From Elusimicrobia bacterium HGW-Elusimicrobia-3 (GTDB lineage: Bacteria; Elusimicrobiota; Elusimicrobia; Elusimicrobiales; UBA9959): a stretch of 64,000 nucleotides of DNA. The notes below the pieces were generated by a model. It saw only the letters and a list, made by a program, of their open reading frames with translations, was not told the DNA's origin and ran no database searches. Positions within the stretch are counted from its first letter, which is position 1, and every line of letters begins with the position of its first letter. Shown here in pieces: positions 1 through 64,000 of the stretch. The stretch covers positions 1-64,000 of the forward strand of contig PHAL01000001.1 in NCBI GenBank assembly GCA_002840355.1, read 5' to 3'. The translations under genes were made by a program, and so were the position numbers.

Positions 1-132
1 GGGTACTGGTGGTACGACTGGGCCGGCTTTTCTTCGGGCAAGCACCGGGTAGTCGCCAGGATACTGCCTCAGAATGGCGGCGAGAGGCATACCTCCCGCC
101 CCGTAACCTTCCAGGTGGACCCGCTCCGCTAA
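1..132 (+). CDS. C-terminal end of a truncated CDS; Ig/Fn3-like ending (...GYWWYDWAGFSSGKHRVVARILPQNGGERHTSRPVTFQVDPLR*)
   Basis: Frame-1 reading is open from base 1 to TAA at 130-132 and is followed by a hairpin terminator; the start lies outside the window. Confidence 0.55.
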   Translation, partial: GYWWYDWAGFSSGKHRVVARILPQNGGERHTSRPVTFQVDPLR

Positions 133-155
133 AGCCGCAGCGGGGGGGTAAATAC

Positions 156-184
156 AAAAACCGCCGGAGAGCCGGCGGTTTTTG
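156..184 (+). terminator. Rho-independent terminator
   Basis: CCGCCGG (161-167) / CCGGCGG (172-178) with loop AGAG, followed by TTTTTG. Confidence 0.75.
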
Positions 185-453
185 CTTTGAAAATTGTGGC
201 GCGAACAAGGGGACCCGAAAACGAACTTTTTGAGACAGGTCCTCATTGGTAAGAACTACTGGCTGCCGCCCATAACTCTAATCCTGAGCCTCTTCCGCGT
301 GCGCGGAGTAGGCGCCGAAAAGAACCTCTCTGCTGTGCCCGAACCTTAAAAAGTTCGTATCCCTTTGACCCCTATATAGCTGGATTCAACTCGGCCTTGC
401 ATTTGTCCCAAGCCAGCCCGCTTTCTAAATGATAAAATTAAAGCGGGTTTCCA

Positions 454-3294
454 ATGGACTTAAACGAGGCGCAGACAAGAAGGCGCATCATCGACAAAAG
501 CCTGGCCTTAGCTGGCTGGGATGTGGCTGATGCAGCCCATGTAACACAGGAACTAGATATAGACCTGCGCGGGACCGACGCCGCCCCGGCGAACCCTCCC
601 GGCCATTCCGCAACCGCCGATAATCCTTTCGCCGGACACCAATTCGCCGACTATGCCTTGAAACTCCACGGCAAGCATGTGGCTGTTGTCGAGGCCAAGC
701 GCACCATGCGCGACGCCAAACTTGGCCGTGAGCAGGCCCTCCAGTATGCCCAAAACATACAGAAGACGCAGGGCGGAAAACTCCCGCTGATCTTCTACAC
801 CAATGGCTACGAAAACTTTTATTGGGAATACGATTTTTATCCGCCCACCAAGGTTCACGGTTTTCCAACGCTGACCGACCTGGAATGGCTGGTACAGCGC
901 TCCAATGAGCGCCGGCCTTTGTCGGTGGAGATGATTAATACCAATATCGTAGGTCGCGACTACCAGATTGCTGCTATCCGCAGGGTGCTGGAAAACGTGG
1001 AGGCCAAGCGCCGCCGCTTCCTGCTTGTAATGGCCACCGGTACCGGCAAGACACGCACCGCCGTGGCCCTGCTGGATGTGCTTATGCGCGCTCGCTGGGC
1101 TAAGCGAGTGCTTTTCCTTGTAGACCGAATCGCCCTGCGCGATCAGGCGTTGGAGGCCTTCAGGGAATTCATGCCGTCGGAGCCTACTTGGCCGCAGACG
1201 GGTGAAAAAGACTTCGCGCGCGACCGCCGCGTTTATGTAACCACCTACCCGGCCATGTTGAACATCATACAGGCCGGGGAAAAACCACACGATTGGGTCT
1301 CGCCCTATTTCTTCGATGTCATCATCGCCGACGAAAGCCACCGCAGTGTTTACAACATCTACAGGCAGGTGTTGGACTACTTCAACTGCATCAAGCTGGG
1401 GCTTACTGCCACGCCGCAGGACAAAATTGACCGCGACACTTTCCGGCTGTTCGATTGCGACGCCAATGACCCGACCTTTGCCTACACTTTCGAGGAGGCG
1501 GTGCAGCATACGCCGCCCTATCTCTGCCGCTACGAGGTGCTGAAGGTCCGCACCAAGTTCCAGCTGGAGGGCATTCACGGCAAGGCCTTGGACGATGCCG
1601 AGCGCCGCCGCCTGCTGGCCGAAGGCAAAGACATCGAAGAGGTGGACTTCGAGGGAACTGACCTTGAGCGCAAGGTCACCAATTCCGGCACCAATGCGCT
1701 GATAGTGCGAGAGTTCATGGAAGAGTCCATTAAGGACACTTCCGGAACGCTGCCGGGCAAAAGCATAATCTTCGCCATATCCAAGGCCCATGCCCGCCGC
1801 CTTGAGGAACTGTTCGATAAACTCTACCCCGAGCATGCCGGCAAGCTGGCGCGGGTTATTGTGTCCGAAGATCCGCGCGTGCACGGCAAGGGCGGGTTGC
1901 TGGACCAGTTCAAGAACCAAGATATGCCCCGCGTGGCTATCTCCGTGGACATGCTCGATACCGGCGTCGATATCCGCGAGGTAGTAAACCTCGTCTTCGC
2001 CAAGCCGGTATATTCTTTTGTTAAGTTCTGGCAGATGATAGGCCGCGGCACGCGCCTGCTGGATACTTCTCCCGCCAAGGTTAAACCGTGGTGCGCAGCG
2101 AAGGACAAGTTCCTCATCATCGATTGCTGGGGCAATTTCGATTTCTTCGACATGAAGCCCGAAGGGCGTGAGCCCGGCACTCTGGTGCCGATGCCGGTAA
2201 AACTTTTTAAGGCCAGGCTGGATAAGCTTGAGGCCGCGCTTAACGCCGGCCGTGCGGATACAGCTGAGGCTATAAAGAAAGACCTGCAGGCGGACCTCGC
2301 TGAACTGCCCGCGAATAATGTGGTTGTCCTGGACCATCAGTCGGACTTGGCCCGCGCCAAAGCCGATGAGTTCTGGCGTCATCTTGCAGCGGACGGAATA
2401 GGTTTCCTCCGGGGAACGATAGCACCCGTAATGCGCGCCCGTTCCGGCGCGGATTTTAAAGCCCTGCGTTTTGAAACCGAGGTTGTAGAGCTGGGCACCG
2501 CGCTGCTTGGGAATAACAAAGAAGCTTTTGAGGCCATTAAGGCCAGTCTGCAGGTCCAGGTGGCCGAGCTTCCGTTATCCGTCAACATTGTCGCCAAAGA
2601 AAAAGAACTTATCGACGCTGTGCAGTTCGAAGATTGGTGGCTGACCCCGACAGAGGAGAAGCTGCGCTCTCTTGTGGAAAAGCTGGCCCCGCTGATGAAA
2701 TTCCGCCAGGCCCGCAAAGATCCCATGATGCACCTGGACCTGCAGGACATCTCTTTCGCCAAGGAATGGGTGGAATGCGGCCCCACCAACGAACGCGTGG
2801 CCGTTTCGGTTTACCGCGAAAAAGCCGAAGCCCTGGTCCGCGACCTGCTGGATAAGAGCGTGGTGCTGCAGAAGATCGCGGCGGGGGAAACTGTAACCGA
2901 AGAAGAGTTAAATGAGCTCGCAGACGACCTTGAGGCCAACAGCCTGCATATCAATGAAGACATTCTGCGACGGGTTTATGACAATAAGCGGGCGAATTTT
3001 ATTCAGTTCGTCAGGCATATGTTGGGCCGCGAGCGCCTTGCGCCCTGGTCTGAAACCGTGACCAAGGACTTTGATGCGTTTATCGCCAAGCACGACACCT
3101 TTACCTCTCAGCAGATACTTTTCCTGCAGACCCTGAAGACTTTCATCATCCAGACCGGGGATGTAAGCCGGGAAAGCCTTATCTCGCAGCCGTTTACCAA
3201 TATCCATCCCAGCGGCATACTGGGCCTATTCCAGAACACTGAAAGGCAGGAAATAGAACGGTTTATCCAAGGAATGGGGTATTATCACCAATAA
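454..3294 (+). CDS. hsdR: Type I restriction endonuclease subunit R (HsdR)
   Basis: N-terminal nuclease-like VVEAKRT, Walker A ATGTGKTRT, DESH box, helicase region SVDMLDTGVDIREV and QMIGRGTRL. Confidence 0.93.
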   Translation: MDLNEAQTRRRIIDKSLALAGWDVADAAHVTQELDIDLRGTDAAPANPPGHSATADNPFAGHQFADYALKLHGKHVAVVEAKRTMRDAKLGREQALQYAQNIQKTQGGKLPLIFYTNGYENFYWEYDFYPPTKVHGFPTLTDLEWLVQRSNERRPLSVEMINTNIVGRDYQIAAIRRVLENVEAKRRRFLLVMATGTGKTRTAVALLDVLMRARWAKRVLFLVDRIALRDQALEAFREFMPSEPTWPQTGEKDFARDRRVYVTTYPAMLNIIQAGEKPHDWVSPYFFDVIIADESHRSVYNIYRQVLDYFNCIKLGLTATPQDKIDRDTFRLFDCDANDPTFAYTFEEAVQHTPPYLCRYEVLKVRTKFQLEGIHGKALDDAERRRLLAEGKDIEEVDFEGTDLERKVTNSGTNALIVREFMEESIKDTSGTLPGKSIIFAISKAHARRLEELFDKLYPEHAGKLARVIVSEDPRVHGKGGLLDQFKNQDMPRVAISVDMLDTGVDIREVVNLVFAKPVYSFVKFWQMIGRGTRLLDTSPAKVKPWCAAKDKFLIIDCWGNFDFFDMKPEGREPGTLVPMPVKLFKARLDKLEAALNAGRADTAEAIKKDLQADLAELPANNVVVLDHQSDLARAKADEFWRHLAADGIGFLRGTIAPVMRARSGADFKALRFETEVVELGTALLGNNKEAFEAIKASLQVQVAELPLSVNIVAKEKELIDAVQFEDWWLTPTEEKLRSLVEKLAPLMKFRQARKDPMMHLDLQDISFAKEWVECGPTNERVAVSVYREKAEALVRDLLDKSVVLQKIAAGETVTEEELNELADDLEANSLHINEDILRRVYDNKRANFIQFVRHMLGRERLAPWSETVTKDFDAFIAKHDTFTSQQILFLQTLKTFIIQTGDVSRESLISQPFTNIHPSGILGLFQNTERQEIERFIQGMGYYHQ

Positions 3295-3310
3295 ATAGGG
3301 TAACAACTGC

Positions 3311-3339
3311 TTGTAATTACCCTAATACTCTGGTATAAT
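3311..3339 (+). promoter_or_regulatory. Extended -10 promoter of the fic gene (TTGTAA-N17-TATAAT with TGG before TATAAT)
   Basis: TTGTAA 3311-3316, 17-nt spacer, TGGTATAAT with TATAAT 3334-3339; predicted +1 coincides with the ATG at 3346. Confidence 0.6.
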
Positions 3340-3345
3340 ACCCTT

Positions 3346-4395
3346 ATGAAATCCCTGGACATTCGGTATCTCTCGCAGCTGCATTTTACTGCCGATCAGG
3401 CCGCATCCCTAAAGCGTATAGGTGAAAGCAAGGGCAGGCAAGCCCTGTTCTCCCGCCAGACACCGGAGGTCTTAAAGACCCTCTGCCGGGCCGCCATCAT
3501 TGAATCCAGCGAGTCCTCCAACCGGCTTGAAGGCATTGTGGCCCCGCACGCCCGCATTGAGGCCATTGTTCAAAAGAGTACCAATCCCCGCAACAGACCG
3601 GAGCAGGAGATCGCCGGTTACCGCGACGCCCTGAACCTGGTTCACGAATCAGCACAGAACATGCCGTTCACGGAGAACGTGATATTGCAGCTGCATGCCT
3701 ATCTCTACCGCTATCTGCCGGAGAACGGGGGGAAATGGAAGTTAACTGAGAACTCCATTGTGGAGAAAAATCCGGACGGCACGGTGCGCCGCGTGCGCTT
3801 TGAGCCGGTAAAAGCAGCGGCCACGCCGACCGCAATGGCCGCGCTGGTGCGCAACTACAAAGAGGCGCTGGATGTGCACCACCAGGAGCCGCTGGTGGTG
3901 GTGCCGGCGGCTATACTGGATTTCCTGTGCGTTCACCCTTTTCACGACGGCAACGGGCGGACCGCCCGGTTGCTGACCCTGCTGTTGCTCTACCACTTTG
4001 ATTACCAGGTGGGACGCTACATAAGCCTTGAGCGGCTCTTCGAGGAATCCAAGGAAAGCTACTATGAAACTCTGGAGTACAGCTCTCAGGGCTGGCATGA
4101 GGGCAAGCACGACATCAAGCCCTGGATGACCTATTTCTGGGGCGTGCTGATAAAGGCCTATCGTGAGTTCGAAGAGCGCGTGGATAATATCCGCGCCGGG
4201 CGCGGCTCCAAGACCGACCAGATCCGGCAGGCAGTTGCCCGCCGTATTGGCCCTTTCGCCATTTCAGACATAGAGAACGACTGTCCCGGCATAAGCCGCG
4301 ACATGGTGCGGGTGGTGCTGCGCCAGCTTAAAGAAGAAGGCGCAATTTCGCCGCAAGGCAAAGGCCGCGGCGCCAAGTGGGTAAAGAGAGGATAA
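3346..4395 (+). CDS. Fic family protein (AMPylase-type, class II with N-terminal inhibitory motif)
   Basis: HPFHDGNGRTAR active-site motif; N-terminal SNRLEG fits the (S/T)xxxE(G/N) inhibitory motif; C-terminal winged-helix-like region. Confidence 0.9.
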   Translation: MKSLDIRYLSQLHFTADQAASLKRIGESKGRQALFSRQTPEVLKTLCRAAIIESSESSNRLEGIVAPHARIEAIVQKSTNPRNRPEQEIAGYRDALNLVHESAQNMPFTENVILQLHAYLYRYLPENGGKWKLTENSIVEKNPDGTVRRVRFEPVKAAATPTAMAALVRNYKEALDVHHQEPLVVVPAAILDFLCVHPFHDGNGRTARLLTLLLLYHFDYQVGRYISLERLFEESKESYYETLEYSSQGWHEGKHDIKPWMTYFWGVLIKAYREFEERVDNIRAGRGSKTDQIRQAVARRIGPFAISDIENDCPGISRDMVRVVLRQLKEEGAISPQGKGRGAKWVKRG

Positions 4396-4396
4396 C

Positions 4397-5917
4397 ATGC
4401 TTAATCAGAACATAAAGGCCAAGATAGACCAGCTTTGGGATAAATTCTGGTCGGGCGGCATAGCTAACCCGCTGACCGCCGTGGAGCAGATAAGCTACCT
4501 GCTCTTCATGCGCCGCCTCGACGCCATGGACCGCAAAAAGCAGGAGGACGCCGAATACCTTAAGCGCCCTTACAAATCCATCTTTGAAAAGGACGAGCAG
4601 CGCTGGACCCACTTCCGTAACCTCCCCGCCGAAGAAATGCTAACGCATGTGCGCGACAAGGTGTTCCCTTTCATTAAGTCGCTGGGCAAGGAGGGCCAGT
4701 CGTTCTCCAAGTACATGCAGGACGCCGTGTTCATAATTCCCAAGGCCTCGCTGTTGGTTGAAGCTGTTGGCGTTATAGATGAGATTTACACCGAGATAGA
4801 GCGGGAAACCAAGGAAAGCGGCCAGACCTTTCACGACACGCAGGGGGATCTCTACGAATACCTGCTCTCGGAGATAGCCACCGCCGGCAAGAATGGCCAG
4901 TTCCGCACGCCCCGGCATATCATACAGATGATGTGCGCCCTGGTGGATCCAAAACTGGGCGAGGAAATCTGCGACCCGGCCTGCGGCACCGGCGGCTTTC
5001 TTCTTGGCGCTTTTCAGCATATCCTGACCAGGCATACCAGCGCGAAGCTGCGGCACAAGGATGAGAACGGCATGGAGCGCGGCCTGGTGGGCGATAAGCT
5101 CACCGATAAGCGCCAGTGGCAGGTGCTCAAAGAAAAAACTTTCCACGGCTATGACTTCGACACCACCATGGTGCGCATTGGCCTGATGAATCTTATCCTG
5201 CATGGCATAGACAGCCCGAACCTGGCCTATATGGATACGCTCTCCAAAGCTTTCTCAGAGAAAGACCGCTTCGACGTGGTGTTGGCTAATCCGCCTTTCA
5301 AGGGCAGCATAGACAAAGGCGATATAAATGAGGACTTGGGCCTTAAGACAACCAAGACTGAACTGCTGTTCGTTAACCGCATCATAAACATGCTGCGCAT
5401 AGGCGGGCGGGCCGCAGTTATTGTGCCAGATGGCGTTATGTTTGGCTCCAGCAACGCTCACACAGCGCTACGCGAAATGCTTCTGGATAAATGCGAACTG
5501 CAGGCGGTAGTTAAAATGCCGTCTGGGGTGTTCAGACCATATGCCGGTGTGAGCACGGCTGTGGTGGTATTCGTGAAGGGCGGCAAGACAGAGAATGACT
5601 GGTTCTACGACATGCAGGCCGACGGTTACTCCCTCGACGACAAGCGCCAGAAAACAGAGGAGAATGATATCCCTGATGTGATTGCCAAGTGGGGCAGTCG
5701 CGACCCGAAGAAGGACAGCGACAGAAAAGCCAAAGCCTTCTTTGTCCCGGCAGATAACATTCGTGAGAACAGCTACGACCTTTCCCTTAATCGCTACAAG
5801 GAAATCGCCTACGAAGAAGTGAAATGCGACTCTCCGAAAGTGATAATTAAACGCCTAAAGGAATTAGAGTCCGAGATAGGTAAAGAATTGATTGAGCTGG
5901 AAAGGATGGTGGAATAA
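4397..5917 (+). CDS. hsdM: Type I restriction-modification methyltransferase subunit (HsdM, N6-adenine)
   Basis: DPACGTGGFLLGAF SAM motif and NPPF catalytic motif (ANPPFKG). Confidence 0.94.
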   Translation: MLNQNIKAKIDQLWDKFWSGGIANPLTAVEQISYLLFMRRLDAMDRKKQEDAEYLKRPYKSIFEKDEQRWTHFRNLPAEEMLTHVRDKVFPFIKSLGKEGQSFSKYMQDAVFIIPKASLLVEAVGVIDEIYTEIERETKESGQTFHDTQGDLYEYLLSEIATAGKNGQFRTPRHIIQMMCALVDPKLGEEICDPACGTGGFLLGAFQHILTRHTSAKLRHKDENGMERGLVGDKLTDKRQWQVLKEKTFHGYDFDTTMVRIGLMNLILHGIDSPNLAYMDTLSKAFSEKDRFDVVLANPPFKGSIDKGDINEDLGLKTTKTELLFVNRIINMLRIGGRAAVIVPDGVMFGSSNAHTALREMLLDKCELQAVVKMPSGVFRPYAGVSTAVVVFVKGGKTENDWFYDMQADGYSLDDKRQKTEENDIPDVIAKWGSRDPKKDSDRKAKAFFVPADNIRENSYDLSLNRYKEIAYEEVKCDSPKVIIKRLKELESEIGKELIELERMVE

Positions 5918-7026
5918 TGACTTCGTCGCCTCAACGACCTCATTTTCCAGAGGCTTTGTTCGGGGAAGTGTTTCTCGACGCTACGGGCGGGAATGCCAAA
6001 ATTGAGAGCGGAGACTACTTGCCAATTGGAAAGATTCCGGTTATCGATCAAGGTCAAGAATATATCGCTGGGTTCACAAATAACGAATCACTTAAATGTA
6101 AGGCAAATCTACCTTGTATTCTGTTTGGCGACCACACAAAAATATTTAAATTTGTAAATCAACCCTTTGCTTTGGGGGCTGACGGGATTAAAGTCTTGGT
6201 TCCCAGCGCTAAACTAAATCCAAGGTACGCCTATTACTGCCTTCAGCGCGTATGGTTCCCGCCACGGACTGGATATCAACGGCATTTTAAATATTTGCAG
6301 CGTGCAAAAATCCCTATGCCGCCACTCGAAGAGCAAGGCCGCATCGCCGCCATCCTCGACAAAGCCGACGCTATTAGGAGGAAGCGGCAGGAAGCTGGTA
6401 AGATAGCGAGTTCGTTTGCGCAAAGCCTATTCCTTGATTTAATTGGCGATCCAATTTCTAACCCCAAAAAATGGAAGATGGTTCCCCTTGAGGAGGTGGC
6501 TACTACGACAAGCGGGGGGACTCCTAATCGTAAAGTGGATGCCTATTATGGTGGCGATATTCCGTGGGTCAAGTCGGGCGAATTGTCTCAGGGGGTTGTG
6601 ACTACTACTGAAGAAACGCTTACGGAGTGTGGTCTTTTAGAAAGTTCTGCAAAAGTCATGCCAGTTGGGACGGTTCTACTCGCCATGTATGGGGCCACTG
6701 CTGGGCTTGTGGCGAAACTTGGAATTGAGGCTGCTACAAATCAGGCTGTTTGTTGTATCCGGCCAGGAAAGCATATTCATGCAGAGTATCTCCTCCATCT
6801 TTTGCGTCGTCATTCTGTTTCTTTGTTGACGAAGCGCGTAGGTGGTGCGCAACCGAATTTAAGCCAGGATATTATTAGAAATCTGAAAATCCCCATTCCA
6901 CCGATGGATGTTCAAATAGATTTTGTCCAGAAGGTCGCTTGTGTCTCTAGTCTCCAGCGACATCAGGAGTCCGCACTAAAAGAAACCGGTAGCCTGTTCG
7001 GCGCAATACAGGGGGAGTTCTTCTAA
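5917..7026 (+). CDS. hsdS: Type I restriction specificity subunit (HsdS), two TRDs
   Basis: Two IP(M/I)PP(L/M)-type conserved segments (KIPMPPLEEQGRIAAILDKAD; NLKIPIPPMDVQIDF); start overlaps hsdM stop. Confidence 0.9.
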   Translation: MTSSPQRPHFPEALFGEVFLDATGGNAKIESGDYLPIGKIPVIDQGQEYIAGFTNNESLKCKANLPCILFGDHTKIFKFVNQPFALGADGIKVLVPSAKLNPRYAYYCLQRVWFPPRTGYQRHFKYLQRAKIPMPPLEEQGRIAAILDKADAIRRKRQEAGKIASSFAQSLFLDLIGDPISNPKKWKMVPLEEVATTTSGGTPNRKVDAYYGGDIPWVKSGELSQGVVTTTEETLTECGLLESSAKVMPVGTVLLAMYGATAGLVAKLGIEAATNQAVCCIRPGKHIHAEYLLHLLRRHSVSLLTKRVGGAQPNLSQDIIRNLKIPIPPMDVQIDFVQKVACVSSLQRHQESALKETGSLFGAIQGEFF

Positions 7027-7032
7027 GAATAT

Positions 7033-8418
7033 ATGCGCGTTCATGAGTGGCTCAAATGGAAAGGAAAAAAGGTTTCCAATCAATTAGTTAAGCATTTGTT
7101 TGCCCTTGGGCTGACGAAAGCCGCTACGACTCTGCGTGATTACTCCTTCTCGTCCAAAGAAATAAGCCGTCAGATATCTCTTGAAATTCTTTTTAAGGGG
7201 CCAGCGGCTCTAAAGAAGTGTCTTGGCCTGGATGAGAGCTATTTTGCCATGGTCGATGGATGTGCCCATAGGGACGCTAAACAGTTTTATTGCTATGGGA
7301 TTGCTGATGAAATCTTTAGGGTTGCCATTGCCGCTTTACAATGGGATCAGCTCCTTGAGGGGTCTGATTTTGTTCCGGGCGGAAATCCGATAGAAAAAAA
7401 TATCGATAGAGTTGTACATGAGCGAACAAAAGCCGAGCAGGAGATGTGGATCCGAAAATTGACAGAGCATCTGATAAATCTGATTTGTTTGGGCGACAAT
7501 CAACGTGACGGTGTATTTCGAGCCGTATTGGCCGCGCAGTCATTGGATGACCATCTTGGACTTGATAAAGATTTTAGAGATTTCTACGCATGCAGGAATG
7601 AGAATAACCTCCACTCTGTTATGAGGTATGCACGAATCATTGAAGATGTTCAGAGAAAGGAGGGGGCAAAGGTTCTGCCGTTATTCGCGGATAGCATCAA
7701 CAGTAATAAGTTGCCACCGGCAGGTAGGGTTTTGTCGAGTGTTCGGGAAAGGTTTAAGCTCGCGCTCAAGAAGGCAACTCCGGAAGAGAAGCTTGCTCTC
7801 CGCTTATCTTACTCGGCTGGATTTTCTGAGTCGAGTCGGGCTATTCATGCAACTGTTCAGGATAGGCCTGCACAGCGAAGCACCTCAAAGGAGATCGATG
7901 GCCGGCTTTCAGAAGTAGGCCTTCTTTCTGCGCATATTCTGAAAAGAATGTATTCAATTTGTTCTATGCAGCCGAGTGGCTTAAGTAGGCAGATGATAAA
8001 TGCTTTACATCATCCGGAATCGATTGCTCCAAAAATTGTGGGCAAAGTGCAGCAGGAGTATTCCCAGGGTGATATCGTGCTCGTGATGGGAGATCCGGCG
8101 GAGGTGTTGCGCTGCATGGAAAGCGAATACGGATACACCTCTGTTAGGGTTAAATATCTTGCAAAGCCGCCATTGCCGGAGATCCCCGAAGATGAGTTTC
8201 CGAGTAGCTATGTGCAGCTTCTTGTCGCGGCAAAGGATATAAAAGAGTTTATGCTGGCACAGGTGGATAAAATGCCGGCGCACCTTCAGTCGGATGTGCG
8301 CGAACTGTTTTCAAAAGGAACGCCAGAACAACTTTTGCATGGTGCGAGAGAGGCCATTCTGGATATGCATAAATCGGGAGCACTTCGGGTGTTTCTGTCG
8401 GGAAATACTGAGAGCTAA
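7033..8418 (+). CDS. Hypothetical protein (461 aa), RM-island accessory
   Basis: Single long ORF 6 nt after hsdS; no family recognised with confidence. Confidence 0.75.
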   Translation: MRVHEWLKWKGKKVSNQLVKHLFALGLTKAATTLRDYSFSSKEISRQISLEILFKGPAALKKCLGLDESYFAMVDGCAHRDAKQFYCYGIADEIFRVAIAALQWDQLLEGSDFVPGGNPIEKNIDRVVHERTKAEQEMWIRKLTEHLINLICLGDNQRDGVFRAVLAAQSLDDHLGLDKDFRDFYACRNENNLHSVMRYARIIEDVQRKEGAKVLPLFADSINSNKLPPAGRVLSSVRERFKLALKKATPEEKLALRLSYSAGFSESSRAIHATVQDRPAQRSTSKEIDGRLSEVGLLSAHILKRMYSICSMQPSGLSRQMINALHHPESIAPKIVGKVQQEYSQGDIVLVMGDPAEVLRCMESEYGYTSVRVKYLAKPPLPEIPEDEFPSSYVQLLVAAKDIKEFMLAQVDKMPAHLQSDVRELFSKGTPEQLLHGAREAILDMHKSGALRVFLSGNTES

Positions 8419-8419
8419 T

Positions 8420-9046
8420 ATGCCAAGCGCTACCTATACGCCGGATGAATTTGCTCAGTGCAAACGCAAGTTCTTTTTGCCACCATGCCCTGTAAGTCAA
8501 CTCCCAGACGATCTTAAAGATAGTGGAGAGAGGCCAACTTTGCATCTTCTGCGTCGGGATTTGCAGGAATTGTACAGAGAGGAGCGGTTCTTTGAGCCAG
8601 ATAATGCAGATAAACATAAAGCACCATATCTGGCCGCAATGGGGATATTTACCGGGCTAGATCTGATGGCTAAGTTTTACTCGCGAAACCCGAAAAATGG
8701 GAAAGTCTTTAAAGGTTTTCTTAGTAGGGTCTGTGGTGCACGTAGTGCGGATGCTTGTTTTATGTGGGAGTTAAGAAATGCTTTACACCATTCTTATTCA
8801 CTACATCTTCAAACTCAGCGTCAATTGAAGTTCACAACTGCTCCGTTTTCTGCAGGCCAGAATTGGCATACAATGTCCGAAGGATATTCTGTTATAAACT
8901 TCTGGGGTCTTAAATGGCATTTTCTTCAGTCGATAAACTCGTTTGAACTCTGGTTGCAAACCGCTCCACCTGCTTCCCAGGAGTTTTTTGTCGAGCGATA
9001 TAAGGCTGCCGGGAGAATTTATGTCGCAGGCAATGTAAAACTTTAA
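8420..9046 (+). CDS. Hypothetical HEPN-like protein (208 aa)
   Basis: Start reassigned to ATG 8420, one base after the upstream stop (track ORF starts 8294). Contains WELRNALHHSYSL, an R-x4-H HEPN-type motif. Confidence 0.6.
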   Translation: MPSATYTPDEFAQCKRKFFLPPCPVSQLPDDLKDSGERPTLHLLRRDLQELYREERFFEPDNADKHKAPYLAAMGIFTGLDLMAKFYSRNPKNGKVFKGFLSRVCGARSADACFMWELRNALHHSYSLHLQTQRQLKFTTAPFSAGQNWHTMSEGYSVINFWGLKWHFLQSINSFELWLQTAPPASQEFFVERYKAAGRIYVAGNVKL

Positions 9047-9127
9047 AGCCTAGGTGCAAAAAGTTAGTTTTGGGGTGGTGTTGTAGCGCTATACAAGGGT
9101 GGGCAAAAACGAACTTTTTAAAGCAAA

Positions 9128-9152
9128 ACAACCGCCGAATTGGGGCGGTTGT
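9128..9152 (-). terminator. Hairpin terminator downstream of tRNA-Glu (minus strand)
   Basis: ACAACCGCC ... GGCGGTTGT, with TTTTGCTTT following on the minus strand. Confidence 0.5.
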
Positions 9153-9164
9153 GATGGAAAAAAT

Positions 9165-9240
9165 TGGCGCCCCCATGGGGATTCGAACCCCAGATCTCTG
9201 CCTTGAAAGGGCAGCGTCCTAACCGCTAGACGATGGGGGC
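9165..9240 (-). tRNA. tRNA-Glu (anticodon TTC), CCA encoded
   Basis: Reverse complement GCCCCCATCGTCTAGCGGTTAGGACGCTGCCCTTTCAAGGCAGAGATCTGGGGTTCGAATCCCCATGGGGGCGCCA; cloverleaf arms visible. Confidence 0.95.
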
Positions 9241-9343
9241 GCATGACCGCGTCTACAATTAAAGCCGGCTTGTGCACCGGCTTTTATTTTGTAGAATCAT
9301 ACTTTATCATTTACCGTCGTGGCCTGTCAAATACAGGGGGAAT

Positions 9344-10201
9344 ATGACCGAAAACGATAACCGACCCGTCACACCCGAACAGCCCGCCCCGCCCCAGCAG
9401 GGCGCCGGGGAGAACCCCGCCGACGGCCTGCGCGCGGAGCTGGCCAAGGTACGCAAGAGCAACAAGGTGCTGGTCACCGTGGCCGCGGTGCTGGGCACCG
9501 TTTTCGTGCTGGCGGCCGGCGCGGCCTACGTGGTGTACATGAAGGTCAGCGCCGCCAAGGAAAACATAGAGCAGGCTTTCGCCTCCTTTCCGCCGCCGGA
9601 CCAGGGGTACCGGCCCGAGGCCGTCAGGCTGCCGGGCCAGGGCGTCGCCCTCTCCACCGCCATGCCGCGGTCTTCGCTGGGGCTGTTCAGCGGCGGCCTG
9701 CCGGGCTCTCCGGAGGGCCTGCCGGACATAGCGGCCGCCCAGGAGGCCGCGCAGGCCCTGTTCAAATATTCGGACCGCCCCATCGTGAAAGAGTTCATCG
9801 CGGACCTCAAAAAGAACCCCGAGATGGCCGCCGCTTTCGCCGCCAGCAAGGACGGCAACCCTTTCGCCGTCCTGTACACGGTGCGCAACGCCAAAGGCAT
9901 GGATAAACTGGTGATGCGCTACGCCGCCCGCCCGGAATTCCTGAAACTGATGATGGAAGTGGCCAATGACCCCGAACTAAAGCCCCTGATGAGCGGCCTG
10001 CCGCCAGGCATGGGCCTGCCCGCCGGGGCCCCGCCCGCCCGGGGCGTGCCGGTGATCTCCGCCCCCGCGGCGCAGCCCGCCGGCCAGTACGAGGAGGAGG
10101 AGGAGGAAGAGGACATAAAGTTCGACCCCTCGGCCATCAGCGGCCCCGCCGCCCGGCCGGCCTCGGGGGCGCAGCTGCCGCCGCCGGTTGACAGCGAATA
10201 A
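9344..10201 (+). CDS. Single-pass membrane protein with Pro/Ala-rich periplasmic region, unknown function
   Basis: ATG 9344 with upstream purine-rich AGGGGGA; one TM segment VLVTVAAVLGTVFVLAAGAAYVVYM. Start is internal to the track ORF. Confidence 0.7.
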   Translation: MTENDNRPVTPEQPAPPQQGAGENPADGLRAELAKVRKSNKVLVTVAAVLGTVFVLAAGAAYVVYMKVSAAKENIEQAFASFPPPDQGYRPEAVRLPGQGVALSTAMPRSSLGLFSGGLPGSPEGLPDIAAAQEAAQALFKYSDRPIVKEFIADLKKNPEMAAAFAASKDGNPFAVLYTVRNAKGMDKLVMRYAARPEFLKLMMEVANDPELKPLMSGLPPGMGLPAGAPPARGVPVISAPAAQPAGQYEEEEEEEDIKFDPSAISGPAARPASGAQLPPPVDSE

Positions 10202-10224
10202 TAATATAAGTTTAATATACAGAT

Positions 10225-11205
10225 ATGTGGCTCAGAATCCTAGGGCGTTTAGTCAAGAACGCCGCCAAGCCCGTCAGCGTATTCGTAATCCCGCATAACG
10301 GCATGACTTCGCTCCGGTTCAACCTGCCGGTGCTGCTCCTGCTCGTCTTCGGCGTGGCCTGGACGGGCGTCACCATCTGGGCGGGCTATATAGCCGGCCG
10401 CCACTTCGACTATTACGTCACCAAGGCCGACAACAAGATCCTGCGCGCCAAGATGGCCTATGTCTCCCAGCAGGTAGGCGACGGCCTGGCCTACCTGGAG
10501 ATGACCCGGCGCACCGACAACCAGCTGCGCAAGGTGCTGGGCATGGACCCCTCTTTCATGGAGCGGCAGGAGGGCTTCGGCGGCCCGCAGGAGACCGACC
10601 TGGCCGATTTTCGCCGCATGCTCACCGCCAAGGCCTCCGAGATCAAGGAGACCTCGCTCAACAACTCCATACAGAAGATGCAGGACGAGTCACGCAAGCG
10701 CCTGTCGAGCTACACCGAGATCACCCTTTACCTGACCGACCGGCATAACGGCGCCCGCGCCACCCCGGCCATCTGGCCCACCCAGGGCCGCGTCACGTCG
10801 CCTTACGGCTACCGCGTGCACCCGCTGCGCTTTACTGCCGAGTACCACAGCGGCGTCGACATCGCCAACGACGCCGGCACTCCGATCTACGCCACGGCCG
10901 ACGGCGTGATCCGCCACTCCGGCTGGGCGCAGGGCTACGGCATGTGCTCCGTCGTCGACCACGGCTTCGGCTATTCCACCCTTTACGGCCACATGAGCGA
11001 GCTCGTGGCCAAGGAAGGCACCGCGGTCAGGCGCGGGCAGGTGATCGGCCGCATGGGGTCCACCGGGACCTCCACCGGCAACCACCTGCACTACGAGGTC
11101 TGGACCGGCGGCATGCCGCGCGACCCCATGAAATTCCTGCAGGTGGGCGGCAAGGGCGCCGGCAATTTCGCCGGGCTTTTCGACGGTATCTTCAGGGGAC
11201 TGTAA
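10225..11205 (+). CDS. M23 family metallopeptidase (LytM-type)
   Basis: TSPYGYRVHPLRFTAEYHSGVDIAN ... GNHLHYEVW motifs. Confidence 0.93.
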   Translation: MWLRILGRLVKNAAKPVSVFVIPHNGMTSLRFNLPVLLLLVFGVAWTGVTIWAGYIAGRHFDYYVTKADNKILRAKMAYVSQQVGDGLAYLEMTRRTDNQLRKVLGMDPSFMERQEGFGGPQETDLADFRRMLTAKASEIKETSLNNSIQKMQDESRKRLSSYTEITLYLTDRHNGARATPAIWPTQGRVTSPYGYRVHPLRFTAEYHSGVDIANDAGTPIYATADGVIRHSGWAQGYGMCSVVDHGFGYSTLYGHMSELVAKEGTAVRRGQVIGRMGSTGTSTGNHLHYEVWTGGMPRDPMKFLQVGGKGAGNFAGLFDGIFRGL

Positions 11206-11215
11206 CGGAGGGCTT

Positions 11216-11638
11216 ATGGCCATGTTCAAGAACAACAATATCAGCTTCGAGAGCAAGAACGGCGACACCGTCATCGGCACCGAGGCCTATTTCCAGGGCA
11301 CGCTGACGGCCAAGGGCTCGCTGCGCGTGGACGGCCGCATAGACGGCTCCATCGTGGACGCCAAGATAGTGACCGTAGGCAAGAGCGGCAAGGTGAAGGG
11401 CGACATCTCCTGCGAGATCTGCTACGTCAGCGGCGAGGTCAAGGGCAACGTCACCGCCCTCGACCACATAGAGGCCCTCGCCGGCTCGCGCGTGGACGGC
11501 GACATCCGCGCCCCGCGCATCATGCTCGAGGAAGGCGCGATTTTCAACGGCAACTGCTCCATGGACCCCGCTCACAGGGCCCCGGCCGAACAGCAGCCGC
11601 AGACCAAAACCCAGAAAACAGAGGCGAAACAGCAATGA
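11216..11638 (+). CDS. Bactofilin (polymer-forming cytoskeletal protein)
   Basis: Repeats typical of bactofilin: GTEAYFQGTLTAKGSLRVDGRIDGSIVDAKIVTVGKSGKVKGDISCE. Confidence 0.92.
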   Translation: MAMFKNNNISFESKNGDTVIGTEAYFQGTLTAKGSLRVDGRIDGSIVDAKIVTVGKSGKVKGDISCEICYVSGEVKGNVTALDHIEALAGSRVDGDIRAPRIMLEEGAIFNGNCSMDPAHRAPAEQQPQTKTQKTEAKQQ

Positions 11639-12330
11639 TATCCTTCTTCTCCAAGCACAAGCGGCCCATCTTCGTGGTCGTCGTCGTCATCTTCGTCGGC
11701 TCCATCTTCTTCGTCAGCGGCCAGGTGTTCACCTCGTCCTCCATGGACGCGGTGGCCGAGGTCGGGGGGGAGAAGATCCCCTACCAGCGCTTCCTCACGC
11801 AGGTCAACCGCGTGATGGCCGGCGTCAGGGACTCCGGCACCGAGGTCAGCGAGATCGTGTCCAAGAGCGTCAAGCAGGAGGTTTTCCGCGAGATGGTCGT
11901 GGAGACGCTGCTCAGCCAGGAAGGCGACAAGCTCGGCATGATGGTGCCCGACTTCGAGGTGGCCGTGGAGGTGCAGAACACCCCGCAGTTCCAGGAAGCC
12001 GGGGCGTTCAGCCCGCGCGCCTACTACCAGGCCATTTACGGCGAGTTCCAGATGTCCCCGGCCGAGTACGAGGCCTGGCGCAAGAAGGCCCGCCTGGCCA
12101 ACAAGTTCAAGCAGTTCGTCTACAACAGCCTCAAGGTCACCCCCGAAGAGGTCAAGTCCTACTACCTGGCCAAGAACAAGAGCCTCAGGAATTTCGACAA
12201 GGAAAAGGGCAAGTACGCCGCCGAGCTCGCCCAGGCCAAGTTCTCCGACGTGGTGAACTACCACCTGCGCCAGCTCGTCACGCGCAACGAAGTGCGCAAC
12301 TACCTGGAAGCCCGCGAACAGGGCCGCTAA
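11635..12330 (+). CDS. SurA/PpiD N-terminal-domain-like membrane-anchored chaperone
   Basis: N-terminal TM, AEVGGEKIPYQRFLTQVN and LLSQEGDKLGMMVPDFEV; ATGA overlap with the bactofilin gene. Confidence 0.75.
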   Translation: MISFFSKHKRPIFVVVVVIFVGSIFFVSGQVFTSSSMDAVAEVGGEKIPYQRFLTQVNRVMAGVRDSGTEVSEIVSKSVKQEVFREMVVETLLSQEGDKLGMMVPDFEVAVEVQNTPQFQEAGAFSPRAYYQAIYGEFQMSPAEYEAWRKKARLANKFKQFVYNSLKVTPEEVKSYYLAKNKSLRNFDKEKGKYAAELAQAKFSDVVNYHLRQLVTRNEVRNYLEAREQGR

Positions 12331-12348
12331 AGCCCCGGGGCCCGGAAC

Positions 12349-12385
12349 GCGCCGACCCGCCCCGCGCTGGTCGGCGCTTTTTTTT
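12349..12385 (+). terminator. Rho-independent terminator
   Basis: GCGCCGAC (12349-12356) / GTCGGCGC (12370-12377) plus T8. Confidence 0.85.
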
Positions 12386-12388
12386 ACC

Positions 12389-13111
12389 ATGATAGAGATC
12401 AAGAACCTTACCAAGAGCTTCGGCAACTTCAAGGCCGTCGACGACCTGTCGCTCTCCGTGGCGCCGGGCGAGATCTTCGGCTTCCTGGGCCCCAACGGCG
12501 CCGGCAAGACCACCACGGTCAAGATCCTCTCGGGCATCATGCGCCCCACCTCGGGCAGCGTCAGCGTGGCCGGCTTCGACGTGGCCGCGAGCCCGCTGGA
12601 GGCCAAGCGCCGCATGGCCTACATCCCCGACGAGCCTTTCGTCTACCCCAAGCTCACCGGCTGGGAGTTCATGCGCTTCATCGGCGACATCTACGCCGTG
12701 CCCGCCGCCGAGCAGAAGAAGCGCATCCCCGAGCTGCTGGAAACTTTCGAGCTGACCGCCGCTTCCGGCGAGCTGCTGGAAGGCTACTCGCACGGCATGA
12801 AGCAGAAGCTGCTGATAGCCAGCGTGCTGCTGCGCAAGCCCAAGGTTGTGCTCTTCGACGAGCCCACCGTGGGCCTGGACCCCAAGAGCATCCGCCGCTT
12901 CAAGACCCTGCTGGCCGACATAGCCCGCGGCGGCGCCGCCGTCTTCATGTGCACCCATATCCTCGACATGGCCGAGAGGCTCTGCCACACCGTCGGCATC
13001 ATCTACCGCGGCCGCCTGGTCACCAAGGGCACCGTGGACGAGGTGAAAAAGCTGACCGCCGCCCCGGGCGTGCGCTCGCTCGAGGACGTCTTCCTGGAAC
13101 TCACCGAGTAA
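12389..13111 (+). CDS. ABC transporter ATP-binding protein
   Basis: Walker A GPNGAGKTT, Walker B KVVLFDEPTVGLDP. Confidence 0.95.
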   Translation: MIEIKNLTKSFGNFKAVDDLSLSVAPGEIFGFLGPNGAGKTTTVKILSGIMRPTSGSVSVAGFDVAASPLEAKRRMAYIPDEPFVYPKLTGWEFMRFIGDIYAVPAAEQKKRIPELLETFELTAASGELLEGYSHGMKQKLLIASVLLRKPKVVLFDEPTVGLDPKSIRRFKTLLADIARGGAAVFMCTHILDMAERLCHTVGIIYRGRLVTKGTVDEVKKLTAAPGVRSLEDVFLELTE

Positions 13112-13112
13112 T

Positions 13113-14780
13113 ATGCTCCCCGTACTGCTCACCCGCAAGGCCGTCACCTTCCGCAATACCCTGCTGGGGCTGCGCGGCTGGCGTCTCGCCAAGAATTTAA
13201 TGTTCTCCGGCGCCGGCCTGGTGATGCTGGCCGCCCTGTACGCCGGCTTCTGGCGCCTGCTCAACTACCTCGAGGGGGTGGAACTGATAGGCCCCATCCT
13301 CTCCTGGAAGCTCACCTCGATGGTGCTGCTGATGACCTTCGCGATGGTGGTGGTTTCGTCTATCATCATCTCGATGACCACGCTGTATTATTCCTTCGAC
13401 CTGAAGTTCCTGTTCTCCACGCCGCTCGACCTGCGCTCGATCTTCATCGACAAGGCCTTCGAGACGGTGTTCTACTCGTCGTGGACGCTGGTGCTGGCCC
13501 TGCTGCCCTACATCGCGGCGCTGGGCCGCATCAAGGGGCTGGACTGGGGCTTCTACCTGGCCTACGCCGGGCTGATGGTGCCCTTCGTCCTGCTGGCGGG
13601 GGCCTTCGGCATATTGTTCAGCATGATAGTGATGTACGCCTTCCCGTCGTCGCGCACGCGCGACATCACCTGGCTGCTGGGCAGCCTGTCGGTAGGCTTC
13701 GTCTACGTGGTGTTCCGCTTCTCCCGGCCCGAGAAGCTGCTGCGGCCCGATTCGCTGGAGGTGGTGGCGCAGTACATACAGTACCTGCAGTCGCCCACGG
13801 CCCCGTACATGCCGTCCTGGTGGGTCACCCGTGCCATGGAGGCCTACTCGGCGGCGCGCTGGGAGGCCTTCGCCTCCAACGCCGGCGTGCTGGTGCTGGC
13901 CGCGGCGGCCATATATATCTTTATCTACTTCCTGTCGGGGCGGCTGTATATGCGCGGCTTCAGCGGCGCGCAGGGCTCGCCGCGCTTCAAGGGCGGCCGC
14001 CGCGAGCTGCCCGAGCAGCGCCTCGCCGAACGCCTGCCCGCCCTGCGCCCGGCGCTGACGCTGTACTGGAAGGACCGCCTGGCGCTGGGCCGCGACGCGC
14101 GCTACTGGTCGCAGCTCATCCTGATAGGCGCGCTGATCGCCGTCTACCTGTTCAGCATCCGCCAGCTGCCGCTGGACACGCCCGACATCCGCAGCCTGGT
14201 CTCTTTCCTCAACGTCGGCGTGGCCGGCTTCGTGATGGCGGCCATCGGCCTGCGCTTCACGTTCCCGGCCATCAGCCTGGAGGGCAACAGCTACTGGCTG
14301 CTCAAGTCCGCGCCCATCAGCGCCCTCGGCGTGATGCGCGAGAAGCTGATGGTCTCGCTGCTGCCGTCGCTCCTCATCGGCCTGGTGCTCATCACCGTCT
14401 CCAACCGGCTGCTCGGGGCGGACTTCTTCATCGCCGCGCTGTCCACGTTCACCATCCTGGTGGCCGCGCTGGTGATCACCGTGATGGGCATCGGCTTCGG
14501 CGCCGCTTTCCCCGATTTCAACGTCGAGAACATTCACCAGCTGGAGTCCTCCTACGGCGGCTTCCTGTACATGGCTTGCTGCATGGGCTACCTGTCGCTG
14601 CTGGTCGCCGTGGAGGCCTGGCCGGTGCAGATGCATTTCGCCGAGCGCTTCGGCCGGGCCCACCCGTGGGACCTGCGGGCCGTGGCCCTGAGCGCCGCCA
14701 TGTTCGTGGGGCTCAACGCGGCCGCGCTCTACATCCCCTGGAAGGCCGGCCAGCGCAATCTGGAACGGCACGAGATCTGA
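13113..14780 (+). CDS. ABC transporter permease (multi-TM)
   Basis: Many hydrophobic segments; immediately downstream of the ATPase gene. Confidence 0.8.
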   Translation: MLPVLLTRKAVTFRNTLLGLRGWRLAKNLMFSGAGLVMLAALYAGFWRLLNYLEGVELIGPILSWKLTSMVLLMTFAMVVVSSIIISMTTLYYSFDLKFLFSTPLDLRSIFIDKAFETVFYSSWTLVLALLPYIAALGRIKGLDWGFYLAYAGLMVPFVLLAGAFGILFSMIVMYAFPSSRTRDITWLLGSLSVGFVYVVFRFSRPEKLLRPDSLEVVAQYIQYLQSPTAPYMPSWWVTRAMEAYSAARWEAFASNAGVLVLAAAAIYIFIYFLSGRLYMRGFSGAQGSPRFKGGRRELPEQRLAERLPALRPALTLYWKDRLALGRDARYWSQLILIGALIAVYLFSIRQLPLDTPDIRSLVSFLNVGVAGFVMAAIGLRFTFPAISLEGNSYWLLKSAPISALGVMREKLMVSLLPSLLIGLVLITVSNRLLGADFFIAALSTFTILVAALVITVMGIGFGAAFPDFNVENIHQLESSYGGFLYMACCMGYLSLLVAVEAWPVQMHFAERFGRAHPWDLRAVALSAAMFVGLNAAALYIPWKAGQRNLERHEI

Positions 14781-14790
14781 GGTATACAAC

Positions 14791-15489
14791 ATGATAAAAA
14801 GAACTCTCCTGATAGCCGCCGCCGCGCTGCTCTGCGCCGGCCCCGCCGCCGCCGCGGAGCCCGCCGCGGAGCCCGCCGGCGGCAAGAGCCGCCCGCAGTT
14901 CGCTTTAACCTTTGACGACGGCCCCGGCGCCGTCACCGAGGAACTGCTGGCCCTGCTGCAGAAACGCGGCGCCAAGGCCACCTTCTTCATGCTGGGCGGC
15001 TCGGTGCGCGCCCGCCCCGGCGTGGCCAAAAAGGTGCACGATGCCGGCCACCTGATAGCCAACCATACCTACTCGCACAAGAACTGGTTCAGGCTGGGCA
15101 AGGGGGCGGACCGCGAAAAACTGCTGGCCGCCGAGGTGAAGCGGGCCGAGGAGGCCATCGTGAAGGCCACCGGCTTCCGGCCGGCCATACTGCGCATGCC
15201 CAACGGCTACGACCGGCCCTGGGTGCGCGAGGCCGCCAAAAAACTGGGCTACCGGGCCGTCAACTGGAGCTACGGCAGCGACTGGACCAAAACCCCGGAA
15301 GACAAGATGACGGAGGAGTACCGCAAGGCCACGCGCGCCGGCGGCGTGCTGCTGCTGCACGACGGGGGGGGCAGGAGCCGCGAGAAGACGCTGCGCATCA
15401 CCGCGGCCATCCTCGACGAGGCGGAGCGCCTGGGCCTGCAGGCCGTGCGGCTGGACGTGCTGCAGCCGGAGCGGGCCCCGAAGCGGTGA
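14791..15489 (+). CDS. Polysaccharide deacetylase family protein (NodB-like)
   Basis: Signal peptide; ALTFDDGPG, HLIANHTYSH, LRMPNGYDRP, LLHDGGG. Confidence 0.93.
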   Translation: MIKRTLLIAAAALLCAGPAAAAEPAAEPAGGKSRPQFALTFDDGPGAVTEELLALLQKRGAKATFFMLGGSVRARPGVAKKVHDAGHLIANHTYSHKNWFRLGKGADREKLLAAEVKRAEEAIVKATGFRPAILRMPNGYDRPWVREAAKKLGYRAVNWSYGSDWTKTPEDKMTEEYRKATRAGGVLLLHDGGGRSREKTLRITAAILDEAERLGLQAVRLDVLQPERAPKR

Positions 15490-15509
15490 ATTTAGTAGAA
15501 TAGCTTAGC

Positions 15510-15593
15510 GGGCGAGTGGCGGAACCGGTAGACGCACAGGTCTCAAAAACCTGCGATCTCACGATCATGAGGGTTCGATCCCCTCCTCGCCCA
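15510..15593 (+). tRNA. tRNA-Leu (anticodon CAA)
   Basis: GGGCGAG...CTCGCCC acceptor, CAGGT-CTCAAAA-ACCTG anticodon arm, variable arm, GGTTCGATCCC T-arm; TAGAAT -10 at 15496-15501. Confidence 0.93.
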
Positions 15594-15612
15594 AGGCTTT
15601 AAAAAGAAAAAG

Positions 15613-15640
15613 GGAACGATCATCGTTCCCTTTTTTTTAT
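15613..15640 (+). terminator. Terminator (tRNA-Leu side; also faces the convergent PerM gene)
   Basis: GGGAACG-ATCAT-CGTTCCC followed by T8. Confidence 0.8.
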
Positions 15641-15653
15641 TGTGCGGCCGGCC

Positions 15654-16733
15654 TCAGGTGAACGGGATGCTGATGCGGGTGGGCTCGGGCTTGGGCTTCC
15701 AGCGGAACTCGGTCTCCTGCAGCTCTATGGCGATGAGCAGGATCTCCTTGATGATGCAGGTGACGGGGATGGAGAAGACCACGCCCCAGATGCCGCCTAT
15801 CTCGCCGCCGGCCATCAGCGCCAGCAGGATGATGGCCGGGTTCAGCTTCACGGCCTTCTTCATGATGTAGGGCTGCAGGAACCAGTCGTCGAAGAAGCGG
15901 ATGCCGGTGAAGAAGGCCAGGATCTTCACTATCGGCAGCAGCGTGCCGAACTGCAGGTAGGCCACCACCGACGAGAGCACCGCCCCCACGATGGCGCCCA
16001 GGTAGGGCACCAGGCTCGAGACGCCTATCAGTATGGCGATCACGGCCGCGTAGTTGAGGTCCATCAGCACCAGGCCGGTGAAGGCGATGAGGAAGATGAT
16101 GAAGGCCTCGGTCAGGATGCCGCGCAGGTAATTGCCCAGCGAGCCGTCTATGCGCGAGGCGATGTGCAGGATGAGCTCGGAGTGGCGCGAGGGCAGGTGG
16201 TCGAGCAGGTAGTCGATGAGGCCCGCGCCGCCGATGAGCATGAAGAAGGTGATGAACGGCACGATGAACAGCAGCGACAGCGCCGGCAGCAGCCCCAGCA
16301 GGAACTGCGGGGCCAGGTCCAGCAAATGCTGCAGCTTGTCGGCGAGTTTCAGGCCGGCGAGGAAAGGGAAACTGGCCGTGGCCCTGGCGTTGAGGTTGGT
16401 GAAATAGGCCTCTATGCGCCCGGCGTAGGCGGGCCAGGACTGCTGCAGCGTTTCCAGGTCGTAGGAGAGAAAATGGAACAGCAGGTACACGCCTATGAAC
16501 AGCAGCGCGCCCACGCCGAGGTAGAGGCCCGCCACGGAGTAGGTGCGCTTGATGCCGCGCACCTCGAAGTAGCGTATCAGCGGGCTGAGGATGTAGGCGA
16601 GCGCCGCGCTGAGGATGAAGGGGAGGATGGCGCCCTTGGCCAGCACGATGAAGTAGACCAGCGCCGCGGCCATCACGGCCGGCAGCACCAACTGGGCGTA
16701 GCCTTTCTTCAGCGCGGGGGAATCGGCGGCCAT
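15654..16733 (-). CDS. AI-2E family (PerM-like) transporter
   Basis: Multi-TM; FILSAALAYILSPLIRYFEVRGIKR and GVSSLVPYLGAIVGAV typical of the family. Confidence 0.88.
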   Translation of the reverse strand: MAADSPALKKGYAQLVLPAVMAAALVYFIVLAKGAILPFILSAALAYILSPLIRYFEVRGIKRTYSVAGLYLGVGALLFIGVYLLFHFLSYDLETLQQSWPAYAGRIEAYFTNLNARATASFPFLAGLKLADKLQHLLDLAPQFLLGLLPALSLLFIVPFITFFMLIGGAGLIDYLLDHLPSRHSELILHIASRIDGSLGNYLRGILTEAFIIFLIAFTGLVLMDLNYAAVIAILIGVSSLVPYLGAIVGAVLSSVVAYLQFGTLLPIVKILAFFTGIRFFDDWFLQPYIMKKAVKLNPAIILLALMAGGEIGGIWGVVFSIPVTCIIKEILLIAIELQETEFRWKPKPEPTRISIPFT

Positions 16734-16734
16734 G

Positions 16735-17226
16735 CTAGTTCTCCGCCGGTTTTTCCATGAGGTCGCGCAGGCGGGCCGACAGGATGCGGGCCAGCTGCGA
16801 GGCTATGGTCACGCCTATCCTGGGCCGCGCGTACAGCAGCGAGTCCAGCTTGATCTTGAAGAGCATGAAGACCTTGGTCTCCTCGGCCGCCACGGCGGTG
16901 GCCGTGCGGGGCATCTCTTCCAGCAGCGCCATCTCGCCGAAGAACTCGCCGGGGTGCACCTCGGCTATCACTTCGGTCTTCTGCGCCGCGGGGTCCAGCC
17001 GCGACAGCGCGATCTTGCCGGAGAAGACGATGAACAGCGCGCGGCCGATGTCGCCCTGCGCGAAGATGGTCTCGCCCTTGAGGTAGGTGCGCTCCTGCAG
17101 GCTCTCGAGCACGTGGATCATCGCGCGCTTGGTGATGCCTTCGAAAAGCCTGATGCCGCGCAGGAAGTCCAGCTTGCGCAGGATCTCCTCGTCGTAGATG
17201 CTGTGGAGGATGTTGAGGAAACTCAT
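16735..17226 (-). CDS. Cyclic nucleotide-binding domain protein
   Basis: GETIFAQGDIGRALFIVFSGKIAL...HPGEFFGEMALLEEMPRTATAVA. Confidence 0.88.
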   Translation of the reverse strand: MSFLNILHSIYDEEILRKLDFLRGIRLFEGITKRAMIHVLESLQERTYLKGETIFAQGDIGRALFIVFSGKIALSRLDPAAQKTEVIAEVHPGEFFGEMALLEEMPRTATAVAAEETKVFMLFKIKLDSLLYARPRIGVTIASQLARILSARLRDLMEKPAEN

Positions 17227-17478
17227 TTAACCCCTCGTGAAAAGCCCGTAAACGGCCTTGGCCGCCGTGAACCAGCCGCTGGAAACGGCTTCGGTGACCG
17301 ACTTCACGCCGGTGATCAGCGGGTCGAGCGCGGTCAGCTTGCCGTCGGCGTTGAGCGCGAGGTATTCCACGGCCTTGGCCGTGTGGCGCAGCTGCTGCAG
17401 CGTCAGGATGGCCTGTACGACGAGGGCCACGAAGGCCAGCGTCACTATTATCGCGCAAGTGGTGAGAATTATGTCCAT
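17227..17478 (-). CDS. Small membrane protein, DUF948-like
   Basis: 83-aa ORF with N-terminal TM and amphipathic helix; adjacent to and co-directional with the cNMP gene. Confidence 0.55.
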   Translation of the reverse strand: MDIILTTCAIIVTLAFVALVVQAILTLQQLRHTAKAVEYLALNADGKLTALDPLITGVKSVTEAVSSGWFTAAKAVYGLFTRG

Positions 17479-17541
17479 AGTTTCCTCCGCAACCCTAATC
17501 TACGTGTAGTATATAAAATTTATAAACCCTGAAAAGACCCG

Positions 17542-18117
17542 CTAGCCGCCGTGGGGGGAATGGAGCGCGGTGAACTCCCGGTCGCCCAGCACCGCGTCCC
17601 GGTTCTTGTCGAAGGGCCGCCAGAACTTGCCGGGCACCGGCTCCAGCAGGAAGGCCGAATAGGCCGCCAGCGCGGCCGCCGCGTCGCCGGGGAAGGAGGA
17701 GAGCACCAGGGCGGGCTCGGCCGGGCCGTCCGTGCCGCCCACGTACTGCGCGGCGCTCGACCAGCGGTAGCCCTCGGGCCGGGCGGAGAGCTGCTCGCGC
17801 ACCGGCTCCATGTGGATGTAGCGCGCCAGGTGGGCCGCGTACTTCTCGGGCTGTATCAATTTGTACTTGCAGTGCCCCGGCTTGTAGTCGGCTAGCGCGC
17901 TCCCCTTGGCGAAGCTCCCCATCACCGAGTGCAGGTCGGCGCCGGAGCTGACGAAATAGAGCAGCGCGCGGTTGGGGAGCAGCGCGTAGGCGGCGAGCCG
18001 GAGCTTGTGGTCCAGCTTGGCTTTTTCCAGCAGCCGCAGGTATTCGGCCAGGCTCTCCTGGCTTTTAAGTACGGCTCCGGTGTCGGTAACGAGGCAATGG
18101 GCGTTTTCACTTAGCAT
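17542..18117 (-). CDS. REP-associated tyrosine transposase (Y1/TnpA_REP)-derived protein, HUH motif lost
   Basis: AYALLPNRALLYF (vs xMPNHVHLL), ARYIHMEPVRE (vs RYIHxNPVRA), PEGYRWSSAAQYVGG, VLGDREF. Start at ATG 18117; the 939-aa track ORF is a spurious fusion with antisense ileS. Confidence 0.75.
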   Translation of the reverse strand: MLSENAHCLVTDTGAVLKSQESLAEYLRLLEKAKLDHKLRLAAYALLPNRALLYFVSSGADLHSVMGSFAKGSALADYKPGHCKYKLIQPEKYAAHLARYIHMEPVREQLSARPEGYRWSSAAQYVGGTDGPAEPALVLSSFPGDAAAALAAYSAFLLEPVPGKFWRPFDKNRDAVLGDREFTALHSPHGG

Positions 18118-18216
18118 CCCTAGATTGTAGCACATGGGGCCCGCCTGCCGGTCTGCCGGGAGCGGGGAGGCGGGTTTTTTGTATAATTGTATTTTATATA
18201 TAAAGGACGCCCCGAC

Positions 18217-21036
18217 ATGACCACACAGAACACGGATTACTCTAAGACTGTCTTCCTGCCCAATACCTCTTTCTCCATGAGGGGGGACCTGACCAAGAAA
18301 GAGCCCGGCATGCTGGCCGCCTGGGAGAAGATGGACCTGTACGGCAAGATGCTGGCCAAGCGCCGCAAGGCCAAGCCCTTTATCCTGCACGACGGCCCGC
18401 CCTACGCCAACGGCCCCATCCATATCGGCACCGCCCTCAACAAGATCCTCAAGGACATGGTGGTGAAATCCCACGCCCTGCTGGGGCATTACACCCCCTA
18501 CGTGCCCGGCTGGGACTGCCACGGCCTGCCCATCGAGCAGGCGCTCCTCAAGGAAATGAAGATGGGCAAGCGCCACATCGACGACATCCCCGCTTTCCGC
18601 CGCTCCGCGCGCGATTTCGCCAATCGCTTCCTCGACCTGCAGCGCGAGGGCTTCAAGCGCCTCGGCGTGCTGGCGGCCTGGGCCACCCCCTATATCACCA
18701 TGTCCAACGAGTACGAGGGCACCGTGATCAGGGCCTTCCGCGAGCTGCTGGAGAAGGGCCACATACACCGCGACAAGAAGACCATCTACTGGTGCGTCTC
18801 CTGCGAGACCGCGCTCGCCGACGCCGAGGTGGAGTACAAGGACAAGACCTCCCCGTCCATCTACGTGCGCTTCCCGCTCGAGACCCTGCCCGAAGAGCTG
18901 GCCGCCGTGGGCAAGAACCGCACTTCCATCGTGATCTGGACCACCACCCCGTGGACCCTGCCCTCCAACATGGCCGCCGCCGTGGCCCAGGACGAGACCT
19001 ACCGCGTGCTCGAGACCGGCGGGCAGTACCTGATAGTGGCCGACAAGCTGGCCGACGCCTTCCTGGCCGCCACCGGCCTCGAGGCCGCCAAGGGCGCCGT
19101 CATCCCCGGCGACAAGCTCGTAGGCCTGCAGTACCACCATTGCCTGGCCGCCCACCTGCCCGAGAGCCGCCGCTTCCTGCGCCCCGTCATCGCCACCGAC
19201 TTCGTGGACATGAGCACCGGCACCGGCGTGGTGCACATAGCCCCCGGCCACGGCGAGGAAGACTTCCACGCCGGCAAGCGTCACGGCCTCGACATCTTCT
19301 GCCCCGTCAAGGCCGACGGCACCTTTAACGCCGACGCCGGCGAGTTCGAGGGCCTGAAGGTCTTCGAGTCCAACGCTAAGGTGGTGGAGACGCTGCAGGC
19401 CGACGGCATACTGCTGGGCCACAAGAAGATAGAGCACAGCTACCCGCACTGCTGGCGCTGCAAGCAGCCGGTCATCTTCCGCGCCACCGAGCAGTGGTTC
19501 CTCAAGGTGGACCTCGACGGCCTGCGCGCCCGGCTGCAGAAGGCCGCCGACGGCGTGCGCTGGCTGCCCGCCGCCGGGCACGAGCGCATGGCCGGCATGC
19601 TCAAGACCCGCCCCGACTGGTGCCTGTCGCGCCAGCGCTACTGGGGCACCCCGATCATCGCCGTGTACTGCAAGGACTGCGGCAAGGTGCACGAGGATAA
19701 CGAGTTCCTGCGGCGCATGGAAGACCGCGTCTTCAAGGAAGGCAGCGACTTCTGGTTCTCCGAGCCGGTGGAGCAGCTGCTGACCCCGGGCAGCAAGTGC
19801 GCCTGCGGCGGCACCGCCTTCGCCAAGGAAAAAGACATCATGGACGTCTGGCTGGATTCGGGCGTCTCCTGGTACGCCGTGCTGGAGGGGGGCATGCTCG
19901 GGCCGGGCAAGTTCTTCCCGGCCGACGTGTACCTGGAAGGCAGCGACCAGCACCGCGGCTGGTTCCAGACCTCTCTGATCCCCGCCGTCGCCCTGCGGGG
20001 CGAGCCGCCGTACAGGACCGTGCTCACCCACGGCATGGTGCTCGACGAGAAGGGCCGCGCCATGCACAAGTCCGCCGGCAACGCCATCGACCCGGCCGAC
20101 GTCATCAGCAAGTACGGCGCCGAGATCTTGCGCCTGTGGGTGGCCCTGTGCGACTATTCCGAGGACGTGCGCATCTCCGAGAAGATCCTCGCCGGCGCGA
20201 TAGACAGCTACCGCAAGATCCGCAACACCCTGCGCTACCTGCTGGGCAACCTGGCCGACTTCAAGCCGGCGGCTCACGCCGTGCCCGCAGAGGGGCTGCT
20301 CGAAGTCGACCGCTACATGCTCGCCCGCCTGGCCCTCACCGCGGCCGCCGTGCAGAAGCATTACACCGGCTTCCAGTTCCGCCAGGCCATCAGGGCCGTG
20401 GCGGATTTCTGCATCCTGGACCTGAGCGCCTTCTACCTGGACTCGCTCAAGGACCGGCTCTATACCCTGGCCCCCGACGCGCCCGAGCGCCGCAGCGCCC
20501 AGACCGTGCTGTGGGAGATCTTTACCGCCGTCACCCGCATGATGGCGCCGGTGCTCTCGTTCACCGCCGAAGAGGCGTGGCTGACCGCCCGGGCCGAGAT
20601 AGACCCCTCGCTCGAGGAGAGCGTGTTCCTGGCCGACTTCCCGGCCTGCCCCGTGGCCTGGGCCGACGAGGCCCTGCTGGCCCGCTGGGAGCGGGTCATG
20701 GCCGTGCGCGAGACCGTGACCAAGGCCATAGAGGAGCAGCGCCAGGCCGGCGTGGTGGGCTCGTCGCTGGAGGCCAGCATAAAGCTGCGCACTTCCAAAG
20801 AGGAGACCAGGCAGTTCCTGGAGTCCGCGGGCTCCCTTTGGGCGCAGGTCTGCATAGTTTCCGAGGCCGCCGTGGAATTCGACGCGGCCGCCCCCGAGCT
20901 GGAAGTCAGGGCGGCCAAGGCCGCGGGCGACAAGTGCCCCCGCTGCTGGCAGTGGCGGCGCGACATCGGCTCCAGCCCGGAGCAGCCCGGGGTCTGCGGC
21001 CGCTGTGCCGCCGCCATGGAGGGCGCCGCCAGGTGA
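18217..21036 (+). CDS. ileS: Isoleucyl-tRNA synthetase
   Basis: PYANGPIHIGTALNKILKD, DVWLDSGVSW, KSAGNAIDP, C-terminal zinc-binding CPRCWQWRRD...CGRC. Confidence 0.97.
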   Translation: MTTQNTDYSKTVFLPNTSFSMRGDLTKKEPGMLAAWEKMDLYGKMLAKRRKAKPFILHDGPPYANGPIHIGTALNKILKDMVVKSHALLGHYTPYVPGWDCHGLPIEQALLKEMKMGKRHIDDIPAFRRSARDFANRFLDLQREGFKRLGVLAAWATPYITMSNEYEGTVIRAFRELLEKGHIHRDKKTIYWCVSCETALADAEVEYKDKTSPSIYVRFPLETLPEELAAVGKNRTSIVIWTTTPWTLPSNMAAAVAQDETYRVLETGGQYLIVADKLADAFLAATGLEAAKGAVIPGDKLVGLQYHHCLAAHLPESRRFLRPVIATDFVDMSTGTGVVHIAPGHGEEDFHAGKRHGLDIFCPVKADGTFNADAGEFEGLKVFESNAKVVETLQADGILLGHKKIEHSYPHCWRCKQPVIFRATEQWFLKVDLDGLRARLQKAADGVRWLPAAGHERMAGMLKTRPDWCLSRQRYWGTPIIAVYCKDCGKVHEDNEFLRRMEDRVFKEGSDFWFSEPVEQLLTPGSKCACGGTAFAKEKDIMDVWLDSGVSWYAVLEGGMLGPGKFFPADVYLEGSDQHRGWFQTSLIPAVALRGEPPYRTVLTHGMVLDEKGRAMHKSAGNAIDPADVISKYGAEILRLWVALCDYSEDVRISEKILAGAIDSYRKIRNTLRYLLGNLADFKPAAHAVPAEGLLEVDRYMLARLALTAAAVQKHYTGFQFRQAIRAVADFCILDLSAFYLDSLKDRLYTLAPDAPERRSAQTVLWEIFTAVTRMMAPVLSFTAEEAWLTARAEIDPSLEESVFLADFPACPVAWADEALLARWERVMAVRETVTKAIEEQRQAGVVGSSLEASIKLRTSKEETRQFLESAGSLWAQVCIVSEAAVEFDAAAPELEVRAAKAAGDKCPRCWQWRRDIGSSPEQPGVCGRCAAAMEGAAR

Positions 21037-21476
21037 GCAAGCTCCGGGCGCCCGCCATCATCCTCGCGCTGTTCGTCCTGGACCGGGCCACCAAGGCCTG
21101 GGTGCTGGAGTCGCTCTACGGCCGGTCCGTGGCGGTGCTGTCCTGGTTCCGCCTCACCTACGCCGAGAACACCGGCGTGGCCTTCGGCATGTTCAGGGAC
21201 AGCAATTTGTTCTTCCTGGTCTTCGGCGCCGCGCTGGTGGCGGCGCTGCTGGTCCTGCGGCGGCGCATAGAGCGCCACGGCGCGCTGGCCGCGACGGGCC
21301 TGGCGCTGGTGCTGGGCGGGGCGCTGGGCAATATCTACGACCGCATCGCCTACGGCTACGTGGTGGATTTCTTCGATTTCAGTTTCTTCCCGGCCGTGTT
21401 CAACGTGGCCGACAGCGGCATTACCGTCGGGGCCGTGCTGCTGGCGCTGGGCATGAAGGACGAGAAGGGAAAATAG
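21033..21476 (+). CDS. lspA: Lipoprotein signal peptidase
   Basis: GTG start overlapping the ileS stop; YAENTGVAFGM, GGALGNIYDRIAYGYVVDFFDF, FNVADSGITVG. Confidence 0.94.
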   Translation: MSKLRAPAIILALFVLDRATKAWVLESLYGRSVAVLSWFRLTYAENTGVAFGMFRDSNLFFLVFGAALVAALLVLRRRIERHGALAATGLALVLGGALGNIYDRIAYGYVVDFFDFSFFPAVFNVADSGITVGAVLLALGMKDEKGK

Positions 21477-21506
21477 GGAGACTCACGGGGAGCAGGGGAA
21501 CAGGCT

Positions 21507-22457
21507 ATGAAAACACTCTTGATCGCGCTGGTTTTCGCCGCGGGGCTGGCGGGCTGCAACCGCTCCCCCGACTACTATTTCAGCCGCGCCAACTACCAGT
21601 TCTCCGCCGGCCGGGACTCGGAGGCCATGGAGAACTACAACCGTGCGCTGCTGCTCAAGCGCAACTTCCCCGAGGCGCTGGTCTCGCGCGGCATCCTCTT
21701 CGAGCGCATGGGCGACCGCCAGAAGGCCGGGCTCGACTACCGCAGGGCCATAGAGATGCGCCCGGGCTACCTGCCCGCCTATAACAACCTCGGCGCCATG
21801 CTGATGGACGGCGGCAACTACGGCGAAGCCGTGCGGCTCTTCACGCAGGCGCTCGACGCCAAGAGCGACTACGCCTACGCGCTGCTCAACCGCGGCCTGG
21901 CCTATTACAAGACCGGCGACTGCGCCGCCGCCACCACCGACCTTTCGCGCGCGCTCGCCCTCAATCCCAGGTTCGAGATGGCCTACTACCACCGGGCCCT
22001 TTGCGCCGCCAAGGCGGGCAACTCCCCGGCCGCGCTGGCCGACCTGGACGCCGTGCTGGCGCTCAACCCGGCCGCGCTGCTGGCCCGCGCCGAGCGGGCC
22101 AAGGCGCTCTACGCCCTGGGCGATTTTCCCGGCGCCGCGCAGGATTTCGCCGCCGTCGCCGAGCTCAAGCCCGCCGAGCACCTGTACGCCTACTGGCGCG
22201 CCCTGGCCCTGTACCGCGCCGGCGACCTGCCCGCCGCCCTCGCGGCCGCCGGGAAATCCGAGGAGCTCAAGCCCGGCCGCTACCAGGTCAGCGGCCTGCT
22301 GGGCGACATCTACGCCGCCTCCGGCGACCGGGACGCCGCCGCCGCGGCCTATCGGCGGGCGGCCGAACTGTCGCCCAAGTACGCCTCCCTCTACCGCGCC
22401 AGGCTGGCCGCGCTCTATAAACCGGCCGCCCGCAAAAGCCGCGGCGCCAGGCAGTAA
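21507..22457 (+). CDS. TPR-repeat lipoprotein
   Basis: Lipobox LAGCN; repeated TPR signature (NLGAMLMDGGNYGEAVRLFTQAL...). Confidence 0.88.
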   Translation: MKTLLIALVFAAGLAGCNRSPDYYFSRANYQFSAGRDSEAMENYNRALLLKRNFPEALVSRGILFERMGDRQKAGLDYRRAIEMRPGYLPAYNNLGAMLMDGGNYGEAVRLFTQALDAKSDYAYALLNRGLAYYKTGDCAAATTDLSRALALNPRFEMAYYHRALCAAKAGNSPAALADLDAVLALNPAALLARAERAKALYALGDFPGAAQDFAAVAELKPAEHLYAYWRALALYRAGDLPAALAAAGKSEELKPGRYQVSGLLGDIYAASGDRDAAAAAYRRAAELSPKYASLYRARLAALYKPAARKSRGARQ

Positions 22458-22481
22458 AGTCCCAGCGATCACGAGGTAACG

Positions 22482-24617
22482 ATGTCAGACGAAAACACGC
22501 AGAACCTGTCGCCCTGGCGCAAGAAATTCCTGGCCTCCCGCATGGCCCTCGAAAGCATCATGTTCGAGCGCGAACTGGTGCAGACCAGCAAGCCCACCAT
22601 GGGCAAGGGCCTGCTGGTGCTCGCCGGCATCTGGCTGTTCAACGTGGCGCTGCTGGCCCAGTGGGCGCTGCGCCGCGGCTACTTCTTCAGCCGGGCCGAC
22701 GCCGACTCGTTCAACGGCGTGCTGCGCTACGCCGCCTACCTGAACTCGGACGGCTTCTGGGCGCTGGTCAAGCCCGAGCTCTCCGGCCTGTCGCTCAACC
22801 CGCCGCTCTACTACCTCGCCTACGTGCCCGTGTTCAGGTTCCTCACGACCGACCTGAACCTGGCGCTCATTTTGGTCAACTCCTTCTTCCTGCTGGTGCT
22901 GGCGCTGGCCATCTTCCTGGCCCTGCGCGCCAGCCGCACCAACGCCGCGGGCTGGTTCGGCGCCGCCTTCGCGCTGGCCATGCCCTTCGTCATGGAGACC
23001 GCCCGCCGCCCCGCGCCCGAGATGGCGCTGATGGCGCTGGTGGCCGCGATGTACGCCTGCTACATCCGCTCCGACGAATTCCTCGACCCCAAGTGGAGCT
23101 TCGCCTTCGCCGTCTGCGTGGGCCTGGGCTTCTTCTCGCACCGCTTCTTCTGGCTCTACGCCCTGCCGCTCGTGCCGTTCATCATGGCCGGCCTGGCCAA
23201 TCCCAACGCCCGCGACGAGCTGTTCAAGGGCTTCTTCCCCGGCTTCGTCGTCAACCTGCCCTGGTACGTGTTCGCCGCCGCCGTGGTGGGGGCGGGCCTG
23301 GTGCCGCTGTGGGGGGAATACCACGGCTTCTGGCACTACTTCAAACTGGGCATGGCCGCCACCGGCCTGCCGCTGTTCTGGCTGGGCATGGCGGCGCTGG
23401 TCTGGATGTACTATTCCGTCTTCATGCCCTACGGCAGCAAGAAGGTGGTGGCGGCCATGTTCTGGGCGCCGTACCTCATCCTCACCTGGGGCCTGCGCGG
23501 CTCCCGGCCCGAGCTGCTCTACCCCGGCCTGCTCGCCCTGCCCATCGCCGCCGCCGTGATGACGCCCAACGGCGCCCGCAAGGCGCTGCTGCCGGCGGTG
23601 CTGGTGCTCGCGGTGCTCAACCAGGGCGGCTTCCTGCGCCCGTTCCCGGCGGGCAAGTACCCCGTGGCGGGCCTGCCGCTGCCGGCCTCGTCGGACTACC
23701 GCGCCCGGCAGCTGCTGTCGCTGGTGGAGGCCGGCGTCCCGGAGGAGGGCGGCCTGGCCGCCGTCTACGGCGACAGCAACCTCAACGCCGACAGCCTGCG
23801 CTTCGCCGCCGCGCGCAAGAACAACGAGATCAAGTTCGCCGACAACCCGGCCTGCCCGGCCTGCGCCTTCATCCTGATCCACAAGACGCCCCGCTTCGGC
23901 GAGACGCCTTCCGCCGGCGAGCGGGCCTTCGCGGCCCTCAAGAAGCGCGACTGGTTCCCGGCCACCTTCGACAAGCGCGAAGAGCTGGAGCTGCCCGACA
24001 CCTCCAAGGTGGAGGTGTACGCCAGGCTCCCTTCCACGATGCGCTTCCTCGACGAGGGGACCCACGAGCTGCGCAACCTCGCCCTCGGGCCGCTGCGCAT
24101 GGAGGACGCCACCCTGCGCCTCTCCGGTTTCGACCCGGCCACCGGCGTCTACGCCCGCGCCAGCCTGTTCTCGCCGGCCGCCGAGCTGCTGGGGGGGGAC
24201 ATCTACGGCCTCGACCTGGACCTGCGCGGCCTGGCGCTGGCCTCGCCCTACACCGACCCGCCGGTGCCCGCCGGCATCCGCTCGGTCACGGTGCGCTCGG
24301 CGCGCATCACCGACTACGCCATAGAGCGCTACCTCTCCTCGCTCTTCCCTTTCCTCAAGGACCTCGACATAACCCTCGACGGGGGGATGCAGGTGACCGC
24401 GGTCGCCCGCGGCCGCGACCTGGAGGCCGGTTTCGCCCTGGCCGTGCGCGACGGCGGCGTGCTGGAAGTGCGCCCCGTCCACTTCTCGCTGGGCCCGGTC
24501 TCGGTTACGCCGCTGCTGCTCAAGCTGTTCACCTTCCGGCTAGATTTCCGCGACAACCCGTACGGGATCAGGGTGGAGGGCCTGCGCATCACGCGCCAGA
24601 CGCTGGAACTTTACTAA
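22482..24617 (+). CDS. GT39-like membrane glycosyltransferase-type protein with C-terminal DUF2993/LmeA-like region
   Basis: N-terminal multi-TM with SRADADSFNGVLRYAAYLNSDGFW and LSLNPPLYYL; soluble C-terminus of about 170 aa resembling LmeA-type lipid-binding repeats. Confidence 0.6.
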   Translation: MSDENTQNLSPWRKKFLASRMALESIMFERELVQTSKPTMGKGLLVLAGIWLFNVALLAQWALRRGYFFSRADADSFNGVLRYAAYLNSDGFWALVKPELSGLSLNPPLYYLAYVPVFRFLTTDLNLALILVNSFFLLVLALAIFLALRASRTNAAGWFGAAFALAMPFVMETARRPAPEMALMALVAAMYACYIRSDEFLDPKWSFAFAVCVGLGFFSHRFFWLYALPLVPFIMAGLANPNARDELFKGFFPGFVVNLPWYVFAAAVVGAGLVPLWGEYHGFWHYFKLGMAATGLPLFWLGMAALVWMYYSVFMPYGSKKVVAAMFWAPYLILTWGLRGSRPELLYPGLLALPIAAAVMTPNGARKALLPAVLVLAVLNQGGFLRPFPAGKYPVAGLPLPASSDYRARQLLSLVEAGVPEEGGLAAVYGDSNLNADSLRFAAARKNNEIKFADNPACPACAFILIHKTPRFGETPSAGERAFAALKKRDWFPATFDKREELELPDTSKVEVYARLPSTMRFLDEGTHELRNLALGPLRMEDATLRLSGFDPATGVYARASLFSPAAELLGGDIYGLDLDLRGLALASPYTDPPVPAGIRSVTVRSARITDYAIERYLSSLFPFLKDLDITLDGGMQVTAVARGRDLEAGFALAVRDGGVLEVRPVHFSLGPVSVTPLLLKLFTFRLDFRDNPYGIRVEGLRITRQTLELY

Positions 24618-25435
24618 TGAAAACAACACTGACCCTGCTGCTGCTGCTGCCGCTGGCCGCCTGCGTGGACGTCCCGACGGGCGCCTCGCCCGCCGCCCCG
24701 CTCAGCCAGCCCGTAGAGGCGCCCTACCGGGACCTGGACCCCGGCTACAAGACCCAGGAGACGGCGCATTTCGTGGTGAAGGCCTACGCCTCGCCGACGG
24801 CCGCCTACTACGCCGGCCTGTGCGAGGAGAATTACACCCGCGTCATGCAGGACCTCGGCCTGTACTCCTTCGTGCCGGCGCGGCCCTACAATATCACCGT
24901 CTACCGCGACGCTACCGAGTTCCACGCCAAGACCGGCCAGCCCGACTGGTCGGGCGGCGTGGCCTACGGCAACGCGCTGCTGGTGTTCGAGGGCGACGGC
25001 ACCCCCGCCATAGTGGCCCACGAGATGACGCATTTGGTCTTCAACGAGTTCATGGGCCTGTCCCAGCCGGCCGGCCTGCGCTGGCTCAACGAGGGCGCCG
25101 CCGTGTACCAGGAGATCCGCTCCAGCCCGGCCTCGGCCGCAGCCTACGCCGAGCGCGTGCGCGCCGGCGTGATCCCCAACCCCATACCCTTCTCGCAGAT
25201 GGTCAACCTGGCCCCGCAGAACGAGAGCCAGAAGAACGTGGACCGCTGGTACGCGCAGGTGGGCTCCGTGGTGGGCTTCATGATACGCCGCGGCGGTTCT
25301 TTTAACTTTTCGCTGTTCCTCGGCCGGCTGCGCGACGGCTCCTCGGCGGACAAGGCCGTGGAGGCCGCTTACGGCGGGCTCTGGAACGACCTGGCCTCCG
25401 TCGAGCGCGCCTGGAAACTGGAGACCCTGAACTGA
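24617..25435 (+). CDS. Lipoprotein with gluzincin (peptidase MA-like) HExxH domain
   Basis: Lipobox LAACV; AIVAHEMTHLVFNEFMG then LNEGAAVYQE. Start internal to the 924-aa track ORF, overlapping the upstream stop. Confidence 0.8.
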   Translation: MKTTLTLLLLLPLAACVDVPTGASPAAPLSQPVEAPYRDLDPGYKTQETAHFVVKAYASPTAAYYAGLCEENYTRVMQDLGLYSFVPARPYNITVYRDATEFHAKTGQPDWSGGVAYGNALLVFEGDGTPAIVAHEMTHLVFNEFMGLSQPAGLRWLNEGAAVYQEIRSSPASAAAYAERVRAGVIPNPIPFSQMVNLAPQNESQKNVDRWYAQVGSVVGFMIRRGGSFNFSLFLGRLRDGSSADKAVEAAYGGLWNDLASVERAWKLETLN

Positions 25436-27633
25436 TGACCGCCACCCCGCCCGTAAAGAAACTCAAGAAAGCCGTGGTGCCGCTGGAAGGCGTGCACTGC
25501 GCCTCTTGCGTGACCCGCCTGGAGAACGGCCTGGGGTCGCTGGACGGCATGGCCGGCGTGTCGGTGAACCTGCCGTCGCGCACGGCCTTCATCTCCTACG
25601 ACGCCTCCGTGACGGGGCAGAAGCAGATAGAGGAACGCATAGGCGACCTCGGCTACAAGGCCCTGGCCTTCTCCGAGTCCTCCATCTCGGCGGAGAACAC
25701 CGCTTTAAAGGAACTCGAGCGCGAGAAGGCCATGTTCCTGCGCCGTTTCCTGCTGGGCCTGGTCCTCACCGCCTTCCTGCTGGCCGACTACGCCTTCTCC
25801 TTCTCCGAGTACACGCTGATGGTCGTGGCGGGGCTGGCCTGGTGGTTCGCCGGGCGGCATTTTCACGAGGGCTTCCTGCGCGCCAGCCGCGCCTATACGG
25901 CGGACATGAACTCGCTGGTCTCGCTGTCGACCACCGTCACTTTCCTCTACGGCGTCTACGTAACGGTGGCGCCCGCCGGCAACGGCCATTACCACGCCCA
26001 GTGGCACGAAGTGGGCATGCTGATCACCTTCATCAACCTCGGCCGCTGGCTGGAGGCCCGCTCCAAGAGCAAGGCCGGCGAGGCCGTGGCGCGGCTGTTC
26101 AAGATAGCCCCCAAGTTCGCCCGCCGTCTTAAGGACGGCAAGGAAGAGACCGTGCCGGTCGGCGAGATCCGCCCCGGCGACGTCATCCTGCTGCGCCCGG
26201 GCGAGCAGGCCCCGGTGGACGGCCGCGTTACCGCGGGCGCCAGCGCCATGGACGAGAGCCTGCTCACCGGCGAGGCCGTGCCCGCCGAGAAGGAGCCCGG
26301 CGCGCGCGTGTACGCCGGCACCGTCAACAAGACCGGCTCGCTCGAGTTCTCCGCCGAGGGCGTGGGCGAAGAGACCGTGCTGATGCGCATCATCAAGGCC
26401 GTGGAGGAGTCCCAGGCCGAGAAGAGCGCCGTGCAGCATCTGGTGGACAAGATCTCTGCGTGGTTCGTGCCCGCCGTGCTGCTGATCGCCGCCGGCTCGG
26501 CCGCCGCCTGGGTCTATTACGGCGCGGGGCCCGCCCGCGCGGTCAGCATCTTCGCCGCCGTGCTCGCCGTGGCCTGCCCCTGCGCGATGGGCCTCGCGGT
26601 GCCGATGGCCGTGGCCGTGGGCTTCGGCCGCGCCGCCTCGGCCGGCATCCTGATCCGCAACGCCGACGTGCTCGAGCGCGTCAGCGGCGTGGACGTGGTG
26701 ATCTTCGACAAGACCGGCACCGTCACCGAGGGCCGCCTGCGCCTCGACGGCGTGTTCCCCGAGAAGAACGGCCGCGACTTCCTGAAACTGCTGGCCAGCG
26801 CCGAGGAAAAATCCGAGCACCCGTTCGCCGAGGCCGTGCGCCAGAAGGCCCGCGAGGCCGGCGTGCGCCCGGAGCCGCTCACCGCCTTCGAGGCCGTGCC
26901 CGGCAAGGGCGTGCGCGCGCGCTCGGCCGACGGGGAGATAGTGGTGGGCAGCCTGAAGTGGTTCGACGAGCTGGGCCTGGCCGTGCCGGCCCGCGTGCGC
27001 GAGGACATCAAGGGCGCCCCGGCCTCCATGCTGCTGCTCGCGCTCGACGGCGACTACAAGGGCTACGCCGCTCTGGGCGACGCCGTGCGCCCCGAGGCCG
27101 CGGAATTGATAAAGGAACTGGAGGCCATGGGCATAGAGCCCGTGATGGCCTCCGGCGACCGCCAGGCCGTGGTGGCCGCCACCGCCGCCGCGGTGGGGAT
27201 AAAGACCTTCCACGCCGAGGTGTTCCCCGAGGAGAAGCGCCAGATCGTGATGCGCTACAAGGCCCTGGGCAAGCGCACCGCGATGGTGGGCGACGGCTTC
27301 AACGACGCGCCCGCCCTCAGCGAGGCCGACATCGGCATGGCCATGCGCTCGGGCACCGACGTGGCCGCGCAGGCCAGCGACATGACGCTGATGCACAACG
27401 ACCTGCGCTCGGTCATTACGGCCGTGCGCATCTCCAAGGCCATCAAGCGCGTCATCAAGCAGAACCTGGCCTGGGCCTTCGCCTACAATATCGTGCTGAT
27501 ACCGCTGGCCGCCGGCGCCTTCTACCCGTCGCTCGGGCTGGTGATCCCGCCCTCGGCCGCCGGGGCCGCGATGGCGCTCAGCTCGGTTTCGGTAGTGATG
27601 AACTCGCTGCGCCTGCGCCGCGTGAAACTTTAA
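25435..27633 (+). CDS. Heavy-metal (copper-type) P1B ATPase
   Basis: HMA GVHCASCVTRLE, ACPCAMGLAVP, FDKTGTVTEG, SEHPFAEA, MVGDGFNDAPAL. Confidence 0.96.
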   Translation: MTATPPVKKLKKAVVPLEGVHCASCVTRLENGLGSLDGMAGVSVNLPSRTAFISYDASVTGQKQIEERIGDLGYKALAFSESSISAENTALKELEREKAMFLRRFLLGLVLTAFLLADYAFSFSEYTLMVVAGLAWWFAGRHFHEGFLRASRAYTADMNSLVSLSTTVTFLYGVYVTVAPAGNGHYHAQWHEVGMLITFINLGRWLEARSKSKAGEAVARLFKIAPKFARRLKDGKEETVPVGEIRPGDVILLRPGEQAPVDGRVTAGASAMDESLLTGEAVPAEKEPGARVYAGTVNKTGSLEFSAEGVGEETVLMRIIKAVEESQAEKSAVQHLVDKISAWFVPAVLLIAAGSAAAWVYYGAGPARAVSIFAAVLAVACPCAMGLAVPMAVAVGFGRAASAGILIRNADVLERVSGVDVVIFDKTGTVTEGRLRLDGVFPEKNGRDFLKLLASAEEKSEHPFAEAVRQKAREAGVRPEPLTAFEAVPGKGVRARSADGEIVVGSLKWFDELGLAVPARVREDIKGAPASMLLLALDGDYKGYAALGDAVRPEAAELIKELEAMGIEPVMASGDRQAVVAATAAAVGIKTFHAEVFPEEKRQIVMRYKALGKRTAMVGDGFNDAPALSEADIGMAMRSGTDVAAQASDMTLMHNDLRSVITAVRISKAIKRVIKQNLAWAFAYNIVLIPLAAGAFYPSLGLVIPPSAAGAAMALSSVSVVMNSLRLRRVKL

Positions 27634-27643
27634 GGAGACCAAC

Positions 27644-28054
27644 ATGAAAAAAACCACCTCGACGACGATGGGCTACACTTCCGACCACGCGGCCACCCCG
27701 CACAGCCTCAAGCTGCCGGCCATAGAGACCTGGCCCAACCAGTACAAGCGCGACTACACCATAGTCATAGAGCACCCCGAGTTCACCTCGGTGTGCCCCA
27801 AGACCGGCCTGCCCGACTTCGGCACGCTCACCATCGAGTACATCCCCGGCAAGACCTGCCTGGAGCTCAAGAGCCTCAAGTACTACTTCCTGCAGTACCG
27901 CAACACCGGCATCTTCATGGAGAACATCGCCAACCGCGTGCTCGACGACGTGATCAAGGCCTGCAAGCCCAAGAGCTGCACCGTCACCGGCGACTTCACG
28001 CCCCGCGGCGGCCTCAGCTCGATAGTAGTAGCCACCTACAACGCTAAAAAGTAA
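27644..28054 (+). CDS. queF: NADPH-dependent preQ1 synthase (QueF)
   Basis: EFTSVCPKTGLPDFGTLTIEYIPGKTCLELKSLKYY...FMENIANRVLDD. Confidence 0.95.
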   Translation: MKKTTSTTMGYTSDHAATPHSLKLPAIETWPNQYKRDYTIVIEHPEFTSVCPKTGLPDFGTLTIEYIPGKTCLELKSLKYYFLQYRNTGIFMENIANRVLDDVIKACKPKSCTVTGDFTPRGGLSSIVVATYNAKK

Positions 28055-28104
28055 GCGGCGCTTTTTGGCGCGGTGTAGTTTGCTATAATATTCTGGTAGT
28101 TTTC

Positions 28105-28179
28105 GCCCAGTTGGCGCAGCGGTAGCGCGTTCCCTTGACATGGGAAAGGTCACAGGTTCGATCCCTGTACTGGGCACCA
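28105..28179 (+). tRNA. tRNA-Val (anticodon GAC), CCA encoded
   Basis: GCCCAGT...ACTGGGCACCA, anticodon arm TTCCC-TTGACAT-GGGAA; TGCTATAAT extended -10 at 28081-28089. Confidence 0.94.
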
Positions 28180-28250
28180 GATTTAACCAGTTAAGCCCGT
28201 CTGAACCCGTTTGCGGGGGCTGGCGGGCTTCTAGTTTAAAGGACAAAATC

Positions 28251-30011
28251 ATGGCGGAAGAAAACAAAGAAGAGATCATCCACAAGATGCGCCACTCGCT
28301 GGCGCACGTGCTGGCGCAGGCGGTGCTGGAGCTGTGGCCCGGCACCAGGTTCGGCATCGGCCCCGCCATCGAGAACGGCTTCTACTACGATTTCGACCTC
28401 GAGCATCACTTCACCCCCGAGGACCTGCCCGCCATCGAGAAGAAGATGCGGCATATCATCGGCGCCGCCCATAAGTTCGAGCGCGTCGAGCTGCCCCGCG
28501 CCGAGGCCCTCAAGCATTTCGAGGCCAAGGGCGAGAAGTACAAGGTGGAGCTCATCAACGACCTGCCCGAGGGCTCGGTCATCAGCATCTACAAGAGCGG
28601 CCCGTTCGAGGACCTGTGCAAGGGCCCGCACGTGGAGCATACCGGCAAGCTCAAGGCTTTCAAGCTGACGCACGTGGCCGGCGCCTACTGGCGCGGCAGC
28701 GAGAAGAACGCCATGCTGCAGCGCATCTACGCCGTGGCCTTCGAAACGCCCGCCGAGCTGGACGCCTATTTAAAGCAGCAGGAAGAGGCCGCCAAGCGCG
28801 ACCACCGCAAGCTGGGCCGTCAGCTGGACCTCTACAGCATCAACGAGACCGTCGGGCCCGGCCTGGTGCTGTGGCATCCCAACGGCGCCCGCATCCGCCA
28901 CGAGATAGAGACCTACTGGAAGGAAGAACATTTCAAGGGCGGCTACGACCTGGTCAACACCCCGCATATCGGCCGCGCCGGGCTGTGGGAGACGTCGGGC
29001 CACCTGGGCTTCTACAAGGACTCCATGTACGCCCCGATGGACATCGACGGCATAGAGTACTACGCCAAGCCGATGAACTGCCCTTTCCACATAGAGATCT
29101 ACAAGGCCAACTCGCACAGCTACCGCGACCTGCCGCTGCGCTGGGCCGAGCTGGGCACGGTGTACCGCTTCGAGAAGGCCGGCGTGCTGCACGGCCTGAT
29201 GCGCGTGCGCGGCTTCACCCAGGACGACGCGCACCTGATCTGCACCCAGGAGCAGATGGAGGCCGAGGTTATAGAAGTGCTGCGCTTCAGCATGAACGTG
29301 CTGCGCACCTTCGGCCTGAAAGACATCAAGGCCTACCTCGCCACCCGCCCCGAGGGCGCCGTGGGCGAGCCCGCCCTGTGGGAGGACGCGCAGAAAAGCC
29401 TGCGCGCGGCCGCCGACAAGGAAGGCGTGCCCGTAACGCTAGACGAGGGCGGCGGCGCCTTCTACGGCCCCAAGATAGACCTCAAGGTCAAGGACTCCAT
29501 CGGCCGCGAGTGGCAGATGAGCACCATCCAGTTCGACTTCAACGAGCCGGAGCGCTTCGGCATAGAATACACCGGCCCCGACGGCGCCAAGCACCGCCCG
29601 TACATGATACACCGCGCGCTGATGGGCTCGCTCGAGCGCTTCTTCGGCGTGCTGATAGAGCATTACGCGGGCAACTTCCCGCTGTGGCTGGCGCCCGTGC
29701 ATATCAAGGTGATGAACATCACGGCCGAAGAAGAGGGCTATGCCAGGGAAGTGGAGGCCCGGCTGCGGGCCGCCGGCCTGCGCGTCAAGAGCGACCTGCG
29801 CAACGACACCATAAACGCCAAGGTGCGCGACGCCGCCATGCTCAAGCTGCCCTACCTGGTGGTGGTGGGCAAGAAAGAGAAGGACGCCGGCACCGTCACG
29901 CTGCGCCTGCGCGGCAACAAGAGCGTCTTCGGCGTAAACCTCGACGAGTTCATCGCCAAGGCCTCCGAAGAAGCCAAAACCCGCGCCCTCACCGGCGCCT
30001 ACGCCGCCTGA
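28251..30011 (+). CDS. thrS: Threonyl-tRNA synthetase (lacks N-terminal TGS domain)
   Basis: MRHSLAHVLAQAV editing domain, NCPFHIEIYK, RFEKAGVLHGLMRVRGFTQDDAH. Start placed at ATG 28251 after tRNA-Val. Confidence 0.96.
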   Translation: MAEENKEEIIHKMRHSLAHVLAQAVLELWPGTRFGIGPAIENGFYYDFDLEHHFTPEDLPAIEKKMRHIIGAAHKFERVELPRAEALKHFEAKGEKYKVELINDLPEGSVISIYKSGPFEDLCKGPHVEHTGKLKAFKLTHVAGAYWRGSEKNAMLQRIYAVAFETPAELDAYLKQQEEAAKRDHRKLGRQLDLYSINETVGPGLVLWHPNGARIRHEIETYWKEEHFKGGYDLVNTPHIGRAGLWETSGHLGFYKDSMYAPMDIDGIEYYAKPMNCPFHIEIYKANSHSYRDLPLRWAELGTVYRFEKAGVLHGLMRVRGFTQDDAHLICTQEQMEAEVIEVLRFSMNVLRTFGLKDIKAYLATRPEGAVGEPALWEDAQKSLRAAADKEGVPVTLDEGGGAFYGPKIDLKVKDSIGREWQMSTIQFDFNEPERFGIEYTGPDGAKHRPYMIHRALMGSLERFFGVLIEHYAGNFPLWLAPVHIKVMNITAEEEGYAREVEARLRAAGLRVKSDLRNDTINAKVRDAAMLKLPYLVVVGKKEKDAGTVTLRLRGNKSVFGVNLDEFIAKASEEAKTRALTGAYAA

Positions 30012-30027
30012 CCAGGGGCGCACAAAA

Positions 30028-30062
30028 AAAGAACCCGGCCGCGAGCCGGGTTCTTTTTTTTG
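30028..30062. terminator. Bidirectional terminator between thrS and a convergent gene
   Basis: GAACCCGGC-CGCGA-GCCGGGTTC flanked by A- and T-tracts. Confidence 0.85.
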
Positions 30063-30072
30063 TCCAGGTCCT

Positions 30073-31086
30073 TTATTTTTCCAGTATCAGCACGCCGTGG
30101 GGGGGCAAAGCGGGTGGCAATTCCCGCTTCATTTCGAAGAGGGGGCGCCAGGACTTCAGGGAGTCGGGGAGCGGCAGGGGGGCGGCGGTGGGGTTCAGCA
30201 GGATCAGGTAGGAACCGAACAGGCCGCGCTTGAGGGCGCGGGCCGCCAGGCCCTCGGGCAGGCCGGCTGGCACCGTGCCGGGGCGGCCTTTGCGCAGCGC
30301 CGGGCGCAGCGCGTTGATCTCGGCGGCCATGCGCTGGTAATTGTTCCAGCGCCCGGGCCGTTCGGGCAGCGGTATGCCGTCGGAGCCGTCGTACTTGAAA
30401 TAGAATACGCCCTCGGCGCCGCGGGCCACGGCCAGCCAGGTCATATAGCGCAGCGCTTCGAAGGAGGGGAAGCCGCCCACCCGGACCTTGCGGCGCTGCG
30501 GGTAATGTATCCAGTCGAAAGCCTGCAGCACGGCCCACACCGGCTTGTTCTGGCGGACGGGGTCCTGTATGGCGGCGCCGGCTTTTACCATGGACACCTG
30601 CTCGCCCACGCTGCCCAGCGGCAGGTGGGGCACCGGGTACCAGTCCACCATCAGCGCGTCGGCGGCTCCCCCGTAGGTGAAGGCGGCTATGCCCTCGCCC
30701 ATCACGAAAACGGTGCGGGCATTCTTGTCCCAGGCCTTCACGCGCGCTTCCAGTTCCTGCAATTTGGCCAGCGGCAGCCGCCGCACCTCGGGCTCGTCGA
30801 ACAGGTACCAGGCCAGCACCGGCCAGCGCTTGGCCTCGGCCTCGTAGGCCGAGCCTATCACCCTGTCCGGGTAGGCCAGCATCTTCATGCCCTGCCGCTT
30901 GGCCTCGGCCGCCAGCAGGGACAGTCGCTCGGGGTCCTGGTTATAGGTGTGGAAAGAGTCGAAGCCGGCCCGCTTCAGGACAGCCAGTTCGGCCGGAGCG
31001 TTAATGCCGTAGAAGCCCAGGGGGAAGTCCCCGGCCGCCGCGTTAACGGCCGCCGCCATTAATATAATTATTAATAATATCCTCAT
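30073..31086 (-). CDS. Secreted TIM-barrel glycoside hydrolase-like protein
   Basis: Signal peptide; GFYGINAPAELAVLKRAGFDSFHTY, WYLFDEPE, ALMVDWYPVP. Confidence 0.6.
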   Translation of the reverse strand: MRILLIIILMAAAVNAAAGDFPLGFYGINAPAELAVLKRAGFDSFHTYNQDPERLSLLAAEAKRQGMKMLAYPDRVIGSAYEAEAKRWPVLAWYLFDEPEVRRLPLAKLQELEARVKAWDKNARTVFVMGEGIAAFTYGGAADALMVDWYPVPHLPLGSVGEQVSMVKAGAAIQDPVRQNKPVWAVLQAFDWIHYPQRRKVRVGGFPSFEALRYMTWLAVARGAEGVFYFKYDGSDGIPLPERPGRWNNYQRMAAEINALRPALRKGRPGTVPAGLPEGLAARALKRGLFGSYLILLNPTAAPLPLPDSLKSWRPLFEMKRELPPALPPHGVLILEK

Positions 31087-31149
31087 AATACCTCAAATCT
31101 CCCAAATCTATTAAAAGTTTTACCGCACCGAAACTATCCGCCTTTCCGC

Positions 31150-31178
31150 TTGACAGCCAAAAGGGAAGTTAATTAATA
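31150..31178 (+). promoter_or_regulatory. Candidate sigma70 promoter upstream of FecR-domain gene
   Basis: TTGACA 31150-31155, 17 nt, TTAATA 31173-31178; alternative -10 TATACT at 31180-31185. Confidence 0.4.
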
Positions 31179-31207
31179 TTATACTAGAAGTCAATTAGGG
31201 AGGACGC

Positions 31208-31894
31208 ATGAAATTATTCAAACTGTTAGCAATAGTGGCGCTTACCGCTTTTAGCGTTAACGCTTTCGCTCAGACCAATACCGCCAAGAAAGGCATCAGG
31301 ATTTCCAAGATCACCGGCACCGTCAACATCATCAAGGACGGCAAGGTCATACAGACCCTCAAGCCCGGCGACGCCATCCCCGACATCACCGACAGCAAGA
31401 TCAGCTTTGCCGTGGTCAACGGCACCGTGGAAGTGGAAGTAGGCGGCAAGATCGTTTCCGCCGCCACCGGTTCCAACTTCTCCGTGTCCACCTCCAACGG
31501 CCAGACCAACGTGGCCGTGGCCCCCGGCACCCCGGTAGCCGTCAAGACCGAAAGCGGCAGCAACTTGGTACTGACCTCCAACAGCGAAGTCAAGATGGTC
31601 AACACCAACGGCACCGTGGCCATCTCCATGGAGAAGGGCACCGCCGTAATGACCGACGCCTCCGGCGGCCAGACCCGCACCGTGCAGGCCGGCCAGACCG
31701 TCACCGTGCCTTCGGCCACCACCGTCACCGCCGCCGCGCCCGCCCCGGTTGCGGAAGCGCCCGCCGAGGAAGCCGCCGGCGAGACCGCGGACGAGGCCGC
31801 CATCGAGACCGTGGTGGTGGAGCCGCCTCCGACCACCGTCATCCCCACCGAGACGGTGCAGGAGTCCGAGGAAGTCAGCGCTTCCAACCCCTAA
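31208..31894 (+). CDS. Secreted FecR-domain protein with conserved C-terminal tail
   Basis: Signal peptide; KITGTVNIIKDGKVIQTLKPGDAIPDITDSKISFAVVNGTVEVEVGGK; tail TVIPTETVQESEEVSASNP. Confidence 0.75.
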   Translation: MKLFKLLAIVALTAFSVNAFAQTNTAKKGIRISKITGTVNIIKDGKVIQTLKPGDAIPDITDSKISFAVVNGTVEVEVGGKIVSAATGSNFSVSTSNGQTNVAVAPGTPVAVKTESGSNLVLTSNSEVKMVNTNGTVAISMEKGTAVMTDASGGQTRTVQAGQTVTVPSATTVTAAAPAPVAEAPAEEAAGETADEAAIETVVVEPPPTTVIPTETVQESEEVSASNP

Positions 31895-31915
31895 CCAGGA
31901 TTTAAGGAGAAACCC

Positions 31916-33082
31916 ATGAAAAATATTTTAATAGCGGCTTTACTGCTCCTGCCCGCCGCCGCCGGCGCGCAGCAGAACCTCAAGATCGGCAACCTCGAGA
32001 TCAACCCTTTCCTGAGCACCCAGGAAAGCTACGACAGCAACATCTACCTCACCAGGGACGAAGCCAAATCCGCCCTGATCAACCGCTCCGCTATCGGCGT
32101 GGGGCTGGTGGAAAACCTCGGTTCCCGCTACGACCTCAAGGCCGGCTATAACATGGAACTGCTCGGCTACAGCCGCGAGACCGAGATCAACAACGCCGTG
32201 CACCACAACGCCAACCTGGGCTTCAAGGGCGAAATGCCCAAGGGCATGACGCTAACCGTGGACGACAAGTGGAAGCAGACCACCGACCAGGCCACCTCCC
32301 AGGAAGTAGAGCGCGCCATGCGCGTGGAGAACACGGCCAGCGCCGTGTTCAGCGCCCCGCTGCGCGGCAAGTTCGGCTTCGCCGTGGCCGCCCAGCACGT
32401 GTATAACAATTACCTCGACACCGCCTACGGCACCCTCGACCGCGAGGAGACGCAGGTCGGCCTCGACCTCGAATACAAAGTGCAGCCCAAGACCAAGCTG
32501 TTCCTGGCCTACCGCCACGGCATGCTGAACTACCAGGTCGGCTACGTCAACGACGCCACCTTCGACAATGTCGAAGTGGGCGCCACCGGCAGCATCGCCC
32601 CCAAGGTGCAGGGCACCGTGAAGGCCGGCGTGCAGATGCGCAAGTACGAAGATGACCTCAACGACGCCAAGGAAGACGCCAACACCGCGCAGTACAGCGT
32701 GCAGGCCGTCTGGAAGCCCGTCGAGAAGACCGACGTGACCCTGTTCGCCAAGCGCGGCAACGTGGAAACCAATTACGGCGACGCCCGCTTCTACACCAGC
32801 ACCCTGACCGACCTCTCGGTCAGCCGCATGGTGCGCAAGTTCAAGGTCACCGTGGGCCTGTCCTACGAGGACGTCCGCTACTCCGACAAGCGCAATACCC
32901 TGTCCGCCACCGAGATCATCCGCAAGGACGAGAACGCCGGCGCCCGCCTTACGGTGGACTACAATATACAGAAATGGCTGGTGGCCAACGCCGGCTACTC
33001 CTACAAGGACCGCTCGTCCAACTTCGACCAGTTCGAGTACAAGGACAATATCGTCAGCGTCGGCCTGAAGGCGATGTTCTGA
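31916..33082 (+). CDS. Outer-membrane beta-barrel protein
   Basis: Signal peptide; alternating amphipathic strands, C-terminal aromatic (KDNIVSVGLKAMF). Confidence 0.8.
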   Translation: MKNILIAALLLLPAAAGAQQNLKIGNLEINPFLSTQESYDSNIYLTRDEAKSALINRSAIGVGLVENLGSRYDLKAGYNMELLGYSRETEINNAVHHNANLGFKGEMPKGMTLTVDDKWKQTTDQATSQEVERAMRVENTASAVFSAPLRGKFGFAVAAQHVYNNYLDTAYGTLDREETQVGLDLEYKVQPKTKLFLAYRHGMLNYQVGYVNDATFDNVEVGATGSIAPKVQGTVKAGVQMRKYEDDLNDAKEDANTAQYSVQAVWKPVEKTDVTLFAKRGNVETNYGDARFYTSTLTDLSVSRMVRKFKVTVGLSYEDVRYSDKRNTLSATEIIRKDENAGARLTVDYNIQKWLVANAGYSYKDRSSNFDQFEYKDNIVSVGLKAMF

Positions 33083-33099
33083 TCTTCTGCCAGCAAAAA

Positions 33100-33133
33100 G
33101 AAGAAGGCCGCGCGAGCGGCCTTCTTCTTTTTA
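33100..33133. terminator. Bidirectional terminator
   Basis: GAAGAAGGCCGC (33100-33111)-GCGA-GCGGCCTTCTTC (33116-33127), T-tract. Confidence 0.88.
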
Positions 33134-33145
33134 TCGCATTAAGGT

Positions 33146-33568
33146 TTAAGCTTTCTGCTCTATCAACTTCAGTACCGCCGTCTTGATCTTCCCCAGCACC
33201 TCGGCGAAAACTTTATCGTCTTTACCAATAGGGTCTTCCAGGTCGGCGTCCCCGAGCAGCAGCCGCGTCTTGCGCATGCTCTGGGGGAACCGCTCCGCCA
33301 GCGCGTCGAGCTGCGCCTCTTCCATCACCACTATGATATCGGCCCAGTCCACGTCGGGCTCGGCCACCAGCGAGGCCTTGTGCTCCAGGTCCGCCACGCC
33401 CTCGGCCGCCAGCCAGGCGGCTACCTTTTTGTGCAGGCCGCAATAGGGCTGCACGGCCATGCCGCGCGAGCGCGCCTGCCAGCCGGCGGCGGCCCCGTAA
33501 TGGGCCAGCAGCTTCTCGGCGGCCGGGCTGCGGCACATATTGCCGGTGCAGATGAACAGCGCTTTCAT
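33146..33568 (-). CDS. Low-molecular-weight protein tyrosine phosphatase family (Wzb-like)
   Basis: MKALFICTGNMCRSPAAEKLL P-loop; DADLEDPIG. Confidence 0.88.
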   Translation of the reverse strand: MKALFICTGNMCRSPAAEKLLAHYGAAAGWQARSRGMAVQPYCGLHKKVAAWLAAEGVADLEHKASLVAEPDVDWADIIVVMEEAQLDALAERFPQSMRKTRLLLGDADLEDPIGKDDKVFAEVLGKIKTAVLKLIEQKA

Positions 33569-33574
33569 GGCATA

Positions 33575-33580
33575 ATTCTA
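33575..33580 (-). promoter_or_regulatory. -10 box (TAGAAT) for a leaderless start at 33568
   Basis: Minus strand reads TAGAATTATGCCATG. Confidence 0.5.
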
Positions 33581-33608
33581 CCTTAAATCCGGTCCGTCCC
33601 ATAAATGA

Positions 33609-33614
33609 TAGAAT
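33609..33614 (+). promoter_or_regulatory. -10 box (TGATAGAAT) for a leaderless start at 33621
   Basis: TAGAAT ends 7 nt before the A of the ATG, preceded by TGA (extended -10). Confidence 0.5.
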
Positions 33615-33620
33615 TCAAAA

Positions 33621-35366
33621 ATGGGGACGCTGATACTGATATCGATCGTTTTCGCGCCGCTGGCTTTCGCCGCCGTCGAGCCCTGGGCCTATGTCCCGCT
33701 GTACGCCCTGTATTTCTACGGCGCCGCCGCCCTGTTCGCCCGGGGCGAGCAAACCCATTTTCCGCCCATCTACAAAAACCTGCTGCCGGCCGTGATCGCC
33801 GTGGCCGTGATCGGCGTGATTCAATCCTTCAGCCAGGCCGCGGTCAACGGGCCCACGCCGCTCTTGTTCACCGCCTGGCGGCTGAGCACGGTGAACGCCG
33901 TCATCCTCTGGCTGTTCTACGCGGCCGTTCTATACTGCGCGGCCAAGGCCATAAAAACCCCCGAGCAGCTCAGCCGCCTGCTGTGGACCATATTCGCGGT
34001 GGGGGTGGTGGTGGCGCTGATGGGCACGCTGCAGCGCGCCGAGGACAATACGCTGGTATACGGCATTCGCCGTGTGCACGGCTTTGCCTTCGGTCCCTTC
34101 GTAAACCGCGACCACGGCGCCTTCTTCCTGGCCATGGCCGGCATGTGCGGCCTGGGCCTGTTCTTCGGGGGCTTCAAGCCGCTGTTCCGCCAGCAGAGCC
34201 ATACAAAGATGTTCGACCTGCTAGCCGTGCAGTTCCTCAAGCTCGTGATGATAGTGGCCATAGTGGCCGGCATAGTGAAAACCGGCAGCCGCGGCGGCCT
34301 GCACTCTTTTATAGCGGCCTCTACCTTCATGGGCTTCGTAGCCGCCGGCTTCTTGAAGCACCGCGCGCACAGGCTCGCGGCCTGGGGCGGGCTGGTATTA
34401 TTGCTGGGCGCATACGGCCTGATACTCAACCATTACAAAATACTCCTGGGCCTGCAGAACGGCGAGCTGGTAGGCTCGGTCACCACTCGCTTCTCGATGT
34501 ACAAGAGCAGCTGGGCCATGTTCAATGATTTCCCGGCCTTCGGCGCGGGGCTGGGCGCTGTGGAGCACGCCTTCCCGCTGTATACGCGCGGCGACATACT
34601 GACCTCCGGCCTGGTGCGCCATGTGCACAGCGACTGGATAGAACTTTTCCTGCAGGTGGGCGCGGTGGGGGGACTCATATACCTCGCCGGGCTGATCGGC
34701 GCGCTGTATGTCTTCTACCGGGGCTGGCTGCGCTGCCGGTCGTTCACGGTGAAGGCAGTTTACGGCGGGGCGCTGGGGGCGGCGCTGGTGGGCATGGCGC
34801 ACAGCTTTGTGGACTTCGGCCTGCAGATGCCGGCCAACTCGCTGGTGTTCTACGCGCTCCTTGGCGCCCTGGCCAGCCGGCCCGCCGTGGAAGGCCGCGG
34901 CCTGCTGCCGCACGAGGAGGAACAGGAGGCCGTCTATTATCCTCCCAGGAAGATATACGCTAACGCCGCCGCCGTGCTGGCCGGCCTGCTGGTAGTGGCC
35001 GCATTGCCGCAGGTGCTGGCCTGGCATTATGACCAGCGCGCCCGCCGGGCTGACTACGCCCAAAGACTGGAGCTGCGCGCCGCCTCGCTACGGTGGCAGG
35101 CCGGCCCGCAGGCCGCCTTCCGCCTGGCCGCCGAACATTATAATAACGCGCTCAGGCATAAGGTCGAGCCCTGCCGCCAGTTCAAAACCGCGCAGCTCAT
35201 CGCCTGGCCCTACCTGCGCCAGGCCCCGGTGAACGCCGACCTGAAACGCCTGGCCCGCAACCTGCGCCTGCAGCTCGACAACTGCTACGAGCGGGCGCTC
35301 GTGGTGAAGAGCGGCGCCCGCCCGGCCCCGGCCCAGCCGCCCACGCTTAATACCAGCCGTCCCTGA
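33621..35366 (+). CDS. O-antigen ligase/polymerase (Wzy_C) family membrane protein
   Basis: Multi-TM; VKTGSRGGLHSFIAA, FGAGLGAVEHAFPLY, HVHSDWIELFLQVGAVGGLIYL. Confidence 0.85.
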   Translation: MGTLILISIVFAPLAFAAVEPWAYVPLYALYFYGAAALFARGEQTHFPPIYKNLLPAVIAVAVIGVIQSFSQAAVNGPTPLLFTAWRLSTVNAVILWLFYAAVLYCAAKAIKTPEQLSRLLWTIFAVGVVVALMGTLQRAEDNTLVYGIRRVHGFAFGPFVNRDHGAFFLAMAGMCGLGLFFGGFKPLFRQQSHTKMFDLLAVQFLKLVMIVAIVAGIVKTGSRGGLHSFIAASTFMGFVAAGFLKHRAHRLAAWGGLVLLLGAYGLILNHYKILLGLQNGELVGSVTTRFSMYKSSWAMFNDFPAFGAGLGAVEHAFPLYTRGDILTSGLVRHVHSDWIELFLQVGAVGGLIYLAGLIGALYVFYRGWLRCRSFTVKAVYGGALGAALVGMAHSFVDFGLQMPANSLVFYALLGALASRPAVEGRGLLPHEEEQEAVYYPPRKIYANAAAVLAGLLVVAALPQVLAWHYDQRARRADYAQRLELRAASLRWQAGPQAAFRLAAEHYNNALRHKVEPCRQFKTAQLIAWPYLRQAPVNADLKRLARNLRLQLDNCYERALVVKSGARPAPAQPPTLNTSRP

Positions 35367-35413
35367 TCTGTGAGGCGAGGCCTCGATGGAGGGGATTTGC
35401 TATAATTTCCACT

Positions 35414-36106
35414 ATGAAACACGGGGTTTTCGGGATCCTTTCTATAGTATTCTTAGCCGCCTGCGCGCCGCAGCGCCAGGCCGCGCGCCCCGACGGCAAC
35501 GCCGCGGCGCCGCTGCGGATAACAGCCGAAGCCCCGCAGACGCCGCAGCAGGAGGCCCTGCTGGAACAGAGCCTCTTGCAGAACGCGCGCGACCAGAAGC
35601 ATAAACTCAATTATAAAATACAGCCCGGCGACCTGATAGAGATTACCGTCTATAAAGAAGCCGACATGAACCGCACCGCCCGCATCAGCGGCAACGGCAC
35701 CATCACCTTCCCGCTGGCCGGCGTGCTGAAGCTCTCCGAGCTGGCCGTCCCCGAGGCCGAAAGCCTGCTCGCCGAGCGGCTCTCCGAATTCCTGGTCAAG
35801 CCGCAGGTCACCGTGCTGATAAAAGAGTACGGCAACAAGCAGGTCTACGTGCTGGGCGAGGTTAAAAAGCCCGGCTCCATACAGATCCCCGCCGAGCGCC
35901 GCCTGACCATACTGGAAGCCATCACCATGGCCGGCGGCTTCACCGAGCTGGCCGCCCAGGACCGCACCAAGGTGCTGCGCGGCGCCGGCGACGCCAGCCG
36001 CAGCATCCAGGTAGAGATCACCCGCATCACCAAGCAGGGCGACAAAACCGCCGACATCTACCTCGAACCCAACGACACCGTCTACGTCCCCCAGAGCTTC
36101 TTCTAG
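35414..36106 (+). CDS. wza: Polysaccharide export lipoprotein (Wza family)
   Basis: Lipobox LAACAP; IQPGDLIEITVYKEADMNRTARISGNGTITFPLAGVLK and VYVLGEVKKPGSIQIP. Confidence 0.92.
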   Translation: MKHGVFGILSIVFLAACAPQRQAARPDGNAAAPLRITAEAPQTPQQEALLEQSLLQNARDQKHKLNYKIQPGDLIEITVYKEADMNRTARISGNGTITFPLAGVLKLSELAVPEAESLLAERLSEFLVKPQVTVLIKEYGNKQVYVLGEVKKPGSIQIPAERRLTILEAITMAGGFTELAAQDRTKVLRGAGDASRSIQVEITRITKQGDKTADIYLEPNDTVYVPQSFF

Positions 36107-36141
36107 CCCGCCATTCCCCGTCGGTTAGGATTGCCTTCTCA

Positions 36142-36170
36142 TTGACAAAAAGGGGGGGCAGCTGTATAAT
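36142..36170 (+). promoter_or_regulatory. Perfect consensus sigma70 promoter
   Basis: TTGACA 36142-36147, 17-nt spacer, TATAAT 36165-36170; no + strand CDS follows before 37196. Confidence 0.8.
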
Positions 36171-36176
36171 ATTCTT

Positions 36177-36280
36177 GAAGAGCGGTAAGCCCGTTGCAGG
36201 TCGTTCCAGGCGTTCCCTTCCATAGTGTGGGCCACAACCTGGACATTTTAGCCTGCACGGCACGCTCTTCATTCTTTTTA
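36177..36280 (+). ncRNA. Candidate structured small RNA, class unassigned
   Basis: Nested complementarity: GAAGAGCG/CGCTCTTC (36177-36184/36263-36270), CCGTTGCAGG/CCTGCACGG (36191-36200/36252-36260), TCCAGG/CCTGGA (36205-36210/36238-36243), then ATTCTTTTTA. Start matches the predicted +1. Confidence 0.6.
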
Positions 36281-36922
36281 TCCGTCAAATATACAATCCA
36301 GCCTGACTTTCGGTTTGAAGACCTCATACCATTCCGTATCTCCACGCTCGTATTTGCGGGAAATTCCCCAAGCGAAAATATCTGCAGCTTGAAGCGGTGC
36401 GCTCTGCTCCGAGGGTATGTGGTAGATTTCGAGTGGCACCCGCGGATTAAGGATGGCCTTGAGTTGTGTTACGATATAGCTGTTGAAACGTTCTATTTCC
36501 AACCTCGATTTGCTGCGGTCGACTGTAATAATCACTCGAACCCCGCTGTTCTCAAACCCGACCTGCTCAAGTGTTAGCCTGGCGATATAGTTGTATATTC
36601 GCTCTTTATCCTCGCTTAAGCGGTCATAGGCGCCGCGTTTGTTCAGCGTGGTAGCGTACAGGGCAAACGGGATCCCTTCGACTTTCCTGTAGAGCGACGT
36701 TTTTACTTCCAGTGTGGTTCTTGCTCCTTTCAGTTCCGGCAGCGTTGCGTTGCGGGCTTTGAGAAGTTTCCGTCGTATAATGCTTTTAACGGCCTTTGTT
36801 AGCGCAAGGTTGTTTTCTACGCCATGGATTGCCAGTACGCAGATGGTAAAATACGCGCTCGGCTTCTTATTGACGAAGTCGAAGCCCAGATCGCCGCTCT
36901 CGTCGAGATAAAGATAAAGCAT
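36278..36922 (-). CDS. DUF3800 domain-containing protein
   Basis: MLYLYLDESGDLGFDF N-terminus and overall layout of the DUF3800 family. Confidence 0.8.
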   Translation of the reverse strand: MLYLYLDESGDLGFDFVNKKPSAYFTICVLAIHGVENNLALTKAVKSIIRRKLLKARNATLPELKGARTTLEVKTSLYRKVEGIPFALYATTLNKRGAYDRLSEDKERIYNYIARLTLEQVGFENSGVRVIITVDRSKSRLEIERFNSYIVTQLKAILNPRVPLEIYHIPSEQSAPLQAADIFAWGISRKYERGDTEWYEVFKPKVRLDCIFDG

Positions 36923-36987
36923 AAGCCCCCTGAAATAGCATAGCAGACCACCCCGACAAGGGTCTGTCGGCTTGCCCTTCGCAACGC

Positions 36988-37016
36988 CGCCTATCGAGGC
37001 GAAGCCTCGATAGGCG
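36988..37016. repeat. Perfect 13-bp palindromic repeat (CGCCTATCGAGGC-type), copy 1
   Basis: CGCCTATCGAGGC-GAA-GCCTCGATAGGCG reads as a perfect stem with a 3-nt loop; 21 nt recur inverted at 62062-62082. Confidence 0.75.
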
Positions 37017-37080
37017 CCGCGCCCGCCCCGCTACCGCAACTCTGTAACCCAAGTCACACCGCCGCGCAGCCCTAAATTGG

Positions 37081-37086
37081 TATAAT
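37081..37086 (+). promoter_or_regulatory. Extended -10 (TGGTATAAT) upstream of the BY-kinase gene
   Basis: TGGTATAAT, TATAAT at 37081-37086. Confidence 0.5.
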
Positions 37087-37195
37087 AAGGATATCAATAG
37101 GGGGTGAGGGCGATAGCCACAGCTATAGCCCCAATATCCCCTTATTCTGCCGCTATTATTTAAAATTAGCCGCCTCCAGAGCCCAAGGACGCCGT

Positions 37196-38986
37196 ATGAA
37201 CGAAAACAATAACGAAAAAGAGCTGGAATTCGACCTCACCTATTACCTCGACCTGGTGCTGCGCCGCCGCTGGATAGTGCTCTCAGTCTGGGTCAGCGTG
37301 ATCATCATCACGGCCCTGGTCACCTTCAACACCCGCCCCGTCTTCCAGTCGCAGGCCCTGCTGGTAATTGAGAAAGAGCGCGGCAATAATGTCATTTACC
37401 AGGGCGTCGGCACCGTGGAACGCGGCAACGACGACTACTACCAGACCCAGTACAAACTGCTCAAGAGCGAAGCCCTGCTCAAGACCGTGCACAAGCGCCT
37501 CGACCTCGGCCGCTACCCCGAATTTTCAGACCCTTACGGCTACCGCAAGCTGCTCAAGCCCGTGGCCGTGGCCCCCGTGCCGCGCAGCCGCCTGGTTTAT
37601 GTAAAGGCCGACGCCTACGACCCGCTGCTATCGAGCAAGATTGCCAACATGGTGGCCAATGTCTATATAGAGCAGAACCTCAGCAACCAGCTGTTCATCA
37701 GCAAGGACGTGCTGAGCGCCCTGCAGGGCGGCAAGAACGGCAACCAGCGCGCCGTGTACGACTCGCTGCCCGCCGTGGTGAACAATGTACTCATACAGGA
37801 CCTCAAGCGCGAAGGCGCCAAGCTGCAGTCGCTGCTCGCCGAGGCCACCGGCCGCTATACAGCCAAGCACCCGCAGGTGGTGTCGCTGGCCGCCAACCTG
37901 AAAGCCGTGCAGGAACAGATAAAGGCGGAGACCGACAAGATCATACAGAGCCTCAAGATAGACCTCTCCGGCCAGCTGATGGGCAACAATATACGCCTGG
38001 TGGACGCCGCCATGCCGCCGCTGCAGCCCATAAAGCCCCGCAAACTGTTCAATATGCTGCTGTCGCTGATGGGCGGCTTTGTGCTGGGCCTGTTCGCCGC
38101 CGTGCTGGTGGAGTTCATAGACCAGACCATACGCAGCCAGGAGGACGTGGAGAACAAACTGGGTCTGCCCTTCCTCGGCGTGGTGCCCATGACGCCTTTC
38201 AGCAAAAAGAACACGGCCTACAACCACCTGCTATTGCAGGAGCATTCGCTCATAGCCGAGTCCATACGCAACCTGCGCACCATGATAGACTTCGCCATAG
38301 TGGGCCAGAAGAGCAAGTCCTTTATGGTAACCAGCACCGTGCAGGGCGAGGGCAAGAGCTATGTGTGCTCCAATATAGCCGTGGCCATAGCGCAGGCGGG
38401 GGAGAAAGTCCTTCTTGTGGACGGCGACCTGCGCCGCAGTAACCTGCATAAGAATTTCCGCGTGTCCAACACGCGCGGCCTCAGCGAGTTCCTGGCCGGC
38501 GGCAAGCATACCGACGATCTGAAGCACCTCATTCAGCCTACCGACGTGGAGAACCTCTCCATACTCACCTGCGGCCCCCGGCCGCCCAACCCGGCCGAGC
38601 TGCTCAATACGCCCCGCCTCAGCGCCTTCCTGGCCTGGGCCGGCGAGTATTACGACCGCGTCATCATAGACTGCCCGCCCATGTTCCCCATCAGCGACGC
38701 CCTGCTGTGGGGCAAGTACATCAACAGCGTGGTTTATGTCACCTCTTTCGGCAAAACCCGCGTGCCGATTATCAAGAACGGCGCCAAGCGCCTGCAGACT
38801 GCCGGCCTAAAGATACTGGGCAGCGTGGTCAATATGAGCAAGTTCGGCGGCCTGTCCTACTCTTACTACGGCTACTACCAGTACAAATACAATTACCACT
38901 ACGGCTACGCCCCCGACGAGAAGGACACCCCCGAGACCCCCCCTGTAGCCGACAGCAAGAAGAAGCCCCAGAAGGAACTGGTTTAA
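37196..38986 (+). CDS. Polysaccharide chain-length determinant/tyrosine autokinase (Wzc-type BY-kinase)
   Basis: Wzz N-terminal domain; Walker A' VTSTVQGEGKSYVCSN, Walker A'' KVLLVDGDLRR, Tyr-rich C-terminus YSYYGYYQYKYNYHYGY. Confidence 0.94.
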   Translation: MNENNNEKELEFDLTYYLDLVLRRRWIVLSVWVSVIIITALVTFNTRPVFQSQALLVIEKERGNNVIYQGVGTVERGNDDYYQTQYKLLKSEALLKTVHKRLDLGRYPEFSDPYGYRKLLKPVAVAPVPRSRLVYVKADAYDPLLSSKIANMVANVYIEQNLSNQLFISKDVLSALQGGKNGNQRAVYDSLPAVVNNVLIQDLKREGAKLQSLLAEATGRYTAKHPQVVSLAANLKAVQEQIKAETDKIIQSLKIDLSGQLMGNNIRLVDAAMPPLQPIKPRKLFNMLLSLMGGFVLGLFAAVLVEFIDQTIRSQEDVENKLGLPFLGVVPMTPFSKKNTAYNHLLLQEHSLIAESIRNLRTMIDFAIVGQKSKSFMVTSTVQGEGKSYVCSNIAVAIAQAGEKVLLVDGDLRRSNLHKNFRVSNTRGLSEFLAGGKHTDDLKHLIQPTDVENLSILTCGPRPPNPAELLNTPRLSAFLAWAGEYYDRVIIDCPPMFPISDALLWGKYINSVVYVTSFGKTRVPIIKNGAKRLQTAGLKILGSVVNMSKFGGLSYSYYGYYQYKYNYHYGYAPDEKDTPETPPVADSKKKPQKELV

Positions 38987-38991
38987 AGGGC

Positions 38992-40535
<1,544 letters not shown>

Positions 40536-40642
40536 TGGCGTGTGCAAATAAAAGGTTATGGTCACAAAAAGAAGGCGATTTCATTCTTTTGGTTGAATTT
40601 TAAAGTCTTTCCACCAGTATCCTGTAGTTTTAATCTGCCGCA

Positions 40643-42073
40643 ATGAATCTTAACCTGCACTTATATTGGTGTTCTATTCAAGAGAAAATGGCTCTAAGTA
40701 TAAGATATTTGACGCTCCAGCCTTTTGAAACATCTACTGATGAGGGGCGGTCAAGGGAACGTTATAGAAGAGTCGCTTTGACTGCCGCAGGTTCCGTTGT
40801 AAGTAAAGGTGTAACTATTTTAACGGGTTTGATTTCAGTGCCCTTGACAGTCCACTATCTCGGAGTAGAGCGATATGGCCTATGGATGACTATTTCTTCT
40901 TCAGTCGCTCTTTTATCTTTTGCTGACTTAGGATTAGGTAATGGACTGCTAAATGCTATATCAAAGGCTGATGGGGAAGATAGTAAAGAAGCTGCTGCTG
41001 TAGCTATTTCCAGTGCATTCTTTATGCTTTTAGGTGTTTCAGTCTCTCTGCTTGCATGTTTTCTTTTGATTTCCCCATATGTTATTTGGGGGCGAATATT
41101 TAATGTGACATCGGATCTCGCTGTGCGCGAATCAGGCCCTGCAGTAGCAATACTTGTTCTTACGTTTTTAGTCAACATGCCGCTTGGCATTATTCAGCGT
41201 ATACAGATGGGGTATCAAGAAGGGTATATCACCCAGTTGTGGTTGTCGGTTGGGTCTATTCTTGGGCTTATCGGCGTTCTGCTGGCTATTTATTTAAAAG
41301 CAGGTCTGCCATGGCTAGTCTTCGCAATTTCCGTTGGGCCTCTTGCCTCAACATGCATAAATGGTGTTCAACTGTTCAGTTGTAGAACGCACCTTCTTCC
41401 AAAGTGGTCTAGTTTTAATCTTTCTGATAGTAAAAAACTTATTGCTGTTGGTGTTGTTTTCTTTTTGCTTCAATTGTTCGCATTTATAGGTAATTCTGCA
41501 GATAATATTGTTATTGCTCAGGTATTGGGGGCAAGTGCAGTAGCCTCTTATGCGGTAACTAAGAAGTTGTTTGTTGCTGTACAAGTTGGACAGTTCATTA
41601 TCCGGCCTTTGTGGCCTGCATTCGGTGAAGCTATGGCAAGAAAGGACTATGGCTGGGCAAGGGCCACTTTGAAAAAAACTCTAAAATATAGTCTTCTTGT
41701 TGGCGGGGCGGTCTCGTTGCCATTGGCTATATTTGGCAAACAAATTATCAGGCTTTGGGTCGGTGAATCCGTTGTCCCATCATATGCATTGTTGGTTGCC
41801 TGTTTCTTCTGGGTATTTCTTGTCAATTATGGAGGGGCGATGTCAGTCTTTCTAAATAGCGGGTCTCTGGTAAAAAAACAGTGCGTATTCTTTGGGGTTG
41901 CTGCAGTCGCATCCATAGTGCTACAGATTCTTTTTGCAAATGTGTTTGGCGTTGCAGGCGTTGTTTTCGCAATGCTGTTTGCTTACGGCGCATTTTATGT
42001 TATCCCTGCACACAATCTGGCTTTTGGCTCGTTAACAAAATTGATTAATGGCGGCAGGGTGTCTGTGAAGTAA
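40643..42073 (+). CDS. Polysaccharide flippase (Wzx-like, MATE/MOP superfamily)
   Basis: 12-14 TM-like segments; LTVHYLGVERYGLWMTISSSVALLSFADLGLGNGL. Start could also be ATG 40688. Confidence 0.87.
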   Translation: MNLNLHLYWCSIQEKMALSIRYLTLQPFETSTDEGRSRERYRRVALTAAGSVVSKGVTILTGLISVPLTVHYLGVERYGLWMTISSSVALLSFADLGLGNGLLNAISKADGEDSKEAAAVAISSAFFMLLGVSVSLLACFLLISPYVIWGRIFNVTSDLAVRESGPAVAILVLTFLVNMPLGIIQRIQMGYQEGYITQLWLSVGSILGLIGVLLAIYLKAGLPWLVFAISVGPLASTCINGVQLFSCRTHLLPKWSSFNLSDSKKLIAVGVVFFLLQLFAFIGNSADNIVIAQVLGASAVASYAVTKKLFVAVQVGQFIIRPLWPAFGEAMARKDYGWARATLKKTLKYSLLVGGAVSLPLAIFGKQIIRLWVGESVVPSYALLVACFFWVFLVNYGGAMSVFLNSGSLVKKQCVFFGVAAVASIVLQILFANVFGVAGVVFAMLFAYGAFYVIPAHNLAFGSLTKLINGGRVSVK

Positions 42074-42120
42074 TTTTAGAATTGTTTCTCAATGGGCAGT
42101 TATTCTTTGTGGGAGTGTGT

Positions 42121-43140
42121 ATGAAAAATATCCGAACCAATAAATTCATAGTTATTACAACAATAAACAGCCCTAGTGATGCTGTTCGTAAATATACGGG
42201 GTGGGGCGATTGGAAGGTTGTTGTTGTCGGGGACAGGAAAACGCCTAGTGACTGGGACTGCTCTGGCGTGACTTACCTGGGGATTGATAAACAATACGAG
42301 GAGTTTGATGAGATCTCGCGGTTAATACCAGAGAGTACGTATACCAGAAAGATTCTTGGTTATTTATATGCTATCCGCCACGGCGCTGATGTTATTTTTG
42401 AAACTGACGACGATAATATCCCATATGCAAATGCGCCGGACAAAATTGCGTCGCTGCTTAGTATGGCCGATCGTGCTGCGTTCCCGAGGCTGAATTCTGA
42501 AAGCGGATGGATAAATATTTATAACTATTTCGGGGCTAAACGCTGCTGGCCACGAGGGTTCCCGATTGAACAACTTAAAAGCCCCAAAAGCGCTGGGCAA
42601 CCAGGGAAGGATACCAAGCCGTGGGGCGTTGTGCAGTTTCTGGCTGATGAGGATCCTGATGTCGATGCTGTGTATCGAATGGTGGATGGTTCGCCGGTTT
42701 ATTTCGCCCGTGATCGTGAGTGCATACTTGATGAGGGAACATTTGGCCCAATCAATTCGCAAGCGACGCTGTGGACTAAAGAGTCTTTCCCTTTGCTTTT
42801 CCTCCCTTTGGGTGTGCCGGATAGGGTTACGGATATTCTTCGAGGTTATATAGCGTTATCCTGTCTTTGGAAGTTTGATAGATCAGTAGGGTATTGTTCT
42901 CCTATAGTCTATCAAAAGCGCAATATCCATAATCTCTTTAATGATTTTCAGCAGGAGATGTCTATTTATTGTAACGCAAATGCTTGGTCTAAGGTCCTTA
43001 TGGGGATCGAGGGGCGAAATCTCCAGGGGCTGTATATTTCTGCAATTCAGAAATTGAGTGCCTGCGGGGCGATGTCTGAAGAAAACATCCACACCTATAA
43101 AATGTTTCTGCAGGCCGCTAACATTAGTGTAAATGTGTAA
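42121..43140 (+). CDS. STELLO/DUF288-like glycosyltransferase-family protein
   Basis: VVGDRKTPSDWDCSGVTYLGIDKQYEEF...YTRKILGYLYAIRHGADVIFETDDDNIPY. Start internal to the track ORF, preceded by GGGAG. Confidence 0.8.
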   Translation: MKNIRTNKFIVITTINSPSDAVRKYTGWGDWKVVVVGDRKTPSDWDCSGVTYLGIDKQYEEFDEISRLIPESTYTRKILGYLYAIRHGADVIFETDDDNIPYANAPDKIASLLSMADRAAFPRLNSESGWINIYNYFGAKRCWPRGFPIEQLKSPKSAGQPGKDTKPWGVVQFLADEDPDVDAVYRMVDGSPVYFARDRECILDEGTFGPINSQATLWTKESFPLLFLPLGVPDRVTDILRGYIALSCLWKFDRSVGYCSPIVYQKRNIHNLFNDFQQEMSIYCNANAWSKVLMGIEGRNLQGLYISAIQKLSACGAMSEENIHTYKMFLQAANISVNV

Positions 43141-43171
43141 GCTCATAATTAGACGTAGTTAAAGGATACTT

Positions 43172-44149
43172 ATGTCAGATTCCCCCAGATTTAATTACAT
43201 TATTACAATTCACAATAAAGAATCTATGATTGAACAGGTTCTTATGAGTGTCCTGATGTGTTGCCGGGATAATAGCCATATTTACCCCGTTATAGACGGG
43301 TGCACGGATAGAACTGAGGAAATTATTCTGAAAATCGCGAATACGTTTTCAGGGGTGCCAATAACCCCTGTTTATACCAGCAATGTTCATGAGCTTCTCT
43401 CTATTAACGCTGGGCTAAAGGCTGCCCGCCAAGAAGGTGATGCGTATAACATTGTGTTGCAGGATGATGTGATTCTTGCTGATTTCATGCTTGAAAGAAA
43501 AGTTGAAAGTCTTTATAAGTGGGGTGGGCGGGGTCTGGGTTACGTGTCTTTTAGATTGGGTGCGAACTTCTCCCCAGATGCAGCTACATCAAAAGCTGTT
43601 GTGCCTTATGTGGATTATATTGAGAATTCATATGGGCACGGAATTCAGGAGGCAAAAGTTATTTATCCTGGATATTTTGCTTATAGGAGTGTTCCTATTA
43701 AAAGTCCGGTCTGCATTCCTTCTCACATAGTGCGTAGTATTGGAATCTTTAATGAAAAACTTGCCCCATATGGACATGATGACCTGGAGTATTCTATTCG
43801 TTTGATTAAGTCCGGGTATAAAAACGGTGTGTTTCCGCTTCGCTTTTTTTCTGATGTTAAATGGGGTGGTACTCGGACTAGTCCGCATCCGGAACTTAAC
43901 AAGACTATAGCCCGTAACATGAACATGATAAGGGATATGTGGCGGCCTGTTCTGGATGGTATTGCTCATTCAATACAGGGCGGTGAGATTGTTCCGGTGC
44001 CCAATGTTATTGCTGAGGATGAAAAGACAGCGCAATCTGCATGGATTAAATCCCGCAACGAGTTGATTAAATATCAGCGAGGGGACGGCTTAAGGGCTAA
44101 AATCAAGGCTGTAATGCGCATAGTTCAACGCAAAACGATAACGGGATGA
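43172..44149 (+). CDS. Glycosyltransferase family 2
   Basis: FNYIITIHNKESMIEQVLMSVL...VIDGCTDRTEEII; VLQDDVIL. Confidence 0.88.
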   Translation: MSDSPRFNYIITIHNKESMIEQVLMSVLMCCRDNSHIYPVIDGCTDRTEEIILKIANTFSGVPITPVYTSNVHELLSINAGLKAARQEGDAYNIVLQDDVILADFMLERKVESLYKWGGRGLGYVSFRLGANFSPDAATSKAVVPYVDYIENSYGHGIQEAKVIYPGYFAYRSVPIKSPVCIPSHIVRSIGIFNEKLAPYGHDDLEYSIRLIKSGYKNGVFPLRFFSDVKWGGTRTSPHPELNKTIARNMNMIRDMWRPVLDGIAHSIQGGEIVPVPNVIAEDEKTAQSAWIKSRNELIKYQRGDGLRAKIKAVMRIVQRKTITG

Positions 44150-44189
44150 CCAATTGTGAGTTCCGGCTGCTAAGGCCTATGCAACATTC

Positions 44190-45026
44190 TTGCTAAATAT
44201 GGAATTTATCCTCAAAAAGTTCATGCAAACATGTTCTCGTATCTTTGCACTCAAAAATTGGTGCTTGAAGCGTGTCCATAGGATCAGGCGTAGGCGTTTT
44301 GATTGTGAGTTGAATCTATCTGAGGTGAGCGAAAAATTTCCTGACTTGAGGGATAGATATTTATACTTCAATCACTATTTCTGGAATAGGGCCCCATCGT
44401 GGTTGCGGGATCATCGGACATTCTTTAGTAAAAAGAATAGAGGCTTTGGGGAAGACGCGTTTCATGCAATGTGGTATTTCTTATTTCGCGATTTAAAACC
44501 TAAAACCGTTCTGGAGATAGGCGTGTATCGTGGACAGGTCGTTTCATTATGGTCCTTGTTGGCTAAAAAATGGGGGGTAAAGATTGAGATACATGGGATT
44601 AGTCCATTTACTGCAGTTGGGGATACTGTCTCCCTCTATAGTTCAGGGCTGGATTATTATAAAGACACTCTTTTTAACTTTTCTCAATTCGGGCTTAAAG
44701 AGCCCATTCTCCATAGTGGATTCTCGACAGACCCTAGTATGCTTAATGTTATTGCCTCAAGAAAGTGGGATTTGATTTATATTGATGGTAACCATGATTA
44801 TGAAGTAGCTATTAAGGACGTTTCGGTGTGTGTTAAGGCGCTTAATCTTGGAGGCGTACTGGTTTTAGATGATGCTTCGTTGGATACATCCTACAAGCCA
44901 TTCCCATATTCATCAGCCGGGCATCCGGGTCCTTCTAAAATCGCAAACAATATGAATCGAAATGAGTTTGCCGAACTGTTGTCAGTGGGGCACAACAGAG
45001 CATTTCAAAAGATTAAGGTGTTATGA
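44190..45026 (+). CDS. Class I SAM methyltransferase (methyltransf_24-like)
   Basis: TVLEIGVYRGQVVSLW; WDLIYIDGNHDYEVAIKDV; GGVLVLDDA. Confidence 0.78.
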   Translation: MLNMEFILKKFMQTCSRIFALKNWCLKRVHRIRRRRFDCELNLSEVSEKFPDLRDRYLYFNHYFWNRAPSWLRDHRTFFSKKNRGFGEDAFHAMWYFLFRDLKPKTVLEIGVYRGQVVSLWSLLAKKWGVKIEIHGISPFTAVGDTVSLYSSGLDYYKDTLFNFSQFGLKEPILHSGFSTDPSMLNVIASRKWDLIYIDGNHDYEVAIKDVSVCVKALNLGGVLVLDDASLDTSYKPFPYSSAGHPGPSKIANNMNRNEFAELLSVGHNRAFQKIKVL

Positions 45027-46006
45027 AAATACGCCATATTCCTTGTCAGCCACATTGTTTTGCCTTTGGCGGATTTGAATTACAGATGCTTGCCACAATT
45101 GAGGCGACGCGGAAGTGTGGTGTCGATGTGGCGCCTCTTGATTTCTGGGAGCGAGAGGCGGACTTTGACATTATACATGCATGGGGGCTAATAAATTATT
45201 ACGCATTATACTGGGCAAAGAAAGGGGGGAAAAGGATTGTGGTTACAGCTCTGCTATCCAACCCTGAGTCTATTTCTGAAAAAGCCCGCTTCTATCTATC
45301 TCGTGTTTTCGGAACAATACGGTCGCGACTTCGCGTGGCTAGTCTTGTTGATGCTATAGTGGTCGTTAACGAGCAGGATGCTCTTGATGCTAATCGGTAT
45401 TATGGGATTTCTAAAGGTAAAATACATGTTATCCCTCACATTTTAGACAATGTGTTTTTATCTGATGCGTTTTCTGAACAGAATATGTCCAGCTATATCC
45501 ATTGCAGTGGTAACATATGCCAAAGAAAAAACCAGCTTAACCTCGCCATAGCCTGTGCAAGATTGGGGGAGAAGGCAGTTTTTACCGGTAATGTTCTTCC
45601 TGGCGAGGATAGGTATGCAGATGAGTTAAAAAATGTCATAAAAAACAATCCTGGTATTGTCTGGCATGGGGGATTTTCGGAAAATTCCCCTGAATTGCTT
45701 AAAATCTGCCGGGAGAGTTCTATTTATGCTTTGCCAAGTTTTAATGAAAAGCAGCCAATAAGCGCATTGGAAGCGGTGGCCCTTGGTAAGCCTATTCTGC
45801 TCGGGGATAGGGCGTATGCTAGACAGAAGTGTTATAAAGGCGCTCGATTAGTAAACCCCGCCTCTATTTCAAGTATTGAGGATGGGCTTAAGGATATACG
45901 TAAAAATTCAAGCATATACTGCGTCCCTAAGAAGTATATCAGCGCGTGTTCGGAGGAAAACGTCGGTAAAGCGTACCGCGCTGTATATGAATCTCTGTTA
46001 ACTTGA
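45023..46006 (+). CDS. Glycosyltransferase family 4
   Basis: C-terminal GT4 features (ESSIYALPSFNEKQPISALEAVALGKPILLGDRAYARQKCY). Confidence 0.85.
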   Translation: MKIRHIPCQPHCFAFGGFELQMLATIEATRKCGVDVAPLDFWEREADFDIIHAWGLINYYALYWAKKGGKRIVVTALLSNPESISEKARFYLSRVFGTIRSRLRVASLVDAIVVVNEQDALDANRYYGISKGKIHVIPHILDNVFLSDAFSEQNMSSYIHCSGNICQRKNQLNLAIACARLGEKAVFTGNVLPGEDRYADELKNVIKNNPGIVWHGGFSENSPELLKICRESSIYALPSFNEKQPISALEAVALGKPILLGDRAYARQKCYKGARLVNPASISSIEDGLKDIRKNSSIYCVPKKYISACSEENVGKAYRAVYESLLT

Positions 46007-46021
46007 TTGCGGTAATTTATA

Positions 46022-46942
46022 ATGCAAAGACATTCTGCTCAATCGCTTATTCTTAAAGACTTCCTGTCTAAGCCGCTGTTTCGCGAAGAATCTTTATTGT
46101 CTGCTACAAACGCCCTCCCGCGGATTACGATTGTTACTCCTTCCTATAATCAAGGGCTCTACCTCGAAAGAACAATCTTAAGTGTACTCAATCAGAATTA
46201 CCCAAATCTTGAATACATTATTATTGATGGCGGATCTACGGACGGCAGTATCGAGATAATAAAAAAATATGAGCGGTTTCTTGCTTATTGGGTCAGTGAG
46301 AAGGACGCTGGACAGGCAGACGCCCTGAATAAGGGTTTTTCTAAAGCCACTGGGGAGATAGTCGGTTGGCAAAACTCGGATGATTTATATCTGCCTGGTG
46401 CCTTCTTTAAGGTTGCTGATATCTTTCAAGGCAATCCGGGCACTGATGTTGTCTTTTCGAATAGATTCGATATTAACATCTCGGATGATATTGTATCGGA
46501 AACAAAATTCTTTCCATTCTCTCATATAGCGTATTGGTATGATGGGATGTCCTTAAGTAATCAATCTGCTTTTTGGAAAAGAGATGTCTTTTCGGCCGTA
46601 GGGCTATTGGATTTGCGATTTGATCTCGCTATGGATTATGAATTCTTTTTAAGGGTTTCTCTGGCTAAAAAGAAATTTAAATACATTAATGATGCTTTTG
46701 GGGCAATTCGAAGGCATGAAGGGAGTAAAACCGCAAAATTCTTTGCTACAAAACTTCAAGCTGAGCATGGGAAAATGGATGAAACACATGGCCGCCGGAC
46801 AAAGTATAACGCTATTCTGAAAAGTTATTCGCTCTGTTATCGAACGTTTTGTTATTTGCTTCAGGGGGACCTGCAGTATGTGCTACACGGGATTAGGAAT
46901 AGATTCTCAAACCTTTGGGTTCGATCTTTTTGCTCAAAGTGA
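46022..46942 (+). CDS. Glycosyltransferase family 2
   Basis: ITIVTPSYNQGLYLERTILSVLNQNYPNLEYIIIDGGSTDGSIEII; WQNSDDLYLPGAF. Confidence 0.94.
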   Translation: MQRHSAQSLILKDFLSKPLFREESLLSATNALPRITIVTPSYNQGLYLERTILSVLNQNYPNLEYIIIDGGSTDGSIEIIKKYERFLAYWVSEKDAGQADALNKGFSKATGEIVGWQNSDDLYLPGAFFKVADIFQGNPGTDVVFSNRFDINISDDIVSETKFFPFSHIAYWYDGMSLSNQSAFWKRDVFSAVGLLDLRFDLAMDYEFFLRVSLAKKKFKYINDAFGAIRRHEGSKTAKFFATKLQAEHGKMDETHGRRTKYNAILKSYSLCYRTFCYLLQGDLQYVLHGIRNRFSNLWVRSFCSK

Positions 46943-46978
46943 GAGTCCCTGGGTGACTGTTGGGGCGCTGTAATAGCT

Positions 46979-48244
46979 ATGTTAATCTTGTCATTTCTCT
47001 TCGGATTCTTTCTTTTATTCTGTACTCCGCTTCCCGGAACGGTAGTGTTCCCTTATATATCTTATAGATTTGAGTCCATCGGATATGGATTTGATATCTT
47101 TGAGTTACTTCTAATCTTCATGTTTCTTGGTGTCTTTGCCTCGAAATATACTCAAATCTTTAATGAGTACGCAAGAAAAGTGTATTTTTCGCTATTTCTT
47201 GTGGTATGTGCCAGAGTGGTTTCTCTTTTCTTTGGCAGCGATGTCTTCTGGGGCCAGTATGCAAGTCTCTTGCGATATACAGAGGTGTTTGTTGCAATCT
47301 TTGTCTTTCAAGCTATTGCAAGTTCGAAGAAGCATTTGGATATCTTTATGGCTGGACTTCTATGTGCTACCGTTGTCGAGTCAGTCGGGGATATCCTGAT
47401 CGCGCTAGCAGGCTCCCGAGGTATCTTTGTCGGTATAACCGGGATAGTGTTCCAGGTATTCTTCATGGTTTATTTCCTTCTTCGATTTCTTGAAAATAAA
47501 AAGTCTGGGACCGTGTTTCTGATTCCGCTTTTTACGCTTAGTCTTCTTGCTTCTCAGACGCGGTCGCTTTTTATAAGCCTTGGCCTATCCACTCTTGTCT
47601 CATTGTGGATATTCCGCAAGCGTATCAGGTTCTTCCGCGTTGTGTTCTCATTAATCATTTTAACAATACTGGCGGGAGGACTTTTCTACCGGTTTCAGGG
47701 TATTTATGAAAAAGGCGTAAACCGTAGCCTGTTGCTTTTTAGCCAACACTCTGGCTCTGGCGTGCGCTACTACTTATGGGATAAGGCGTTGGCAACATTT
47801 GTTGATAACCCGCTTACGGGGATTGGGAGTGGAGGATTTGCAAGGAATATAGTAAATCTGCCTCAGTATTTTTATGTTGATCTGCCTGGTGAATATTCTG
47901 ACATTGCGTACGGCCGACTAGGTACGCATAGCACTATAACTAATGTTTTATCGGAGACGGGGCTAATCGGATTGTTAACATATATAATGTGGTTGTTCGC
48001 TGTCTACGGTGTTAATCGCAGAGCCTTGAGTATTGCCTCCGTATCTGAAGAGTCTGCGTTAATTGTCGCTCTTGTTTCTTTGTGTCTTGTCACGGTTGTA
48101 TCCGATTTGTGGGCTGTTGGAAGCTTCGGGATGGTTGTGAGTTGTTTGATTGGGCTTCTTTTGGGAATTGTAATGCGGGGGGCGCAAACATGTCCTCCAT
48201 CCTATCCGGTCAATGCCATGAACCCCTCAAGGAAATCTAGTTAA
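46979..48244 (+). CDS. O-antigen polymerase-like membrane protein (Wzy)
   Basis: Multi-TM; ASQTRSLFISLG, WDKALATFVDNPLTGIGSGGF, THSTITNVLSETGLIGLLTYI. Confidence 0.85.
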   Translation: MLILSFLFGFFLLFCTPLPGTVVFPYISYRFESIGYGFDIFELLLIFMFLGVFASKYTQIFNEYARKVYFSLFLVVCARVVSLFFGSDVFWGQYASLLRYTEVFVAIFVFQAIASSKKHLDIFMAGLLCATVVESVGDILIALAGSRGIFVGITGIVFQVFFMVYFLLRFLENKKSGTVFLIPLFTLSLLASQTRSLFISLGLSTLVSLWIFRKRIRFFRVVFSLIILTILAGGLFYRFQGIYEKGVNRSLLLFSQHSGSGVRYYLWDKALATFVDNPLTGIGSGGFARNIVNLPQYFYVDLPGEYSDIAYGRLGTHSTITNVLSETGLIGLLTYIMWLFAVYGVNRRALSIASVSEESALIVALVSLCLVTVVSDLWAVGSFGMVVSCLIGLLLGIVMRGAQTCPPSYPVNAMNPSRKSS

Positions 48245-48249
48245 GTTCT

Positions 48250-49350
48250 ATGTCGAAAATCCTTTATCTTGCAAACGCTGGCGATATCCATACAGCCCGG
48301 TGGGTTAACGCAATTGCAAAAAAGGGCAATTCCGTTACGCTTCTAACTGTTCAGCCAATGGAGAGATGCGTTCCAGTTGACCCGGCTGTAAGGGTGCGGC
48401 AACTCTATTGGCATGGTGGGGCCGGGTATTATTTAAATGTCCCAGAAGTCCGACGCTGGATAAAGGAAATACAGCCTGACTTGATGCATGCTCATTATGC
48501 TACAGGCTATGGTACATTAGCAAGGCTCGTCGGTTTTCATCCAACCATAACCTCTGCATGGGGCAGTGATATTCTTGTTTTTCCCAAAAAGAGCATCTTC
48601 CACCGCGCGTTGCTTGTTAACAATCTTAAGTATGCCGATTATATAGCGTCAACCAGTCGTGTTATGGCAGAGGAAATGACACAATTGATATCTCCTTGTA
48701 ATCCAATTGCGCTCACTCCTTTTGGAGTGGATTGTGGGTGCTTTTCCCCAAAGCCGGAGAAATCCGATGCTGATATCATTATTGGCACGGTGAAAAAACT
48801 TGAGCGAATATATGGAATTGATTTCCTTATTGATGCATTCGCTTTGGTAAAACGCGGTTATCAGGGGGGAAGAAAACTGAAGCTTAAAATATACGGGAAG
48901 GGCCCGTTGGAAGGCCAATTGAGAAAACTGGCGATAAAAAGGGGCGTAATGGAAGATACGGATTTCTGTGGCTACGTTAGGCATGAAGATCTTCCATCGG
49001 TTTTTAATTCGTTTTCAGTTTCAGTTGCGCTTTCTCGTAGTGAAAGCTTTGGCGTTTCTGTGTTAGAGGCCTCCGCTTGTGGTGTCCCAGTGGTGGTTTC
49101 TGATGTGGGAGGCCTTCCAGAGGTCGTTTTGAATGGGAAGACAGGCTTTATTGTTGGGGCTGGAAAAGTGGATGAGGCGGCTACTGCAATCTTAAATATT
49201 CTGCACAAGCCTGAAATGGCCGCGCAAATGGGTGAATCTGGGAGGCGACATGTCCTACAGTATTATAGCTGGGAGGATAGTGTGAACAAGATGCTATCTC
49301 TGTATGATATGGTTGTGAGAAATAATAGCTCCGTGCAAAAGAGAGCATAA
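48250..49350 (+). CDS. Glycosyltransferase family 4
   Basis: SESFGVSVLEASACGVPVVVSDVGGLPEVV. Confidence 0.95.
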   Translation: MSKILYLANAGDIHTARWVNAIAKKGNSVTLLTVQPMERCVPVDPAVRVRQLYWHGGAGYYLNVPEVRRWIKEIQPDLMHAHYATGYGTLARLVGFHPTITSAWGSDILVFPKKSIFHRALLVNNLKYADYIASTSRVMAEEMTQLISPCNPIALTPFGVDCGCFSPKPEKSDADIIIGTVKKLERIYGIDFLIDAFALVKRGYQGGRKLKLKIYGKGPLEGQLRKLAIKRGVMEDTDFCGYVRHEDLPSVFNSFSVSVALSRSESFGVSVLEASACGVPVVVSDVGGLPEVVLNGKTGFIVGAGKVDEAATAILNILHKPEMAAQMGESGRRHVLQYYSWEDSVNKMLSLYDMVVRNNSSVQKRA

Positions 49351-49363
49351 TTGTCATATTACA

Positions 49364-50341
49364 ATGCACAAACGATTATTGTTGTCTTTTATCAGATTGA
49401 TTGACGCTGTTTTCGCGCCATTAGTCTTTTTGGGTGCAATTCTGCTGAAAACTGTCAGGCGGGTTGGGCTTAGACACATGCCCATTGCGCGTAAGATATT
49501 TCTAATGGTCGGAGTTATGCCAGTGCGTGACCATTACTATGAGCCTCTTTTTAATGTGAATCAGCTCCGCTTCTCTTTACGGAATGATCGTGTTCTCCCC
49601 GGAATTGACTTTAATGTGAGTGGGCAGCTTGAGTTGTTGTCACAATTTGATTATCAGCACGAGCTGGATGGAATCGCTGTTGATAAAAAGAACCCGTTAG
49701 AATTCTATTACAACAATGGTAGCTTTATGTCTGGCGATGCCGAATATCTTTACTCTATTGTTCGTCTTTTTAAGCCAAAGCGCATTATTGAAATAGGCAG
49801 CGGGTATTCTACTCTTATGTTCCGGGAAGCGATAGCTAAAAACCAAGCTGATGACGTAGGGTATTCCTGTGAGCATATCTGCATTGAGCCGTTCGCTGCG
49901 GATTGGCTGGAGCAAATCAATGGGATTAAAATATTAAGAAGAAAAGTGGAAGAGATTGAGTTGTCACTCTTCGCCGCTTTGGAAAGTCGGGATATTCTAT
50001 TTATCGATTCATCACATGTTATACGGCCTCAGGGGGATGTTCTTCATGAATACTTCTCAATTCTGCCTTCATTAAGGCCCGGGGTTATTATTCATGTTCA
50101 TGACATCTTTACTCCGCGTGATTATCTTGATGATTGGCTGGCAAAGGATCTTAAGCTTTGGAATGAGCAATATCTGGTGGAAGCTTTTCTTTCATTTAAT
50201 AAGGAGTTTAAGATTATCGGTGCACTTAATTTCCTTACACATCACTATGCGAAGGATGTTTGTGCAAAACTCCCTATCTTGAGGAAAGAGATTTCTGGGC
50301 GTGAGCCAGGTTCTTTATGGATTGAGAAAGTTGGTAAATGA
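49364..50341 (+). CDS. Class I SAM methyltransferase
   Basis: RIIEIGSGYSTLMFREA; DILFIDSSHVIRPQGDV. Confidence 0.8.
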   Translation: MHKRLLLSFIRLIDAVFAPLVFLGAILLKTVRRVGLRHMPIARKIFLMVGVMPVRDHYYEPLFNVNQLRFSLRNDRVLPGIDFNVSGQLELLSQFDYQHELDGIAVDKKNPLEFYYNNGSFMSGDAEYLYSIVRLFKPKRIIEIGSGYSTLMFREAIAKNQADDVGYSCEHICIEPFAADWLEQINGIKILRRKVEEIELSLFAALESRDILFIDSSHVIRPQGDVLHEYFSILPSLRPGVIIHVHDIFTPRDYLDDWLAKDLKLWNEQYLVEAFLSFNKEFKIIGALNFLTHHYAKDVCAKLPILRKEISGREPGSLWIEKVGK

Positions 50342-50397
50342 CTGTCTTTATGAAGCTAAATGTGTAATTACAAGTAATTGCTATAGTTGAATTTTAA

Positions 50398-51519
50398 ATG
50401 ATTGAAGGGACTAAAGATAATAAAATGACCTGTAAACCCGGCGTATACCTCTTTGGGGCGGGTGGCGCAGCCACTTGGGTTCTTGCTGGATTTGAGCGGG
50501 CGGGAATCCCTGTCTTAGGTTTTATTGATGAGGCTGCCAATCCGCCTTTTAAGGTATGCGGCATCCCTGTTTATTCACCTGCCGACACAAGAGTGAGTGG
50601 CGCAAAGCGTAAAAAAGCTGCTTTGATTGTATCAGTTATGAATCCTGTAGCTGATCTCGATGGAATAATGGAGCGGATGTCCCATAAAGGGTGGTGTAAC
50701 GTTTATTCTTATTCTGAATTCGGAAAGACTCTTTTGATACAAAATGGGATGCATTGTGGAATCCTGGACCCTGTTCCGTTAAAAAAGCACGGCAGGGACC
50801 TGGCCCAGGTGAGAAAGATATTATCTGACGAGCATAGTAAGGAGTTACTTGACGGTTTTGTGAAGTACGTAAAAACATTTGATGAGTCCGGATTGTCTGC
50901 CGTAACCCCGCAACCTTACTTTACAGATACTTTGCCGCGATGGACAGAGCCTCTTCGTCTGGTTGATTGTGGCGCTTTTGACGGCGACACCTTACGTGCG
51001 GCCCAAGACTCCGGATACAAAATTCAGGCGGTTAGGGCTTTTGAGCCTGATCCTATAAACTATTCAAAACTGTTGCATGAAATCAAACTTGGGATAAACT
51101 CTGAGGCATGGCCTTGCGGTGTATCGGATAAAACCGGCGTCTTGCGGTTCTCCTCCCAAGGGGATACTGGGAGTGCCCTTAGCGATGAAGGCGATATGAT
51201 AGTCCAATGCGTGGCATTGGATGACGCTATCCCATCTTTCTCCCCGACTCTTGTGAAAATGGACATTGAGGGCGCAGAGGAAGCCGCCTTAGAAGGTGCT
51301 GAGAACCTGCTCCGTACATATTCTCCGGAATTAGCGATATCGGTATATCATCGCCCTGAGGATATCTGGAGAATCCCATTATGGCTTTATAAAATCTGGG
51401 GAAAGGATGCTAGGTATTATCTTAGGCGACATAGTCGGGGTGTAGCCGATACATTGCTGTACGTATTTCCAAGGAAGACAGCGAGAAAGTCCCGTTTGCC
51501 TCGTAGCCTAAGGGCTTAA
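50398..51519 (+). CDS. FkbM family methyltransferase with N-terminal Rossmann-like domain
   Basis: LVDCGAFDGDTLRAA, VRAFEPDPINYSKL, VKMDIEGAEEAALEGA; N-terminal VYLFGAGGAATWVL. Confidence 0.9.
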   Translation: MIEGTKDNKMTCKPGVYLFGAGGAATWVLAGFERAGIPVLGFIDEAANPPFKVCGIPVYSPADTRVSGAKRKKAALIVSVMNPVADLDGIMERMSHKGWCNVYSYSEFGKTLLIQNGMHCGILDPVPLKKHGRDLAQVRKILSDEHSKELLDGFVKYVKTFDESGLSAVTPQPYFTDTLPRWTEPLRLVDCGAFDGDTLRAAQDSGYKIQAVRAFEPDPINYSKLLHEIKLGINSEAWPCGVSDKTGVLRFSSQGDTGSALSDEGDMIVQCVALDDAIPSFSPTLVKMDIEGAEEAALEGAENLLRTYSPELAISVYHRPEDIWRIPLWLYKIWGKDARYYLRRHSRGVADTLLYVFPRKTARKSRLPRSLRA

Positions 51520-51531
51520 TTAGGAGGATTA

Positions 51532-52143
51532 GTGGTGAAACGTTTATTCGATGTTGTGGCATCAAGTATCTTAATCATGATACTCTGCCCGTTATTTATC
51601 GTTTTGGCGGTCCTAGTGAAAATCTCTTCGCCTGGGCCGGTATTCTTTCGTCAAGTACGTATCGGCTGGGGTGGGGAGCCTTTTTACATTATTAAACTCC
51701 GGACAATGCTTGCCGATTCTGAAAAACTAAGCCGGGAAACTGCGGGGGGTAGTGATGTTCGAATTACGCCTTTTGGCAGGTTTCTGCGCAAGTATAAGCT
51801 TGACGAGTTGCCTCAATTATTCAATGTCCTGACCGGTGATATGAGCCTAGTGGGCCCTCGCCCGGAAATTCCTTTTTATGCTGCTCGCTACCGTGGCGAA
51901 GAGAGAATAGTGTTTTCTGTCCGCCCGGGGATTACGGATGTTTGTTCTTTGGAGTTTTCAGACTTGGACTCAATAATGGATGCGCGAGGTGAGTCCACGC
52001 CTGCTGAATATTATGAAAAAGTGATACATCCACGCAAAAAAGAAATACAAATGAGATATGTAAAGGAACAAACATTTCTTTCCGACCTTAGGATACTGTT
52101 TAAAACTGCGTGGGTGGTGCTATTGGGAAAGAAGTTAGTATAA
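51532..52143 (+). CDS. Undecaprenyl-phosphate sugar phosphotransferase (initiating sugar transferase)
   Basis: KRLFDVVASSILIMILCPLFIVLAVLVKISSPGPVFFRQVRIG...LDELPQLFNVLTGDMSLVGPRPEI; GTG start. Confidence 0.95.
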   Translation: MVKRLFDVVASSILIMILCPLFIVLAVLVKISSPGPVFFRQVRIGWGGEPFYIIKLRTMLADSEKLSRETAGGSDVRITPFGRFLRKYKLDELPQLFNVLTGDMSLVGPRPEIPFYAARYRGEERIVFSVRPGITDVCSLEFSDLDSIMDARGESTPAEYYEKVIHPRKKEIQMRYVKEQTFLSDLRILFKTAWVVLLGKKLV

Positions 52144-52150
52144 AGGATAA

Positions 52151-53098
52151 ATGCAATACATCGATGTTGCCGGTATGCGGGTTTCCCGAGTTGCTTTTGG
52201 CTGTTCCGCAATTGGCGGGCATGACTATGGTAAAGTTGACGATGCTGATAGCCTCAGGGCTATTTCTGCTGCATGCGCGTCAGGAATTACATTGTTCGAT
52301 ACGGCAGATATTTATGGGTTAGGCCATTCTGAGCAGATTCTGGCAAAGGGATTAGGTGGATACAGGAATAAAGTGGTTGTGGCTACTAAATTCGGAGTCT
52401 GCTGGGATAAAATCTCACGGAGTACATATAAAGATATTCGTCCTGTTTACCTCCGAACAGCATTGAAGAAAAGTCTAAAGAATCTAAAGTTGGATTGCAT
52501 TCCGCTTTATCAGGTGCATTGGCCTGATAATATTACCCCTTTGGATGATGTCCTTGAGGAATTGGATAAATGCCGTACGGCAGGCTTAGTCCGCGCTTTT
52601 GGGCTGAGCAATTTTAACCCGATAGAGCATGGGCCGAGTATTTCTAGAAATAAGGCGGCAAGTATTCAATTACCATATAGCCTGATAGACGGAGCTAAAC
52701 GGGAATTGCTGGAATATGCGGCAAGTAAATTGGGACTGGCAACGTTAATTTATAATGTCCTGGCACACGGCTATCTAAGCGGCAAATATACAAGAGAAAG
52801 CGTATTCTCCGGCACAGATCTTAGAACGCGCGATAATTCTTTTGTAAAAGGGGATAAGGTATTGAATTGGCGTGCTGTAGATATTGTAAAACAAATAGCC
52901 TTGGATACTGGTCTAACTCCGGCTCAAGTGGTAATTTCCTGGACTTTACGTCAGCCATTTGTCGGAAGCGTTATAATTGGAGCTAAGACAGAAGTACAAG
53001 TCCAGCAGAACGCTATAGCCGCAGACATCAATTTAGATCGAGCTGCCTGTCAAGCGTTGGGTGATGTTGTGGCCTTGTTACGCCGCCAAGATACCTGA
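52151..53098 (+). CDS. Aldo/keto reductase
   Basis: ITLFDTADIYGLGHSEQILAKGL; VVVATKFG; YQVHWPD; FGLSNF. Confidence 0.93.
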   Translation: MQYIDVAGMRVSRVAFGCSAIGGHDYGKVDDADSLRAISAACASGITLFDTADIYGLGHSEQILAKGLGGYRNKVVVATKFGVCWDKISRSTYKDIRPVYLRTALKKSLKNLKLDCIPLYQVHWPDNITPLDDVLEELDKCRTAGLVRAFGLSNFNPIEHGPSISRNKAASIQLPYSLIDGAKRELLEYAASKLGLATLIYNVLAHGYLSGKYTRESVFSGTDLRTRDNSFVKGDKVLNWRAVDIVKQIALDTGLTPAQVVISWTLRQPFVGSVIIGAKTEVQVQQNAIAADINLDRAACQALGDVVALLRRQDT

Positions 53099-53131
53099 GT
53101 TAAAGAAAATTTGATTTTATCTCGTGAATAA

Positions 53132-54391
53132 ATGAATATCTGGCTGATTACAACGGGTGAACCTGTACCAATAAGTGGAAAATCACCGCATAGATTGATG
53201 CGCACGGGATACTTTTCGGCTTTCCTGGCAAATGCAGGGCATAATGTGGTCTGGTGGGCCTCAGCCTTTAGTCATGCGGAAAAACAATTCCTAGATATTC
53301 CCGGGGACGTTTTGCATATACGTGGGAATATGGAAATTCGTTTGCTCCGTGGTTGCGGATATAAAAATAACGTCTCGCTGGCGCGTATCCGTGATCATAA
53401 GCAGGTTGCCGCTAATTTCTGGGAGCTGGCGCGACAAAGCCAAAAACCAGATTTAATACTATGCAGTTACCCTACTATAGAGTTAAGCGCGGCGGCCGTA
53501 CGTTACGGTAAGGAATTTAAAGTTCCGGTTATGCTGGATATCCGCGATATGTGGCCGGATGTGTTTTTGGAGTTGGTTCCATTTCTGTTTCGCCCACTCC
53601 TGCGTTTCCTGATATCCCCATATTACCGGAAGGCAATTGATGCTATCAAAGGTGCAAAAGCTGTTACTGGGGTTACAGACGAGTATATCTCCTGGGCTTT
53701 GAACTTGGCTGCTCGAGAAAGAGCGGAATCAGATGTGTGTGTCCCTTTGGGATACGAAAGGCATGTTCTGAACGCGCATGACTTCGCGGCTGCCAAGCAA
53801 GAATTAAAACAAAAAGGTGTTCTTGATTATTCTGGAATGACTTTATGCTTCTTTGGAACACTCGGGCGACAATTCGAAATTGATGTGGTGATAGCGGCAG
53901 CAAAAATATTAAAGTCTAAAGGCTATCCGGTGCGTTTTGTGATCTGCGGTGGGGGAGATAGGGCTGAGTATTATAAGAGAAAGGCGGCGGGTGTATCGAA
54001 CTTTATTCTCCCGGGGAGGGTTAACGCTGCGGAAATAAGTGTGCTGATGGCCCAGTCTGCTGCGGGGCTAGCCCCATACAGGGAATCTAAAAACTTTTAT
54101 TGGAATATCCCTAATAAAATAGGTGAATATCTGTCTGGTGGATTGCCAATCATTTTGGGGCTGAAAGAAGGCGTGGCTAAGAGCCTGCTATCTGAAAACG
54201 ACTGCTGTGTGGAGTACAATGGTAGCGCGGAAACTTTAGCGGAAAAGATTGCGGAATTACATGATAGCCCTGCGGTTCTTGAAAGATTACGAAAAAACGC
54301 CGTAAAACTCTTTGAAAGTAGTTTCAGGGCGGAAAGAATCTATTCTGATTTCGCCTCACACCTGACTAGGATTGCTAAGCATGCTATGTGA
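53132..54391 (+). CDS. Glycosyltransferase family 4
   Basis: PVMLDIRDMWPDVFLE; CFFGTLGRQFEIDVVIAAAKIL; IGEYLSGGLPIILG. Confidence 0.92.
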   Translation: MNIWLITTGEPVPISGKSPHRLMRTGYFSAFLANAGHNVVWWASAFSHAEKQFLDIPGDVLHIRGNMEIRLLRGCGYKNNVSLARIRDHKQVAANFWELARQSQKPDLILCSYPTIELSAAAVRYGKEFKVPVMLDIRDMWPDVFLELVPFLFRPLLRFLISPYYRKAIDAIKGAKAVTGVTDEYISWALNLAARERAESDVCVPLGYERHVLNAHDFAAAKQELKQKGVLDYSGMTLCFFGTLGRQFEIDVVIAAAKILKSKGYPVRFVICGGGDRAEYYKRKAAGVSNFILPGRVNAAEISVLMAQSAAGLAPYRESKNFYWNIPNKIGEYLSGGLPIILGLKEGVAKSLLSENDCCVEYNGSAETLAEKIAELHDSPAVLERLRKNAVKLFESSFRAERIYSDFASHLTRIAKHAM

Positions 54392-54435
54392 AAATATGGT
54401 TCGGATATACATTTAGTTGTGTGGCAATCTGACTG

Positions 54436-55272
54436 ATGAACAGGCAAATAATTATGCGCAATAATGACAGACTCGCCGCTCAAGTACGCCAAACCATACT
54501 CGATATGATCTGCCGCACTAACGGGCCACATATCGGTCCTTGCTATTCTTGTGTGGACCTTTTAGTGGGTTTGTATTTTGGCGGCATGAACGTGTCCCCA
54601 TCAAAATCTGAAAGCCCTAATAGGGACAGATTTGTATTTAGTAAAGGACATGCTTCCCCTGCTTTATACGCTGTTTTGCATCGGCGTGGTTTTCTAACCG
54701 ATAAGGATGTTTCCGGGTTCGCCACAAATGGCGGGACATTTCAACAGCACCCCGACCGTAATGTCGGAAAAGGTATTGAGGTCTCTACCGGTTCGCTAGG
54801 GCATGGCCTACCTGTGGGCGCAGGCATGGCATACGCTCTTAAAAAGGATAAGTCCCGCGCGCGGGTCTTCGTGATGATAAGTGACGGTGAACTTGACGAG
54901 GGCTCAACCTGGGAAGCAATATTGTTCGCCGGGCATCATAAACTCAATAATCTTGTGCTTATAGTGGATTATAACAGGATGCATGCATTGGGGCCTTCCA
55001 AAAAAACTCTGGACCTCGACCCGCTTGCGGGCAAATTCCGCGCTTTCAATTGGGCGGCCAAGGTGATTGACGGACATTCCTTCAAAGCTATCAATAAAAC
55101 CCTGGCCACTCTGCCTTTCCATAAGAATATGCCAAGCGTGATAGTGGCCGAAACGCTTAAAGGCAAGGGCGTTTCTTTTATGGAAAATGACCTGCGCTGG
55201 CATTATTGCTGCCCCGATGAAAAAGAGAGGGCCTGGGCCTGCCGGGAAATCAAGGCTGGGGTAAAGCCATGA
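54436..55272 (+). CDS. Transketolase, N-terminal (TPP-binding) subunit
   Basis: DRFVFSKGHASPALYAVL; STGSLGHGLPVGAGMA; VMISDGELDEGSTWEA. Confidence 0.93.
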   Translation: MNRQIIMRNNDRLAAQVRQTILDMICRTNGPHIGPCYSCVDLLVGLYFGGMNVSPSKSESPNRDRFVFSKGHASPALYAVLHRRGFLTDKDVSGFATNGGTFQQHPDRNVGKGIEVSTGSLGHGLPVGAGMAYALKKDKSRARVFVMISDGELDEGSTWEAILFAGHHKLNNLVLIVDYNRMHALGPSKKTLDLDPLAGKFRAFNWAAKVIDGHSFKAINKTLATLPFHKNMPSVIVAETLKGKGVSFMENDLRWHYCCPDEKERAWACREIKAGVKP

Positions 55273-56192
55273 GGAAAGCCTTTTACGAAAAAATGGCCGA
55301 TATAGCCGCCGCAAACAGGGATGTCTATTTCCTTACGGCAAACCTTGGCTACAAATTCTTTGATGAGATAAGACAAAATTCCCCGGAACAGTTCCTCGAT
55401 GTCGGTGTTGCCGAGCAGAATATGATAGGCCTGGCGGCCGGAATGGCGCTCTGTGGGAAATCTGTTTATTGCTATTCAATAATCCCGTTCCTTACGCTGA
55501 GAGCCTGTGAGCAGGTGCGTGTGGACGTCTGTTACCATAACTTGCCAGTTAAGCTTGTCGGTATGGGCGCCGGGTTCACTTATGGGCAAGAGGGCTTTAC
55601 CCATTTCGGAATTGAGGACATGGCTGTAATGCGCGCGATGCCGAATATGACCATTGTCGTGCCGGATACTATAGAAAATGCCGTGCGCGTGGCGGAATTA
55701 AGCGAAAACTTTAAAGGGCCGTTGTATATTCGACTAGGCCGTGCCGGGGTGCACGGAGTGGGCAATAAGGCAACACTTAAGAGCATTGGCAAAGCTTCAA
55801 TGATTCGCGAAGGGAAAGATTGCTTGTTAATTGCTATTGGCAACATGGTCTCTGTGGCACAGCAGGTTTCCGAAAGCCTTGCGGTATATGGCATAAGTAC
55901 ACGAGTGCTTAACATGCACACCCTTAAGCCGCTTGATGGGATGGCTCTGCTGGAGAGTGTGAAAACGCATAAGTTTATATTTACGCTCGAAGAACACAGT
56001 ATACAGGGTGGGTTGGGTTCCGCTGTTGCTGAAGTGCTTGCCGAAGCAGGCTACCGTGGTAAATTTCAGCGTTTAGGCATACCAGAGAAACTTGACCAGG
56101 TTATTGGGGATGCTGACTATCTCTGGGAACATTACGGACTTTCTGCTGGAAAAGTAACTAGGCGGCTATTGAAAATTATTGGTAAGGTGTGA
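55269..56192 (+). CDS. Transketolase, C-terminal subunit
   Basis: FLDVGVAEQNMIGLAAGMAL; TYGQEGFTHFGIEDMAVMRAMPNM; FTLEEHSIQGGLGSAV; ATGA overlap with upstream gene. Confidence 0.93.
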   Translation: MRKAFYEKMADIAAANRDVYFLTANLGYKFFDEIRQNSPEQFLDVGVAEQNMIGLAAGMALCGKSVYCYSIIPFLTLRACEQVRVDVCYHNLPVKLVGMGAGFTYGQEGFTHFGIEDMAVMRAMPNMTIVVPDTIENAVRVAELSENFKGPLYIRLGRAGVHGVGNKATLKSIGKASMIREGKDCLLIAIGNMVSVAQQVSESLAVYGISTRVLNMHTLKPLDGMALLESVKTHKFIFTLEEHSIQGGLGSAVAEVLAEAGYRGKFQRLGIPEKLDQVIGDADYLWEHYGLSAGKVTRRLLKIIGKV

Positions 56193-56256
56193 CCCAAAGT
56201 TCTTTTTAGGTATTATCCCGTGCGCCTGTGTAATCTAGGAACTCTTAACGTTTAAT

Positions 56257-57231
56257 ATGGAAAAAATTGCTGTCATTGGCGGCGCCGGGTATATCGGTTC
56301 CCATGTTTGTAAGTTGTTGAAGCAAAGCGGGTATTCGCCTGTCGTTTTTGACAATCTTTCTACCGGGCATAGGCGTCTGGTGCGTTGGGGTGAGTTTTTT
56401 AAAGGTGATTTGGGGAGCATTTCTGATTTACTGCGTTTTTTTAAAAAGCATAAGGTTCGCGCAGTCATGCATTTTAGTGCTTTTGCATATGTTGGGGAAT
56501 CTGTCGATAATCCCGCAAAATATTATCTAAATAACGTTGCAAACACTATTAACCTCCTCAATGCAATGCGTAATGCCGGAGTTAATAGGTTTGTGTTCTC
56601 ATCTTCCTGCGCAGTTTATGGTGAACCAGTCGCATTGCCGATGCGCGAAAATATGCCTTTTAATCCGATAAGCCCTTATGGCAGGACAAAAAAAATTGTA
56701 GAGGAAATGCTGGTTGACTATAATGCTGCATATGGTCTTAAATTCACCGCGCTTCGTTATTTTAACGCGGCGGGAGCAGATCCTGACGGCGAGACTGGCG
56801 AACTACACTGCCCTGAAACTCATTTAATCCCGCTAGTGCTGGACGCCGCCGCCGGCCGCCGGCCGTATATTAAAGTGTTTGGCGGGAACTATAAAACTCC
56901 AGACGGCACCTGTTTGCGTGATTATGTCCATGTGGCGGACTTGGCTCAGGCACACCTGCTTGCGCTGCGTTGCCTGGAGCGCGGGGAGGGGGGCGGGGCG
57001 TTCAATTTAGGCAATGGAAATGGTTTCAGTGTGCTTGAAGTCATAGAAATGGCTGAAAAGGTTACTGGCCTTAAAATTCCGGTTAAAATGGTTCCGCGCC
57101 GCGCCGGCGATCCAGCTGCGCTCGTGGCCTCTTCCTTGCGTATACAGCGCAACCTGGGTTGGAAGCCGCAATATAATTCACTGGAGACTATAATCCGCCA
57201 CGCTTGGGCCTGGCATCGTAAAATAAGGTAG
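56257..57231 (+). CDS. galE: UDP-glucose 4-epimerase
   Basis: KIAVIGGAGYIGSHVCKLL; FSSSCAVYGEP; NPISPYGRTKKIVEEML; LRYFNAAGADPDGE. Confidence 0.94.
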   Translation: MEKIAVIGGAGYIGSHVCKLLKQSGYSPVVFDNLSTGHRRLVRWGEFFKGDLGSISDLLRFFKKHKVRAVMHFSAFAYVGESVDNPAKYYLNNVANTINLLNAMRNAGVNRFVFSSSCAVYGEPVALPMRENMPFNPISPYGRTKKIVEEMLVDYNAAYGLKFTALRYFNAAGADPDGETGELHCPETHLIPLVLDAAAGRRPYIKVFGGNYKTPDGTCLRDYVHVADLAQAHLLALRCLERGEGGGAFNLGNGNGFSVLEVIEMAEKVTGLKIPVKMVPRRAGDPAALVASSLRIQRNLGWKPQYNSLETIIRHAWAWHRKIR

Positions 57232-57280
57232 TACGTTTTTTGTATCCTGATATACATTGCCGCAAGGGCTGTATTATTGG

Positions 57281-57286
57281 GATAAT
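57281..57286 (+). promoter_or_regulatory. Extended -10 (TGGGATAAT) for a leaderless start at 57293
   Basis: TTGCCG 57257-57262, 18 nt, GATAAT 57281-57286, ATG at +1 (57293). Confidence 0.5.
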
Positions 57287-57292
57287 ATACAC

Positions 57293-59170
57293 ATGGGCAG
57301 GAAACTGGAGAAGCACAGTAGGCTTTTAGTTCTCTTGGGGGATGCGTTGGCCATATCTTTGGCCTATTTCCTGGCTTTTTTCCTGCGTTTCGATTACCAC
57401 CTTCCTTCCAACGAAGTAATAAACTTTGCCACAACCTTGCCTGTTGTCCTAGGGTTAAGGCTGGCCGCATTCTATTACTTTGGTCTCTATAATGGCATTT
57501 GGCGTTATGCCAGCATGGCCGACCTAACCGCGATATTCAAGGGCATACTTGTCAGTCAGATTTTTATCATGGCCACGGTTCTTTTCATGCAGCACGGCCA
57601 TTTCCCTCGCTCCGTGCTGGTTATTAGCCCCTTTATTGCGTTTATCTTTATCGGCGGCATACGCTTCGCAATAAGGGCTACGCGCCATTTGCGCTACAAG
57701 GATGTCAGCGAGGGGCAGTCCCGCATGCTGATCTTCGGCGCCGGCGACCTGGGCGAGGCCGTACTGCGCGACCTGCAGCGCAATCCCGGCACCCACAGGG
57801 TTGTCTGCTTCCTCGACGATAACGCTTTAAAGCATGGGCGCAGCATACACGGCGTGCCGGTGCTGGGCGGGCGCGACAAGATAGCCGAGATCATCAAGGC
57901 CAAACAGATAGACGAGGTGCTGGTGGCCGTCAACCACAGCCGCGGGCGCCTGATAACGGACCTGATGAGCGTCTACGCCGAAGCGGGCAACCCGCGCAAG
58001 GTGGAGTTCAACACCCTGCCCACCATGAACGAGCTTATCAGCAAGAAACGCCTGGCCCCCGACATACGCAAGATAGACGTCACCGACCTCATGCACCGCC
58101 GCATAGTCGACATCAACATGGGCCTGGTGAAGGCAGGGGTAAAAGGCAAGACCATTCTGGTCACCGGCGCCGGCGGCACCATAGGCGGCGAGCTGGCCCG
58201 CCAGGTATGCGCGCTCAGCCCGGCCAAAGTTATACTGCTCGAGAACCACAACACCGCCCTGTTCTATATAGACAAAGAACTGCGCGAGCGGGGCTATGGC
58301 GACATTATTGTCAGCGTGCCCGGCGACATACGCGACGAGAGCCTGCTCAAGAACCTCTTCGAGCAGTACAAGCCCTCCTGGGTTATGCATGCCGCGGCGC
58401 ACAAGCATGTGGGCCTTATGGAGGACAGTCCCCAGGAAGCCGTGAAGAACAACACGCTGGGCACCTATATCCTGGCCAAGACGGCCGCCGCCTACAAGAC
58501 GGAGCGCTTTCTTAATATTTCCACCGACAAGGCCGTGCGGCCCACCAGCGTGATGGGCGTAAGCAAGCGCCTGGGCGAGATGGCCGTGCAGTCGCTGTCG
58601 GGCAACGGCACCAGGTTCATGTCCGTGCGCTTCGGCAACGTGCTGGGCAGCTCCGGCAGCGTGGTGAAGATCTTCCAGGAGCAGATACTCACCGGCGGGC
58701 CGGTGACCGTCACCCACCCCGACGTGATACGCTACTTCATGACCACCGAAGAGGCCGTGTCGCTGGTGCTCAACGCCTGCGCCATGGGCGAGGGCGGGGA
58801 GATATTCGTGCTCAACATGGGCGAGCCGGTGAAGATCGTGGACCTGGCCCGCAACATGATAGTCCTGAATGGCCTGGTGCCGGACAAGGACATAGAGATC
58901 AAATTTACCGGCCTGAAGCCCGGCGAGAAGATGTACGAGGAACTGTTCCGCGCCGGGGATATACGCAAGGATACCGGGCATTCCGAGATCTTCGCGGCGG
59001 TGCCCGAAGAGGCCGAGGCGGGCTTGGCCGAGGCGCACCGCCAGGAGCTGCAGCAGTTGGCTTCAGACGCCGACAGGGCCGCGATCCTGGGGAAGATCAA
59101 AGAGCTGGTGCCGGCCTATACAGGCTGGCCGCGCAAGAAGCACCCCGAGCATCAACCCAAAGAAAACTAG
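57293..59170 (+). CDS. CapD/WbpM/PglF-like nucleoside-diphosphate-sugar 4,6-dehydratase (membrane)
   Basis: N-terminal TMs; LIFGAGDLGEAVLRDL; ILVTGAGGTIGGELARQV; NISTDKAVRPTSVMGVSKRLGEM; start moved to ATG 57293. Confidence 0.92.
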   Translation: MGRKLEKHSRLLVLLGDALAISLAYFLAFFLRFDYHLPSNEVINFATTLPVVLGLRLAAFYYFGLYNGIWRYASMADLTAIFKGILVSQIFIMATVLFMQHGHFPRSVLVISPFIAFIFIGGIRFAIRATRHLRYKDVSEGQSRMLIFGAGDLGEAVLRDLQRNPGTHRVVCFLDDNALKHGRSIHGVPVLGGRDKIAEIIKAKQIDEVLVAVNHSRGRLITDLMSVYAEAGNPRKVEFNTLPTMNELISKKRLAPDIRKIDVTDLMHRRIVDINMGLVKAGVKGKTILVTGAGGTIGGELARQVCALSPAKVILLENHNTALFYIDKELRERGYGDIIVSVPGDIRDESLLKNLFEQYKPSWVMHAAAHKHVGLMEDSPQEAVKNNTLGTYILAKTAAAYKTERFLNISTDKAVRPTSVMGVSKRLGEMAVQSLSGNGTRFMSVRFGNVLGSSGSVVKIFQEQILTGGPVTVTHPDVIRYFMTTEEAVSLVLNACAMGEGGEIFVLNMGEPVKIVDLARNMIVLNGLVPDKDIEIKFTGLKPGEKMYEELFRAGDIRKDTGHSEIFAAVPEEAEAGLAEAHRQELQQLASDADRAAILGKIKELVPAYTGWPRKKHPEHQPKEN

Positions 59171-59202
59171 CCGGGGACACGATACTTAATTCCCAGTCAA
59201 TT

Positions 59203-59226
59203 AGGCCCCTCACGGGGCCTTTTTGC
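59203..59226 (+). terminator. Rho-independent terminator
   Basis: AGGCCCC-TCAC-GGGGCCT plus TTTTTG. Confidence 0.88.
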
Positions 59227-59329
59227 TTGTGCAGAATATTTCTGCGGAGAAATTCTGCCTGGTGTCTTTTTGTTTGGCTTTTGGGGAGTGTATATTGTTA
59301 AATTTAATCTGGAACTTGTTGGGAGGGCT

Positions 59330-60436
59330 ATGAAACTGCTTAAGAACATTGTTTTTGCTTCGGTGATCTCCTGCTGTTGCGGCAACCTTTACGCCGGGCC
59401 GGCTTCTGCCAGGCTGTCAGCCCTGGCCGATTCGCTCATCAAGGGATATCAGGCTAAGACTGCCGCCTCCAACACCACGCTGGCGGCCTTCCCTTTCAGT
59501 TGCGACGAGAAACTCAGCAAGCAGCGCGTGGGTTTCGCGGTGTCGGAACTGATGTCACACCGGTTCGTGGCCGAGCCGGGCTTCACGGTGGCGGAGCGCG
59601 GCGAGATAAACCGGCTGCTGGCCGAGCAGAAGCTGCAGGCCTCCGGCGTCACTGACAGCGCCGCCGCGGTCCGGCTGGGGCGCGTACTGGGCGCCGGCGC
59701 GCTACTGCTGGGCAATATCAACAAGGTGGACGGCGTATACCAGGTTAACGCCAGGATCGTGAATGCGGAGACCGGCGAGGTGTTGTCGTCCGGCTATACG
59801 GAGCTCTCCGCGGACGCCTTCGCTGACGACGCCGGGGTCTACCTGAACCTGGTACCTGAGCGTGAAGCTATCGGCATATATTTGCTGTACAACTACCGGC
59901 ATAATTCCAACAGTCTGCCTGTGCGGTCGGTTACTCCTTACACCTACACTATCACTAACTACCCGAAAGGGTTTGACCTTGCCCTGCCGGGCGGGGGCAT
60001 CCGCTATTCCCCGTTTAATAAATTCATGGTGGACCTCTCGTTGATGGGCAACGGCGCCAGGTCGAAAGCGGGACATGCTACATATACCTCGGGGGGCAGC
60101 ACCTATAGCGATAATTACAACGTGGCGGTCATGGCATATCGCGCGCTGCTGTATTATGCTAACCCGCTCTCCAGGCGGTTCGGCTATTATCTGGGCGCCG
60201 GAGCCACGCTGTATTCCATACACGGCGGGGCCAACGTAGATTATCTGACCCCTACTTTCAGCGCAAGGCTTGAGTTTCGGCCGCAATCACGCATCGGCGT
60301 CTCTGTTGGGTTAGGCTACGACATGACCAGCAAGAGCGCTGATTCGCTGCTGGACGCAATTAACGAATACACGCGTACTGACCGGGCGCGCCTGAGCAAG
60401 TTATACATTGAGCCCAGCGTGTCCGTATATTTCTAA
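59330..60436 (+). CDS. CsgG/FlgO-like N-terminal domain fused to an outer-membrane beta-barrel-like domain
   Basis: FTVAERGEINRLLAEQKLQASGVTDSAAAVRLGRVLGAGALLLGNINKVDGVYQVNARIVNAETGEVLSS; C-terminal strands ending in aromatic YIEPSVSVYF. Confidence 0.72.
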   Translation: MKLLKNIVFASVISCCCGNLYAGPASARLSALADSLIKGYQAKTAASNTTLAAFPFSCDEKLSKQRVGFAVSELMSHRFVAEPGFTVAERGEINRLLAEQKLQASGVTDSAAAVRLGRVLGAGALLLGNINKVDGVYQVNARIVNAETGEVLSSGYTELSADAFADDAGVYLNLVPEREAIGIYLLYNYRHNSNSLPVRSVTPYTYTITNYPKGFDLALPGGGIRYSPFNKFMVDLSLMGNGARSKAGHATYTSGGSTYSDNYNVAVMAYRALLYYANPLSRRFGYYLGAGATLYSIHGGANVDYLTPTFSARLEFRPQSRIGVSVGLGYDMTSKSADSLLDAINEYTRTDRARLSKLYIEPSVSVYF

Positions 60437-60458
60437 ATCCGAGGCTCCTAACTAAGCC

Positions 60459-60480
60459 GCCGGTCAGACCGGCTTCTTGT
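60459..60480 (+). terminator. Hairpin terminator
   Basis: GCCGGT-CAG-ACCGGC followed by TTCTTGTTT. Confidence 0.55.
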
Positions 60481-60593
60481 TTGGCTTGGGGAGAGTGTAA
60501 GTTGTTCAATTTAGGTTTGAACTGATTGGGCTGTCGGATAGAAAAAATGTATTATTGGGGAGGGTTGAATTTAGAGGGGGGAGGCAGGATAAT

Positions 60594-61433
60594 ATGGCTA
60601 AAATAATGATGACTTTGTTTTTGGCGGCCGCGAGCGCAATGCCCGCTGCCGCCCAGGAGCAGTTGGAAGGCTTTACCGCCAAGCTGTTCACGGCCAAAGG
60701 CACCGTGGAGTACCAGAAGGCCGGCACTACGGAGTGGAAGGCCGTTAAGGCCCCGTATATGCTGGAGATGGGCGACCAGATAAAGACCGGCCGCAAGAGC
60801 AAGGCCGAGATCTATATAAAGTACGGCGCCAAGGTGCGCCTGGGCGCCGACACGCAGTTTGTGCTGACCAAGGTGTCCGCCGAGGCCAACGCCGTGGACG
60901 TGCTGCGCGGCAAAATGTACGCCTGGGTGCGCAAGTTCAAGGGCCGCGGCTTCGCCGTGCGCACGCCCACCGCCGTCTGCGCCGTGCGCGGCACCACGTT
61001 CGGCGTGGAAGTGGCCCCGGGCGGCCAGAGCGTCTGGGACCTGTTCGACGGCTTGGTGGAGATAGCCGACAGCCGCAACAATATCGTGCCCATGGTTCCC
61101 GGCCAGCGCCTGGCGGTTGTTCCTGACGCCGCGGCCGCGCCAGTGCCGATGGCCATCCCCGCAGGCGTCAGCAGGCCCTCCGAGCCGGCCAAGACCAAAG
61201 AAGAGAAGGCCGAGATCAAGGCCGAGCAGATCATCATACAGCAGCAGGCCGCCGCGGCCGCCGCCGCTGTGGTCGCACCCCAGCCGGACCCCGAGCCCAT
61301 ACAGGAAGTTATTGTGCAGGAGCCCGAGACCTCGGTGATACCCACCGCGACGGTGCAGGAGAGCCAGGAAGTAAGCGCGTCCACCCCGCAGGAGGAGCCC
61401 CCGGTTGAGGAACCGCCGCTGGACGTATTTTAA
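60594..61433 (+). CDS. Secreted FecR-domain protein (paralogue), conserved C-terminal tail
   Basis: AKGTVEYQKAGTTEWKAVKAPYMLEMGDQIKTGRKSKAEIYIKYGAKVRLGADTQF; RTPTAVCAVRGTTFGVEV; tail SVIPTATVQESQEVSASTP. Confidence 0.85.
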   Translation: MAKIMMTLFLAAASAMPAAAQEQLEGFTAKLFTAKGTVEYQKAGTTEWKAVKAPYMLEMGDQIKTGRKSKAEIYIKYGAKVRLGADTQFVLTKVSAEANAVDVLRGKMYAWVRKFKGRGFAVRTPTAVCAVRGTTFGVEVAPGGQSVWDLFDGLVEIADSRNNIVPMVPGQRLAVVPDAAAAPVPMAIPAGVSRPSEPAKTKEEKAEIKAEQIIIQQQAAAAAAAVVAPQPDPEPIQEVIVQEPETSVIPTATVQESQEVSASTPQEEPPVEEPPLDVF

Positions 61434-61450
61434 CCGGGACTCGTTAAGCG

Positions 61451-61480
61451 AAAAGGCCGCCACTGGCGGCCTTTTCTTTT
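61451..61480 (+). terminator. Rho-independent terminator
   Basis: AAAAGGCCGCC-ACT-GGCGGCCTTTT CTTTT. Confidence 0.88.
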
Positions 61481-61526
61481 ACCGGCGTGAACTATTACCT
61501 TAAAATATATATCATTTATCAGATAT

Positions 61527-62081
61527 ATGCGTTTTATATTCAAGAAGACCAGTCTCGCCGGCCTTGTTATCGTTAAGCCAGAGGTGCGCGCCGACGCGCG
61601 CGGCACGGCCTCGGAGGGGTATAAGTACTCCGAGTTCGCCAAGGCCGGCATCAAGGACTATTTCGTGCAGGAGAACCGCTCGGTAAGCCGGAAGGGCGTG
61701 CTGCGCGGGTTCAGCTATCAGATCCCGCCCTACGGGCAGGCCAAATTGGTGCGCTGCGCCAGCGGCCGCATTTACGACGCCGTGGTGGATATGCGCCCGC
61801 GCTCCAAGACCTACGGTAAGGCGTTCTCGATAGAGCTTTCCCGGGAGAACGGCCTGATGCTCTATATCCCGGAGTGCTTCGCGCACGCCTTCTGCGCCCT
61901 TACCGACGGCGCCGAAGTGGTGTACACTTGCTCACGCGAATACGCGCCCGGCCACCACGCCGGCCTCCGCTGGGACGACCCGGCGTTAGGAGTTAAGTGG
62001 CCGTTAAAGAAGCCCAAAGTGTCGAAGAAAGATTCAGCATGGCCGTTACTGAAAGAACATGTCGAGGCTTCGCCTCGATAG
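61527..62081 (+). CDS. RfbC-family (dTDP-4-dehydrorhamnose 3,5-epimerase-like) protein with substituted catalytic His
   Basis: GVLRGFSYQ (vs RGLHYQ), [22 protein letters not shown]. Confidence 0.85.
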
Positions 62082-62082
62082 G
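62062..62082. repeat. Palindromic repeat copy 2 (inverted match to 36991-37014 region)
   Basis: TCGAGGCTTCGCCTCGATAGG is the reverse complement of 21 nt in copy 1; it provides the last codons and stop of the upstream CDS. Confidence 0.7.
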
Positions 62083-62104
62083 AAAAACGGGGGCAGGAGA
62101 ATTC

Positions 62105-62980
62105 ATGAAAGGCATTATTCTGGCGGGCGGGGCGGGGACGCGGCTGTATCCCATAACCAGCGTGGTGTGCAAACAACTGCTGCCGGTTTACGACAAGCCG
62201 ATGATCTATTACCCGCTGTCGGCGCTGATGCTGGCGGGCATACGGGAGATACTGATAATTTCGACCCCGACGGACCTGCCGCGATTTCGCGAGATATTCG
62301 GCGACGGCTCGGCGTGGGGGCTTAAACTTTCTTATATAGAGCAGCCAAAGCCCGAGGGCATAGCGCAGGCTTTTCTGCTGGCCGAAGACTTTATTGGCAA
62401 AGACGACGCCTGCCTGGTACTTGGGGACAACATTTTTTACGGGCACGGCCTGCCGGAAGCCTTTCTCAGGGCGGTAAAGAGCGCCAGATCCGGGAAGGCC
62501 ACCGTGTTCGGTTATTATGTCACCGACCCGCAGCGCTATGGCGTGGTCGCCTTCGGTAAAAAGGGCGAAACTACTTCCATCGAGGAGAAGCCCGCAAAGC
62601 CCCGCAGTAATTATGCCGTTACCGGGCTGTACTTCTATCCCAACAGCGTCGTTAAAACCGCCAAAGCCATAAGGCCCAGCGCCCGCGGCGAGCTGGAGAT
62701 CACCGATGTTAATAAAGTCTTCCTGAAGCGCAACAGACTCAATGTCGAGCTGCTCGGGCGCGGCTACGCCTGGCTGGATACCGGCACCTTCGAGAGCCTG
62801 CTGGAGGCCGGGGAATTCATCGCCACCGTAGAGAAGCGCCAGGGCTTAAAGATTGCCTGCATCGAAGAGATAGCCTATAACCAGGGCTGGATCTCCAAAG
62901 AGAGCCTGCTGCGCATGGCCGAAGGCCTCAACAAGAACAGCTACGGCGCTTACCTGAAGAAAGTGGCGGGAGGACAATAA
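62105..62980 (+). CDS. rfbA: Glucose-1-phosphate thymidylyltransferase
   Basis: [46 protein letters not shown]; start internal to the track ORF. Confidence 0.97.
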
Positions 62981-63522
62981 TGCCTTTTGAATTCGAAGGT
63001 CTGGAACTCGACGGCGCGGTTCTGATAAAACCGCGGGTCTTCTCCGACGAACGCGGTTTCTTCGTTGAGAGCTACAAGCGCAGCGACTTTCTCGCCGCTG
63101 GCATAGCGGCAGAGTTCGTTCAGGACAATCATTCCAAGTCGGATAAGGGCGTGCTGCGCGGCCTGCATTACCAGCGCGGCGCCGCCGCGCAGGGCAAGCT
63201 GGTGCGCTGCATAAACGGGGCCATGCTCGACGTGGCCGTGGACCTGCGGCGCGGATCGGCCACCTTCGGCAAATGGCTGGCCACCGAGCTGAGCTCCATA
63301 AACGCCCATATGCTGTACCTGCCGCCCGGTTTTGCGCACGGCTTCCTGGTGCTCAGCGAGACCGCGGAGATCCTTTACAAGTGCACAGCCGAATATTCCG
63401 CCAAGGACGACGCCGGCGTGCGCTGGGACGACCCCGACATCGGAGTGGAGTGGGGCATCACCGACCCGATACTTTCAGTCAAGGACGACGCCCTGCCGCT
63501 GCTTAAGGACGCCCAACTCTGA
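62980..63522 (+). CDS. rfbC: dTDP-4-dehydrorhamnose 3,5-epimerase (canonical)
   Basis: GVLRGLHYQ, VAVDLRRGSATFGKW, LPPGFAHGFLVLSE. Confidence 0.96.
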   Translation: MPFEFEGLELDGAVLIKPRVFSDERGFFVESYKRSDFLAAGIAAEFVQDNHSKSDKGVLRGLHYQRGAAAQGKLVRCINGAMLDVAVDLRRGSATFGKWLATELSSINAHMLYLPPGFAHGFLVLSETAEILYKCTAEYSAKDDAGVRWDDPDIGVEWGITDPILSVKDDALPLLKDAQL

Positions 63523-64000
63523 TGAGGGTTCTGATCACCGGTTCAAAAGGCCAGCTGGGCGCGGCTTTCGTGCGGCGCTTCGAGGCCAATGGCTGGGACT
63601 ACGCCTGCGCCGACGTGGACACGCTGGATATTACCAACATCAATGCCGTGATGGACGCGGTTATCCCTTACCGCCCCGGGCTGATAATCAATTGCGCCTC
63701 CTACAACCTGGTGGACAAGGCCGAGACCGAACCCGAGCAGGCCTACGCCGTAAACGCCGAGGGCGTGCGCCACCTGGCCCTGGCCGCCCGCCGGCTGGAA
63801 TCCAAACTGCTGCATTTCGGCACCGACTATGTCTTCGACGGCGCCAAGGCGGCGCCGTACTCCGAGACCGACGCCGCGAACCCGCTGAATAGATACGGAG
63901 CCTCCAAGCTGAAGGGGGAAGCCTACGCGCTGGAGACACCGGACGCGCTGGTGCTGCGGCTGAGCTGGGTGTACGGCGCGGGGCAGCAGAATTTCATTCA
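63522..64000 (+). CDS. rfbD: dTDP-4-dehydrorhamnose reductase, truncated by window end
   Basis: MRVLITGSKGQLGAAFVRRFE...NCASYNLVDKAE...FGTDYVFDGAKAAPYSETDAANPLNRYGASKLKGE; absent from the ORF track because the stop lies outside. Confidence 0.95.
   Translation, partial: MRVLITGSKGQLGAAFVRRFEANGWDYACADVDTLDITNINAVMDAVIPYRPGLIINCASYNLVDKAETEPEQAYAVNAEGVRHLALAARRLESKLLHFGTDYVFDGAKAAPYSETDAANPLNRYGASKLKGEAYALETPDALVLRLSWVYGAGQQNFI

Follow-up and report, generated by a model that had tools for sequence, protein, structure and literature searches.

The window analysed here is a 64-kb stretch of DNA in which the wza gene ends at position 36106 and the 1089 bp between wza and wzc (36107-37195) hold two convergent genes. 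On the + strand lies a small RNA gene (36175-36272), preceded by its own sigma70 promoter (36142-36170); on the - strand lies a gene for a 214-amino-acid DUF3800 protein (36278-36922), whose stop codon occupies positions 36278-36280. From its sequence, the locus is a compact two-gene RNA-protein module.

The promoter of the RNA, TTGACA-N17-TATAAT on the + strand, agrees with the consensus at 12 of 12 positions. It is the single exact occurrence in the window, and none was found in 100 shuffles. We collected 69 distinct homologues of the RNA from genomes of the same phylum and from GTDB contigs, the named near relatives being Elusimicrobiota. A promoter score of at least 9/12 was obtained for 85% of these homologues, compared to 10% of shuffled upstream sequences. 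The sigma70-like promoter sits at a near-fixed spacing from the RNA, which sets the +1 at, or a few bases from, the first base of the closing helix (predicted at about 36177 in the window). At the other end, the closing helix is followed by the T-rich tract ATTCTTTTT (36271-36279, + strand), a putative site of intrinsic termination that overlaps the DUF3800 stop codon. The homologue set has a mean T fraction of 0.63 in the 14 nt after this helix, compared to 0.40 on the other side. At four loci (L051, L059, L060 and L061), the T-rich stretch is itself followed by a further, separate hairpin of the form CCCC-loop-GGGG and its T-run.

The RNA is predicted to fold into a rod without branches, which its two ends close by pairing with each other. 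The closing helix P1 pairs GAAGAGCG (36177-36184) with CGCTCTTC (36263-36270) and encloses the helices CCGTTGCAGG/CCTGCACGG and TCCAGG/CCTGGA; the single-sequence fold has an energy of -39.2 kcal/mol (z = -3.8). RNAalifold recovered the rod from the 69-homologue alignment, with changes on both sides in 18 of 20 pairs. When the apical hairpin was included, 22 of 25 pairs had changed on both sides and 94.3% of the alignment cells were paired, against 80.7% after shuffling; none of 500 shuffles reached the observed value on any measure, and sliding the partner by one column left a pairing of at most 45.3%. In P1, 98.3% of cells were paired, and each of the five consensus pairs had changed on both sides. 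P2, whose 5' arms span 36191-36201 (CC/GG plus six pairs with 36251-36256), corresponds to covariation helices 2 and 3. P3 (5' arm 36205-36211, pairing with 36237-36243) is helix 4, with 96.3% of cells paired and changes on both sides in six of its seven pairs. P4 (36216-36231, arms 36216-36221 and 36226-36231) is an imperfect apical hairpin, helix 5, with 84.7% of cells paired. The fold of the RNA is thus supported by covariation. Two loops are conserved: an internal loop GUAAG (36185-36189; consensus GRUAAG, alignment columns 13-17) that faces the CA at 36261-36262, and a GUUC run below the apical hairpin. In the former, column 16 is invariant and columns 14, 15 and 17 are conserved in at least 92% of homologues. 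The most variable unpaired run of the alignment is about 7 nt long. A role as guide RNA was considered and rejected, as no hypervariable segment of the guide type was seen among the homologues.

Most of what the original prediction had read from the letters was borne out, namely the exact promoter, the helix starting at 36177 with its internal helices and following tract, and the position of the RNA in the gap between wza and the convergent DUF3800 gene; the covariation that it had proposed as a check is present in 22 of the 25 pairs. Because the promoter is conserved, the fold covaries and the 3' end is T-rich, the existence of an independent gene for a structured, separately promoted small RNA of about 100 nt is strongly supported by the comparison of homologues.

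The claim of novelty, in contrast, did not survive the Rfam search that the same prediction had suggested, and for which it had named a strong match as the sign of a known class. In Rfam (release 15), positions 36175-36272 (+) match the family DUF3800-V (RF02964) at 57.0 bits, above the gathering score of 37.4 bits, and over the full length of the model (positions 1-96 of 96). Membership is also indicated by the covarying fold, which includes the window RNA, and by the adjoining DUF3800 gene. The window RNA shares the full-length match, the consensus structure and the DUF3800 neighbour with the Rfam family and differs in nothing essential, a few of its helix positions being non-standard pairs in the Rfam alignment. 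By this profile match, it belongs to an already catalogued class and is not a new one. 6S RNA, SRP RNA and tmRNA, to none of which the RNA had been assigned, had no Rfam match either and were ruled out; the loose likeness to 6S RNA that had been remarked upon is unsupported, with no 6S match up to E = 10. The RNA is present as a single copy in its genome assembly. Related DUF3800 RNA classes in Rfam are DUF3800-IX (RF02968) and DUF3800-VI (RF02915). The DUF3800-IX RNAs of loci L127, L128, L130 and L131 are also convergent with the 3' end of DUF3800 genes, and the DUF3800-VI RNA of L122 is positioned upstream of its gene. A shorter, distant relative of the window RNA (L145, 2129-2203, - strand; 32 bits, E = 1.4e-5) is convergent with a more distant DUF3800 gene.

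The DUF3800 protein matches PF12686 (E = 6.7e-15), the sole Pfam family found in it. Its AF2 model has a pLDDT of 88, and the best match of this model to the PDB, using Foldseek, was the RNase HII structure 1eke (E = 4.9e-7, probability 1.00, TM 0.52). On the predicted model, the protein is therefore a nuclease candidate with an RNase HII-like RNase H fold. Residues D7, E8 and D135 are invariant among homologues and D181 is near-invariant (at least 90%); given the fold and this conservation, they may act as catalytic acids like those of RNase HII. The likeness is one of fold only: comparison with the RNase HII profile (PF01351) gave a probability of 0.2, a sequence comparison with the PDB returned nothing convincing, and kinship at the sequence level was rejected. 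Synonymous sites are saturated for the window protein, so that dN/dS is not usable. DUF3800 has been described as an RNase H fold with 'catalytic rearrangement' and a link to non-coding RNA (PMC10910872), and type V-A2 and VI-F CRISPR loci are accompanied by DUF3800 nucleases (PMC12669027).

Upstream of the gene lies a putative promoter (TTGTCG ... TGCTATGCTATT; 36932-36970, - strand), and similar sequences precede DUF3800 in most congeners. An inverted repeat, CCGACA-N6-TGTCGG (36953-36970), overlies its -35 element. As a set, the DUF3800 upstream regions contain weak promoters (14%, compared to 5% in the null). The region 36932-36970 with its inverted repeat also resembles the sequence upstream of radC in the same genome (L186, approximately 1540-1600), and the two genes possibly share their control.

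The DUF3800 gene had been taken as a convergent neighbour of the RNA, and so it is; it had also been taken as mere background, and it turned out to be a conserved partner. In a protein-first set of GTDB loci from many phyla, restricted to intact DUF3800-V genes followed by 120 nt or more of sequence, the RNA lies convergently just after the stop codon in 47 of 47 cases, and no gene is without it. The gap between stop codon and RNA is typically 3-9 nt. This obligate linkage is accompanied by parallel divergence: RNA and protein distances are correlated over 50 pairs (Mantel r = 0.66) and in the 16 pairs nearest to the window (r = 0.76), with 0 of 5000 permutations reaching the observed value in either case. 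The reverse search, starting from the RNA, yielded 29 full-length RNAs, of which 19 adjoin an intact gene, 5 a broken one and 5 none. RNAs without an intact gene largely retain the fold and the loops; 91-92% of their pairing is kept, compared to 95% next to intact genes, a non-significant difference (P = 0.057). The orphan RNAs of L007, L011, L014, L019 and L029 (1501-1598) have the promoter and the fold, with no adjoining DUF3800 gene. Those of L007, L019 and L029 face YhcG, Fic/RhuM or AbiEii genes, and no match to PF12686 exists in G120, the genome containing L014 and L029.

The module is carried by an insertion (36107-37195) that is absent in congeners: the wza-wzc distance is 12-72 bp in nine congener loci, compared to 1089 bp here. 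The gap holds an AbiE pair in a sister species (L117), two DUF3800-V modules together with YhcG and ORF6N genes in L151, and three such modules in tandem in L149. In this last locus (G141:C62, 7731-11259), the modules are separated by repeated copies of the wza 3' end (~150 nt); these copies are 95-98% identical to each other and the DUF3800 genes 58-63% identical, so that divergent modules were probably stacked at one site via recombination in wza. We rejected the array as proof of targeted insertion, homologous recombination within wza being sufficient to explain it. A different insertion of ~0.7 kb, nucleotidyltransferase-like by eye, occupies the gap in L098 (G144:C189, 2202-2947). In other phyla, type I restriction genes adjoin the module in six loci by raw count: the module separates hsdM from hsdS in L040, has hsdM as its neighbour in L053 and L076, and hsdS in L059, L060 and L067. 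Type I restriction genes normally make up a small fraction of a genome. The module is also found between the large terminase and portal genes of a 15-kb phage contig (L194, 2995-3743) and on a mobilisable plasmid of Candidatus Tenderia electrophaga; no relatives were found in described phages. An intein appears to be present in the large terminase of L194. In parts of the protein tree, different phyla are intermingled, which agrees with transfer without proving it. Taken from distribution and gene order, the module is horizontally spread.

The reading that we favour, while granting it slightly less than an even chance, is that the RNA binds the nuclease and keeps it inactive, the two forming an RNA-antitoxin/nuclease-toxin pair of a type III-like or abortive-infection kind. 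The constitutive promoter would supply the self-closed 96-nt rod in excess, and the excess RNA would bind the DUF3800 nuclease directly and hold it inactive; should the RNA supply collapse, for example upon transcription shut-off by a phage, the nuclease would be released and would cut RNA or RNA/DNA hybrids. Excess of RNA is expected because its promoter is strong and conserved (85%), as opposed to the weak DUF3800 upstream regions (14%). The asymmetry of loss, in which RNAs occur without an intact gene and never an intact gene without RNA, fits an antitoxin. The missing guide, the expected RNA excess and the unequal loss together favour a restraining RNA over a guide, and the proposal also draws on the linkage, the parallel divergence, the RNase HII-like fold and the type I restriction-modification, AbiE and YhcG-ORF6N contexts.

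The nearest tested precedent, by analogy, is AbiF/RCd22 (abiF RNA, RF03085), where the toxin, an RNase, is neutralised by a structured RNA that binds it directly (PMC12373285). In both systems, a nuclease (shown in one, predicted in the other) is encoded next to a small structured RNA that has a promoter of its own, in a defence-type context. They differ in that AbiF is a HEPN RNase, compared to a predicted RNase H fold here, and in that the abiF RNA is upstream in the same transcript with two motifs, whereas the DUF3800-V RNA is a single convergent rod. The type III toxin-antitoxin systems ToxIN, CptIN and TenpIN likewise use an RNA inhibitor of a nuclease, as proposed here. However, their antitoxin is a tandem repeat upstream in one transcript and their toxin has a ToxN-like fold; the DUF3800-V RNA is without tandem repeats and is not co-transcribed, and the protein has an RNase HII-like fold in the predicted model. 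This convergent layout, with a separate promoter and a single RNA unit, counts against the antitoxin reading. So do the likeness to RNase HII by predicted fold with no profile match and, non-significantly, the slight loss of pairing in orphan and broken-gene RNAs. PrrC resembles the DUF3800-V nuclease as an accessory nuclease gene placed with the hsd genes of a type I restriction locus; it belongs to a different family and is a tRNA anticodon nuclease whose silencer is the restriction enzyme (PMC2610378) and not an RNA.

Being the larger mutational target, the protein gene would be expected to be lost more often in any case, and the unequal loss therefore leaves room for the opposite role: an RNA that the nuclease, as an RNA-dependent effector, cannot do without as activating cofactor or scaffold. 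The 47/47 pairing fits such a role equally well; the RNase H fold also speaks for it, and proteins with a DUF3800 domain are found alongside Cas12a2 and VI-F loci (PMC10910872, PMC12669027). A comparable association, of a compact gene with a non-coding RNA, an RNase H-type fold and horizontal spread, is seen in the OMEGA systems (HEARO/IscB, TnpB). The DUF3800-V RNA, however, has neither the variable guide segment of OMEGA- or Cas-type nucleases nor an open end: its unpaired columns are mostly conserved, the variable run is short and the ends are closed by P1. RNAs also persist without an intact gene, and we regard the cofactor role as rather unlikely, while still a serious contender.

A mainly selfish, homing-type element, in which the ribonucleoprotein aids its own spread, appears improbable. 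The insertion missing in congeners, the modules between phage portal and terminase genes and on a mobilisable plasmid, and the tandem modules split by wza 3' copies would suit it, but insertion sites vary, one site holds divergent modules, ordinary recombination in wza can yield the array, and neither terminal repeats nor a guide were seen. Even less credit is given to an antisense regulator of the DUF3800 mRNA 3' end: the genes are convergent and the T-tract overlaps the stop codon, so that an mRNA produced by read-through would contain the complement of the RNA, but antisense action needs neither a covarying fold nor conserved loops, and the fold is kept in orphan RNAs. A chance hairpin behind a chance promoter, finally, is refuted by the covariation and by the match to Rfam; the conserved promoter and its unique exact match also speak against it.

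If the RNA does restrain the nuclease, an RNase H-fold effector would join those controlled by RNA antitoxins. A broader and more doubtful extension is a previously undescribed class of RNA-controlled immunity in which a convergent, single rod RNA would mimic an A-form substrate and so hold an RNase HII-like nuclease, as a mobile add-on in restriction operons, toxin-antitoxin hotspots, a plasmid and a phage. No function of DUF3800 RNAs was described in the literature searched, which did not include the original motif paper (Weinberg 2017), and the statistics of architecture and the defence contexts may be partly known already. The 47/47 linkage, the RNase HII-like fold with conserved acids, the lack of a guide and the proximity to restriction and toxin-antitoxin genes make it a testable question whether the RNA restrains or activates the nuclease.

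A palindrome, CTATCGAGGC-GAA-GCCTCGATAG, is present at 36991-37013 of the window. Ten sites with at most one mismatch occur in the genome, compared to none for the reversed control, and the palindrome is also found beside the DUF3800 modules of L037, L039 and L046.
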